From NCBI RefSeq assembly GCF_000023285.1, contig NC_013162.1, positions 1,764,501-1,828,500 of the forward strand: a DNA stretch of 64,000 nt, written 5' to 3'. The notes under the pieces were generated by a model. That model saw only the letters and a list, made by a program, of their open reading frames with translations, had not been told where the DNA came from and ran no database searches. Position 1 is the first letter of the stretch; each line of letters begins with the position of its first letter. The stretch is from Capnocytophaga ochracea DSM 7271. Its GTDB lineage: Bacteria > Bacteroidota > Bacteroidia > Flavobacteriales > Flavobacteriaceae. This document shows positions 1 to 64,000 of the stretch, one piece after another. A program made the position numbers and the translations under genes.

Positions 1-4
1 ACAA

Positions 5-220
5 ATGCGCCCCGAGAAGAAAGAAGTAGAGCTTTCGGAAGACGAGAAAGTAGTGTTTGAGCTTTTAAAAACCTCAGAGAGACTGCTTTTAGATGCTCTC
101 AAAACACAAACAGCATTTTCTAACAAGAAATGGGATAAAGCCATTAAAGGTCTTACTAGTAAGAAAGTAGCAAAGGTAGTAAAAGAAGGAGAAGAACTGT
201 TTGTGGAATTAGCAAATTAA
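5..220 (+). CDS. Hypothetical small protein or C-terminal fragment
   Basis: This 71-residue frame starts at an ATG four bases into the window, but the single codon visible upstream is open, so it may be the end of a longer gene. It is highly charged and reads like a winged-helix domain: helices around residues 10-22, 24-38 and 42-53, then a basic turn and a short strand pair (KVAKVVKEGEELFVEL). A strong terminator follows 30 bases after the stop, which supports it being a real 3' end. I do not recognise the family and assign no function. Confidence 0.5.
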   Translation: MRPEKKEVELSEDEKVVFELLKTSERLLLDALKTQTAFSNKKWDKAIKGLTSKKVAKVVKEGEELFVELAN

Positions 221-246
221 CGAATTTGAAAATTAGCAAATTATAG

Positions 247-286
247 ACTTTGTCAGAGTCCTTGGACTCTGACAAAGTTTTTTTAT
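247..286 (+). terminator. Rho-independent terminator
   Basis: A 15-base stem (ACTTTGTCAGAGTCC paired with GGACTCTGACAAAGT, two-base loop) is followed by a run of seven T. It lies between the first gene and the convergent transporter gene. Its outer bases resemble the dispersed TTTGCCAAAG dyad of this window. Confidence 0.85.
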
Positions 287-309
287 TGACCATTAACCAT
301 TAATAATAA

Positions 310-1629
310 TTATTTATTGCTTTTGTAAAAGCCAAAGAAAGCGATATAACCGTAGCAAACTACTAAGGTTAGGAATGCTAAGCGGAAACCTATATAATCA
401 GTAAGGGAACCGTACAGAATAGGCAAAAGTCCGCCACCGACAATCATCGTACAAAGGATACCTGAAGCTTGAGTTTTGAGTTCGCCTATTCCTTCACAAG
501 CAAGCGCAAAAATAGTGGGGAACATCATAGAGTTGAAGAGACCGATACTTAATAAAGCCCACATTGAGAGCAAACCACCGGTATTGATAGAAAACAAAAT
601 AAGAGAGATGGCAACTATAGCAAAAGCAATGAGAACTTTGGCGGGAGCAATCCACTTAATGAGATAAGCACTGATAAAGCGTCCTAACATAGCACCTCCC
701 CAGTAGAAAGTGAGAAAAACAGCTATAACAGCCTTCGGATCGGCTGAGGTTAGATGAGGTTTCCCTGCCAATAAGCCAAGCGTTTCTACAATAAAGCACA
801 TAGAAGAGTTCTCTAAAATATCCTTAGTGATGTTCATATCGATGAAGTAGTTTACTGCGTAACTTCCTATCACTACTTCAGCACCTACATACAAGAAAAT
901 ACCTATAGCCCCCAACAGTAAGGGAGTTTTCTTGAGAAGATTCCAATAACTGTCTTTATTTACTTCTTCTTTTATTCTATAAGCATAAGGTAATTTAACT
1001 ACTGCAAAAACAAATGCTAAAGCAAGTGCCCATAAGGCTATATACAAAAAAGGTAATTGTATTGAAAAGGCTTCTTCACGGAAATAAATAAGCTTATCTG
1101 TAGTGTCTAAGGCTTCTATTTCAGCATCTTTTTTTATTTCGTTGCTCAGTAAGTAAGTGGCTCCAAATATAGGAGCAATAGTAGTGCCTATGGCGTTGAA
1201 AGCTTGAGAGAAAGTGAGCCGGCGAGGTGTAGTGGCTTCGTCGCCTAAAATCACTATATAAGAGTTCATAGCCACTTGTAGGAAAGTAACGCCACAGCCT
1301 AATACGAAGATAGCAGTTAAAAATACCCAATATAAACGTTCTCCAGCAGCAGGATAGAAGAGCAAAGCACCTAAGGAGATGAGCAAAAGACCTAAGATAA
1401 TGCCTCGCTGATAACCTATTTTAGTGAGAATAAAACCTGCAGGGATAGAAAAAAATAAGTAAGACAAGAAGAAAGATAGAAGAATATAGGCTGCATCGGA
1501 ATAATGCAACTGAAACACATCACGAAGATGAGGTAATAAAAGCTGTATGAGCACTGTTAAACCTCCAAAAAGTAAGAATAAAAGTGCAACCAAAATAAAG
1601 GCTTGGGTATGTTTCTTTTGTCTATTCAT
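310..1629 (-). CDS. Sugar MFS transporter, FucP/GluP family
   Basis: A 439-residue inner-membrane permease with about twelve hydrophobic segments. Residues 20-40 (LLFGGLTVLIQLLLPHLR) and the motif GFILTKIGYQRGIILGL in the second and third segments match the FucP/glucose-galactose symporter group of the major facilitator superfamily, which couples hexose uptake to protons. The length is normal for the family. It stands alone, with a TAGATTTG -7 box at 1655-1662. Substrate cannot be read from sequence; galactose or glucose is a fair guess because a Leloir operon lies at 33.8-37.7 kb, but that link is inference. Confidence 0.85.
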   Translation of the reverse strand: MNRQKKHTQAFILVALLFLLFGGLTVLIQLLLPHLRDVFQLHYSDAAYILLSFFLSYLFFSIPAGFILTKIGYQRGIILGLLLISLGALLFYPAAGERLYWVFLTAIFVLGCGVTFLQVAMNSYIVILGDEATTPRRLTFSQAFNAIGTTIAPIFGATYLLSNEIKKDAEIEALDTTDKLIYFREEAFSIQLPFLYIALWALALAFVFAVVKLPYAYRIKEEVNKDSYWNLLKKTPLLLGAIGIFLYVGAEVVIGSYAVNYFIDMNITKDILENSSMCFIVETLGLLAGKPHLTSADPKAVIAVFLTFYWGGAMLGRFISAYLIKWIAPAKVLIAFAIVAISLILFSINTGGLLSMWALLSIGLFNSMMFPTIFALACEGIGELKTQASGILCTMIVGGGLLPILYGSLTDYIGFRLAFLTLVVCYGYIAFFGFYKSNK

Positions 1630-1654
1630 TGCTGTATAAGCTCGGTTTAGAGCG

Positions 1655-1662
1655 CAAATCTA
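1655..1662 (-). promoter_or_regulatory. Bacteroidota -7 box for the MFS gene
   Basis: TAGATTTG on the minus strand, 26 bases before the start codon. No clear -33 TTG is visible at the usual distance. Confidence 0.45.
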
Positions 1663-1810
1663 CTACAAAAGATTAAAAAATAGTTAAAATTTAACACTTT
1701 ATTTTTGCTGTATACATAACTTTAAGCGTACAACATACTTGTAATTAGTGTTTTAAGTGTAAGTAGACTCCTTGTTAATAAATATGTTAGAAAATATTTT
1801 GACAAATCTG

Positions 1811-1841
1811 TTGGGGGATATCAAAAAAGTTAGTAACTTTG
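1811..1841 (+). promoter_or_regulatory. Bacteroidota promoter for the TonB receptor gene
   Basis: TTG at 1811-1813, then 20 bases, then TAACTTTG at 1834-1841. This matches the TTG-N19-21-TAnnTTTG promoter of Bacteroidota and leaves a leader of about 60 bases. Confidence 0.7.
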
Positions 1842-1909
1842 CTCCGAATAAATAGTACTACTTAGCTCACTACTGACCATAACCATTCGTAACTAATTTA
1901 ACTAATATA

Positions 1910-4786
1910 ATGAAAAGCTGGTTTTTAAATGTAGCCGTACTTTTTCTCACATCAATGCTTTACTCTCAGCAAGGAGTTATTACAGGTGAAGTAATTGATG
2001 GTGATTACAACGCTCCGTTAATGGGAGCAAATGTTTTGGTTAAAGGGACTACCAAAGGGGCTTCTACTGATATGGACGGTAAGTATTCCTTGAATGTAGA
2101 CTCACCTACTGGAACCTTAGAGTTCTCTTATCTTGGATATGTTACCAAGACAGTTTCGTATAAACTTGTGAATGGTAAAGCGCACGTGCGAATTACCCTT
2201 ACAAGCGACCAACAAACCCTAGGAGAGGTAATTGTAACAGGTAAAAGCACCTTGTTAGACATTGCACAAGAGCGTAAAACACCTGTGGCGGTATCTACTA
2301 TTCAAGCTACCGAAATTATAGAAAAATTAGGCACACGTGAACTTCCTGAAGTGCTCAATAGAACTCCTTCTGTTTATGCTACAAAAGGGGGAGGAGGCTT
2401 TGGTGATTCTAAAATCAATATTCGAGGCTTTGACAGTAGGAATGTGGCTGTAATGGTTAATGGTATGCCTGTAAACGATATGGAAGGTGGTACCGTATAC
2501 TTCAGTAACTGGACAGGGCTTTCAGATGTAACTTCCGCAATGCAGGTACAACGTGGGCTCGGTGCATCTAAGTTGGCGATTGCATCGGTAGGTGGTACTA
2601 TGAATTTCATTTTGCGTGCTTCGGATATGCAAGAAGGAGGGAATATATCTTTCAACTATGGTACTAATCAAGAATATAAAGGTACGGTTTCTTACAATAC
2701 AGGAAAGAGTCTTACTGGTTGGTCGGCTTCTGTGTTGTTCAGCAAAAATGCAGGACGGAAATATGTAGATGGTACTCAGTTTGATGGCTATAGCTACTAT
2801 TTTGCGTTAGGTTATGAACCTTCTAAAAAACATAGTTTCCAATTTACCTTCACAGGGGCTCCACAATGGCATAACCAACGTAATATAAGTCCGCTAATTT
2901 CTGATTATCAGAAATATGGTTCAGAAGACAAACCCAACCGTCGCTATAATTCAGATTGGGGATACTTAAATGGTGAAGAACACACCATTAAGAAAAATGT
3001 TTATCACAAACCAGTAGCAATGCTCAATTGGGATTGGAATATCAATGAAAGTACTTCCCTTAGTACTGTAGTATATGCATCATTAGGACGTGGTATGGGA
3101 ACAAGTTCATCGGGGGTGGCACATTCAATCTCTTCGAAAACTACTGCTAGTGGTACAACCACCTATTCTCTTCAGAAAAACTATTTAAATTCTTTCCGTA
3201 GAGATGATGGACAGATAGATTTCGATAAAGTGGTGCGTTATAACAACGGAGAGACAGTAGATGATTTACTCCCTATGCAACACCCAAGAGAAGCAGGAAA
3301 GAACGTAACAATTGCTAATCCAGGTGGAGGTCGAGCTTTTACAGGTTATGGTGAAGGTTTTACCTTAAATGGCTCAGTAAACTCACACGACTGGTATGGT
3401 ATCCTTACCAACCTGCAACACCAGATTAATGATCACTTCACTATTAATATGGGGCTTGATGGTCGTTATTACTATGGTTATCACTACCAAGTAGTAACTG
3501 ATTTGTTGGGTAACGATAGTTATACTGATAATACACGAAATAACAACAAGAATTTGGCAACCCCTACCGTAATTCGTTCTGCGGTATCTACTAAGCCCTC
3601 TTGGAATCCTTTCCAGAAAGTAGAACCTCTTGAAAATCGTATAGGTTATAGTAGTGAAGGGGAAGTGAAATGGATGGGACTTTTTTCACAGTTAGAATAC
3701 TCTGACGATCATTTTTCAGCTTTCTTACAAGGTTCTACCTCTATGCAGTCATACCAACGTATTGATAACTTTTTGAAAGATGGAGTTTCACGCGCTATAA
3801 GTACAAATCCTAATTCGGTAATGTATACTAAAACAGGTTTTAAAAACTTGATAGGTTATAATATCAAAGGAGGAGTGAATTATAATATCAACGAACAGCA
3901 TAATGTGTATGCTAACATAGGATATTATTCTAAGCAACCTTTCTTCAACGCTGTATATCCTAACAATCTAAACTATTTAAATCCTTCGCTTACCAATGAA
4001 AAGATATTTGGAGTAGAAGCTGGATATGGTTTTAAATCTAAATTCTTCAGTGGTAATTTAAACCTTTATCACACTACTTGGAAAGATAGATTCCTTCGTC
4101 AAACTTACACTTTCGGAAGTTCTTCAGGAGGACGTGGCAGTAATACAGGCTATGCAAATATTTTGGGTGTTCAAGAAATACACAATGGGGTGGAAGTAGA
4201 TTTCAAAGCTACTATTACTGATTACTTAAAACTAAATGGTATGTTCTCATTTGGTGACTGGTATTACAAAGGCGATGCCTCAGGAACTCTTTTGAATGAG
4301 AATGGTAATGCTATAGACTTACAAGGAAATGAGGTGCCTGTTGGTAGGGCTGCAGAGCTTAAACTATACTTAGATAAAGCAAAAGTAGGACAAACAGCTC
4401 AAACAACAGCTTCTTTGGGATTAACTGCACTGCCCGTTAAGAATTTGAATTTTGATATCGATTGGCGCTATATAGATAATTTATATGCTAATTTGAATAT
4501 TGGTACTTTTTCTGAAAAAACAGTAGCTGAAAAAGGAGCTATAAAATTACCTGCTTATCATTTGTTTGACCTTTCTGCTTTTTATAGATGGCAACTTACT
4601 GATAAGCAACGTCTCACTTTCTCAGCTCACGCCTATAACCTATTAGATACTTATTACATCGCTGAATCATATACAAGTATTCACACCACTGATAGTAGTA
4701 AAACTTACCAAGGTATCGATGTGAGAAACCAAGTGTACTTTGGCGAAGGTCGTACCTTTAGCTTCGGAGTACGCTACAACTTCTAA
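1910..4786 (+). CDS. TonB-dependent outer-membrane receptor with carboxypeptidase-like domain
   Basis: A 958-residue outer-membrane transporter. Residues 1-19 form a signal peptide (cleavage near LYSQQ). Residues 22-105 are a carboxypeptidase-D-like regulatory domain (GVITGEVIDGDYNAPLMGANV). The plug follows at about 115-240 (INIRGFDSRNVAVMVNGMPV), then a beta-barrel ending in GRTFSFGVRYNF, with the terminal Phe typical of barrel proteins. Such receptors import large or chelated substrates using TonB energy. No SusD lipoprotein gene adjoins it, so it is more likely a siderophore-, metal- or vitamin-type receptor than a glycan SusC; the substrate is unknown. It is a single-gene unit between a promoter and a terminator. 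Confidence 0.9.
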   Translation: MKSWFLNVAVLFLTSMLYSQQGVITGEVIDGDYNAPLMGANVLVKGTTKGASTDMDGKYSLNVDSPTGTLEFSYLGYVTKTVSYKLVNGKAHVRITLTSDQQTLGEVIVTGKSTLLDIAQERKTPVAVSTIQATEIIEKLGTRELPEVLNRTPSVYATKGGGGFGDSKINIRGFDSRNVAVMVNGMPVNDMEGGTVYFSNWTGLSDVTSAMQVQRGLGASKLAIASVGGTMNFILRASDMQEGGNISFNYGTNQEYKGTVSYNTGKSLTGWSASVLFSKNAGRKYVDGTQFDGYSYYFALGYEPSKKHSFQFTFTGAPQWHNQRNISPLISDYQKYGSEDKPNRRYNSDWGYLNGEEHTIKKNVYHKPVAMLNWDWNINESTSLSTVVYASLGRGMGTSSSGVAHSISSKTTASGTTTYSLQKNYLNSFRRDDGQIDFDKVVRYNNGETVDDLLPMQHPREAGKNVTIANPGGGRAFTGYGEGFTLNGSVNSHDWYGILTNLQHQINDHFTINMGLDGRYYYGYHYQVVTDLLGNDSYTDNTRNNNKNLATPTVIRSAVSTKPSWNPFQKVEPLENRIGYSSEGEVKWMGLFSQLEYSDDHFSAFLQGSTSMQSYQRIDNFLKDGVSRAISTNPNSVMYTKTGFKNLIGYNIKGGVNYNINEQHNVYANIGYYSKQPFFNAVYPNNLNYLNPSLTNEKIFGVEAGYGFKSKFFSGNLNLYHTTWKDRFLRQTYTFGSSSGGRGSNTGYANILGVQEIHNGVEVDFKATITDYLKLNGMFSFGDWYYKGDASGTLLNENGNAIDLQGNEVPVGRAAELKLYLDKAKVGQTAQTTASLGLTALPVKNLNFDIDWRYIDNLYANLNIGTFSEKTVAEKGAIKLPAYHLFDLSAFYRWQLTDKQRLTFSAHAYNLLDTYYIAESYTSIHTTDSSKTYQGIDVRNQVYFGEGRTFSFGVRYNF

Positions 4787-4812
4787 TAAGTAAAAATAAA
4801 AGATAAGAACTC

Positions 4813-4843
4813 AAAAGGCTGTCCTACTCGGGCAGCCTTTTTT
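4813..4843 (+). terminator. Terminator after the TonB receptor gene
   Basis: Stem AAAAGGCTGTCC with GGGCAGCCTTTT (one wobble pair), five-base loop, followed by T residues. Confidence 0.85.
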
Positions 4844-4876
4844 AATTAACAAATTAGCAGATTGACAATTTTTTCA

Positions 4877-4884
4877 TATCTTTG
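4877..4884 (+). promoter_or_regulatory. -7 box upstream of the Gcr-type gene
   Basis: TATCTTTG, 45 bases before the start codon. The -33 element is not clear. Confidence 0.5.
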
Positions 4885-4929
4885 CTCCCTCATTGTTAAT
4901 TATCAATTCTTAATTATTCACTGTAAGAT

Positions 4930-6960
4930 ATGTTGCGATTCGCAAAAGAATATAAATCTATTTATGAAATCTTTGAGACTTATATGCACTCATCAGACTA
5001 TGAAGATATTGACTTCGTGTTTGATGTAGTGAACTACTTTCGTCGTAAAAGTAAAAATAAAAAGTCTCCTCTCAATATCGATGAACTCATCGCTGAAATC
5101 AAACACAAATCTGATAGCATCGCTTTCTTCAAGGAAAAACTCCATAACGTATTTGCTAATAAACAAAAAGTAATTCTTTTTACTGATGCTGGTCTGCTTA
5201 ACAGTGTTTCTTTCTTCAAAGAATTGCGTCGTCGTATCAGTCGTCAGCTTTTGCCCGACCAGCCTTCGGAAGAGAATATACAATACGTACTCAACCAACT
5301 CTTCTACCGTCCTTCCGATGTGAAGTGGGTACATCAAATTCCTTTAGATAACTGGAAAGAACTCTTTGATATTCTTGCTGTATCTACTTTCTATGAGGAT
5401 AGTGAGAGCAAAACTACTTCCAAGCAAATCCTTTTGGCGATAATGATTCTCTCACAACGTATGGGAGGGCTCGCCTTGCAAACTGATGTGCGCCGTATGG
5501 TGCCTGAATATGCTCACCTCAATAGTCCCTTTATCGCTCTCGACGATGAGCTGAACAATCTTGCACGTACTCTTTCCAAGGAAGATAACCCTTATCTATA
5601 TATACAAGACCACGAACTTGATTATAAACAGCTGAATATACTAGTTGGTCAGTGTGAGGATTTCGTAAACAAAGCTGATGCTAATACTTCTAAATATGGG
5701 GTGAGTTTTAGTGTGAACCAAACTCTTTTGCTCATTCGTCAGCAAATAAAACGCATCAAGCGACTCTATAACTACCTGTTTATAGAAAAAGAAGCTGATA
5801 AATGTGAAAAAACGATTGCCTTCTACTTAGATATGGTGAAAACTAATTCTAAGAAGAACAATATTCGAAAGCTGATAGATGATAGTGTTTATAACATCAC
5901 CTACGAGATTACGAACTATACCGGAAAGACGGGTGAACACTATATTACTTCTACTACCGGTGAGTACTTCAAGATGCTCAAAACAGCTTTGTGGGGTGGC
6001 GTTATCGTGGGGTTTATGTGTTTGGTAAAACTCTATATGTCGATGCAACCCGACCAAAGTGATTTTTTCCGTGCGCTGAACTACAGTTTTAACTACGCTA
6101 TTGGTTTTGTGCTCATCTACCTCACGGGGTCTACTTTGGCTACCAAACAACCTGCGATGACGGCTTCCACGATTGCCAAGACTTTAGAGAGCCTCAGCGA
6201 CAACGATAACAATAAAGAAAAACAGAAACACTACACCGAATTCTCAGCACTCTTTACACGTTTGTTCCGTTCGCAGTTCATCGCCTTTGTAGGCAATGTG
6301 TTTGGAGCTTTTCCTGTGTCTATGCTTTTGGCGATAGGAATGAGTTACCTCAGTGGTTACAATATCGCTACTAAAAAAAGTTTACATCTCTTGGAAGACC
6401 TGAATATATGGCACACCCCTGTATTTTTGCACGCTTGTATTGCAGGGGTATTTCTGTTCTTATCGGGTATTATAGCAGGCAACGTAGCTAGTGTAAATAA
6501 CTTTAACAACTTCTATTATCGTCTTTCCGAACACCCCTTTCTTAAAGGCTTCTTTGGTAAAGTACGTATGCAACGCGTTGCTAACTGGATGCAACAAAAA
6601 TGGCCGAGTGTCGTCTCAAATATTTGGTTTGGAGTCTTTATGGGAAGTGCGTGGGCAATAGGTCATTTCTTCGGTTTGCCCATCGATATACGCCACATCA
6701 CCTTTGCCAGTGGTAATTTAGCTTATGGCTTGTATGGTATGAATTTTATCATTAGCTTAGAGAATATCCTTTGGTGTATCTTAGGGATAGGCATCATCGG
6801 TTTAGGTAACTTTATTGTGAGTTTTGGTCTGTCGCTATGGATAGCCTTGCGTTCTCGTGAAGTACCTGCTTCAGAACTAAAATATTTAGGTCGTTGCGTA
6901 TGGAGAGCCTTTAAAACACATCCTAGAGCCTTTTTCTTTCCTGTAAAGGAGAAAGAATAA
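4930..6960 (+). CDS. Membrane protein of the site-specific recombinase Gcr family (PF10136 type)
   Basis: A 676-residue protein. The first 350 residues are soluble and helical and rich in Lys, Arg, Asp and Glu. The rest has about six hydrophobic segments, for example ALWGGVIVGFMCLVKLYM near residue 350, FVLIYLTGSTLA near 395 and ILGIGIIGLGNFIVSFGLSL near 620. Overall this matches the family named after Neisseria gcr. Proteins of this family are annotated as recombinases, but I see no tyrosine- or serine-recombinase active site, and the membrane layout makes that name doubtful. bioF begins 12 bases after the stop, so the two are probably cotranscribed. Confidence 0.75.
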   Translation: MLRFAKEYKSIYEIFETYMHSSDYEDIDFVFDVVNYFRRKSKNKKSPLNIDELIAEIKHKSDSIAFFKEKLHNVFANKQKVILFTDAGLLNSVSFFKELRRRISRQLLPDQPSEENIQYVLNQLFYRPSDVKWVHQIPLDNWKELFDILAVSTFYEDSESKTTSKQILLAIMILSQRMGGLALQTDVRRMVPEYAHLNSPFIALDDELNNLARTLSKEDNPYLYIQDHELDYKQLNILVGQCEDFVNKADANTSKYGVSFSVNQTLLLIRQQIKRIKRLYNYLFIEKEADKCEKTIAFYLDMVKTNSKKNNIRKLIDDSVYNITYEITNYTGKTGEHYITSTTGEYFKMLKTALWGGVIVGFMCLVKLYMSMQPDQSDFFRALNYSFNYAIGFVLIYLTGSTLATKQPAMTASTIAKTLESLSDNDNNKEKQKHYTEFSALFTRLFRSQFIAFVGNVFGAFPVSMLLAIGMSYLSGYNIATKKSLHLLEDLNIWHTPVFLHACIAGVFLFLSGIIAGNVASVNNFNNFYYRLSEHPFLKGFFGKVRMQRVANWMQQKWPSVVSNIWFGVFMGSAWAIGHFFGLPIDIRHITFASGNLAYGLYGMNFIISLENILWCILGIGIIGLGNFIVSFGLSLWIALRSREVPASELKYLGRCVWRAFKTHPRAFFFPVKEKE

Positions 6961-6972
6961 AAGAATATTCAA

Positions 6973-8100
6973 ATGAAACACATCAAAGAAAAATTAGCTG
7001 AACGTGAAGCTCATAATGCCTTACGCAGTCTCAAACAACGCCATTTTGCTATTGATTTCTACTCCAATGATTATATAGGATTCAGTACAAATTCTGAGAT
7101 TACTAAACGCATCTCTCAATTACTCCCTCAGCAAACAGCACCTCACGGGGCTACAGGATCGCGATTGCTTTCGGGTAACTTGCCTATCTTTTCCGAAACC
7201 GAAAGCTATATAGCCCATTTTCATAACGCCGAAACAGCTCTTTTGTACAATTCGGGCTATGATGCCAATGTGGGATTCTTCTCCTGTATCGTAGGGCGAG
7301 GTGATATTATTTTATACGATAGTTACAGCCACGCTTCTATACGCGACGGTATTTCACTGAGTTTAGCCAACTCCTATAAGTTTAAACATAATGATTTAGA
7401 CGATTTAGAAAAGCTCTTAAAAAAGTTTGCTTTCCCTGATAAAACGGTGCTCATCGTTACTGAAACAGTTTTTTCAATGGACGGTGATAGTCCTGATTTG
7501 GTGCGTTTGGTAACATTAGCAAAGCAGTATGGGGCTTATATAGCGGTAGACGAAGCTCACGCCATAGGAGTATTTGGCAAACACGGCTGTGGATTGGTGC
7601 AAGCATTGGGGGTGGAAGAAGAAATTTTTGCCCGCATCGTTACCTTCGGGAAAGGCTTGGGAGCACACGGAGCTGCTGTCTTAGCTTCAAATGAGGTGAT
7701 ACAGTATTTAGTGAACTTTTCACGCTCTTTCATATATACTACTGCTATGAGTCCACATAGTGTGGCAACTATTAGGGCAGGATATGAGACCTTACAGACA
7801 ACTAAATCAATAGAACAACTGCATCATAATATACAGTATTTTAAAACGCAAATTGCCAAATACAAAATACAGGGTTTTATTCCTTCTGATTCGGCTATTC
7901 AAGCCATAGTAGTAGCAGGCAATGAACGAGTGAAAGCACTTGCCAAAGTACTACAAGCCCAAGATATAGGCGTATTACCGATTTTAGCACCCACCGTACC
8001 TGCGGGACAAGAACGCCTGAGAATATGCTTGCACAGTTTTAATACCGAACAAGAAATCGAAAAGTTAATGAGCCAATTAGCCAGTTTGTCAATTATCTGA
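6973..8100 (+). CDS. bioF: 8-amino-7-oxononanoate synthase family PLP enzyme
   Basis: A 375-residue member of the alpha-oxoamine synthases, fold type I PLP enzymes that condense an amino acid with an acyl-CoA or acyl-ACP. BioF makes 8-amino-7-oxononanoate from alanine and pimeloyl thioester in biotin synthesis. Visible motifs are GATGSRLLSGN (substrate site), VDEAHAIGVFG (PLP-ring Asp and His) and VTFGKGLGAHGAA, whose Lys is the Schiff-base residue. Glycine C-acetyltransferase and serine palmitoyltransferase are relatives, but the short N terminus and the DFYSNDYIGF opening fit BioF best. No other biotin gene is in the window. It follows the Gcr-family gene by 12 bases. Confidence 0.8.
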   Translation: MKHIKEKLAEREAHNALRSLKQRHFAIDFYSNDYIGFSTNSEITKRISQLLPQQTAPHGATGSRLLSGNLPIFSETESYIAHFHNAETALLYNSGYDANVGFFSCIVGRGDIILYDSYSHASIRDGISLSLANSYKFKHNDLDDLEKLLKKFAFPDKTVLIVTETVFSMDGDSPDLVRLVTLAKQYGAYIAVDEAHAIGVFGKHGCGLVQALGVEEEIFARIVTFGKGLGAHGAAVLASNEVIQYLVNFSRSFIYTTAMSPHSVATIRAGYETLQTTKSIEQLHHNIQYFKTQIAKYKIQGFIPSDSAIQAIVVAGNERVKALAKVLQAQDIGVLPILAPTVPAGQERLRICLHSFNTEQEIEKLMSQLASLSII

Positions 8101-8157
8101 TTAGAGAATCAATTTTCACCAAAGTTTTTTAATTGCCTGTCGTGCTACAACTCGTCA

Positions 8158-9108
8158 TTATAGTATTGTGGTATTATCAAAGCTGAATCCATTCAGCAAG
8201 TCATTGGTTTTCATACGTTTTTTAGCAGGTAATTGCAATTCTAATAGCTGTATATAACCATCTTTTACAGCTACACGCAGTCCTTTTTTACCTACTAAGA
8301 GTTCCCCAATAGAATATTGATGAGAGACAGGTTCGAAAATAGCATCATATACTTTTACATTTAGTACTTCTCCTTTTTGTACAAACGCTGTCCACGCAGT
8401 AGGGTAGGGGCTCATTCCCCTCACTAAACGCTCTATTGTCATTCCTTCCGCTTGCCAATCTATCTTACAAGTCTCTTTGTATATCTTAGGAGCTTCGGCA
8501 AAGGTTACTTCCTTGTTTTGTGGTTGGGTAGTGCAAGTCCCTTCTGCAATGCTATCTACGGTTTTCAGTACCAATTCAGCACCTTGCACCATTAGTTTGT
8601 CGTGTAAGGTGCCCGCTGTTTCGTGAGACTCAATAGGTGTAACCTCTTGTGCGATAATAGCTCCCGTATCAATCTTCTCGTCTATAAAGAAAGTCGTTAC
8701 CCCTGTTTCCTTTTCCCCGTTGATAATTGCCCAGTTGATGGGGGCTGCTCCACGATAGTTAGGTAAAAGAGAGGCGTGCAGATTGAATGTGCCGTATTTA
8801 GGTAATCGCCATACCACTTCGGGCAACATACGGAAGGCTACTACTATTTGCAAATCGGGTTGTAAGGCTTTCAGTGCATTTACAAAAGTTTCATCTTTTA
8901 GTTTTATGGGTTGTAATACCGGTATCCCTTTGCTTTCGGCATAGAGTTTCACCGGCGACTGGTGTAGCTTCTGTCCGCGTCCCGAAGGTTTATCGGCTAC
9001 CGTTACTACACCTACTACGTTGTAATGGTTCTCTACTAATGCTTTTAGCGACGCCAGCGCAAAGTCAGGTGTCCCCATAAATACAATTCTCATTTTATCA
9101 CTTGTCAT
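8158..9108 (-). CDS. fmt: Methionyl-tRNA formyltransferase
   Basis: A 316-residue enzyme that formylates initiator Met-tRNA with 10-formyl-tetrahydrofolate. The opening MRIVFMGTPDFALASLKAL and the catalytic core FNLHASLLPNYRGAAPINWA (Asn and His of the formyltransferase site, with the later Asp in KIDTGAII) are clear. The C-terminal tRNA-binding domain starts near residue 205. I keep the upstream ATG, which gives the short MTSDK extension; a start at 9093 (MRIVFMG) is equally possible. It is convergent with bioF and stands alone. Confidence 0.93.
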   Translation of the reverse strand: MTSDKMRIVFMGTPDFALASLKALVENHYNVVGVVTVADKPSGRGQKLHQSPVKLYAESKGIPVLQPIKLKDETFVNALKALQPDLQIVVAFRMLPEVVWRLPKYGTFNLHASLLPNYRGAAPINWAIINGEKETGVTTFFIDEKIDTGAIIAQEVTPIESHETAGTLHDKLMVQGAELVLKTVDSIAEGTCTTQPQNKEVTFAEAPKIYKETCKIDWQAEGMTIERLVRGMSPYPTAWTAFVQKGEVLNVKVYDAIFEPVSHQYSIGELLVGKKGLRVAVKDGYIQLLELQLPAKKRMKTNDLLNGFSFDNTTIL

Positions 9109-9209
9109 CTTTTTTACCTTTTACCTTATAATCTTTTAATTGTCTCAGAGGCTCATTTTCTTATTTCAGTTAAGCGATGAGCTCGTTTTTAGCTTTGATT
9201 TATTTTGCG

Positions 9210-9217
9210 CAAAAGTA
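9210..9217 (-). promoter_or_regulatory. -7 box for fmt
   Basis: TACTTTTG on the minus strand, about 100 bases before the fmt start. The -33 TTG is missing, so the assignment is moderate. Confidence 0.4.
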
Positions 9218-9370
9218 TAAAATTTGGTACTAATAGTAAAGTTTTTTGTAGTAAAACTTTTAATACGAGTTATTATTGGTTCTTCTTTCGCCCCTTAGAG
9301 TTAAATAACATCAATTCAATATAACAAAATTCTATTTTTCATTCGCCTTTCCCGTCACTAATTTCCCCTT

Positions 9371-9640
9371 TTCCGTCATACTCTCACCTAGTGTCTATGG
9401 TCTATAGTCCAGAACCTCTCACTCCATTTGCTAATTTCCAAATTTGCTAATTCTCTAATTTCCCCACCCGTCAATTCTCTTTCCGTCATACTTTCTCCTA
9501 GTGCCTATGACCTATAGTCCAGAACCTCTCACTCCATTTGCTAATTTCCAAATTTTCTAATTCTCTAATTTCCCGACCCGTCAATTCTCTTTTCCTTCAC
9601 ACTCCCCCCTAGTGCCTATGGCCTAAGGCCTATTGCCTTT
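9371..9640 (+). repeat. Tandem duplication, 110-base unit
   Basis: Two near-identical units begin at 9371 and 9481 (both start TTCCGTCATACT and contain CTATAGTCCAGAACCTCTC). A partial third unit starts near 9591 and runs into the composite repeat. Non-coding. Confidence 0.85.
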
Positions 9641-9644
9641 TCCC

Positions 9645-10081
9645 TTTCTTTCGCCTCGAAACCCCGTTTTTAACATTTTTATCATTGTTGTATCATAGTG
9701 TTAATCAACTTTTTATATACTCTTTCTATACCAATCGTCCAAGATTCGTATAAGCTTCCTATAAGCTCCCTATAAGCTAACCATACCCTCCTAACGACCA
9801 TTTCTTATCAGAATCACTCTTAACTCACTTTCGAACTTCTCTTTTTTCTTCCGATAGCTCTAACCCTCTATCGCCCGTGTGACTCGCACCTCCCACCTGT
9901 CTGACCTCCGTTCTACAAGTCCGCCTCTGCTGTTGCATTTCTTGTAGTTCGTGCCCCATTTACTCAGCACGGCATTCGTTTTTAAAATAATAGGCTTATA
10001 TTTTATTAATAAACCACAAAAAAATAGTAGAGAATATTAGATGTTTTCTCTTTAGAAAGTCGCTTTTGCGGATTGCCCCCC
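9645..10081 (+). repeat. Composite intergenic repeat, copy A
   Basis: It begins with CTTTCGCCTCGAAACCCCG and TTTTTAACATTTTTA, runs through the 52-base core at 9727-9778, then a pyrimidine-rich part with CTTCCGATAGCTC, and ends with TCGCTTTTGCGG near 10070-10081. The order of blocks matches copies B, C and D, but the stretch after the core is more diverged. The terminal TTTGCCAAAG dyad is missing here. Confidence 0.8.
9727..9778 (+). repeat. 52-base core of composite repeat, copy A
   Basis: It starts TATACCAATCGTCCAAGATT and continues into three 11-base iterons ending in TATAAGCT. It is identical to the cores at 33360-33411, 41166-41217 (reverse) and 63203-63254 (reverse) except for two variable bases between the second and third iterons. 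Confidence 0.95.
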
Positions 10082-10150
10082 TTCCTTTTGGGAAGGGGGA
10101 ACGGGGGTTAGGTTTTTAAATACAAGCGCTCCATTTACTAAGTTCCAAAT

Positions 10151-10181
10151 TTGCTAATTTGCCAATTAGTTTGTACTTTTG
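10151..10181 (+). promoter_or_regulatory. Promoter for cysN
   Basis: TTG at 10151-10153, 20 bases, TACTTTTG at 10174-10181. Transcription would start near 10186, which rules out the longer reading frame that opens at the same TTG and supports the ATG at 10217. Confidence 0.75.
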
Positions 10182-10216
10182 CACCAAATTATATTTACTC
10201 AACAGAAATAAAGCAA

Positions 10217-11455
10217 ATGAATATATTACGATTTATCACCGCAGGTAGCGTAGACGACGGTAAAAGTACCCTTATAGGTCGATTGTTATACGATAGCAAA
10301 AGTATTTTAGCCGACCAGCTCGAAGCATTGGAACAACAATCAAAAAATAAGAACGACGATGGTATCGACCTCGCTATCATCACCGATGGGCTCCGTGCTG
10401 AACGCGAACAAGGGATTACTATCGATGTAGCCTACCGCTACTTTGCTACTCCCAAACGCAAATTTATCATCGCCGATGCTCCTGGTCATACCCAATACAC
10501 CCGCAATATGATTACGGGGGCTTCTAATTCCGAGCTCATAATCATTTTGGTAGATGCTCGCAATGGCGTAACCGAACAAACTCGTCGCCATTCAATCATC
10601 GCCTCCCTGCTCAATATCCCAGAGGTAGTGGTAACCGTAAACAAAATGGACTTGGTAGGTTATAGCGAAGAGGTATTTAACAATATCAAGCAAGAGTACG
10701 AAGAGATTGCCAAACGTTTAGGATTGAAGAGCGTGCACTATTTCCCTATTTCAGCTTTTGTAGGCGATAATATCGTGAATACCACTGAGGCGATGCCTTG
10801 GTACAAAGGCAATTCGCTTTTAGACTTTTTGGAAACAGTAGAAATTACCAAAAACAACTATGACCAACCTCGTTTTCAGGTGCAGTACGTAATACGCCCA
10901 CAAACCGAAGCTTTACACGATTACCGCGGTTATGCAGGAGAAGTCATTTCGGGCACTTATCGCAAAGGTGATGCGATAATAGTAGAACCGGAAGGTATTA
11001 CTACAAAGCTCAGTAAGATAGAGTATAACGGCGAAGAAGTGGCAGAAGCAAAGGCAGGTGACCCAGTAGTACTACACATCGAAGACGATATCGATATTTC
11101 TCGTGGCGACTACTTTGCCAAACAAGGAGCAGAGCCTCAGCAAGGACAAGATATCGAGGCTATTGTATGCTGGATGGATAAACGCGAATTGCGCGAAGGC
11201 AATAAATACTTATTGCAACAGCGTAGTAAACTTGTAAAAGCAATTGTGAAGGAAATAGAGTATAAAATAGACGTCAATACCCTCAACCAAACTGAAGGTG
11301 TAGAAAGTGTAAAACTCAATGAAATCGCAAAAATCCGACTCAAAACGGCTTCCCCATTAGTATACGATGCATTCCAAAGCAATCCTCCAATGGGTAGTGC
11401 TATCCTCATCGATGAAACCAGCAACGCTACCGTAGGAGCTGTGATGATATATTAA
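10217..11455 (+). CDS. cysN: Sulfate adenylyltransferase subunit 1 (GTPase)
   Basis: A 412-residue translation-factor-like GTPase that, with CysD, activates sulfate to adenosine phosphosulfate. GTPase motifs are plain: G1 GSVDDGKST, the EQGITIDVAYR switch, G3 DAPGHTQY and G4 NKMDLV, followed by two EF-Tu-like beta-barrel domains ending ILIDETSNATVGAVMI. I chose the ATG at 10217 because the promoter overlaps the alternative upstream start. No cysD, cysC or cysH gene adjoins it, which is unusual because cysD normally precedes cysN. A damaged copy of its 3' end lies at about 12104-12225. Confidence 0.88.
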   Translation: MNILRFITAGSVDDGKSTLIGRLLYDSKSILADQLEALEQQSKNKNDDGIDLAIITDGLRAEREQGITIDVAYRYFATPKRKFIIADAPGHTQYTRNMITGASNSELIIILVDARNGVTEQTRRHSIIASLLNIPEVVVTVNKMDLVGYSEEVFNNIKQEYEEIAKRLGLKSVHYFPISAFVGDNIVNTTEAMPWYKGNSLLDFLETVEITKNNYDQPRFQVQYVIRPQTEALHDYRGYAGEVISGTYRKGDAIIVEPEGITTKLSKIEYNGEEVAEAKAGDPVVLHIEDDIDISRGDYFAKQGAEPQQGQDIEAIVCWMDKRELREGNKYLLQQRSKLVKAIVKEIEYKIDVNTLNQTEGVESVKLNEIAKIRLKTASPLVYDAFQSNPPMGSAILIDETSNATVGAVMIY

Positions 11456-11564
11456 TGCGTTTATTTTTCTGTTTTATTTCACAATAATTCAAGTGAAAAA
11501 GCTTAAAGTATATATAAATAACATTAAATAATGTTAAAAAATAGATAGTTGTATATATTATACA

Positions 11565-11572
11565 TATATTTG
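11565..11572 (+). promoter_or_regulatory. -7 box for the plus-strand roadblock-like gene
   Basis: TATATTTG, 30 bases before the start codon. No clear TTG at the -33 distance. Confidence 0.45.
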
Positions 11573-11602
11573 CATCAGAATAACATATAAAAAATTAAAT
11601 TT

Positions 11603-12013
11603 ATGACAGGTAAAGAATTACAAGAAGCACTTAACAAACTCTGCTCAGATATGAAAGCTAATTTGCCAGGATTTCTATTTTGTGGAATTCTTAATTCTGC
11701 TGAAGGAACTATTATGGCAAAAGCTTCATCCAGTCCAGAATTTTCAACAATTGCAGAAGAAACCGCTCCTATTTTTTCAACTATTGTAGCACAAGTAAAA
11801 AGTGTGGTTGCCTTAAGTGAATCATTAGACATTAAAGAAACACATAGTACTCTTATCGAAACCAATAAAATCACCTATGTAATTGGAATTTCGAATTTAG
11901 GAAAATTTTTTATTCTCTTAGCCTTAGACAGAGAAAAAGCTAATTTAGCAATAGCGAGAGGTTTGATTGAAAAAAGTAGACCCTTTGCAATAGTATTAGA
12001 TGAACAGCTTTAA
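11603..12013 (+). CDS. Roadblock/LC7-like small protein
   Basis: A 136-residue soluble protein with no signal peptide. The predicted order is helix, strand pair (GFLFCGILNSAEGTIMAKAS), long helix (residues 48-72), strands (STLIETNKITYVIGIS, then GKFFILLALD) and a final helix. That is the order of the roadblock/LC7 (MglB-like) fold, whose dimers regulate small GTPases; the assignment is inference from layout, not from a signature motif. A paralogue faces it at 12313-12786. It has its own -7 box and terminator. No small GTPase gene adjoins; the neighbour cysN is a different kind of GTPase. Confidence 0.7.
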   Translation: MTGKELQEALNKLCSDMKANLPGFLFCGILNSAEGTIMAKASSSPEFSTIAEETAPIFSTIVAQVKSVVALSESLDIKETHSTLIETNKITYVIGISNLGKFFILLALDREKANLAIARGLIEKSRPFAIVLDEQL

Positions 12014-12037
12014 AAAGATATTAAATAATATCTTCAT

Positions 12038-12074
12038 AGCACAAATTTAGGCACTCTAAATTTGTGCTTTTTTG
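12038..12074 (+). terminator. Terminator after the roadblock-like gene
   Basis: Perfect 13-base stem AGCACAAATTTAG with CTAAATTTGTGCT, five-base loop, then T residues. Confidence 0.9.
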
Positions 12075-12103
12075 TTTTTTCTGGAAAATATGTTGCACTT
12101 CAC

Positions 12104-12225
12104 TAAAATAAGACAACAAGTTAAAATTAGTTTCTCTTTTATAGTATGTGATGCTTTCAAGAACTATTATTCTCATTGATAAAAATAGCAATACACTACC
12201 GTAGATCTGAATGATGATCTAATAA
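12104..12225 (+). pseudogene. Decayed fragment of a cysN 3' end
   Basis: Translated in pieces, this stretch resembles the last 40 residues of CysN. KIRQQVKISFSFIVCDAFKN matches KIRLKTASPLVYDAFQSN of the intact gene, then after a deletion and a frame change IILIDKNSN matches AILIDETSN. At the DNA level TAGTATGTGATGCTTTCAA aligns with TAGTATACGATGCATTCCA, and CACTACCGTAG with CGCTACCGTAG. Stops and frameshifts show it is not functional. It lies 650 bases after the intact cysN, with the roadblock-like gene between them. Confidence 0.5.
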
Positions 12226-12312
12226 TCAAATCCTATGAAAAGTTTTATACTTTAATTGATATAAAAAGAGCACAAAGCAAACAATCTGCAATTTCTTCTG
12301 TTAAAAAAAATA

Positions 12313-12786
12313 CTAAAAAAAGTCGTCTAATAATGTTCCAAACTCTCTTTTGCACTTGTAAAGTAAAGCTCTTGAAATACCAATATTTGATTTAGCTCTA
12401 TCTAAAGCGGTGATAGAAAAGAATTTTCCTAAAGCTGAAATCATCAACATAAACGTAATTTTGTCTGTTTCAATAAGAATGTAATCTAACTCCAACTTTC
12501 CTAAAGCATCATTGCTATCTACCACTTTCTTTACTTGATTAACAATAGTAAGATGAAAAGCAGAGCCTTGCTCAATTATCTTTGAAGCTTCGTCATTAGC
12601 AGAAGCTTTGCTTAAGATAGAACCATCAGTACTGCTCAAAATTCCATAAAAAAGAAATCCTGGCATTCCTTCTTTCATATCTTGACAGTGAGCATCAAGC
12701 ATTTGTTGTAGTTGTGCACCTGTCAGTTGTACTTCCGTATCTGTTTTTACGTCTGTACCTTTGGGTTGTAATACTGTATCTGTCAT
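12313..12786 (-). CDS. Roadblock/LC7-like small protein, paralogue
   Basis: A 157-residue paralogue of the protein at 11603-12013, transcribed towards it. Shared segments include PGFLFYGILSSTDGSILSKA, the central helix with VNQVKKVV, ILIETDKITFMLMIS and LGKFFSITALDRAKSNIGIS. It differs by a 20-residue polar N-terminal extension rich in Thr, Asp and Gln. A TACCTTTG box lies at 12808-12815. The roadblock assignment is inferred from the strand and helix order. Facing paralogues, each with its own promoter, suggest an old inverted duplication and possibly two subunits of one complex. Confidence 0.7.
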   Translation of the reverse strand: MTDTVLQPKGTDVKTDTEVQLTGAQLQQMLDAHCQDMKEGMPGFLFYGILSSTDGSILSKASANDEASKIIEQGSAFHLTIVNQVKKVVDSNDALGKLELDYILIETDKITFMLMISALGKFFSITALDRAKSNIGISRALLYKCKREFGTLLDDFF

Positions 12787-12807
12787 AATTATGATCTTTT
12801 ATCGAGG

Positions 12808-12815
12808 CAAAGGTA
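12808..12815 (-). promoter_or_regulatory. -7 box for the minus-strand roadblock-like gene
   Basis: TACCTTTG on the minus strand, 22 bases before the start codon; -33 TTG not seen. Confidence 0.5.
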
Positions 12816-13192
12816 TAATATTTTTTTTATAAAAAGAAATTTTTATGAAAAATCTTTTTCTATAAATATAAAAAATTAATGCTAATGCAAAGAAAATCAA
12901 TAGTTAATACTGTAATAAGATTATCGTTCAAAAGTAAGAAATACTACAAAATTATTTCTGTGAGAAGAAAAATACTACAAATATAAAACGATATAAACTG
13001 TTTCATATAAAAAAGATTTAGGTGTCAAACTTCTTTTTTATATGAATATATAGGATTATTTAATTTATTGTTGTATCTTTGCCTAAGATTTTTACAGATA
13101 GAAAAATTACTATTAGACAAAGTAAATATGAAAATAAAGCTTTGTGATAAGATGAATATTATTTTTTTCTTTAAAAGTATATAACAAAATAT
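12816..13192. other. AT-rich divergent intergenic region before rocD
   Basis: A strongly AT-rich gap with no credible frame. It contains the rocD -7 box TATCTTTG at 13074-13081, which leaves a leader of about 105 bases. Nothing else was recognised. Confidence 0.6.
13074..13081 (+). promoter_or_regulatory. -7 box for rocD
   Basis: TATCTTTG; no clear -33 TTG. The leader to the rocD start is about 105 bases, longer than most here. Confidence 0.5.
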
Positions 13193-14437
13193 ATGATAAC
13201 ACATAAATTAACCTCAGAACAAGCAATGGCACTCGAAAATCAGTACGGTGCACATAACTATCACCCGCTACCCGTAGTGCTCAGCAAAGGGCAAGGGGTA
13301 TATGTGTGGGATGTCGAAGGCAAACGCTACTACGATTTCCTTTCGTCTTACTCTGCCGTAAACCAAGGTCACTGCCACCCACGTATCATCAAAGCACTTA
13401 CTGACCAAGCGCAAACTCTTACACTCACTTCTCGCGCTTTCTACAACGATAAGCTCGGAGTGTATGAAAAGTACGTAACCGAGTATTTTGGCTTCGAGAA
13501 AGTCCTCCCGATGAATACAGGGGCTGAAGCGGTAGAAACAGCTATTAAAATATGTCGCAAATGGGCTTACGAACAGAAAGGGGTGCCTGAAAGCGCTGCC
13601 ATCATCATCGTATGCGACCAGAACTTCCACGGGCGTACCACTACAGTTGTATCTTTTTCATCTGATAAAAATGCGCGTAAGAACTTTGGACCTTATACAC
13701 CTGGTTTTGTTTCCGTTCCTTACAACGATTTAGTCGCTTTGGAACAAGTTCTTGCTGATAATAAAGCAACAGTAGCAGGCTTTTTAGTAGAACCTATACA
13801 AGGTGAAGCTGGTGTATACGTTCCTTCTGAGGGGTATTTAAGCGGAGCAAAAGCCTTATGCCAAAAGTATAATGCACTCTTTATCGCCGATGAGGTACAA
13901 ACAGGAGTAGCGCGTACCGGAAAACGTTTAGCAGTAGACCACGAGAATGTAAAACCTGATATATTGGTACTGGGGAAAGCCCTTAGCGGAGGTGTATATC
14001 CCGTGAGTGCTGTCCTTGCTGATGACCGTATTATGCACGTGATTAAAGCTGGGCAACACGGTAGTACTTTTGGAGGCAATCCCTTGGCAGCAGCCGTAGC
14101 GATTGAAGCCTTGCAGGTAGTAAAAGATGAACATTTGGCTGAAAATGCCGCTCGTTTAGGTGAGATTTTCCGCAAAGAAATCGGCGACTATATCAAAACC
14201 TCGAACATAGCTACCTTAGTGCGTGGTAAAGGTCTCCTAAATGCGGTGGTTATCAACGATACCGAAGAGAGTGACACTGCTTGGAATATCTGTCTAAGGA
14301 TGCGCGATAATGGGTTGCTAGCTAAACCTACTCACGGCAATATCATTAGATTTGCTCCGCCATTGGTAATGAATGAAACGGAATTAAGAGAATGTATTGC
14401 TATTATTATCAATGCTTTAAAAGCGCTTGAAAAGTAA
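13193..14437 (+). CDS. rocD: Ornithine--oxo-acid aminotransferase
   Basis: A 414-residue class III PLP aminotransferase that converts ornithine and 2-oxoglutarate to glutamate semialdehyde and glutamate, linking arginine and proline metabolism. Typical sequences are [26 protein letters not shown], the cofactor site [33 protein letters not shown] (PLP-pyridine Asp) and [14 protein letters not shown], whose Lys binds [13 protein letters not shown] follows. The [10 protein letters not shown] signature separates it from acetylornithine and GABA aminotransferases. It is a single-gene unit ending in a strong terminator. Confidence 0.92.
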
Positions 14438-14459
14438 TACACTATATTGTTACAGATAG

Positions 14460-14490
14460 AAAGCTACCTAAAACATCAGGTAGCTTTTTA
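14460..14490 (+). terminator. Terminator after rocD
   Basis: AAGCTACCT pairs with AGGTAGCTT across an eight-base loop, then T residues. Confidence 0.85.
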
Positions 14491-14509
14491 TTTATACAGA
14501 AATATTTTG

Positions 14510-14517
14510 TACATTTG
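14510..14517 (+). promoter_or_regulatory. -7 box for fabI
   Basis: TACATTTG. The longer fabI frame would start inside this box, so the ATG at 14557 is the better start. Confidence 0.6.
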
Positions 14518-14556
14518 CCCCATAGGAACAAAATTCATTTTATAAAAGAAAAAATT

Positions 14557-15366
14557 ATGTATAATTTATTAAAAGGAAAAAGAGGCATCATCTTTGGTGC
14601 CTTAGACGAAAATTCTATCGCTTGGAAAACAGCAGAACGTGTACACGAAGAAGGTGGTAAGTTTGTACTTACCAATGCTCCCGTAGCAATGCGTATGGGA
14701 CAAATAAAAAACTTAGCCGAAAAAACAGGCTCTGAAATTATTCCTGCCGATGCTACCAATATGGACGATCTCCAAAACTTGGTAACTAAAGCTATGGAGA
14801 TTTTAGGGGGTAAGTTGGATTTTGTGTTGCACTCTATCGGTATGTCGGTAAACGTGCGCAAAAACATTCCTTATACCGAGTCTAACTATGTGAACACTGA
14901 AAAAGGTTGGGACGTTTCAGCGCTTTCTTTTCACAAAGTATGTCAAGTGCTTTATAAGAACGATGCGATGAACGAATGGGGTAGTATTGTAGCACTTACC
15001 TATATGGCAGCACAACGCACCTTCCCTGATTATAACGATATGGCTGATAACAAAGCTTACTTAGAATCTATTGCGCGTAGTTTTGGCTATTTCTTTGGTA
15101 AAGACAAGAAAGTGCGTGTGAATACCATTTCACAATCACCTACCGCTACTACTGCAGGACAAGGCGTAAAAGGTTTTGACGGTTTTATTGCCTATGCCGA
15201 TGCTATGTCGCCACTGGGTAATGCCACCGCTCAAGATTGTGCCAATTATACGGTATCTCTCTTCTCCGATCTTACTCGCAAAGTAACGATGCAAAACCTT
15301 TTCCACGATGGAGGCTTCTCTAATACTGGTGTAAGCAACGAAGTAATTGAACGATTTACTAAGTAG
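14557..15366 (+). CDS. fabI: Enoyl-[acyl-carrier-protein] reductase (NADH)
   Basis: A 269-residue short-chain dehydrogenase-type enzyme that reduces trans-2-enoyl-ACP, the last step of each fatty acid elongation cycle. It opens MYNLLKGKRGIIFGALDENSIAW, the FabI form of the nucleotide-binding loop. The catalytic pair appears as PDYNDMADNK, a Tyr with a Lys seven residues later, as in FabI. VRVNTISQSPTATTAG follows, where FabI usually has a Ser-Ala-Gly-Pro motif; the change to SQSPT is seen in the Bacteroidota form as far as I recall. FabI is the target of triclosan and isoniazid-like drugs. The ATG at 14557 is chosen because of the promoter position. Confidence 0.9.
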   Translation: MYNLLKGKRGIIFGALDENSIAWKTAERVHEEGGKFVLTNAPVAMRMGQIKNLAEKTGSEIIPADATNMDDLQNLVTKAMEILGGKLDFVLHSIGMSVNVRKNIPYTESNYVNTEKGWDVSALSFHKVCQVLYKNDAMNEWGSIVALTYMAAQRTFPDYNDMADNKAYLESIARSFGYFFGKDKKVRVNTISQSPTATTAGQGVKGFDGFIAYADAMSPLGNATAQDCANYTVSLFSDLTRKVTMQNLFHDGGFSNTGVSNEVIERFTK

Positions 15367-15434
15367 TAGTTAGAAATTGGTTGTTAGTAGTTAGAAAACT
15401 AACGGCTAATAACTACTGACTAATAACTAATGAA

Positions 15435-15644
15435 ATGAAGTATCTTTTCATTTATTTAGTGCGCTTTTATCAAGTAGCCATTTCGCCACTTAAGCCTCCT
15501 ACGTGCAGGTATACCCCTACCTGCTCGCAATACACTTTAGAAGCCTTGCAAAAGTACGGTTTTTTTAAGGGAGGCTGGTTGGCTATTAAGCGTATATGTA
15601 GTTGCCACCCTTGGGGAGGAAGTGGCTATGACCCCGTACCTTAA
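15435..15644 (+). CDS. yidD: Membrane protein insertion efficiency factor YidD
   Basis: A 69-residue protein of the YidD (DUF37) family, thought to help YidC-mediated membrane insertion. The hallmarks are an amphipathic N terminus, [26 protein letters not shown] with its conserved Cys residues, the GGWLAIKRI segment and the end [13 protein letters not shown]. In many bacteria yidD lies by rnpA and yidC; here it sits 13 bases before dgt and 68 after fabI. An inverted repeat (TTAGTAGTTAG with CTAATAACTA) lies just upstream at 15388-15420. Confidence 0.9.
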
Positions 15645-15657
15645 ATAAACAATAAAA

Positions 15658-17001
15658 ATGCTTTGGGAAAACTTACTCTCTCTTAATAAATATGGTGATA
15701 CTAGTCTTCGTTTGCGAAAAAATGAAGATGAAACACGACTCAGTTTTGATATGGATTATGACCGTGTGGTCTTTTCAAGTGCTTTTCGTAGCTTGCAAGA
15801 CAAAACACAAGTAATTCCACTTTCAAAAACAAGTTTTGTACACACACGTCTTACACATAGTATTGAGGTGTCGGTAGTGGGGCGTAGTTTGGGGCGTGCT
15901 GTGGGTAAACACGTGCTCACCAAATATCCTCACTTGCGCGAATTGGGTTACCAAACAAACGATTTTGGAGCCATTATTGCAGCGGCGGCGGTAGCACACG
16001 ATATTGGTAATCCACCTTTTGGACACAGTGGTGAAAAGGCTATAGGAGAGTTTTTTCAATTCAAAAAAGGAACTGCTATCAAACATTTACTCACAGAAGC
16101 CGAGTATGCTGATTTGTGTAGTTTTGAAGGGAATGCCAATGGTTTTAGAATTCTTAACGAAACACGTTTGGGGGCAGAGGGAGGTTTACGGCTTACTTAT
16201 GCTACCTTAGGAGCTTTTACTAAGTATCCTAAAGAATCACTACCTGTACGTCCTACTGACCGTATAGCTGATAAGAAATATGGCTTTTTCCAAGGCGATA
16301 AAAAATTCTTCAAAGAGGTGGCTGAAACTTTAGGACTAAAATCTAATAGTGTAAATGGTGAATTGCGTTATGCACGTCATCCCTTAGCTTTCTTGGTGGA
16401 GGTAGCCGACGATATTTGTTATACTATTATAGACTTTGAAGACGGTATCAACTTAGGGCTTATAGGCGAAGATGTAGCCTTAGAGTATTTAGGTGGTATC
16501 ATTTCAGATAAGATAAATACTCATAAATATAGCAAACTACAAACTAAAGAAGAACGTATTGCTTATTTACGTGCAGTTGCTATAGGAGCTTTGATACAAG
16601 ATGCTACTGATATTTTCTTGCAAAATGAAGATGCAATCTTGGCAGGAGAATTTCACCAGTCGCTTTTATATGATAGTAAATATCGTCACCAAATCACTGA
16701 TGTAATAGATTGTAGTGTGGAACGTATATATCAATCCGATGAGGTTGTAGAAAAAGAAGTATCGGGTTATGTGGTTTTACAACATTTATTAGATATTTTT
16801 TTTACGGCTATTATCAATCAAGAAAACGGACGTGAGACATCATTTGATAAACTTTTGCTTAAAAAGTTACCTGAAAGGTATCGTAAAAAAGGCTCGTTAT
16901 ATGACAAGGTAATGGGCATTACTTGTTATATCGCAAGCCTTACCGATAGTAATGCAGTGGAATTACATCTAAAAACAGCCAATACAACCTTTAATATTTA
17001 A
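15658..17001 (+). CDS. dgt: Deoxyguanosinetriphosphate triphosphohydrolase-like protein
   Basis: A 447-residue HD-domain enzyme that cleaves dGTP (or other dNTPs) to nucleoside and tripolyphosphate. The N-terminal FRSLQDKTQV and RLTHSIEVSVVGRSLGR signature is followed by the metal-binding pair AAAVAHDIGNPPFGHSGE, and later VEVADDICYTIIDFEDG completes the H-HD-D set. The length fits the type I dGTPase group. It follows yidD by 13 bases and is probably cotranscribed with it. dNTP substrate preference cannot be predicted. Confidence 0.9.
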   Translation: MLWENLLSLNKYGDTSLRLRKNEDETRLSFDMDYDRVVFSSAFRSLQDKTQVIPLSKTSFVHTRLTHSIEVSVVGRSLGRAVGKHVLTKYPHLRELGYQTNDFGAIIAAAAVAHDIGNPPFGHSGEKAIGEFFQFKKGTAIKHLLTEAEYADLCSFEGNANGFRILNETRLGAEGGLRLTYATLGAFTKYPKESLPVRPTDRIADKKYGFFQGDKKFFKEVAETLGLKSNSVNGELRYARHPLAFLVEVADDICYTIIDFEDGINLGLIGEDVALEYLGGIISDKINTHKYSKLQTKEERIAYLRAVAIGALIQDATDIFLQNEDAILAGEFHQSLLYDSKYRHQITDVIDCSVERIYQSDEVVEKEVSGYVVLQHLLDIFFTAIINQENGRETSFDKLLLKKLPERYRKKGSLYDKVMGITCYIASLTDSNAVELHLKTANTTFNI

Positions 17002-17073
17002 TACTTTAATATGTTTATTATCAGATATATTATAAAGAAAGATTAAAAAAAGTTTAAAAAAACGCTCTAAAAA

Positions 17074-17104
17074 TTTGCAGGTAATAAAAAAAGTAGTATC
17101 TTTG
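17074..17104 (+). promoter_or_regulatory. Promoter for tRNA-Asp
   Basis: TTTG ending at 17077, 19 bases, TATCTTTG at 17097-17104, about 40 bases before the mature 5' end. Confidence 0.75.
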
Positions 17105-17143
17105 CAACCGCAATGAAGAAATGAATTGCACAAATTTACTGAA

Positions 17144-17217
17144 GGTCTGGTAGTTCAGCTGGTTAGAATACATGCCTGTCACGCATGGGGTCGCGGGTTC
17201 GAGTCCCGTCCAGACCG
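17144..17217 (+). tRNA. tRNA-Asp (GTC)
   Basis: Acceptor arms GGTCTGG and CCAGACC pair fully, with discriminator G. The anticodon loop CTGTCAC gives GTC. The T-arm contains GGGTTCGAGTCCC. No CCA is encoded. Confidence 0.96.
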
Positions 17218-17352
17218 CTTCATAAGATTTAGTTGTGTTGTTTTGTGTAAATATTTTTACACGGGTTTATAGTAAACCAATGAAAGCTTTCCTTTCTCCA
17301 AGGAGAGCTTTTCTTTTTAAGTGAGATTTTGAATATAAATTCTCTTAAAATA

Positions 17353-17386
17353 AAAAAACTGCCTATAAATTTTATAGACAGTTTTT
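17353..17386 (-). terminator. Bidirectional terminator between tRNA-Asp and the MlaF-type gene
   Basis: AAAAAACTG-CTATAAA pairs with TATAG-CAGTTTTTT, giving A/T tracts on both sides. It ends the minus-strand ATPase gene. A second imperfect hairpin at 17284-17316 (ctcc-aa-ggag with flanking T) may end the tRNA transcript. Confidence 0.75.
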
Positions 17387-17404
17387 TAGAATTTAATTAT
17401 TAAT

Positions 17405-18175
17405 CTAATCCTCGTGTTCTTCTAAATAAGCTTTTCTTACTTTTTTAAACAGCTCTGATGAATATACAAAGTCAGTAACAGCTTCGTTATCGGTGCGGAA
17501 AATAGTATCTTTAGAGCCTTCCCATTCTTTATAACCATTTTTAAGGAATACAATTTTAGCCCCTATTTCCATTACCGAGTTCATATCGTGGGTATTTATC
17601 ACCGTAGTGATGTTAAACTCTTCCGTAATTTCCTGAATAAGGTTGTCTATTACGATAGAGGTCTTAGGATCTAGCCCTGAGTTAGGTTCATCGCAAAACA
17701 AGTAGTTAGGTTGGTTTACAATCGCACGAGCAATAGCTACCCGTTTCTGCATACCTCCAGAAATTTCTGATGGTAATTTATCTTCGGCATTTACTAGGTT
17801 TACGCGACTCAATACGATATCAGCACGCTCGCGTATTTCTTCAGGTGTTTTTTGAGAAAACATCTTCAAAGGAAACATCACATTCTCGAGCACCGTCATA
17901 GAGTCGAATAAAGCGCTACCTTGGAATACCATTCCCATTTTTTGACGCAAGGCTACACGTTCTTTGCGTTTCATATCAGCGTACTTCACCCCATCGTAGA
18001 TAATGTCACCTGAATCAGGGGTAAAAAGACCTAAAAGTGATTTGAGAAACACTGTTTTTCCTGAACCACTTTGCCCGATAATCAGATTCGTTTTACCTTT
18101 TTCAAAAGTAGTAGAAATACCTTTGAGCACTTCAGTTCCGTTAAAAGATTTATGTAAATTTTCTACTTGTATCAT
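17405..18175 (-). CDS. ABC transporter ATPase, MlaF/Ttg2A type
   Basis: A 256-residue ATPase with Walker A IGQSGSGKTVFLKSL, Q-loop MVFQGSALFDSMTV, signature SEISGGMQKRVAIARAI, Walker B YLFCDEPNSGLDP and a switch His in INTHDMNSV. FQGSALFDSMTV and CDEPNSGLDP are typical of MlaF, which powers phospholipid transport between the outer and inner membranes. Its ATG overlaps the fabD stop by four bases (ATGA), implying translational coupling. The permease gene mlaE, normally next to mlaF, is absent here. Confidence 0.85.
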   Translation of the reverse strand: MIQVENLHKSFNGTEVLKGISTTFEKGKTNLIIGQSGSGKTVFLKSLLGLFTPDSGDIIYDGVKYADMKRKERVALRQKMGMVFQGSALFDSMTVLENVMFPLKMFSQKTPEEIRERADIVLSRVNLVNAEDKLPSEISGGMQKRVAIARAIVNQPNYLFCDEPNSGLDPKTSIVIDNLIQEITEEFNITTVINTHDMNSVMEIGAKIVFLKNGYKEWEGSKDTIFRTDNEAVTDFVYSSELFKKVRKAYLEEHED

Positions 18176-19053
18176 ATTTCTGCCGAAGCTACCACTGCCT
18201 CTTTGTTTATTTTCTTTACCAAGCCTTGTAGCACTTTGCCAGGTCCTACTTCAATAAATTCGGTAGCGCCATCGGCTATCATTTGTTCTACACTTTGAGT
18301 CCATTTCACAGGGGCGGTAAGTTGCTTGATAAGGTTGGTTTTGATAGCGTTTTCATCACTTACGGCTGTAGTTGTTACATTTTGGTATACAGGGCATAAC
18401 GGTTTGTGGAAAGCTGTTTGCTCAATCGCTGTTGCTAGTTCTTCTTCGGCAGGTTTCATCAATACTGAGTGGAATGCGCCACCTATGGGAAGAACAAGAG
18501 CGCGCTTAGCACCTGCTTCTTTCATTTTTTCGCAAGCAGCTTCTACCGCTTTAAGTTCGCCTGAAATCACCAACTGACCTGGGCAATTATAGTTGGCAGG
18601 GGTTACAATTCCATCAACTGTTGCACAAAGTTCTTCAACCTTACTATCGTCTAAGCCTAATACGGCAGCCATTGTGCCAGGTTGTAATTCACAAGCCTTT
18701 TGCATAGCAGCAGCACGCTTGGCTACTAATTGCAAACCATCTTCAAATGAGAGGGCTCGATTGGCTACTAGGGCAGAAAATTCACCTAATGAATGGCCTG
18801 CTACCATTTGAGGAGCGAAATTTTTACCAAGCACCTTGCTAAGGATTACTGAGTGCAAGAAAATAGCAGGCTGGGTAACTTTGGTTTGTTTGAGGTCTTC
18901 ATCGGTACCACTAAACATTATATCAGTAATAGAGAATCCGAGAATGCCGTTAGCAGCTTCAAAAAGCGCTTTGGCTTCGGTAGATTTTTCATATAAGTCA
19001 AGCCCCATACCTACAAATTGGGCTCCTTGACCAGGGAAGATGTATGCTTTCAT
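18172..19053 (-). CDS. fabD: Malonyl-CoA:ACP transacylase
   Basis: A 293-residue enzyme that loads malonyl groups onto acyl carrier protein for fatty acid synthesis. It opens with FPGQGAQFVGMG and has the nucleophile motif VAGHSLGEFSAL (Ser of GHSLG), with the partner His in GGAFHSVLM and QNVTTTAV towards the end. Length is normal. It is the first gene of a two-gene unit with the MlaF-type ATPase, with its own promoter at 19084-19114. Confidence 0.93.
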   Translation of the reverse strand: MKAYIFPGQGAQFVGMGLDLYEKSTEAKALFEAANGILGFSITDIMFSGTDEDLKQTKVTQPAIFLHSVILSKVLGKNFAPQMVAGHSLGEFSALVANRALSFEDGLQLVAKRAAAMQKACELQPGTMAAVLGLDDSKVEELCATVDGIVTPANYNCPGQLVISGELKAVEAACEKMKEAGAKRALVLPIGGAFHSVLMKPAEEELATAIEQTAFHKPLCPVYQNVTTTAVSDENAIKTNLIKQLTAPVKWTQSVEQMIADGATEFIEVGPGKVLQGLVKKINKEAVVASAEI

Positions 19054-19083
19054 TTATTTATATTTTTTATAAGATTGAAAGTA

Positions 19084-19114
19084 CAAAGATATTACTTTTC
19101 TATAAGAATACCAA
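19084..19114 (-). promoter_or_regulatory. Promoter for fabD
   Basis: On the minus strand a TTG (19112-19114), 20 bases, then TATCTTTG (19084-19091). It overlaps the last codons of coaBC and leaves a leader of about 25 bases. Confidence 0.65.
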
Positions 19115-20276
19115 ATATTTGCGCCAAAATATCTTTAGCGACTTCTTCTTTGCTTTTTAAAGGAAAACTGATTTGTTTTTCTTTAGTAATAAAAGTAACT
19201 TTATTGGTATCAGTACCAAAACCCGCTCCTGCATCGCGCAACGAGTTGAGAACAATGCCATTTAAGTTCTTTTTCTCCAATTTGGTTTGGGCATTAGCTA
19301 CCTCATTTTCAGTTTCTAGGGCAAAACCAATAAGCGTTTGGGTAGTTTTGATTTTACCTAGAGACGCTAATATATCGACCGTAGGCACTAAGGTGAGGCT
19401 GAGATTACCGCCTTTCTTTTTTATTTTCTCGGGGGCTACAATTTCGGGAGTATAGTCGACTACAGCTGCCGAGAGGATAGCGATATCACAAGTAGAGAAT
19501 TCGCTTACAGCAGCTTCGTACATTTGCTGAGCGCTTACCACCCTATGCAAGTGAATTTGTGAGTGAATATTCTTTTCGGAAGAGGGGCCTAATACCAAAT
19601 GTACCTCAGCTCCTTGTCGTATAGCTTCATTAGCAAGAGCAATCCCCATTTTGCCAGAAGAGAAGTTCCCTATAAATCGCACGGGGTCGATAGCCTCATA
19701 AGTAGGCCCTGCTGTGATAAGTATTTTTTTACCCTTAAGAGGAAGATTTTCGGAGAGTGTATTCTCTATAAACAGCACTATATCTTCGGGATCAGCCATA
19801 CGCCCTTGCCCTACAAGTCCGCTAGCAAGTTCACCATAAGTAGCAGGAATGATATGATTACCATAGGATGCTAATTTTGCTAAATTCTCGGCAACCGTAG
19901 GGTGAGCGTACATATCTAAATCCATTGCAGGAGCGACAAACACGGGAGTTTTCGCTGAAAAATAAGTCGCCAACAGCAGATTATCGCATACGCCGTGTGC
20001 CATTTTAGCAACCGTATTGGCAGTAGCAGGAGCGATGAGCATTGCATCAGCCCAGAGTGCTAACTCCACGTGGCTATGCCAATTGCCCTCGGGAGAGGAA
20101 AAACTTGTGAGTACAGGGTTTTTAGATACTGTACTAAGGGTAAGAGGTGTTACAAACTCTTTTGCATTCTCAGTGAGAATTACTTTTACATTGTGCCCAT
20201 TTTTGGTGAGCAAGCGCACTAATTGAGGTGTTTTATAAGCCGCTATACCCGCAGTGATACCAAGTACTATATTCAT
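19092..20276 (-). CDS. coaBC: Bifunctional phosphopantothenoylcysteine decarboxylase/phosphopantothenate--cysteine ligase
   Basis: A 394-residue fusion for two steps of coenzyme A synthesis. The flavin-dependent CoaC part (1-180) shows GITAGIAAYKTPQLVRLL, the active-site His in WHSHVELALWAD and the substrate-clamp region PAMDLDMYAHP. The CoaB part (190-394) opens KILITAGPTYEAIDPVRFIGN and binds CTP and cysteine. The catalytic Cys of the clamp appears late in DNLLLATYFSA, where I cannot place it with confidence. It follows rpoZ by 89 bases. panB and panC of the same pathway are elsewhere in the window. Confidence 0.93.
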   Translation of the reverse strand: MNIVLGITAGIAAYKTPQLVRLLTKNGHNVKVILTENAKEFVTPLTLSTVSKNPVLTSFSSPEGNWHSHVELALWADAMLIAPATANTVAKMAHGVCDNLLLATYFSAKTPVFVAPAMDLDMYAHPTVAENLAKLASYGNHIIPATYGELASGLVGQGRMADPEDIVLFIENTLSENLPLKGKKILITAGPTYEAIDPVRFIGNFSSGKMGIALANEAIRQGAEVHLVLGPSSEKNIHSQIHLHRVVSAQQMYEAAVSEFSTCDIAILSAAVVDYTPEIVAPEKIKKKGGNLSLTLVPTVDILASLGKIKTTQTLIGFALETENEVANAQTKLEKKNLNGIVLNSLRDAGAGFGTDTNKVTFITKEKQISFPLKSKEEVAKDILAQIFGILIEK

Positions 20277-20365
20277 AATTTAGAAATATAATTACAAAAA
20301 GGCTCTAAACGGCAAGCGGATGCTTACTGCTTAAAGCCTAACAAATAATCTATAAATACCCAATT

Positions 20366-20680
20366 CTATTCGGCTTCACGGTAATAAATCTTACCTTCAA
20401 GCCATTCTTTTACAGCAATAGCTTGTGGTTTAGGCAAACGCTCATAAAAGCGAGATACCTCTATTTGTTCTTTATTCTCAAAGATTTCCTCCAAGCTATC
20501 ATTATTAGTAGCGAAAGCCTCTAATTTTTCTACCAATTCCTTTTTAATTTCGGCATTTATTTGGTTAGCTCTCTTAGCAATAATAGAAATAGCTTCATAA
20601 ATATTACCCGTAGGTGCTTCTATAGCCGATTTGTTATAAGTAACAGTAGTGGTAGGAGCATCTATTTTCTTAAAATCCAT
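20366..20680 (-). CDS. rpoZ: DNA-directed RNA polymerase omega subunit, Bacteroidota type
   Basis: A 104-residue protein with the Bacteroidota omega pattern: TGNIYEAISIIAKRANQINAEI is the conserved helix that clamps beta-prime, then KKELVEKLEAF and an acidic-basic C-terminal part ending EWLEGKIYYRE. It helps assemble and stabilise RNA polymerase. It starts 7 bases after the bamD stop and precedes coaBC, an order that recurs in flavobacteria. The assignment rests on recognised sequence pattern and context. Confidence 0.85.
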   Translation of the reverse strand: MDFKKIDAPTTTVTYNKSAIEAPTGNIYEAISIIAKRANQINAEIKKELVEKLEAFATNNDSLEEIFENKEQIEVSRFYERLPKPQAIAVKEWLEGKIYYREAE

Positions 20681-20687
20681 AATGTAG

Positions 20688-21494
20688 TTATTTTTGTGAT
20701 ATAAAACTTTTTAATGATGTGTTTATTTTAGCAAGCATATTCTCTGCTTCTTTCTTGTATTTAGTTTCAGGATAGGCACGCAATAAGTTGTCGTAAGCTT
20801 CTTTAGCGGTATTGAGGCGTTCCTCTTTTTTAGTCTCTATACTATTGATAGCCCACTCGTAAGCTGAATGTAAGCGCGTGTATAACGCATCTTCTCTAAA
20901 AGCACTACCTGGGTTGTTAGTCAGAAAATTGTCTAACGATTTCATCGCTGCTTGATAGTCACGTATTTGGTCGTATTGTTTAGCTATTTCAAACTCTTTT
21001 TTCTCTAAGCGAGTTACCAAGTCTAAGGCTAGCTCGTTAGCTTCTTTAGCATATTCACTATCAGAATATCTATCCAAAAAGTATTGTAATTTCTCAAGAG
21101 CCTGATAGGTATAAGTTTGGTCTACACTATATTTAGGAGTTTCCAAGTAAAGCGATTTCGCTTCTAAGAAAGCCGACTCTGTAGCTTTTTCGCTACGAGG
21201 ATATAATTTCTGAAGTCGTTCAAACTGATAAGACGCCAAACTGTATTGTTTTAGCTGATAGTAAGAATCTCCAAACATATAATAAATACGTTCTCCTTGT
21301 GGCTTACCCGCATATTCTGAAGCTATTTGTTCAAAAAGGCGTGTCGCTTTTTTATATTTTTTAGCCTTATATAGCTTTTCAGCCTCAGTGTATTTTACGC
21401 TTCCTTCTTTTGATTTCAAGGCTTTTTGATACTCTCCACACGAAGTAAAGAGCACAGTCAGCAGACCGATGATGATATATTTTTTTATTAACAT
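20688..21494 (-). CDS. bamD: Outer-membrane assembly lipoprotein BamD
   Basis: A 268-residue lipoprotein of the Bam complex, which inserts beta-barrel proteins. The signal ends in the lipobox LFTSCGEYQ (Cys about residue 19). Tetratricopeptide-like repeats follow, such as YTEAEKLYKAKKYKKATRLF, YYMFGDSYYQLKQYSLASY and AYEWAINSIETKKEER. The start ATG is 4 bases from a -7 box (21499-21506), so the mRNA may be leaderless. First gene of a bamD-rpoZ unit. Confidence 0.9.
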   Translation of the reverse strand: MLIKKYIIIGLLTVLFTSCGEYQKALKSKEGSVKYTEAEKLYKAKKYKKATRLFEQIASEYAGKPQGERIYYMFGDSYYQLKQYSLASYQFERLQKLYPRSEKATESAFLEAKSLYLETPKYSVDQTYTYQALEKLQYFLDRYSDSEYAKEANELALDLVTRLEKKEFEIAKQYDQIRDYQAAMKSLDNFLTNNPGSAFREDALYTRLHSAYEWAINSIETKKEERLNTAKEAYDNLLRAYPETKYKKEAENMLAKINTSLKSFISQK

Positions 21495-21498
21495 TCGG

Positions 21499-21528
21499 CA
21501 AAAGTAAAAAGTTTTTTTGATATAACAA
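21499..21528 (-). promoter_or_regulatory. Promoter directly abutting bamD
   Basis: Minus-strand TTG at 21526-21528, 19 bases, TACTTTTG at 21499-21506. The -7 box ends 4 bases before the ATG. Confidence 0.7.
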
Positions 21529-21530
21529 AA

Positions 21531-22277
21531 TTATGTGAGCATTCCTCCATCAACATTGAGCACTTGCCCTGTGATGTAAGCCGACATATCAGAGGCTAAA
21601 AACACACAAGCATTCGCTACGTCTTCGGGTTGTCCGCCACGTTTTAGGGGGATAACATCACGCCAGCCTTGTACTACTTTTTCGTCAAGTACAGCTGTCA
21701 TTTCGGTTTCTATAAAGCCTGGAGCGATAGCATTGCAACGGATATTTCGAGAGCCTAACTCTAAGGCAATCGATTTGGTAAAGCCGATAATTCCCGCTTT
21801 AGAAGCTGCATAGTTTGACTGTCCAGCATTGCCTTTCACGCCCACCACACTACTCATATTGATAATAGAACCTTTACGTTGTTTAAGCATAATGCGCTGT
21901 ACCGCTTTGGTCATATTAAACACCGATTTGAGATTTACTTCTATTACCTTATCAAAATCTTCTTCACTGATGCGCATCAGTAGGTTGTCTTTAGTGATAC
22001 CTGCGTTGTTTACTAGAATATCAACTGTGCCAAATTCCGCTACCACTGCATCTACAAATTCTTGCGACTGTGCGAAGTTAGAAGCATCGCTTTGGTAGCC
22101 TTTTACTTTCACACCTTTTGTAGCTAATTCTTTCTCTAATGCCATTGCAGCATCCACTGACGAACTGTACGAAAAAGCAATATTTGCCCCGTGGGATGCA
22201 AATACTTTGGCTATACCACGCCCAATGCCTCTACTAGCACCAGTGATAATAGCTGTTTTTCCTTCTAATAATTTCAT
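21531..22277 (-). CDS. fabG: 3-oxoacyl-[acyl-carrier-protein] reductase
   Basis: A 248-residue short-chain dehydrogenase that reduces 3-oxoacyl-ACP with NADPH in fatty acid elongation. It shows the cofactor loop TGASRGIGRGIA, NNAGITKDNLLMRI, the catalytic Ser in INMSSVVGVKGNAGQ and YAASKAGIIGFTKSIA (Tyr-x3-Lys), then the end VLNVDGGM. FabG belongs to a large family, but NNAGITKD and IAPGFIETEMT are typical of the true ACP reductase. 36 bases separate it from the SUI1-type gene upstream. Confidence 0.92.
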   Translation of the reverse strand: MKLLEGKTAIITGASRGIGRGIAKVFASHGANIAFSYSSSVDAAMALEKELATKGVKVKGYQSDASNFAQSQEFVDAVVAEFGTVDILVNNAGITKDNLLMRISEEDFDKVIEVNLKSVFNMTKAVQRIMLKQRKGSIINMSSVVGVKGNAGQSNYAASKAGIIGFTKSIALELGSRNIRCNAIAPGFIETEMTAVLDEKVVQGWRDVIPLKRGGQPEDVANACVFLASDMSAYITGQVLNVDGGMLT

Positions 22278-22313
22278 ATTACTAATTTGTTAATTATGAA
22301 TTGTCAATTGTTT

Positions 22314-22640
22314 TCAACCGCCTATGCGCTTCACCTTAAAACCTTTTTTTTTGAGAAGTTGCATAATAGTGTCACGGTAATCACCTTGTATGAGGATAGT
22401 ATCGTTTTTCACAGTTCCCCCTACGCCAAGGTACGTTTTGAGTTCTTTAGCCAAGATCTTAAAATCGGCTTCTGCGCCATTATAGCCCTCAATTACGGTT
22501 ACGGGTTTCCCTTTGCGTTTTTCGTATTTGCATAGTAAAGGCTCATCCTGCAACCAAATATTAGACGAAACTTCTTCAGGTATCTCCTCTTCTATATGGT
22601 CAGGGAAAAGTGATTTTAACTGATCTCTTAAATCCATCAC
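22314..22640 (-). CDS. SUI1/eIF1-like translation factor (YciH type)
   Basis: A 108-residue protein with a C-terminal SUI1 domain: KRKGKPVTVIEGYNGAEADF, then LAKELKTYLGVGGTVKNDTI and LIQGDYRDTIMQLLKKKGFK. In eukaryotes eIF1 checks start-codon choice; the bacterial homologue YciH is thought to affect initiation fidelity. The N-terminal 40 residues are acidic and variable. Its ATG overlaps the DUF4270 stop region by one base, so it belongs to the same transcript. Confidence 0.88.
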   Translation of the reverse strand: MMDLRDQLKSLFPDHIEEEIPEEVSSNIWLQDEPLLCKYEKRKGKPVTVIEGYNGAEADFKILAKELKTYLGVGGTVKNDTILIQGDYRDTIMQLLKKKGFKVKRIGG

Positions 22641-24166
22641 TATTTAGGTTGAGTGTAGCTGATACGCAATTTTACATCTTTTATAACAGTACCCAAAGGA
22701 GTAACCACTGCTGAAGATGGTATTTTTCCTTTTGTATTAGTGTTTCTCAAATATGCTCCTAAGTTAGTGTTTTTCACATTAGAAGCTACTACTATCCCTA
22801 AAGGTACATTTGTCCCTATTTCATTAACCAGATTTAAAATATGATTGGTAATCCTCAATTGGTAAAAAGCTCCTTTCCCGTTTTCTTTTTGCAATTTTCC
22901 TAGGTGATAGAGATATGAATAAGTAGACGAATCAGCATTTGATGTTGGGTCGTACTGATAATCTACAAGTACAGCTCCTGTTTGGGTGTTATAGATAAAG
23001 AGGCGTTCAGGCTCTTTTGTATAGCTTACTGAATTATCCACATATAACAATAAACTAGCATCGGTTACCATTAGTTTTTGCGACTTAATATTGGCAATAT
23101 CTGTATTTGAGATAGTAATCGAAGCCGTTTGTCCTAAGGCTCCGCTGAGGTATATTTTACTGCTATCAGTCAAACTCTCTCCTGAATTGTTAAATAAGTT
23201 TACTGTAATGCCATTCAATGAAAGTTCATATCGATTTTTACGTGTTTCTGTAGTTGTAGAATTCGTTCCTGAAGTTTCATAGCTATATACAATCTCTATT
23301 TTTGCATTTGCCATATTTAGGAGCATCATTAAATCCTTTGAAAAGTTAGAAGTACTGACGCTTATCCCCTTAAAATATTTTTTAAATTCATTAGCGTTAG
23401 CAAGTTCGCTACTGCCTTCCTTGTTGATAATTTTTGTTTGGAAGAAATTTGTGCTTAGTGGAATACGCAACCCTGGTGGTAATACATCTTGTACTTTTTT
23501 ACTCTCATCTTCACTTGTTTGTGGGTTGTCAAACTGATAGCGAGTAATAGCTTTATTACTGATAGTGTAAGTACTAGTAGTGTTAGACACAATAGAAGCA
23601 CCTAAATTACTTGTAATATTAGTGTCGTTTGAATAATATATTTTAGCATTGAGATCCGTATCAATATCACTTAAAAAATAGTTCAGTTCTCTCACATTTA
23701 CTTGAAAGCTCGCATCTCTATTCCCATAGATAGAATCTAACGTATATTCTACATTTTGAGAGTAAGAAGCGTTGCTATTAGAACTATTCGGATTAAAGAA
23801 AGGAATGTATAGATACGCTTCTGTAACGGTTTCGTTTTCCGATTTGTTCTCACTGTTTTCAGAGGCTTGTGTTTTAGTCCCAAAAGTAGGATTAACAGCT
23901 GGCAATGTTACTTGAGCCACTATGGTAGCCGATTTGGTACCAAAGGGAGCTTGGCTGTACTGTCCTAATAAATATCCTCCTAAACCGTTGGTTTGTACTG
24001 CACTTTCTTTTATTTTGCTTACCTGAATAGTAGCTGTAAATACATTAGTGTCAAAGTTAGGATTTTTTAGCAGTCCACCATCTATCTCGTTGAAATCATT
24101 ACTTGAGCAAGCACTGAAAAGTGTTACTATAGTAGCAAAAAATAAAATCTTCTGTATGTTATTCAT
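22640..24166 (-). CDS. DUF4270 lipoprotein
   Basis: A 508-residue lipoprotein: signal peptide with lipobox FSACSSND (Cys at about 20), then a beta-rich body. FNPNSSNSNASYSQNVEYTL, DSIYGNRDASFQVNVREL and the end PLGTVIKDVKLRISYTQPK fit the DUF4270 family, common in Bacteroidota and of unknown role. It follows the GT5 gene by 7 bases, a neighbourhood known from flavobacteria, hinting at a surface or storage-polysaccharide link that is unproven. Confidence 0.85.
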   Translation of the reverse strand: MNNIQKILFFATIVTLFSACSSNDFNEIDGGLLKNPNFDTNVFTATIQVSKIKESAVQTNGLGGYLLGQYSQAPFGTKSATIVAQVTLPAVNPTFGTKTQASENSENKSENETVTEAYLYIPFFNPNSSNSNASYSQNVEYTLDSIYGNRDASFQVNVRELNYFLSDIDTDLNAKIYYSNDTNITSNLGASIVSNTTSTYTISNKAITRYQFDNPQTSEDESKKVQDVLPPGLRIPLSTNFFQTKIINKEGSSELANANEFKKYFKGISVSTSNFSKDLMMLLNMANAKIEIVYSYETSGTNSTTTETRKNRYELSLNGITVNLFNNSGESLTDSSKIYLSGALGQTASITISNTDIANIKSQKLMVTDASLLLYVDNSVSYTKEPERLFIYNTQTGAVLVDYQYDPTSNADSSTYSYLYHLGKLQKENGKGAFYQLRITNHILNLVNEIGTNVPLGIVVASNVKNTNLGAYLRNTNTKGKIPSSAVVTPLGTVIKDVKLRISYTQPK

Positions 24167-24173
24167 TCGTTTG

Positions 24174-24983
24174 TTATTTCTTTAATATTTTAGTGTAAAA
24201 TTCGCGGTAAGAATCTTGGAAAGTTTCCTTATCACTGTTGTAAAGTACAGGCTTTCTTAGATTTTTTAGGTAGGTTTGGAAATCCTCAGGCATATCTTCA
24301 CTCACCACTACAACTCCATCTGAATACTTGATAGCGACACGCATCAAATTGTAATAAGTAGGATTTTTTAGCGGGTCTACCGTCTTTTTGCTAATACCAT
24401 CAAAAGCCACTTTATTGATAAGCGTACTGTCCAAAGCTCCTTCATAATCGCTATCGAATACTGAGGTAACAATCTTACTTTCTGAAAAGATAGGTTCATC
24501 TTTGTAATAGGTGCGCAAGTAAAGAGGCAACAAAGCCGATGCCCAACCGTGTATATGAATAATATCGGGTAACCAATTGAGCTTTTTAACAGTTTCTACA
24601 ATACCTTTAGCAAAGAAAATACAACGCTCATCGTTGTCTGGGTACATATTATTTTCCCCATCAAAGAGTGTGCCAGTGCGCCTGAAATATTCATCGTTGT
24701 CAATAAAATAAACCTGTATGCGCTCCTTAGGAATGGAAGCTACTTTAATAATCAGAGGTACATCAATATCATTGATAATAATATTCATCCCCGAAAGGCG
24801 TATCACCTCGTGCAACTGATGGCGTCGTTCATTGATATTACCAAACTTGGGCATAAAAATACGTATCTGCCCTCCATTGTTATTCACCATTCTCGGGGCT
24901 TCAAATGACATCTTTGCCAACTCGCTATAAGGCGAATAAGGCAACACTTCCGACGATACGTAGAGTACTTTTTTATCTTTCAT
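24174..24983 (-). CDS. Glycogen/starch synthase catalytic-domain protein (GT5, N-terminal half only)
   Basis: A 269-residue protein carrying the N-terminal GT5-type domain of starch synthases: KVLYVSSEVLPYSPYSELAK, GGQIRIFMPKFGNINERRHQL and PDIIHIHGWASALLPLYLR. The usual KxGGLxD ADP-glucose site is replaced by PYSPYSELAKM, and the second Rossmann domain that carries the conserved C-terminal nucleotide-sugar site is missing (family length is about 480). Catalysis is therefore doubtful; it may regulate or bind glucan. First gene of the unit with the DUF4270 gene. Confidence 0.75.
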   Translation of the reverse strand: MKDKKVLYVSSEVLPYSPYSELAKMSFEAPRMVNNNGGQIRIFMPKFGNINERRHQLHEVIRLSGMNIIINDIDVPLIIKVASIPKERIQVYFIDNDEYFRRTGTLFDGENNMYPDNDERCIFFAKGIVETVKKLNWLPDIIHIHGWASALLPLYLRTYYKDEPIFSESKIVTSVFDSDYEGALDSTLINKVAFDGISKKTVDPLKNPTYYNLMRVAIKYSDGVVVVSEDMPEDFQTYLKNLRKPVLYNSDKETFQDSYREFYTKILKK

Positions 24984-25022
24984 AAAAAGTAATTAGTTAT
25001 TTTAATTAGCTCTTAGAAGGCA

Positions 25023-25070
25023 CAAAAGTACAAAAAAATATGCACATATCCATAATTTTATATAAGTTTG
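25023..25070. promoter_or_regulatory. Divergent promoter region for the GT5 gene and panC
   Basis: A minus-strand TACTTTTG box (25023-25030) serves the GT5 gene and a plus-strand TAAGTTTG box (25063-25070) serves panC. The panC box lies 23 bases before the ATG at 25094 and inside the longer alternative panC frame, which supports the shorter start. Confidence 0.55.
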
Positions 25071-25093
25071 CACCCAAAAAAGATTTGATACCG

Positions 25094-25936
25094 ATGATTT
25101 ACACACACCAAAAGGAACTCCATAACCTGTTGGAAACCCTTAAAAATCAAGGAAAAACGATTGGTTTAGTACCTACTATGGGCGCTTTACACGACGGACA
25201 TTTATCACTCATAAAAAAAGCTAAACAAGAGAATGATATAGCGGTAGTGAGCATTTTTGTGAACCCTACGCAGTTCAACAATCCTACCGATTTGCAGAAA
25301 TACCCGCGCACCTTAGAAGCCGATGCCCAAAAGATTGCTCAGTTCAGTAAAGAGATACTCATTTATGCCCCTACCGTAGCCGATATTTATGGCGAAGAAG
25401 TAGTCGCTGAACCTTTTGACTTTGCAGGATTAGACAAAGTGATGGAAGGTACTTCTCGTCCTGGTCATTTCGATGGTGTAGGCACGATTGTTAAAAAACT
25501 TTTTGAGATTGTAATGCCCGATAGAGCTTATTTTGGTGAAAAAGATTACCAACAACTGCTTATTATTCAGCAAATGGTACGACAAACGGGCTTGTCAGTA
25601 ACCATTGTTCCTTGCCCAATCGTGCGCAATGCCGATGGTTTGGCTCTCAGCTCCCGCAATGCTCTCCTCAGCGAGTCGATAAAACAGCGCGCTACCATTA
25701 TTTACAACACTCTACTCGCTGCCAAAGAACGTTTTGCTACTCATAGCCCTGCTGAAGTAGAAATCTGGGTAAAAGAAGTCTTTGCTCAACAGCCCGACTT
25801 CACCTTAGAATATTTTACCATTACCGATGCGCATACATTGCAACCTATTACCAAAAAAGAAGCAGGTAAAGACTACCGTGCTTTTATAGTCGTACACGCC
25901 GAGGGAGTAAGATTGATTGATAACCTTGCTTTTTAG
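25094..25936 (+). CDS. panC: Pantothenate synthetase
   Basis: A 280-residue enzyme that joins pantoate and beta-alanine using ATP. The nucleotidyl-transferase superfamily motif is clear in GLVPTMGALHDGHLSLIKKA, followed by SIFVNPTQFN, VMEGTSRPGHFDGVGTIV, FGEKDYQQLLIIQQ and DGLALSSRNALLS (KMSKS-like segment). The start at 25094 gives the normal MIYTHQKEL opening. panB is 29 kb away and panD is not in the window. Confidence 0.93.
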   Translation: MIYTHQKELHNLLETLKNQGKTIGLVPTMGALHDGHLSLIKKAKQENDIAVVSIFVNPTQFNNPTDLQKYPRTLEADAQKIAQFSKEILIYAPTVADIYGEEVVAEPFDFAGLDKVMEGTSRPGHFDGVGTIVKKLFEIVMPDRAYFGEKDYQQLLIIQQMVRQTGLSVTIVPCPIVRNADGLALSSRNALLSESIKQRATIIYNTLLAAKERFATHSPAEVEIWVKEVFAQQPDFTLEYFTITDAHTLQPITKKEAGKDYRAFIVVHAEGVRLIDNLAF

Positions 25937-25952
25937 GTAAAAAGTAATAAAA

Positions 25953-26003
25953 AACTTTGCCAAAACTCTAATAGTCTCTCGTACTACGAGCTTTGGCAAA
26001 GTT
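25953..26003 (+). repeat. TTTGCCAAAG dyad, long-loop form
   Basis: AACTTTGCCAAA at 25953-25964 pairs with TTTGGCAAAGTT at 25992-26003 over a 27-base loop. It lies between convergent genes and may act as terminator for panC. Confidence 0.75.
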
Positions 26004-26028
26004 ATATATCTTGTAAATATCTAATTGA

Positions 26029-26652
26029 TTAATCCCCCTTAGTAACTATAAATACATTTTCTTTCTCTACTCCTATCACTTCGTGTTCTACATCTACGGG
26101 TATTTGATAGGTATCGAGGTCTTTAAGCACAATTTCTTCTCCATTGATAAGAAAACGTACAGTTCCTTTCACCATAATAAGGGTTGCAGGGATACTGGTA
26201 GTGTGTTTTTTCAGCACTCCTCCTTCACCTAAAGCTATGGCTACTTGTCTCACATTTTTACCATCTTTTACAAAATAAGTAGTAGGTTTATCAGTCTTAA
26301 AAGTGAGCTTATCGGCTAAGTTTACTTTCTGTAACGACTTTACGTGTTCTACTGTTTTGCCATTCACAGCTGTAATGTTGTGCATTTTAAGAATGTCCTG
26401 TGCTTTGCCAGCGCGTATACCGCGACGGCAAAAGAGAACGATATTCTCTTTTCCTTTTAGTTCTTGCCATCGGGCACCCATCTCTTCCAAAGGAATATTA
26501 ATGGCTCCTTCAGCAGTCCCCGCGGCATATTCTTTTGGAGTACGTACATCCACAAGGGTTACGTTGCTAGCGTTGATACGCTCAGCTAAAGTCTGTGCTT
26601 GCGCAGTTACACTACATAATATCAGTGTACTCATAGTGATTATAAATTTCAT
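26029..26652 (-). CDS. Exported rhodanese-cupin fusion protein
   Basis: A 207-residue protein with a signal peptide (MKFIITMSTLILCSVTAQAQ). Residues 22-105 are a rhodanese-like domain: TLVDVRTPKEYAAGTAEGAI, then the active-site loop LFCRRGIRAGKA with its Cys. Residues about 115-205 are a cupin barrel (GEGGVLKKHTTSIPATLIMV, TYQIPVDVEHEVIGV) with candidate metal His residues. Rhodaneses move sulfur; the cupin could bind a metal or small molecule. Both domains in one periplasmic protein is not common. A small membrane protein gene precedes it by 12 bases. Confidence 0.75.
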   Translation of the reverse strand: MKFIITMSTLILCSVTAQAQTLAERINASNVTLVDVRTPKEYAAGTAEGAINIPLEEMGARWQELKGKENIVLFCRRGIRAGKAQDILKMHNITAVNGKTVEHVKSLQKVNLADKLTFKTDKPTTYFVKDGKNVRQVAIALGEGGVLKKHTTSIPATLIMVKGTVRFLINGEEIVLKDLDTYQIPVDVEHEVIGVEKENVFIVTKGD

Positions 26653-26664
26653 TTTTTATATTGT

Positions 26665-27012
26665 TTAAATGTACCAAGCAGTTAATCCGTGTATTGTTGC
26701 AGCAATTGAAGGTCCTATAATCATTGGTAATTCTTTTCTCTTAAAACCTATGATAGCATCTATTATTTGTATTGTCATTGCAGTTGATAAAATTATTTTA
26801 ACTACTGTATTATCAATATTAGTTATGAATGGTACTATAGCAACAATCAAACCAAAAGGGACAGCTCGCGCAACATACATCTGAGTGAAAAATCTTTCCC
26901 CTATACTAACCTCTTGCGATTTACTCATCCATTGAGGATAGAAAAGAACTAATATAGAAGAGATTATGCTTATTAATGATGCAAAAGCATTTAAAAATAA
27001 TAAAACAATCAT
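26665..27012 (-). CDS. Small four-helix membrane protein of unknown function
   Basis: A 115-residue protein with four hydrophobic segments (about residues 2-24, 44-64, 70-88 and 96-114), joined by short basic loops. The first turn IISSILVLFYPQWM and the motif QMYVARAVPFGLIVA are notable. I do not recognise a named family; it resembles small DoxX- or DUF4345-like proteins in layout only. It is the first gene of a unit with the rhodanese-cupin gene and may anchor or supply it. Confidence 0.65.
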   Translation of the reverse strand: MIVLLFLNAFASLISIISSILVLFYPQWMSKSQEVSIGERFFTQMYVARAVPFGLIVAIVPFITNIDNTVVKIILSTAMTIQIIDAIIGFKRKELPMIIGPSIAATIHGLTAWYI

Positions 27013-27055
27013 AAACTATTATTTAAGTTATTAGAATACTAATTATCACGACTTA

Positions 27056-27086
27056 CAAAAATACGTAATTCACATAATCTTTACAA
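27056..27086 (-). promoter_or_regulatory. Promoter for the small membrane protein and rhodanese-cupin unit
   Basis: Minus-strand TTG (27084-27086), 20 bases, TATTTTTG (27056-27063). Confidence 0.6.
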
Positions 27087-27169
27087 GATTTTATAAGTAT
27101 TTTTGTTACTAAGATCAGCAACGCTAAATCTCGGATTACAGTATTTTTCCTATTTTTAATATTTAACTA

Positions 27170-28309
27170 TTACTCAAATTTCTTCACGTCTTTCTTTAGT
27201 ATACTATCGGTGTCTTGTGTACCAATAAACTTCATTCGTTCTTCTAAGTCGTTTCCATAGATGTTATTGATACGCGCAATCACACTGTTAAACGTTTGTC
27301 CTAATAGCGAAATATTGCTTTTAAGCTCTTCTTCTTTAAAATCCGGATTGTTCTTTACATTGTCAGCTAAGACTTTTATCTGTGTTTGGAAAAGTCTAAG
27401 ACGTGCTTTCACAGTAGGAACATTTATCTTTTGAGGGAAGGTAGCGTCATCGTTGAGTAATTCTCGTAAGGCATCTTCTATCTGTACCAACCAAAAGAAT
27501 ACTGAATAATAAGAGCTCTCTACTTCCGAATGTTCTCCCACAATCTTGTCCGAATACTGTCCTACTTTGTGAAAGTATTTAGCAGGAAGTTCTAAAACAG
27601 AACGATACAGAATTACATTGTCATTCTCTTTAGCATTCTCATCTAAGGAAAGTTTTATAGTGTAAGGAGCTGATTTTTTAGGTGAAAAAGTAATCTGATA
27701 TCTGTTCCAATCGTCTTCTAGGGCGGTCTTTTTTACGTTGCTTGTCGAGGAGTTAAGCGTATCTAATGCAAAGGTTGCCGATAGTTCATCGTTGTTGGAC
27801 TCTGAGAAATTTAGGTTTACTTTTGGATAGTTTACTTTTTTTAAAACTACAGAAAAAGTATAAGGAATGTTTGCTACCAAAAATCTACTCCATTGTAAAG
27901 AGGCTACCTCATTGTTCTTTTTCTTTTCAAACCTAAAAACAGTATCTTTCGAAGCCTCTGCGGGAGCTCGCCAATCACGTTCTACTAAGCTATTGATGTT
28001 TTCAGTTTTAGAGTTGATAGGGTACAGTCTACTATACACCAAGAGGCTATCGGGGTTTGAGAGCATTAAATCATCTGTGTTTTTAATCTTGGCAGGAGCC
28101 ATCGAAACAATCACCTGCATCAGCGATTGAAAACTCTTCCAATGCTTCATATCCTCTTGAGCTTTAGGAGTAAGGTCTATCAATTTGAACTCCTCAAAGT
28201 CAATTGATTTAACTTTGTGCACTTGCCTTGTTTTGTTAGTCTCTTTGTCGTCATTACACGAAATGAAACACGTTAATAAACTGAATAATATATAAAATCT
28301 GTACTTCAT
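27170..28309 (-). CDS. Lipoprotein of unknown function
   Basis: A 379-residue lipoprotein. I use the ATG at 28309 because it gives the signal peptide MKYRFYILFSLLTCFISCND with a lipobox Cys; the frame also opens 9 codons earlier. The body is polar, with a strand-rich middle (SLQWSRFLVANIPYTFSVVL, NLNFSESNND, carbohydrate-binding-module-like wording is speculation) and a helical C-terminal 120 residues. No family recognised. It is alone between the membrane protein unit and rpsT. Confidence 0.7.
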   Translation of the reverse strand: MKYRFYILFSLLTCFISCNDDKETNKTRQVHKVKSIDFEEFKLIDLTPKAQEDMKHWKSFQSLMQVIVSMAPAKIKNTDDLMLSNPDSLLVYSRLYPINSKTENINSLVERDWRAPAEASKDTVFRFEKKKNNEVASLQWSRFLVANIPYTFSVVLKKVNYPKVNLNFSESNNDELSATFALDTLNSSTSNVKKTALEDDWNRYQITFSPKKSAPYTIKLSLDENAKENDNVILYRSVLELPAKYFHKVGQYSDKIVGEHSEVESSYYSVFFWLVQIEDALRELLNDDATFPQKINVPTVKARLRLFQTQIKVLADNVKNNPDFKEEELKSNISLLGQTFNSVIARINNIYGNDLEERMKFIGTQDTDSILKKDVKKFE

Positions 28310-28392
28310 AACCTCTTGTATTACTGAAAACACCAAAGCCAGACTTACTTACATAAATCTGGCTATTAGTGATAAATCTAAAACCTAAATGA

Positions 28393-28650
28393 CTATTTAG
28401 CTAACTTGTTAATATGTTTAGCTAAACTGCTCTTTAAATTCGCCGCTTTATTAGCGTGAATAATATTTCTCTTAGCAAGTTTATCAATCATCGAAACTAC
28501 TTTAGGGAAAAGAGCTTTGGCTTCTTCTACATTTTCCAAAGCGCGTAGTTTTCTCACGGCGTTACGAGCCGTCTTGTGTTGATAACGATTGCGTAAACGA
28601 GCTGCTTCGTTTCTTCTGATTCTCTTTAATGCTGATTTATGGTTTGCCAT
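28393..28650 (-). CDS. rpsT: 30S ribosomal protein S20
   Basis: An 85-residue basic helical protein that binds 16S rRNA. It opens [20 protein letters not shown] and contains [16 protein letters not shown] and [19 protein letters not shown], the standard S20 pattern. Two tRNA-Glu genes lie directly upstream on the same strand and may be cotranscribed. Confidence 0.96.
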
Positions 28651-28720
28651 TTTCCTTTATTAGTTTTATTTTTATCGCCGTACCTTTTCTTTTGAAGATA
28701 CTTCTAATAGTTGCATTTAG

Positions 28721-28792
28721 TAGTCCGTAGGGGAATCGAACCCCTGTTACAAGGATGAAAACCTTGCGTCCTAACCCCTAGACGAACGGACC
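28721..28792 (-). tRNA. tRNA-Glu (TTC)
   Basis: Minus-strand GGTCCGT pairs with ACGGACT (one terminal G-T), discriminator A. The anticodon loop has TTTTCAT, anticodon TTC. T-arm AGGGGTTCGATTCCCCT. Identical to the copy at 28835-28906. Confidence 0.95.
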
Positions 28793-28834
28793 TTGAAAAT
28801 TATTGTTTAATCCAAAAAACTTAATATATGCTTG

Positions 28835-28906
28835 TAGTCCGTAGGGGAATCGAACCCCTGTTACAAGGATGAAAACCTTGCGTCCTAACCCCTAGACGAA
28901 CGGACC
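28835..28906 (-). tRNA. tRNA-Glu (TTC), second copy
   Basis: The same 72-base sequence as the copy at 28721-28792; the 42-base spacer is not repeated. Transcription runs from the promoter at 28947-28976 through both copies. Confidence 0.95.
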
Positions 28907-28946
28907 TTTCTGCTATTAAAGTACTACTTCTCCTCTAATGCGGTGG

Positions 28947-28976
28947 CAAAAGTACTACTTTTTTTTATACCTGCAA
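28947..28976 (-). promoter_or_regulatory. Promoter for the tRNA-Glu pair
   Basis: Minus-strand TTG (28974-28976), 19 bases, TACTTTTG (28947-28954), about 40 bases before the first tRNA. Confidence 0.75.
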
Positions 28977-29089
28977 TATTTTTGAACATTTTTTTTACTA
29001 AAACACTAAAATTATTTCTTAAGTGTCTTATAGTTAGTAGGTTGTTAATCTGTGTTTTTTCTATGTGAACAATTCTTTTTATTTAGCTG

Positions 29090-30094
29090 TTACAAATTTA
29101 GTAAAAACGTAAGTGTGTTTACACCATCGGCGTAATCCCATAGTTTAGGAGTCTGCGTTTGCCCGAAGGGTATTTCACCATCTATAAAATTATGACCTAC
29201 TACACATTGTATCTTTTCTCTGTCGGTTGCTAATTTCTTTTTTAGGGCTTCTTTATTGGTGTAATATTCATAGAAAAGAGTAGCAATAGGTGAACCGTAA
29301 TGTTCGTCTTCTTTCAGCAGTAAGAAACCGTTCTCGAGTAGTTTATACAAGCTCATTAGGTAAACGGCTTTGTTGTAGTCGTAGTTATTGGCGTATTTTT
29401 GTTCTTCAATAATGTCTTTATAGGGGTAGATAGCCTGAAATAATAGGTTGAAATCATAACCCTGGGGTACGAATAGTTTAGAAACACTTCGGCAACCCAA
29501 GCCGTAATACAGAAAGATGTCTTTACCTAAATCCTGCAATTCCTCAGGTGTTTCTTCACCTGTAAGTACGGCTACTGAATGGCGGTTTTTCCTTATAATA
29601 TGGGGTTTCTTGCCAAAGTAATACTCAAAATAGCGTGCGGTATTATCGCTACCCGTAGCTATTACGGCATCGTATTCAGTTACTTTATCATCTGTAAAAG
29701 CTACCGCTTCTGCCCATTCAGTAGCAAAAGCCCTTATCTGTTTTATAAGGTAGGGAAGTAGTATGCCATCGTCACTGGAGAGCTTCACTATTGCCTTATG
29801 CCCTGCTACCAATACGCACAACAAATCGTGGAAGCCTACCAAAGGCAGATTACCAGCCATTATAATCAATATTTTTTTAGGCGAAGTAGTTTGTGGTAAT
29901 TGATATTGCGACAGCCATTGTTGTACATTGTTTTTGCTGAGGGCTTCACTCCACGATTTAAAGGCAAATATTACATTAGCACGTGTAAACCAACTGTTCT
30001 GCTGTTCTGCTTTATCAAATATATCGTTGAATTGTTCGGTTTTAGAAAGCAGTTCCCCTAACCGAACTAAGTTGTTTATATTTTGTTGCTTCAT
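29090..30094 (-). CDS. Acyl-CoA reductase, LuxC-like
   Basis: A 334-residue protein of the LuxC/acyl-CoA reductase family (PF05893 type), which reduces activated fatty acids to aldehydes through an acyl-cysteine. Visible are the nucleotide-binding stretch KKILIIMAGNLPLVGFHDLL, VIATGSDNTARYFEYYF and the likely nucleophile in YYGLGCRSVSKLFVPQGYDF. In other Bacteroidota this gene lies by a ferredoxin gene and serC; neither is present here. Substrate and product are not known. Confidence 0.8.
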   Translation of the reverse strand: MKQQNINNLVRLGELLSKTEQFNDIFDKAEQQNSWFTRANVIFAFKSWSEALSKNNVQQWLSQYQLPQTTSPKKILIIMAGNLPLVGFHDLLCVLVAGHKAIVKLSSDDGILLPYLIKQIRAFATEWAEAVAFTDDKVTEYDAVIATGSDNTARYFEYYFGKKPHIIRKNRHSVAVLTGEETPEELQDLGKDIFLYYGLGCRSVSKLFVPQGYDFNLLFQAIYPYKDIIEEQKYANNYDYNKAVYLMSLYKLLENGFLLLKEDEHYGSPIATLFYEYYTNKEALKKKLATDREKIQCVVGHNFIDGEIPFGQTQTPKLWDYADGVNTLTFLLNL

Positions 30095-30197
30095 TAGAAA
30101 GTATCTATTTTACTTTTTACTTTTTGCCTTTTGCTCACATACCCAGCTGTGAGCCCTCGCTCGCTTTTCCTTTTACTTTTTATCTTTTACCTTTTAC

Positions 30198-32714
30198 CTA
30201 AAACGATGGTACTATCCCAATCCGTACTCCAAACTTAGGATTTCGCACCCCATTCACATCATTGAAATCGTTACGCCATACGAAATCTACTCGTATAAAG
30301 CGAAAGTTTCCTAACCCTATGTTCTCAATCCCAAATCCGTATTCCCAATACAGTTTTTCAGGTGAATTGAATATAATATTGGTAATATTAGCTTGTTTGT
30401 TCTTGTCAGAGAGTGTTCCGTAAGCAAATCGTCCAAATATTAAACTCTTAAAGCGCGTTTTTTGCAAAAAAGGAATGCGGTTGAACAAGAAACCATCAAA
30501 ATGATGCTCAAAATATCCATTGATATAGGTGTCGGTAATGAAATCGTAGTAATCTAAAAGCGCAAAAGTGTTAGGAGCTGATGAATACGATTGGTTTGCA
30601 GGAGTAGGGGTTAGTGCTATCAGAGGTGCTGTACCGAATACCTTCCCTGCTTCCACCGTAGCGTGGAAAATACCGTACCCGAAAAGTGGAATTGGTTTAT
30701 AGAGTATCGTTTGTACTTTGTCGTAATCAAACTTACTGTTTAATACACCGTCTACGCCTTTGGAGTATTTAAGGGTATACATCGGGAAGAGCTTTTTGCC
30801 ATAACGCTGTTCCACCCCATAGCCAAATACCTTTCTGTTGGGGGTAAAGGTTAATTGTGCCCCTGTATAAAAGTTGTCGTATTCGTGAATTTCCTCGCCT
30901 GTCTTGGGGTTTCGGTAGGCAATGAGGAAGTTCTCTTCGCTTGCCGAAGTGAGTTTTTGGTAAGTACCAAATACCGAAAACTGCAAGTTAGGCACAATAT
31001 CATAGTTAATAACACCTTGTACTTTTCTGTTGCGAGTAAGATAATAGTTCTCACCACGTGCAATGATAAAGTTGGTAGTATTTTCAAAATCTAATTTGGT
31101 ATCGTCGTGCATCACAAAGGTACCCAATTGCAAATTGTCGTTCTGATAGCCCGCTCCAAAGGTAATACGCGGACTGTGAGAGATAAGGTATTTACCACTG
31201 ATACCGTATTTAAACTCTTTGTCTCTCACCCCATAAGCTCCGTATACATAGGTGCGGAAGCGGTCATCGGTAGAGAAGAACGAACGAAAGCCGGCTCTTA
31301 GCCGTAAACCCTCTACGTTGTTGCTCGAGAAAGTTTGCCAAAACCTGCCAAACTGCATATAATTGCCAATAGGAATATAGCCCGACGTCACAATATCGGT
31401 TACATCACCTATCATCTTGATGCGTTTATTGCTCCCCACTTCCCGAATCAGAACTTTCGTTTTAGTGAGATCTGCCCCTCCTAAGGTATTTGCGTCCCAA
31501 TAACTATCGTCTTTGTAAAACTGATTTTTCGCTACCTTTACCACCTGCTCGTCATAAAAATTAGCAGGTTTAGGCTTGTTGAGAACAATATCCGAAAAAG
31601 TGATGTAGTTCTTTACATACAATCCCTTTTCTTCGTCTTTCTTCGTCAGGAGCGTAAAGTCCCCTTCTTGTATCTCGTGTTCAGGAAGGTAAATACTGTC
31701 GTTAGCAATGGTAAAGTATTTTTCAAAAGAAAGTCCACGTACTAAGTTGATATTCGTTTTAGCCGTAGTATGCATCTGTATCGAACTCACTATATAAGTC
31801 TTAGTGTCTACTTCAAACTTTCCCTCTAATGCTAAATCTTGGTCATCACGAGGAAAAAAGTTGATGCGATAGAACGAGCGGTCGTCTCTCTGAATTGTAT
31901 CGCTCAGCACGTACAGATATACGCCATAACCAAACTCCGCTAGCGGACTCACAAAGGGCTTGTTCAGTATCATATAAGTATTGTCGTAAATATCAAAATC
32001 GTCAAACGACTGACTTACACGTTCCAACCCAAATCCTTGTTGTACAATCCCTTGAGCACGTTCAGCTTCTATATCTACTCGCTTTTTCCCCAACTGATTG
32101 TCGCCGTAAACCGTTTCTATCTTTTCAGTGAGATACATTGGCAGAGAGAAGGTCTCTTTGTATTTCTTCTCAGAAAGAATACGTCTGATGGTGTCATATT
32201 CCTTTCCTAAAGCCTTTTTTAAGAAGATGGTATCGAGGTTGTTCACCCCCAATTCCGTTGTACTGTGTTTTTTAAACTGATACGCCGTAGCGTTTTGTAG
32301 TCCACGCTTCTTTTTATTCTTCCAAATACCTTGCAATACGGTATAGGCAGGGTTCTCTTTTTTAGAAAGTGCCTTAGTAGGTTTCGCTACAACTGTTACC
32401 TCTTCGAGCAATTCCCCTTCCACCAATACCACTACCAAATCTTTGGTATTGTCTTTGTCTAAATGTATTTTCCTAGTGTTGTATCCTATAAGTGAAACTT
32501 CCAAATCCTTCTGTCTTTTCTCCGAATACAGAGAAAACCGCCCTTGGTCGTCGGTATAAGCTCCAATGGTAGTTTTTGCAAAAATCACATTGGCATAAGC
32601 CACGGGGTTACCGTTTTCATCAATCACTTTACCCGACACGTGTGTCTGCCCCCATACTTTTGTAAGACAGAGCATTAAACCGAATAAAAGGAGCAGTAAG
32701 AAGCGTTTTTTCAT
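30198..32714 (-). CDS. DUF5686 outer-membrane protein with carboxypeptidase-like domain
   Basis: An 838-residue protein with a signal peptide (to about residue 22), a carboxypeptidase-like regulatory domain at 24-105 (HVSGKVIDENGNPVAYANVI, DDQGRFSLYSEKRQK) and a long DUF5686 body. The C-terminal third is beta-strand rich and ends PKFGVRIGIVPSF, with a terminal Phe as in outer-membrane barrels. There is no TonB plug. The role is unknown; it may be a surface transporter or assembly-related barrel. A TATCTTTG box lies at 32738-32745. Confidence 0.82.
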   Translation of the reverse strand: MKKRFLLLLLFGLMLCLTKVWGQTHVSGKVIDENGNPVAYANVIFAKTTIGAYTDDQGRFSLYSEKRQKDLEVSLIGYNTRKIHLDKDNTKDLVVVLVEGELLEEVTVVAKPTKALSKKENPAYTVLQGIWKNKKKRGLQNATAYQFKKHSTTELGVNNLDTIFLKKALGKEYDTIRRILSEKKYKETFSLPMYLTEKIETVYGDNQLGKKRVDIEAERAQGIVQQGFGLERVSQSFDDFDIYDNTYMILNKPFVSPLAEFGYGVYLYVLSDTIQRDDRSFYRINFFPRDDQDLALEGKFEVDTKTYIVSSIQMHTTAKTNINLVRGLSFEKYFTIANDSIYLPEHEIQEGDFTLLTKKDEEKGLYVKNYITFSDIVLNKPKPANFYDEQVVKVAKNQFYKDDSYWDANTLGGADLTKTKVLIREVGSNKRIKMIGDVTDIVTSGYIPIGNYMQFGRFWQTFSSNNVEGLRLRAGFRSFFSTDDRFRTYVYGAYGVRDKEFKYGISGKYLISHSPRITFGAGYQNDNLQLGTFVMHDDTKLDFENTTNFIIARGENYYLTRNRKVQGVINYDIVPNLQFSVFGTYQKLTSASEENFLIAYRNPKTGEEIHEYDNFYTGAQLTFTPNRKVFGYGVEQRYGKKLFPMYTLKYSKGVDGVLNSKFDYDKVQTILYKPIPLFGYGIFHATVEAGKVFGTAPLIALTPTPANQSYSSAPNTFALLDYYDFITDTYINGYFEHHFDGFLFNRIPFLQKTRFKSLIFGRFAYGTLSDKNKQANITNIIFNSPEKLYWEYGFGIENIGLGNFRFIRVDFVWRNDFNDVNGVRNPKFGVRIGIVPSF

Positions 32715-32737
32715 CGTATAAAATCACTTTTAAAATG

Positions 32738-32745
32738 CAAAGATA
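32738..32745 (-). promoter_or_regulatory. -7 box for the DUF5686 gene
   Basis: TATCTTTG on the minus strand, 24 bases before the start; no clear -33 TTG. Confidence 0.5.
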
Positions 32746-33359
32746 TAAAAAATAATAAAAATAATATACAGATTGTTACTTTTCTAAAACCAAATCTACT
32801 GTATATTAACGTCAGTTCCATATAACAAAATACTGAATTATAATTATATTCGCATCATAATCCGTGTAAATCCAGCAACGCAGTTGCTAATTCGTGCCCA
32901 TCACATTTGTCAATTATCAATTGTCAATTGTCAAATGAAAGACTATCCGTGTATTCCGTGTAATCAGTGCGCGACTTTAAAACAGCGAAGCTGTTTATTC
33001 ATTTGATTAATAAAGGTTTAACTATATATTTCTTACGTCGAACTCACTTTATATTATTATAACCCTTCTTATTTTTTGTAGACCTGCCTTTCACGAAAAT
33101 AAAACCCTCATTTTTCGTCTATTGTTCCTTTGTCATTCGTCACCCCCGTCCCTCTTTATTCGTCATTCGTCCCTCGTCATTACTTCCCTTTTCCGTCACT
33201 CGCCCCTTGTCACTACACCCCCTCTCCTTGGGAGAAGTCTCCGAATAGGAGAGTATGTGATTGGGGAGAGGATTCTTTTTCTTTCGCCTCGAAACTCCGT
33301 TTTTAACATTTTTAGCGCTGTTGTATTACAGTATGAATCAACTACTTATATACCCTTTC

Positions 33360-33411
33360 TATACCAATCGTCCAAGATTCGTATAAGCTTCCTATAAGCT
33401 CTCTATAAGCT
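33360..33411 (+). repeat. 52-base core of composite repeat, copy B
   Basis: Identical to copies A, C and D except for the two variable bases before the third 11-base iteron (here C, T). Confidence 0.95.
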
Positions 33412-33526
33412 AACCCCACCCTCCTAACACCCTTTTTTCACCAAAACTTCTCTCAGCTCTCTTCCGTTCTTTTCCGTTTCCTTCCGAAAACCCTAACCAG
33501 TCCCAACACATCGCTTTTTCATCTAA

Positions 33527-33559
33527 AACTTTGGCAAAGTTTTAAACTTTGCCAAAGTT
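33527..33559 (+). repeat. TTTGCCAAAG dyad in copy B
   Basis: AACTTTGGCAAAGTTT and AAACTTTGCCAAAGTT form a 16-base perfect stem. It is the 3' end of composite copy B. Confidence 0.9.
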
Positions 33560-33780
33560 GATTATTTCTGGCATTATTGGTATTATTTGGTATTATTTGG
33601 TTTTATTGGTATTTATCTTATTCTCTCATTTGCTAATTTTCTCATTTTCTCATTTCCTAATTAATCTGCCCGTGTGGCTCACACTGCCTGTGCGGCTCGC
33701 ACCTTTGCCAAAGTTGATTATTTCTGACATTATTGGTATTTTTGGCATTATTGGCGTTTCTTGTATTATTGCCTTTCTTA

Positions 33781-33812
33781 TTAAAAAAGGGACGTTTTAT
33801 AAAACGTCCCTT
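33781..33812 (-). terminator. Terminator after galT
   Basis: Perfect palindrome AAGGGACGTTTTA with TAAAACGTCCCTT, followed on the minus strand by T residues. It closes the gal unit. Confidence 0.85.
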
Positions 33813-33854
33813 GAATATACTTTATTTTTTTACCTTTTATCTTTTACATTTTAC

Positions 33855-35417
33855 CTAAACTTGAGCCTGAGCAACAAATCTCCTAAACCCTTCTTCTCCT
33901 TTTGGAGTATGTTTAAACACGCCACAATTCTCCAATACCTCACAAAAAGTATCGCCTATACTCCTATTAATAAAGTTATCTAAGTTCTTTATAGAAAGTG
34001 GAGTAGGGCAGGAGCTCACGTAACGTTCTAACCACTGAGTGTGTTTTTGCAAAGCAGAGTCAGCGTTCATTTTGGTATATACAGCGCTGAAAGCGTTACC
34101 AGCTGTAATGGCTTCACCAAGCAAGGTTTTAATACTCGCCATTTCAGTCTTTAACCTACCGGGTAAAATCGCTAAGCCCATCACCTCAATAATCCCAATG
34201 TTCTCTTTTTTGATATTGTGCAGATGTTCGTAAGGGTGAAAGATACCCATAGGGTGCTGGGCATCGGTGCGGTTGTTGCGCAAAGCCAAATCGAGTTCAT
34301 ATTTGCCGTTTTTAAAACGTGCCACAGGGTTTACCGTATTGTGACGCACGCCCTCAGTATGTGAGTAGATGCCTAATGATTCATCGCTGTAGTTTATCCA
34401 CGATTGTAAGATTACATCGGCTAAGGCGATGAGGCGGTCTTTCTCACCGCGCAATCGCAATACGCTCATAGGCCAATTTACAATACCTGCTTCCACATCC
34501 TCAAAACCTTTGAAGCTCACGCGTTCTTTTATGGTAGCTTTTTCCATAGGGAAAACGTGTCGTCCGCCTTGAAAATGGTCGTGTGAGAGGATAGAGCCTC
34601 CTACAATAGGTAAATCGGCATTAGAACTGAGGAAGTAATGAGGAAATTGCTCTACAAAGCCCAATACGTGCTCAAAGCAAGCCTTGTCAATCTTCATTGG
34701 GCGATGTTCACTCGAAAAGACGATACAATGCTCGTTGTAATAGATATAGGGAGAGTATTGGAAAAACCATTCCTCATTGGCTAAATCCAGCTTAATCGTG
34801 CGCAAGTTTTGCCTACCAGCGTGATTCACACGCCCCATATAACCTTCGTTCTCTTTACAGAGCAAACATTTTGGGTAGTTAGTGGCTACCACATCTTTTT
34901 GGGCAGCAATATCACGAGGGTCTTTCTCTGGCTTAGAAAGGTTGATAGTAATTTCTAAATTGCCATAAGGGCTATTGTGTTCCCACAGAATGTTCTTAGC
35001 AATTCTATCGGTGCGTATGTAGTTGCTTTGCTTGTTGAGCTCGTAAAACTGTTGGGTTGCCTGCTCTTTGCTCCTTTGGTAAGTATGCCAAAAATCGTTG
35101 CGAATTACCGATGTACGAGGTAATACCTGTCCCATAATCTTAGAGTTCAGTAGGTCACGGAAAGTAAGCGTATCGGTAGTGAGGGTGCCGTTCTCAGCTG
35201 CCCACTGCACTAAGCGGTCGAGTACTTCCGTAGGATAAGTTATCTGGGCTACCTCTTTAGCGATTTGAGCTTGCTCTTCTTTTGTAAACTCGGTATAACT
35301 ATCGCAACCAATACTTTCCAAAACAGCATTGGTAACAAGAATACGGTCGTCTTCCTTCACCAAGTTATGAAGTACCGCATAACTGATGAGCTTTTCTACT
35401 TCAATATAAACTTTCAC
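33855..35417 (-). CDS. galT: UDP-glucose--hexose-1-phosphate uridylyltransferase, class II
   Basis: A 520-residue enzyme of the Leloir pathway that swaps UMP between UDP-glucose and galactose 1-phosphate. Length and sequence are of the class II (GalT2) form: RDLLNSKIMGQVLPRTSVIR, NYPKCLLCKENEGYMGRV and the active-site-like GGSILSHDHFQGGRHVFPM. The start codon is GTG. This class is best known from low-GC Gram-positives, so transfer is possible. It follows galM by 39 bases in a galK-galM-galT unit. Confidence 0.88.
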   Translation of the reverse strand: MKVYIEVEKLISYAVLHNLVKEDDRILVTNAVLESIGCDSYTEFTKEEQAQIAKEVAQITYPTEVLDRLVQWAAENGTLTTDTLTFRDLLNSKIMGQVLPRTSVIRNDFWHTYQRSKEQATQQFYELNKQSNYIRTDRIAKNILWEHNSPYGNLEITINLSKPEKDPRDIAAQKDVVATNYPKCLLCKENEGYMGRVNHAGRQNLRTIKLDLANEEWFFQYSPYIYYNEHCIVFSSEHRPMKIDKACFEHVLGFVEQFPHYFLSSNADLPIVGGSILSHDHFQGGRHVFPMEKATIKERVSFKGFEDVEAGIVNWPMSVLRLRGEKDRLIALADVILQSWINYSDESLGIYSHTEGVRHNTVNPVARFKNGKYELDLALRNNRTDAQHPMGIFHPYEHLHNIKKENIGIIEVMGLAILPGRLKTEMASIKTLLGEAITAGNAFSAVYTKMNADSALQKHTQWLERYVSSCPTPLSIKNLDNFINRSIGDTFCEVLENCGVFKHTPKGEEGFRRFVAQAQV

Positions 35418-35456
35418 GATTAATAATTATCAATTAATAATTAACAAGACTATTTG

Positions 35457-36524
35457 TTATTTAATAAGAAACTTATAAACGGTTTCTTGCTTGTACACTT
35501 CCCCTTTTTCTAAGGGTTTTACCCCAAACTTCGGCTGATTGATACCATCGGGGAAATCTTGCATCTCAATAGCTACACCTACAAATCGTGGGTTTTTTGA
35601 TGGTTTTTCTTTGGCAGTACATACCTTATCAAATACAGGAACATCATCTAAAAAGTTACCAGTGTAAATCACAGCCACACGTTGGGTAGTATAGGCTTCC
35701 ATAGTAATACCACTGTGAGGAGAATGCAATACCAACTGAGGAGCACCATTGAGTCCGCTGTGGTTGAGCACAAAGGGGTGGTCGTAGGCACGTGTGATTT
35801 CGAATTGAGGGTGTCCTTCAGCAATACCCTCAGCGATAACTTTACCTTTGCGGAGGTCGAAAGTAGTATCTTTTACAGCTATGTAATCACCCGTAGGAAT
35901 AAGCCCTTCTGCCAATTCACAAATATTATCAGCAGCGATTTGTAGTACTTGGGTATCGCCATTCATTTCCATATCACCTGAAAGGTTGAAATAACTGTGG
36001 TTGGTGATATTAAGGTAGGTTTTAGCATCGGCAACGGCTTCGTAAGCAATATGCAGACTGTTATCTTCAGTGATGGTGTAAATCACTTTGAAATCTACTT
36101 TTGCAGGGTAGCCTTCTTCTCCATCAGGACTTGTGTAGTGCATTTCCAAGCCATTAGCGAGCTCTTTTACTTCAAAGAGTTTACTGCTAAAGCCTTCTTT
36201 ACCACCGTGCAATGAGTTTTCACCATTATTTTTAAATAGATGATAGGTTTTCCCGTCGATAGTGAAAGTAGCGTTGTGAATACGCCCTGAAGTGCGCCCT
36301 ATGGTAGCTCCATTATAAGCGCCATTACCTATGTAATCTTCTAAATGCGCATAACCTAATACTACGTTTTTAAGTACGTTGTGCTTATCTTTTACAGCTA
36401 TTTCGGTAATAGTACCGCCTAAGTTCAAAACAGACACGCGAAAGCCGTTCGCATTCTGTAAGGTATATTGATAGACAGCCTGTCCGTTGTGAGTACCGAA
36501 CAGGCTTTTGTTGATGGTTATCAT
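35457..36524 (-). CDS. galM: Aldose 1-epimerase (galactose mutarotase)
   Basis: A 355-residue mutarotase that interconverts alpha- and beta-galactose. Motifs are SLNLGGTITEI, GATIGRTSGRIHNA, LHGGKEGFSSK (active-site His region), NITNHSYFNLSG (second His) and the Glu of RVAVIYTGNF/VAIEMQDFPDGINQP. No signal peptide, so cytoplasmic. It lies 12 bases after galK and 39 before galT. Confidence 0.93.
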   Translation of the reverse strand: MITINKSLFGTHNGQAVYQYTLQNANGFRVSVLNLGGTITEIAVKDKHNVLKNVVLGYAHLEDYIGNGAYNGATIGRTSGRIHNATFTIDGKTYHLFKNNGENSLHGGKEGFSSKLFEVKELANGLEMHYTSPDGEEGYPAKVDFKVIYTITEDNSLHIAYEAVADAKTYLNITNHSYFNLSGDMEMNGDTQVLQIAADNICELAEGLIPTGDYIAVKDTTFDLRKGKVIAEGIAEGHPQFEITRAYDHPFVLNHSGLNGAPQLVLHSPHSGITMEAYTTQRVAVIYTGNFLDDVPVFDKVCTAKEKPSKNPRFVGVAIEMQDFPDGINQPKFGVKPLEKGEVYKQETVYKFLIK

Positions 36525-36536
36525 ACTTTGTCTTGT

Positions 36537-37694
36537 TTATAGTTTTTTAGCGCCGTCGCTCACAGAAGCGATATAAAAATCGGCAGCATATCCTATTTTG
36601 TTTTTGTAAGCCTCGCCTACATTTTTAATAAAATCGTCTACTTTGTCTTTTTTCACGATGCTTACAGTGCAACCGCCAAAGCCTGCTCCCGTCATACGCG
36701 AACCTACTACTCCAGGTTGTTCCCAAGCAAGAGCAACCAAAGTATCGAGTTCTACGCCTGTTACCTCATAATCGTCGCGCAAAGAAATGTGCGATTGGTT
36801 CATTAACTTACCAAACTCAGCTAAATTACCTGCTGAAAGCTCTTTTTGTGCTTTAAGAGTGCGTTGGTTTTCATATACTGCGTGTTTAGCTCTTTTTTGG
36901 CGAACGGGACTCTTGATGAGGTCTTTGTTGGCTTCAAATTGTTCAATAGAGAGTTCTCCTAAGGCTTTAATAGGCAATTTAGTTTGCAATTCGGCTAAGG
37001 CTTCATCACATTCAGCACGGCGTTCGTTGTATTTAGAATCGGCGAGACCACGACGTTTGTTAGTATTGGCAATCACGATTACCTCATCTTTAAGTACCAC
37101 AGGCACATAGGCATATTTGAGTGTGTTGCAATCGAGGAGGATAGCGTGGTCTTTCTTACCCATAGCTATCGCAAATTGGTCCATAATACCAGAGTTTACC
37201 CCAATGAATAGGTTTTCAGTTTTCTTGCCTAATTGCGCCATTTCCACAGAGTCGATAGAGAGATGGAAGAGGTCTTTTAGCACAATAGCGGTAAGCATCT
37301 CAATAGAAGCAGAAGAAGAAAGTCCTGCGCCATTAGGGATATTCCCAGAGAAGAGAATATCGAACCCAGAGTCGATTTTTTGTCCTGCTTCGAGGAACAT
37401 TTTAATCACACCTTTTGGGTAGTTAGCCCAATCGTGTTTTTTGTCGTTGGTAAGTTCGTCGAGGGTGAACTCCATTACGCCAAGGTCGGCAAAGTTTTCA
37501 GAATACATACGGAATTTGCGGTCATTGCGTTTTTTTACGAGACCGTAAGTGCCTTTGTCGATAGCGCAAGGGAACACATTACCGCCATTGTAGTCGGTAT
37601 GTTCACCGATGAGATTCACACGTCCTGGTGCGAAGAATTGTTTTTCGGCAGGAGCACCGAAAACTTCTTGAAACTTTTGTTCTAAGTGTTTCAT
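36537..37694 (-). CDS. galK: Galactokinase
   Basis: A 385-residue GHMP kinase that phosphorylates galactose at C1. The galactokinase signature APGRVNLIGEHTDYNGGNV, the ATP loop NGAGLSSSASIE, the catalytic Asp region NSGIMDQFAIAMG and the C-terminal GSRMTGAGFGGCTVSIV are all present. Length is normal. First gene of galK-galM-galT. No promoter of the Bacteroidota type was found in the 120-base gap upstream. Confidence 0.95.
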   Translation of the reverse strand: MKHLEQKFQEVFGAPAEKQFFAPGRVNLIGEHTDYNGGNVFPCAIDKGTYGLVKKRNDRKFRMYSENFADLGVMEFTLDELTNDKKHDWANYPKGVIKMFLEAGQKIDSGFDILFSGNIPNGAGLSSSASIEMLTAIVLKDLFHLSIDSVEMAQLGKKTENLFIGVNSGIMDQFAIAMGKKDHAILLDCNTLKYAYVPVVLKDEVIVIANTNKRRGLADSKYNERRAECDEALAELQTKLPIKALGELSIEQFEANKDLIKSPVRQKRAKHAVYENQRTLKAQKELSAGNLAEFGKLMNQSHISLRDDYEVTGVELDTLVALAWEQPGVVGSRMTGAGFGGCTVSIVKKDKVDDFIKNVGEAYKNKIGYAADFYIASVSDGAKKL

Positions 37695-37818
37695 ATAGTT
37701 TTAATTTTAGTTATTAGTTTTGTTTAGAAATTACTTAATTAAATAATATAATGGAAAAAGGGAGTGCTGTCAAAGACAATTCCTAATAGATATGATTCTT
37801 GTAGAGACAATATATTTC

Positions 37819-38646
37819 TTATCTTATAAAGGATTTTAGCTGAGTCAAATACCAATCAAAGTCATCATACATAATAAAGTGGAGCCCTTTATTGGCATAT
37901 CTAAGGTCTCTCAAAGATAAATTTTGATATTGATCTCTTATGTTGTCTTTTGAAGAAGTAAATACGGACTCTAAGAGCACTAAAGCAGGCACTTTTATCT
38001 GTTTTATTTCCTCTCTGAGGTCTGTATTAGAGATTTCACACACAAGTTTGGCGAGGGTCTCCCTATCTGAGGCTACACTCCACTGAACGATGGTAGGCTT
38101 CTTGGCTTCCTTTGTTGTATAGTACATCATTGAAGCCATTTGCGAACGCTCAAAGTCTTCTTTAGACATTGCTGTAAGTTCCTTGATCATAGGAGTACAA
38201 TCCTTGTTAGGTGTTATCTTAAAATTAGGATCAGAAAGCAAAGGCAAGCAAGGCAGAGCATCTACAATCACTATTCTATCAAGTAGGTCAGAGGCTTTAG
38301 CGGCTATTTTCATAGCAAGGATGCCCCCTAAGCTATGCCCTACAATCGTAGGTTTTTGGATGTTCTCCTTTTTGATATAGGAGATAATGGCATCTGTCCA
38401 ATAGTCCAAACTTGGATTCTTTACAGGGGTAATTCCTCCAAACCCCGCTAAGGTAAGCAGGTAGCAAGTGTGGTTAGTGATCAGAGCAGGTACAGTCTCT
38501 TGCCAGACATCGCTGGAGCAGCCAAGTCCTGGAATAAACAAAATAGGACTTCCTTTTTCTCCTACTTTTTTCACTGAGAATGGAGATTGTCCAAACGTAG
38601 ATAGTGGCAAAATAAGTAAAAGGGAGGTTATAAAAACATTTCTCAT
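37819..38646 (-). CDS. Exported alpha/beta-hydrolase
   Basis: A 275-residue alpha/beta-hydrolase with a signal peptide (MRNVFITSLLLILPLSTFGQ). The oxyanion stretch PILFIPGLGCSSDVWQETVP, the nucleophile elbow VGHSLGGILAM (Ser), the Asp region of VPALVLLE and a C-terminal His (KGLHFIMYDD) form a plausible triad. It is most likely a periplasmic or secreted esterase or peptidase of unknown substrate. It sits between galK and the sugar kinase gene, with a TTTGGCAAAG dyad on its upstream side, and is probably an independent unit. Confidence 0.78.
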   Translation of the reverse strand: MRNVFITSLLLILPLSTFGQSPFSVKKVGEKGSPILFIPGLGCSSDVWQETVPALITNHTCYLLTLAGFGGITPVKNPSLDYWTDAIISYIKKENIQKPTIVGHSLGGILAMKIAAKASDLLDRIVIVDALPCLPLLSDPNFKITPNKDCTPMIKELTAMSKEDFERSQMASMMYYTTKEAKKPTIVQWSVASDRETLAKLVCEISNTDLREEIKQIKVPALVLLESVFTSSKDNIRDQYQNLSLRDLRYANKGLHFIMYDDFDWYLTQLKSFIR

Positions 38647-38688
38647 AGTAAAAAAAATAGATTTTAAATTAAAAATTAGCTTGGTTTC

Positions 38689-38703
38689 AACTTTGGCAAA
38701 GTT
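38689..38703 (-). repeat. TTTGCCAAAG half-dyad
   Basis: AACTTTGGCAAAGTT, itself a near-palindrome, followed by a second small stem AAACT-aaa-AGTTT. Located between the kinase gene end and the hydrolase gene start. Confidence 0.75.
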
Positions 38704-38725
38704 TCAAACTAAAAGTTTGTATTAC

Positions 38726-39769
38726 CTATTTAAAGTACTTTTTAGCAATTGCTCTGAGTTCTTTTTCTTTGTCTTCCAAACGCTGAAAGAGCACGAACTG
38801 GTTACGGGCACGAATGTAATTCTCCTCAGGATATGAGATTTTGTAATACACATCGTTATTAAAATAATCGGCGAGAAAACGGATACCGATAATGAATATC
38901 ATATATTTGGCTCCGTCGACGATATGTTTTTTCTCTGAGGGAGTCATCACAGGGTTCATTACTGAAAAACCTTTACAAAGTGCTTCGAAGAACTCGGTAT
39001 TGAAAATGATTTTGCTTTCATCGGCTTCGTTTTCTTCGGTAGGGCTTACCGAAGTGCGCACCATATCGCCGAAATCGTACAGTAAGATACCTTGCATCAC
39101 TGTATCGAGGTCGATTACTCTAAAATCATCGGGATTGGATTTATTGATGAGTACGTTATTGATTTTGGTATCGTTGTGGGTTACGCGTATAGGAATGCGC
39201 TTTTCGTCTACTTCTTTTTGGATAAGGTCGAAAATTACCTTGTGTTTTTGCGCAAATTTGTATAGCTTTTCAGCTTTGTCTTTGCGTGCAGGAGTTGCCT
39301 GAGCATAAGCCTCTTCGAGTTGTTGGAAGCGTAAATCTCCGTTATGGAAATTAGGAATGGTAGCCTGCAATCGAGAGGTATCGATATTGGCAAAGGTTTT
39401 CATAAAAGTTGCAAAGGCAGTGGCAGCTTTTTCGGCTTGCCAAGGAGCTTCGATGAATTCATAAGAAGTATAACCTTCGGCAAAAGGGAATACTCGCCAT
39501 ACAATGCCCTCAGCATTTACGGAGTATCCTCCTTGTTTAGCTTTCATCATCGGGAGAATCACGTGATTGTTAGGTTCAGTTTCCCAAAGCAGTTCGATGT
39601 TTTTGATGATGCTATTAGGGGTTTTGAACACATTGCTGTTAATCCCTTGAAGGATATAATTTGTATCGGTGGTTTTTACCAAATACGTACGGTTGATGTG
39701 TCCGTTGCCATAAGGTTCCACAGAAAGGAGGGTTCCTTTTAAGTTAAATTGATTGGCTATTTCTTTCAT
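38726..39769 (-). CDS. Phosphotransferase family sugar kinase (NahK/AmgK-like)
   Basis: A 347-residue protein of the aminoglycoside-phosphotransferase fold. The catalytic loop VTHNDTKINNVLINK (Asp acting as base) and the metal site VIDLDTVMQGILLYDFGDMV are like those of N-acetylhexosamine 1-kinase NahK and the anomeric kinase AmgK. Such enzymes put phosphate on the anomeric carbon of GlcNAc, GalNAc or MurNAc. The neighbouring downstream gene is a sugar nucleotidyltransferase, which supports a sugar salvage role; the exact sugar is not known. Confidence 0.8.
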   Translation of the reverse strand: MKEIANQFNLKGTLLSVEPYGNGHINRTYLVKTTDTNYILQGINSNVFKTPNSIIKNIELLWETEPNNHVILPMMKAKQGGYSVNAEGIVWRVFPFAEGYTSYEFIEAPWQAEKAATAFATFMKTFANIDTSRLQATIPNFHNGDLRFQQLEEAYAQATPARKDKAEKLYKFAQKHKVIFDLIQKEVDEKRIPIRVTHNDTKINNVLINKSNPDDFRVIDLDTVMQGILLYDFGDMVRTSVSPTEENEADESKIIFNTEFFEALCKGFSVMNPVMTPSEKKHIVDGAKYMIFIIGIRFLADYFNNDVYYKISYPEENYIRARNQFVLFQRLEDKEKELRAIAKKYFK

Positions 39770-39848
39770 TTTTATTTAGGTAAGAGGTAAGAGATAAGAA
39801 GTAAAATAAAAACTTATTATCTCTTACGGGTTAAACATTTTATTATTG

Positions 39849-39881
39849 AACTTTGCCAAAGTTTCAAACTTTGGCAAAGTT
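39849..39881 (-). repeat. TTTGCCAAAG dyad
   Basis: AACTTTGCCAAAGTTT, one C, AAACTTTGGCAAAGTT: a perfect 16-base stem in the gap between the nucleotidyltransferase gene and the kinase gene. It would attenuate or end the upstream transcript. Confidence 0.9.
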
Positions 39882-39912
39882 GAAAGCTGTTATCTTTTTA
39901 GTCTTCAAATGA

Positions 39913-40776
39913 TTAGAACCTATCGGGGTACTCGCCTTTATCTACGAGTTTTTGTATTTCGTTTTGTACCATTGCGAGGTCTTCGTGATAGGTCATACCG
40001 AACCAGTTGTCGTGATTGGGTAATACTTCTAATTTATATCCGTAATCCTTAATGGCGTGTTGTACTACCATAGGGATATAAAATTCGGATTTAGGGTCAT
40101 CTTTATGTTCGGCTACAAATTCTTTGAAATAACGGTCGGCTATATCCAATACTTCGTGAGTAAATCCCCAGAAGTTCATAGATACGTAGGTGCTTAGGGG
40201 ATACTCGGTGCCTGTAGCCTCATCGATAGCAGTAGTTTCGTTAATTTTACGCAGTTTGGTAGCTTCGTTGATAGAGAGTAGGTGGTGATTGGCGTCTACT
40301 TCGCAGATACCGCGTGAAACAGTTCCGTTTTCACTAAGGGTGTTTTTTAGTAGATATCCTCCTGAGAAGAACGTTTTTTCTTTACCAGCATTGAGCGCTT
40401 TGTACATTAAACGAAAGCCTTCTTTGCCATAATAATCATCGGCATTGATGATGAGGAATGGGTTTTTTACAAACTCTTTTACACAAAGCATAGCGTGCCC
40501 TGTACCCCAAGGTTTTTTACGTTCGATGCCTTTTGGGTTAAAATCGTCTTGATATACATAAGTAATGGGCACATTATTGAATCGATTTTCTAAGTGTTGG
40601 CGTGCTAAATCGTCGATTTCACGACGGATAATGAGTACTACATTGTCGAAACCAGCTTGTAGAGCGTCGTAAATACCGTAATCAAACAAAGCATTGCCAT
40701 TGTGAATATTTTCTAACTGCTTGTCTGAACCAAAGCGACTTCCTAAACCTGCCGCTAAAATTACTAATGTTGTCAT
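39913..40776 (-). CDS. Sugar-phosphate nucleotidyltransferase
   Basis: A 287-residue nucleotidyltransferase of the GT-A-like fold. The pyrophosphorylase signature LVILAAGLGSRFGSDKQLE opens it, with IINADDYYG as the metal-binding Asp region and KKPWGTGHAML for nucleotide binding. It would form an NDP-sugar from a sugar 1-phosphate. With the adjacent anomeric kinase it could activate a salvaged sugar, as AmgK-MurU does for MurNAc or as UTP-dependent enzymes do for hexosamines. The nucleotide used is not known. A TATCTTTG box lies at 40838-40845. Confidence 0.85.
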   Translation of the reverse strand: MTTLVILAAGLGSRFGSDKQLENIHNGNALFDYGIYDALQAGFDNVVLIIRREIDDLARQHLENRFNNVPITYVYQDDFNPKGIERKKPWGTGHAMLCVKEFVKNPFLIINADDYYGKEGFRLMYKALNAGKEKTFFSGGYLLKNTLSENGTVSRGICEVDANHHLLSINEATKLRKINETTAIDEATGTEYPLSTYVSMNFWGFTHEVLDIADRYFKEFVAEHKDDPKSEFYIPMVVQHAIKDYGYKLEVLPNHDNWFGMTYHEDLAMVQNEIQKLVDKGEYPDRF

Positions 40777-40837
40777 ATAAAGTTAATTTCTTAATAAATA
40801 AAAGTCTTGATAAGTGAATGTACTTATTTTGCATCGG

Positions 40838-40845
40838 CAAAGATA
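40838..40845 (-). promoter_or_regulatory. -7 box for the nucleotidyltransferase-kinase unit
   Basis: Minus-strand TATCTTTG, about 62 bases before the start codon. No clear -33 TTG. Confidence 0.45.
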
Positions 40846-40970
40846 GGGATAATTTTGTAATCTGGAAAAAAATATAACGAAATTTTTACGAAGAATTTAA
40901 AAATGCTTTCCGTTACTTGTTCTTTTATAAGAGTTTTGATAATGCCAATAATGTCAGTAATGCCAATTAA

Positions 40971-41300
40971 CTTAGCCAAAGTTCAAACTTTGGCTAAGTG
41001 TGTAGCGCAAAAGCGACACACCGGAGTTTTTCGGAGAATCTCGGGGGGACTTTGAAAGTCTTGGGAGGGGGAGTGAAAGGATTGAAAATTTGAGGAGGAA
41101 CGAAAGTTTTTGGAAGGATTTTAGAAAGGTTTAGAAAGATATTGAAGGTATGGTTTAGTGTACTTAGCTTATAGAAAGCTTATAGGAAGCTTATACGAAT
41201 CTTGGACGATTGGTATACAATGACTGTATTAAACGTTGAGAAACAGGTATTTAGGAGGTGTTAAAGATATATTAAAACGAAAGCTGAGGCGTAGGGGTGT
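40971..41300 (-). repeat. Composite intergenic repeat, copy C
   Basis: Minus-strand copy. Read on that strand it has the core (41166-41217), TTCCGAAAAACTCCGG, GTGTCGCTTTTGCGC, TACACACTTAGCCAAAG and the dyad arm. Flanks differ strongly from A, B and D, and the 5' part before the core is only loosely similar (TTTAACACCTCC). The terminal dyad is CTTAGCCAAAGTT with AAACTTTGGCTAAG (40971-40998), in which a compensating pair of changes keeps the stem. Confidence 0.85.
41166..41217 (-). repeat. 52-base core of composite repeat, copy C
   Basis: Minus-strand copy, identical to the other three except at the two variable bases (here T, T). Its near-perfect match contrasts with poorly matching flanks. 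Confidence 0.95.
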
Positions 41301-41549
41301 ACTTTCGTAATTTAGGGTGAAGGGCGTTTGGGGTAGGGGAGAGGTGTTATAACTTACCTCCCCCGCTCCCCCTCCAAAGGGAGACAATCCGCAATCATAC
41401 CTATTTAAAACTTTTTGCATATTCTCAATGGAGGAGAATCCGTTAAATGTGAATGCTGTAAGGATTATATGGGTGATTTTGGTAAATTAGTTTTTTTTGT
41501 TACCTTTGTGCTTTCATTGCTTATTAGCATTCGCTTTTACTTATAAGTT

Positions 41550-58933: not shown

Positions 58934-60688
58934 TTACTTGTTTTTCACTTGTTTGTCGAGGGCAGAGATTACTTGTACTGCCTCGCTAAAATCTTTTTCC
59001 ATAGAAGCATCGGTGTGATGCTGAGAGTAGCGTGCCATTTCGCAATTAGCGAGTAATGCCATAAACTGAGCTACGGTAGCTTCAGTAGCTTTTCGGCTGA
59101 GCAATAGTTCAGTGATTTTATCTTTGCTCATTTCAGCTGTTTCAATTTTTAATTTGGCTTTTAAGTAATTGTGCAAGGCGCGTTCTAACGCTTCGTAGAA
59201 GGTACCTTTATCACCTAATTTACGTTTAGCTTCTCCCAGATATTTCTTCGCTAATCTATTGGCTACTCTTACTTTATTACCTTCGATATCTCCGGCTCTT
59301 TGCATTTTGATATGCCACCAGATAAGTACAATAGGGATAAGAAGCAAAGGCAAGAACAGCCATAAATAGTAAGCTGTAGAACCAAAGAATACGGGTTGGT
59401 GCATTGGCTGAAGGTCAGCATTGGTTTGAAGACCTTCTGGTTTTAGAGGAATGTTATTACTATTAGCCGTGTCATTAGGCTGGTTTTCGGCTGTAGGACC
59501 TTCGGTTACATCTATCCAAATATCTTCGGTTTTTACAGTTTCATATTTCTGAGTATTAGGGTTGAAATACGAGAAAGAGAGTCCTGAAATAGGATATTTT
59601 CCTTTGTATTCAGGAACGATAGTATAGGTTTGTTCTAAGCGTCCTTTCATTCCGTTAAGAGAAGTGTTGATATCTTCTTTTTGTTCGGGAGCATATACTT
59701 CTAACGATGATGGGAAAGTAGGCTTAGGTAAATCAAACAGTTTAAAATTGCCATTACCTGATACTTCTATTTTTAGTTGAGTACTTTCATTAGCTTTGAG
59801 TGTTTGTTTTGTAGCATTTACAGAAAAAGAGAAGTTACCGACTGCTCCTGAGAAGTTTTCGGGTTTTCCTTCCTCAGGTAAGGGCTTTATGTTTAAAACA
59901 CGACTACCAGAGCTTACTTTGCGTGATATTTCTTCATAGAAAGGACGCCCAAAGAAGTCTCGTTGTCCTGTAGGAGCATTGATAATAGCTTCTACAGACA
60001 GAGGTTCGAGAGTGATAGCGCCTGTTTTTTGAGGGTAAAGCACTATTCTTTTTACTACAATACAACGGTAGGAACGACCTTGATAAGAGCAATTTTCTAC
60101 CTCATAATTTTGAAGACGTATATCTTGACTCCAGAAGTTAGGGTATTTTGGTACATCTAACAAACGCAGGTTACTAAGAGATATTTCTCCTCCTACATAA
60201 AGCCGATATACCACACTTACAGCTTCGTTAAGGTATGGGTTGGGTTTTGAAACTTCGGCAAGAAGGAATAGGTTTTCACGTGCGATATCGTTAGTATTTC
60301 TGTCTATTGAGGGAGTTTTTACTGCCTCGGTAACAGTGATAGCTATGGGGTTTGTTTTATATGTTCTACCGTCAATTTCTATACTTGCTTGTCCTATGGT
60401 AAACTTACCTTTGGCAGTAGGTTGGAGAATGTAAATATAAGTTTTGGAGAAACTACTTACTCCATTAATCCACGATCTTGAAACCGATTGCGAAGGTCCC
60501 ATTACTATGGTAAAACCGTGAAAGTTAGGCGGAGTAAAGTTATCGCCGTCTTTATTCATAGAGAACTCTATGCGCAAGCGTTCGTTAGCCCCTAATTGAT
60601 TTTTACTCACTTCGGCTTTGAACTCTACTTGTTGTGCATAGAGACTTTGGATTAAGAAAGTTATAAAGAATATTATCTTGTATTTCAT
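58934..60688 (-). CDS. batD: BatD: oxygen-tolerance protein
   Basis: A 584-residue protein. Signal peptide, then several beta-sandwich domains (QVEFKAEVSKNQLGANERLR, DYVLY-like repeats, VEVSGNGNFKLFDLPKPTFP), one membrane helix near residue 440 (YLWLFLPLLLIPIVLIWW) and a helical cytoplasmic tail (RKLGDKGTFYEALERALHNY). Matches the BatD/DUF4129-related family, thought to bridge inner membrane and periplasm in stress tolerance. It lies 47 bases after batC. Confidence 0.88.
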   Translation of the reverse strand: MKYKIIFFITFLIQSLYAQQVEFKAEVSKNQLGANERLRIEFSMNKDGDNFTPPNFHGFTIVMGPSQSVSRSWINGVSSFSKTYIYILQPTAKGKFTIGQASIEIDGRTYKTNPIAITVTEAVKTPSIDRNTNDIARENLFLLAEVSKPNPYLNEAVSVVYRLYVGGEISLSNLRLLDVPKYPNFWSQDIRLQNYEVENCSYQGRSYRCIVVKRIVLYPQKTGAITLEPLSVEAIINAPTGQRDFFGRPFYEEISRKVSSGSRVLNIKPLPEEGKPENFSGAVGNFSFSVNATKQTLKANESTQLKIEVSGNGNFKLFDLPKPTFPSSLEVYAPEQKEDINTSLNGMKGRLEQTYTIVPEYKGKYPISGLSFSYFNPNTQKYETVKTEDIWIDVTEGPTAENQPNDTANSNNIPLKPEGLQTNADLQPMHQPVFFGSTAYYLWLFLPLLLIPIVLIWWHIKMQRAGDIEGNKVRVANRLAKKYLGEAKRKLGDKGTFYEALERALHNYLKAKLKIETAEMSKDKITELLLSRKATEATVAQFMALLANCEMARYSQHHTDASMEKDFSEAVQVISALDKQVKNK

Positions 60689-60735
60689 TTTAGCTTTTAC
60701 TTATTAAAAGGGCGAATAGCCATTCGCCCCTACTA

Positions 60736-61626
60736 CTACCAATCTTTTTCAGTTTTAGCGCGTTGACCTTTTACTTTTTGAGCGTTAATTTTCTCTTGAG
60801 TTTTGCGCTCTTCGTTGTTCATTGCCTCCAAGATACGCTCCATTTGTTGTGGCGAAAGAGAAGAGGGACGTTGCTCACCTTGTCCTTGTCCGCTTTGGTT
60901 TTTATTCTGCTGGTTGTTTTGGTTAGGATCTTTTTGGTCGTCGCCCTTATCTTTGTTTTTATCCTGTTTATCGCCTTGATCTTTTTTATTATCTTTATTG
61001 TCTTTGTTGTCCTGATTATTCTTGTTATCTTGGTTTTTATTCTGGTTATTTTGGTTCTGTTGATTATTCTGATTATTCTGATTTTGCTGGTTCTGTTGAT
61101 TGTTTTGGTTTTGTTGGTTGTTTTTATCTTTATTGTTTTTGTTGTTTTGAGGTGGAGGTGGGTTTTGTTTAAGCATTTCTTTGGCTACTGCCAAATTGTA
61201 ACGGGTTTCTTCATCTTTAGGATTATGACGCAAAGCTTCTTTATAAGAGAGCACCGCCTTTTCGTACTCTTTGTTCTTCATAAAGGCATTGCCTAAATTG
61301 TGGAAAGCCTTGTGTTTTTCTTCTTCGGTTATCTTATCGGAGGTTGAGGCGTTTTTGAGTCGGGAGAAAGCCTCGTCGTAACTCTTTTGTTGATAATACA
61401 TCGTACCGAGATTATACTGTGCAGTAGCGTTGTTTTTATCTTCGGCTATTGCCTTGCGATATTCTACTTCGGCTTGTACGGGTTTATCGCCTTTGAGAGC
61501 GGTGTTGCCCTCGTACGTATATTTTTTAGAGTTAGCAATTGCTTTTTGAGCCTCTTTTTCGGCTTTGGTTTGTGCAAAAGCAGAGAGGGATAGTAAGGAT
61601 AATGTTATGTATAGAACGTTTTTCAT
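60736..61626 (-). CDS. batC: BatC: TPR protein with Asn/Gln/Lys-rich tail
   Basis: A 296-residue protein. Signal peptide (MKNVLYITLSLLSLSAFAQ), three TPRs (DKPVQAEVEYRKAIAEDKNN, KSYDEAFSRLKNASTS, KEYEKAVLSYKEALRHNPKD) and then a very low-complexity tail from about residue 160 to 255, almost only Asn, Gln, Lys and Asp, before the end SPQQMERILEAMNNEERKTQ. BatC normally lacks such a long tail. It lies in a batB-batC-batD-batE unit, with a TTTGCCAAAG dyad between batB and batC. Confidence 0.87.
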   Translation of the reverse strand: MKNVLYITLSLLSLSAFAQTKAEKEAQKAIANSKKYTYEGNTALKGDKPVQAEVEYRKAIAEDKNNATAQYNLGTMYYQQKSYDEAFSRLKNASTSDKITEEEKHKAFHNLGNAFMKNKEYEKAVLSYKEALRHNPKDEETRYNLAVAKEMLKQNPPPPQNNKNNKDKNNQQNQNNQQNQQNQNNQNNQQNQNNQNKNQDNKNNQDNKDNKDNKKDQGDKQDKNKDKGDDQKDPNQNNQQNKNQSGQGQGEQRPSSLSPQQMERILEAMNNEERKTQEKINAQKVKGQRAKTEKDW

Positions 61627-61644
61627 AGTAGATTGTTTGTTTTC

Positions 61645-61677
61645 AACTTTGCCAAAGTTTCAAACTTTGGCAAAGTT
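61645..61677 (-). repeat. TTTGCCAAAG dyad between batB and batC
   Basis: AACTTTGCCAAAGTTT, one C, AAACTTTGGCAAAGTT; a perfect 16-base stem inside the operon. Confidence 0.9.
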
Positions 61678-61686
61678 TGGGACGCA

Positions 61687-62730
61687 CTATTTGTCTTTTT
61701 CTTTTTCGTTGAATAGATTCAATTTCTTTACCCATTGGGTTTTGCGTTCAAAGATAGCGAGGTCTAAGATGAGCAAGAGCAAAGCTCCGCCTAAAAACCA
61801 CTGAAATTGGTCTTTGAAATCTACAAATTTTTGGGTATCGAACTGACTTTTTTCAGTACCGTCTAATATCTTGTTAATTTGGCTTACTACTTTTTGGGTG
61901 TTATCGCCGTCGAGGTATTCACCTCCTGCATTGATGGCTATCTGTTGCAAGAGTTCGCGGTTGAGTTTGGTAATCACTACCTCGCCATTGCGGTCGCGCT
62001 TATACGTTTGTCCGCCTCCTTCTTTGATAGGGATAGGAGCGCCTTTTTCGGTGCCAATACCTATGGTGTAGATATGTACTCCTTTTTCTTGTGCTTCGGT
62101 AGCGATTTCGGTAGCACCCATTTCGTGGTCTTCGCCATCGGTGAGGATAAAGAGCAAGCGCGCGGTGGGAGTATTCTCATCGAAATAGTTGCTTGCCATA
62201 CGTATTGCTTCCTGAATGGCAGTTCCCTGAGAGGAAAGCATATCGGTGTTCATATCTTGTAGAAACATCTTAGCGGCAGAATGGTCGGTAGTGAGAGCGA
62301 GCTGAGGATAAGCGCTAGCTGCATAAGCTACGATACCTACACGGTCGCCTTTTAGCTGACTAATGGTTTCGAAAGCGATGCGTTTTGCCTTTTCCAAACG
62401 ATTGGGGGCTACGTCTTCGGCAAGCATACTTTTAGAGACATCAATGGCAAAGACGATATCTACCCCTTCGCGTTTTACGGTTTCAATTTTTGTACCTATC
62501 TTGGGGTTAGCAAGGGCGATGCTCAGTAGCACAAGCACTACTGCCAAGACACTCCATTTCACCCAGAGTTTGAATCGCGAACGGTCAGGAGCTAAACGCC
62601 TAAGGGCAGGGGAGGAGGCAAATTGTCTTTGCAACCGACGTTTGCGAAGCATTGAAAGGGCAAAGATGATGAATAGCGGGATGAGTACCGCTATGAGCCA
62701 AAGATATATTTTTTCGTCGATATGAATCAT
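61687..62730 (-). CDS. batB: VWA-domain protein BatB/BatA type
   Basis: A 347-residue protein with two N-terminal membrane helices (9-24 and about 55-72), a von Willebrand A domain and a C-terminal helix (WFLGGALLLLILDLAIF). The metal site is VFAIDVSKSMLAEDV (DxSxS), with LTDGEDHEMG later. In other Bacteroidota batA and batB are two tandem VWA genes preceded by moxR and a DUF58 gene; only one VWA gene is present here. A TATCTTTG box lies at 62831-62838. First gene of the operon. Confidence 0.87.
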   Translation of the reverse strand: MIHIDEKIYLWLIAVLIPLFIIFALSMLRKRRLQRQFASSPALRRLAPDRSRFKLWVKWSVLAVVLVLLSIALANPKIGTKIETVKREGVDIVFAIDVSKSMLAEDVAPNRLEKAKRIAFETISQLKGDRVGIVAYAASAYPQLALTTDHSAAKMFLQDMNTDMLSSQGTAIQEAIRMASNYFDENTPTARLLFILTDGEDHEMGATEIATEAQEKGVHIYTIGIGTEKGAPIPIKEGGGQTYKRDRNGEVVITKLNRELLQQIAINAGGEYLDGDNTQKVVSQINKILDGTEKSQFDTQKFVDFKDQFQWFLGGALLLLILDLAIFERKTQWVKKLNLFNEKEKDK

Positions 62731-62830
62731 AATTAGTTAAAAGATAAGAGTTAAGAGTTAAAAGTCGCAAAGGCTTTTATTATTAACTTTTAATTCATAG
62801 CTGTTAATCAAATACTGCGCCAAAACGATG

Positions 62831-62838
62831 CAAAGATA
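62831..62838 (-). promoter_or_regulatory. -7 box for the bat operon
   Basis: Minus-strand TATCTTTG; about 100 bases of leader, no clear -33 TTG. Confidence 0.5.
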
Positions 62839-63053
62839 CAAAATAATTTATAAAATTAGAAAATGAGGTGCGAGTTTGATTTAGAGGAATGAGGCTGTGC
62901 CTCAGAAATTAAACAAAATTTAAACAAAATCAAGGCTACGCCTTGTAAAGTAACTTTTGGGAATTAGCAAATTAGAAAATTAGAAAATGAGGAAATGAGG
63001 AAATGGAGTGCGAGCTACAAGAAATGCGCCAGCGGAGGTTTGTCAGTTTATTC

Positions 63054-63405
63054 AACTTTGCCAAAGTTTCAAACTTTGACAAAGTGTGTACCGCAAAAGC
63101 GATGTGTTGGAACTATTAGGAGCTTTCGGAAGGAAACGGAATAGTTCGGAAGTGGGTCGAGAGGGATTTTGGTGAAAAAAGGCTATAAGAAGGGTGGGGG
63201 GTAGCTTATAGATAGCTTATAGGAAGCTTATACGAATCTTGGACGATTGGTATAGAAAGGGTATATAAGTGATTGATTAATAATATCATACAACCGTACT
63301 AAAAATGTTAAAAATGGGGTTTCGAGGCGAAAGAAAAGGAATCCTCACCCCGTCCCTCTCCCAAGGAGAGGGGGTGTAATGACGGGTGACGGGTGACGAA
63401 TGACG
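63054..63405 (-). repeat. Composite intergenic repeat, copy D
   Basis: Minus-strand copy, colinear with copy B: CATTACACCCCCTCTCCTTGG, GAGGATTCCTTTTC, CTTTCGCCTCGAAACCCC, ATTTTTAACATTTTTAG, core (63203-63254), CCTTTTTTCACCAAAA, TTCCGTTTCCTTCCGAAAG, CCAACACATCGCTTTTGCGG, TACACACTTTG and the dyad (63054-63085). Confidence 0.9.
63203..63254 (-). repeat. 52-base core of composite repeat, copy D
   Basis: Identical to copies A, B and C apart from the two variable bases (here A, T). Confidence 0.95.
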
Positions 63406-63454
63406 GAGGGAATGTGGTGAAAACTTCTCGCTGGCTATCTTTAAAGGGGGAGAT

Positions 63455-63530
63455 ACGATGCAAAAGCGACAATTGAGAGTTTGATGAATCTTAGGTGATT
63501 GTTATACAAAGGCTGTTGGAGCATTTAATA
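63455..63530 (-). repeat. Degenerate mini copy of the composite repeat
   Basis: On the plus strand it reads GATGCAAAAGCGACAATTG, then TGATGAATCTTAGGTGATTG and TTATACAAAGGCTG. These correspond to the end block GCAAAAGCGA and to the first part of the core (CGAATCTTGGACGATTGG, GTATA), with the three iterons deleted. Confidence 0.65.
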
Positions 63531-63573
63531 ATCAGTGAATTATATTTTAAGGTTTTAGATTTTAATCATTTAG

Positions 63574-63604
63574 TTTGTCAATTCGAAAAATAGTTGTACC
63601 TTTG
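63574..63604 (+). promoter_or_regulatory. Promoter for rpmE2
   Basis: TTTG ending at 63577, 19 bases, TACCTTTG at 63597-63604. Confidence 0.75.
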
Positions 63605-63641
63605 CGCCCTGAAAAAATTACGTAATAAAATTAGCATTGCA

Positions 63642-63893
63642 ATGAAAAAAGAAATTCACCCAGAATCTTACCGTTTGGTGGCTTTCAAAGATATGTCGAA
63701 CGACGATATCTTCATCACAAAGTCTACCGTAGAAACAAAAGAGACTATTGAAGTAGAAGGGGTTGAGTATCCATTAGTAAAATTAGAGATTTCTCGCACT
63801 TCGCACCCTTACTACACTGGTAAATCTAAACTTATCGACACAGCCGGACGTATTGATAAGTTTAAAAACAAATACGCTAAGTTCCAAAAATAA
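63642..63893 (+). CDS. rpmE2: 50S ribosomal protein L31, type B
   Basis: An 83-residue type B L31: [40 protein letters not shown], then [16 protein letters not shown]. It lacks the four Cys that bind zinc in the C+ form, so it belongs to the zinc-independent C- type. The frame opens 16 codons earlier, inside the promoter, so the ATG at 63642 is used. A strong terminator follows. Confidence 0.93.
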
Positions 63894-63906
63894 CATAGCA
63901 ACTTTT

Positions 63907-63934
63907 AAAAACCTCCTCACGGAGGTTTTTTTTC
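63907..63934 (+). terminator. Terminator after rpmE2
   Basis: AAAAACCTCC with GGAGGTTTTT, four-base loop, T run. Confidence 0.92.
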
Positions 63935-63936
63935 TT

Positions 63937-64000
63937 ATGAAAATACTTTCGGTCTCTCTTCATAATATCGCTTCTATAGAAGGTCCCTTTACGCTTAATT
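63937..64000 (+). CDS. SbcC-like ATPase, 5' end only
   Basis: Only 21 codons are in the window: MKILSVSLHNIASIEGPFTL. This is the standard opening of SbcC/Rad50-type exonuclease ATPases (MKI-x3-L-x-N-x3-I/L-x-G). SbcC works with SbcD to cut hairpins and cruciform DNA. The start is 3 bases after the rpmE2 terminator, so its promoter may be elsewhere or read-through may supply it. The rest lies outside. Confidence 0.6.
   Translation, partial: MKILSVSLHNIASIEGPFTLN

Follow-up and report, generated by a model that had tools for sequence, protein, structure and literature searches.

In the ParR/parC centromere of plasmid R1, rows of five 11-bp direct iterons are bound by a protein multimer. DNA uptake sequences comprise hundreds to thousands of short sites, some of them inside genes. 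REP/BIME elements are high-copy extragenic repeats and REPs are palindromic, and in minisatellites/VNTRs the number of units changes mostly by whole units. The palindromic sites of Noc in B. subtilis (14 bp) and those of SlmA in E. coli are dispersed over tens of chromosomal places and are under-represented around Ter (PMC4726725). For phased A-tract clusters, an 11-bp "structural code" with a role in DNA packaging has been proposed (PMC4132750).

The genome of the oral bacterium Capnocytophaga ochracea VPI 2845, a single contig of 2,612,925 bp, carries 11-bp arrays that differ from each of these systems in a visible or tested feature. One of their forms is a 52-bp core noticed in a window of 64,000 bp, which is the whole stretch of DNA analyzed at the outset (positions 1,764,501–1,828,500). 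Unlike the plasmid centromere, the core is chromosomal and occupies 139 places. Unlike uptake sequences, the core has 139 copies, and none of 134 examined is within a called gene. The arrays share extragenic placement and high copy number with REP/BIME elements, but no inverted repeats of at least 8 bp surround the four window copies, and even spacing extends across unit sequences. Units are mostly gained and lost whole, as in VNTRs, whereas the near-invariant core recurs in 139 places and shows a repulsion that is absent in period-7 and period-8 arrays. Compared with Noc and SlmA sites, the units are direct rather than palindromic, the 139 places are evenly spaced, the region free of the core holds other arrays, and no Noc paralogue was found. 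Finally, the phasing of A-tract clusters is also 11 bp; it is a statistical AT-phasing that extends into genes, whereas the present arrays are intergenic and tandem, and no curvature is predicted for the core.

The core and its copies in the window

The core lies at 9727–9778 (copy A) and 33360–33411 (copy B) on the plus strand, and at 41166–41217 (copy C) and 63203–63254 (copy D) on the minus strand; relative to copy A, the four differ at 0, 1, 2, and 2 positions, respectively. The initial annotation was accurate on these coordinates and strands, and also in stating that the same two positions vary in all copies; these are 9768–9769 of copy A, and they read CC, CT, TT, and AT. It had further described three iterons beside an invariant 20-mer. 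This division is wrong, as the 20-mer itself is in 11-bp register. The core consists of consecutive 11-bp units, TATACCAATCG TCCAAGATTCG TATAAGCTTCC TATAAGCTnnC TATAAGCT, which in copy A reads TATACCAATCG TCCAAGATTCG TATAAGCTTCC TATAAGCTCCC TATAAGCT. Three TATAAGCT units are present in 120 of the 137 copies analyzed, and in the others their number is lower or higher, or the first unit is a variant. Whole units were lost or gained in five copies (550815, 697585, 776189, 956085, and 1755306), and one copy (1265964) has lost 2 bp, which breaks the phase. In the reading favored below, arrays gain and lose units mostly by 11-bp steps, and a slot held by one family can be taken over by another.

The flanks had been described as drifting. 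The drifting flanks of copies A, B, and D are part of a family sequence of ~217 bp with subfamilies; those of copy C are not (41% upstream and 42% downstream to the consensus). The family is one which is recognizable around ~100 copies in the genome. In the window, this element spans 9639–9854 around copy A (plus strand; ends approximate, from the register with the consensus), 33275–33488 around copy B (plus strand; C1:1797775–1797988; 92% to the consensus), and 63125–63341 around copy D (minus strand; C1:1827625–1827841; 91%). Upstream of copy A, at 9368–9625, a 110-bp unit is repeated 2.3 times; it is built of intergenic modules (CCTATGGCCTA... and ATTTGCTA...) also found next to many of the core copies across the genome.

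By our own gene calls, three of the four copies are in divergent gaps, as annotated initially: copy A between Fmt and CysN, copy C between a nucleotidyltransferase (NTP-transferase) and DUF2339, and copy D beside a BatB-like VWA protein gene on one side. Copy B is in a tandem gap between DUF5686 and GalT. These neighbors are unrelated to each other.

Copy number, conservation, and gene context

The 20-mer of the core has 133 matches in the genome at up to two mismatches (73 on the plus and 60 on the minus strand) and 139 at up to three, compared with none for the reversed control pattern; the repetition is therefore not due to chance, and the core is not confined to the four window copies. Among these 139 copies, 137 were analyzed and 134 were used for gene context.

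The contrast between a conserved core and drifting flanks, drawn initially from four copies, is borne out genome-wide. Among the 101 copies with an upstream flank that is more than 70% family-like, the deviation from the consensus in ungapped comparison is 0.9% in the core, 11.0% upstream, and 22.6% downstream. For the 36 copies whose upstream flank has diverged, the corresponding values are 6.4, 41.2, and 51.7%. Among 34 of the upstream-diverged copies, 10 are still at least 55% similar to the consensus downstream and 24 are diverged on both sides. The retention of the core in otherwise decayed copies, as judged by these comparisons, points to selection on each copy, or possibly to gene conversion.

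Gene calls were made with a simple codon-score script rather than taken from an annotation. None of the 134 copies is within a called gene. Among the 120 copies with both neighbors called, 63 are in divergent, 50 in tandem, and 7 in convergent gaps; in the background sample of 864 kb, 33 of 181 gaps of at least 300 bp are divergent. The core has no fixed direction relative to genes. Likewise, no strand bias of the type expected for Chi/KOPS-like features was found relative to replication (66 of 137 copies co-directional, with the origin taken at parS).

Spacing and chromosomal position

No two of the 137 copies are closer than 3,940 bp. Between 0.23 and 2.28 Mb, only one of 130 core spacings is below 4 kb, compared with 21.7 expected from a simulation that chose at random among gaps of at least 400 bp (3000 runs; lowest count 9). 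Genome-wide, one pair is below 4 kb versus 16.8 expected when the estimate is limited by gap and gap type, with the divergent preference allowed for. Moreover, the copies are spaced more evenly in C. ochracea than random gap choice would produce.

Three perfect parS sites form a cluster at 997–999 kb (997143–998781) that is separate from the core copies, and the core itself has no TGTTYCACGTGRAACA palindrome. The 16S matches diverge, with the one at 0.72 Mb on the minus and the one at 1.70 Mb on the plus strand; the search showed two places, and four rRNA operons are named for C. ochracea (PMC3035226). The parS cluster and 16S polarity place the origin near 1.0 Mb. The position of dnaA is contrary to this: it is at 2.32 Mb (2323163–2324548), ~1.3 Mb from parS and nearly opposite, so the assignment of origin and terminus is not certain. 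GC skew was too noisy to serve as a marker, and parS and rRNA polarity were used in its place. Near parS, the stretch C1:1030001–1050000 (L243) is only 38% called coding, all on one strand, and contains no N letters.

The positions of the core copies are non-uniform (Rayleigh P = 1.4e-5). The copies thin out with distance from parS, with 23, 26, 22, 20, 19, 12, 8, and 7 per 163-kb step over both arms, and none of the 137 is between 2.271 and 2.573 Mb. This core-free region does hold other 11-bp arrays (2308235, 2398476, and 2407627), and the sampled stretches have a higher density of other arrays in the parts where core copies become sparse. By bare counts, the concentration toward parS is seen in the family copies and is absent in the older ones. 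The core family reads as the one that has lately spread, and the gradient as the trace of this family occupying slots mostly in one chromosome half.

Other 11-bp arrays and their avoidance of the core

The 52-bp core belongs to a wider class of 11-bp arrays, whose members share chromosome slots. In the window, a second kind is found at 51981–52134 (plus strand), about midway between copies C and D, with 14 consecutive steps in one phase. Different unit types (TCGTCTTTTGT..., CCACTGTAGAC..., and ATAAGCTTTGT) continue in phase within this array, and TTCG-type units run into CCACTGTAGAC units. Further intergenic 11-bp arrays of other sequence consist chiefly of TGTAGASCCAC (up to ~25 units) and TTCGTCTTTTG, and several arrays pass from one unit type to another without a change of phase, down to TATAAGCT-type units. 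The non-core arrays are also intergenic and over-represented in divergent gaps. In a core-masked sample of 464 kb, the intergenic tandem periods were 7 (40 arrays), 8 (21), and 11 (24), with few at 9 (2), 10 (1), 12 (1), or 13 (0). Heptamer arrays (CATTAAT and others), present at 52156–52271 in the window and elsewhere, are thus the commonest, and they do not avoid the core.

Within 1.5 kb of the 134 core copies, four non-core 11-bp arrays were seen, compared with 18.9 expected by length (P = 3.7e-4) and 29.3 by non-coding length (P = 1.7e-6). The avoidance is not absolute because these four exceptions are only 337–588 bp from a core copy; one of them is weak and AT-rich. For the control periods at the same distance, the numbers seen and expected by non-coding length were 40 and 36 for period 7, 18 and 5 for period 9, and 10 and 18 for period 14 (P = 0.09). 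Octamer arrays are enriched beside core copies, with 85 seen and 14 expected on the same basis.

Similar patterns were found in 40 background stretches, which were hand-picked and core-poor (30 copies in 864 kb, or 3.5 per 100 kb versus 5.2 in the genome). In these stretches, 2 of 38 non-core arrays are within 4 kb of the core (8.6 expected, P = 0.003), compared with 20 of 55 arrays of period 7 (12.4 expected) and 22 of 37 of period 8 (8.3 expected). Among the 33 sampled divergent gaps of at least 300 bp, 9 hold the core and 14 another array; no sampled gap of any type holds both, and about 6 would be expected to. Counts of core copies and other arrays per 20 kb are anticorrelated (Spearman −0.63, P = 2e-5), whereas those of core copies and period-7 arrays are not. 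Across 38 stretches of 20 kb, the variance/mean ratio is 1.01 for the core, 0.69 for other arrays, and 0.35 for their sum (0.74 for period 7).

For TGTAGASCCAC pairs, the matches listed genome-wide give at least 22 arrays, up to 2.31 Mb; these come from the first 100 of 111 forward matches and include none of the 172 reverse matches. Among these listed arrays, none of the 22 is within 4 kb of a core copy, with the nearest at 4,512 bp. Uniform placing predicts 8.9 and gave zero in none of 20,000 simulations, and a gap-limited null gives P = 0.0037. The nine listed arrays that fall in core intervals shorter than 30 kb are near the middle of the interval (mean |f − 0.5| of 0.077 versus 0.25, P = 0.0005), partly because of the core avoidance itself. 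The other 13, in longer intervals, are not centered (f of 0.12–0.93). Taken together, the genome has ~200–250 arrays (7.9 per 100 kb, or 137 core copies plus 38 arrays per 864 kb scaled), which corresponds to one 11-bp array per ~10–13 kb.

Distribution among relatives

The core is absent in 59 other genomes of the host's family, and in a sample of 397 genomes of this family (C. ochracea included), two others have one match each with two mismatches. Within 20 genomes of the genus, one (G066) has three full copies. Each of these loci (L153, L158, and L160) has at least one flank that is 92–98% like C. ochracea, compared with mostly 68–82% for 16 other sampled matches between the two genomes. 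The three copies are therefore not independent, and the similarity of their flanks may well reflect horizontal transfer. No core is found in the gap before DUF2339 in C. sputigena or C. periodontitidis; the neighboring gene differs, so this is not a clean empty site. Matches to the 217-bp consensus in G064, G071, and G072 were short (28–40 bp) and weak and were set aside.

Arrays with the 11-bp period are more widely distributed than the core. At a threshold of at least 16 of 22 matches, intergenic period-11 arrays occur at 8.5 per 100 kb in C. ochracea and 6.0 in both G060 and G066, where the unit sequences are other than those of C. ochracea. At the same threshold, periods 10 and 12 give 0.5–1.75 per 100 kb and period 9 gives 3.5–3.75 in C. 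ochracea and G060. Compared with resampled intergenic DNA, 9 versus 0.3 period-11 arrays were seen in G066 and 22 versus 1.7 in G060. In G061 and G077 (100 kb each), the counts are at the control level (0 and 0–1, respectively), so some members of the genus can do without the array class. The spacing was significantly even in C. ochracea alone, and evenness was not detected in the small samples of G060 and G066. In 65 kb from three named relatives, four period-11 matches were found, two of which are the same AT-rich place in two species; these were not relied on.

Possible function of the arrays

The initial annotation proposed a protein-binding or chromosome-organizing site. The dispersal, the conserved core, the intergenic position, and the ~4-kb repulsion make this the best-supported reading, in which the protein and its effect on the chromosome are what we infer. 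We suggest, with a confidence that falls somewhat short of even, that the core represents one version of a class of helically phased 11-bp arrays, recurring about every ~10–13 kb and serving as protein-bound domain marks. A protein multimer would sit on one face of the DNA, contacting one 11-bp unit in each helical turn, and the resulting nucleoprotein patch would act once per domain, serving loop or supercoil domains of ~10–13 kb as an anchor, a boundary, or a loader. A second patch nearby would be superfluous or harmful, which would produce the repulsion between arrays. One multimer per domain would fit the one unit per turn, the near-invariant letters, the lack of curvature and covariation, the divergent gaps, and the spacing. 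Several observations count against this reading, namely the incomplete exclusion (the four non-core arrays at 337–588 bp), the even spacing not detected in G060 and G066 and the near lack of arrays in G061 and G077, the phase broken by the 2-bp loss in copy 1265964, and the downstream similarity retained at 55% or more by 10 of the 34 upstream-diverged copies.

A bolder version is conceivable, though on balance doubtful. It holds that the 11-bp phase, rather than the letters, is the shared signal, and that the arrays form a DNA-encoded ruler at ~10–13 kb with its own reader protein; unrelated units would be interchangeable, would repel each other, and would turn over between species, with the period remaining constant. 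We know of no site family that resembles such a periodic domain ruler of 11-bp arrays. In the literature searched, which lies mostly outside subscription journals, we found neither such arrays nor evenly spaced domain marks encoded in the sequence. E. coli is said to have 400–500 supercoiled domains (PMC3820752), and in our judgment, how supercoil or loop domains are set in bacteria is largely unsettled. If domain marks of this kind exist, C. ochracea would offer ~200–250 defined and deletable domain sites. Moreover, the array sequence could serve as bait for the protein, and the unrelated sequences in the same slots would constitute a natural experiment, giving a handle on nucleoid organization in this part of the Bacteroidota.

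One alternative is a non-autonomous, MITE-like mobile repeat in which the core is a recombinase binding site and target immunity sets the ~4-kb distance. The ~100 copies with a common ~217-bp family sequence and subfamilies, the presence in G066 of three full copies that are 92–98% like C. ochracea in one flank or both, and the minimum spacing of 3,940 bp all agree with such an element. However, no inverted repeats of at least 8 bp (seed 7) were found around the four window copies, plasmids and phages gave no match to copy A (blastn, 221 bp), and viral contigs gave no exact match to a 28-base pattern. A recently active transposon end, which had been considered initially, is not supported by these findings. 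In addition, the conserved part is central rather than terminal, 36 copies keep the core despite a diverged upstream flank, and non-core arrays, though different in sequence, stay equally far away, which the immunity of one element does not explain. A mobile repeat is thus an unlikely explanation of the arrays.

We consider it similarly improbable that the arrays are regulatory, that is, operators or supercoiling-sensitive upstream regions read by a regulator of 11-bp direct repeats. Proteins of the OmpR/PhoB type do read 11-bp direct repeats, the arrays prefer divergent gaps, and a few core-like arrays are a short distance in front of a called gene (92 bp in the case of the array at 92242). 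A regulon, however, predicts neither even spacing nor avoidance by arrays of other sequence, and the neighbors of the window copies are unrelated and several are housekeeping genes, with distance and orientation to genes that vary.

DNA structure alone, with phased arrays pinning plectoneme tips in negatively supercoiled DNA and no specific protein involved, appears still less probable. It is common to interpret 11-bp phasing as the helical pitch that DNA has under negative supercoiling (PMC4132750). In a wedge model, the TTCGTCTTTTG arrays are strongly curved (0.238 versus 0.048 for shuffles), and the GAGCGAAGGAT and TGTAGAGCCAC arrays mildly so (P = 0.017 each). Nevertheless, TGTAGACCCAC is not predicted to be curved, and static curvature of the core is not supported by this model (0.023 versus 0.024 for shuffles; native mean 0.018, intergenic background 0.038). 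Furthermore, the near invariance of the core letters suggests that the sequence itself is read.

Nucleoid-occlusion or timing sites of the Noc/SlmA type are a very unlikely reading. The fall of core copies from 23–26 to 7 per 163 kb of arm pair away from parS would, with the origin near parS, resemble the under-representation of NBSs and SBSs at Ter (PMC4726725). However, by counts the family copies show this concentration and the older ones do not, other 11-bp arrays are present in the core-free region, and the genome has a single ParB_N protein and no second, Noc-like one; we rejected the Noc reading on the ParB_N count and these arrays. The units are also direct, and an imperfect inverted repeat in the first half of the core is not kept in variants. 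Lastly, a transcribed RNA element or hairpin, also raised initially, is extremely unlikely: the core folds better than shuffles (z of −3.4 on the plus and −2.3 on the other strand), but none of nine hairpin pairs has a compensatory change (26 of 137 copies, chosen for divergence), covariation equals that of shuffles, the site gave no Rfam match, and there is no fixed orientation to genes.

A further subclass of 11-bp arrays

In addition to the forms above, a subclass of 11-bp arrays has TATAAGGTTCG- or TTCAAGATTCG-like units followed within ~20 bp by a motif like AGTATATTTTTCT. It was seen at three loci of C. ochracea (L208, L221, and L231) and one of G066 (L162), and is possibly a promoter-linked or ancestral form.
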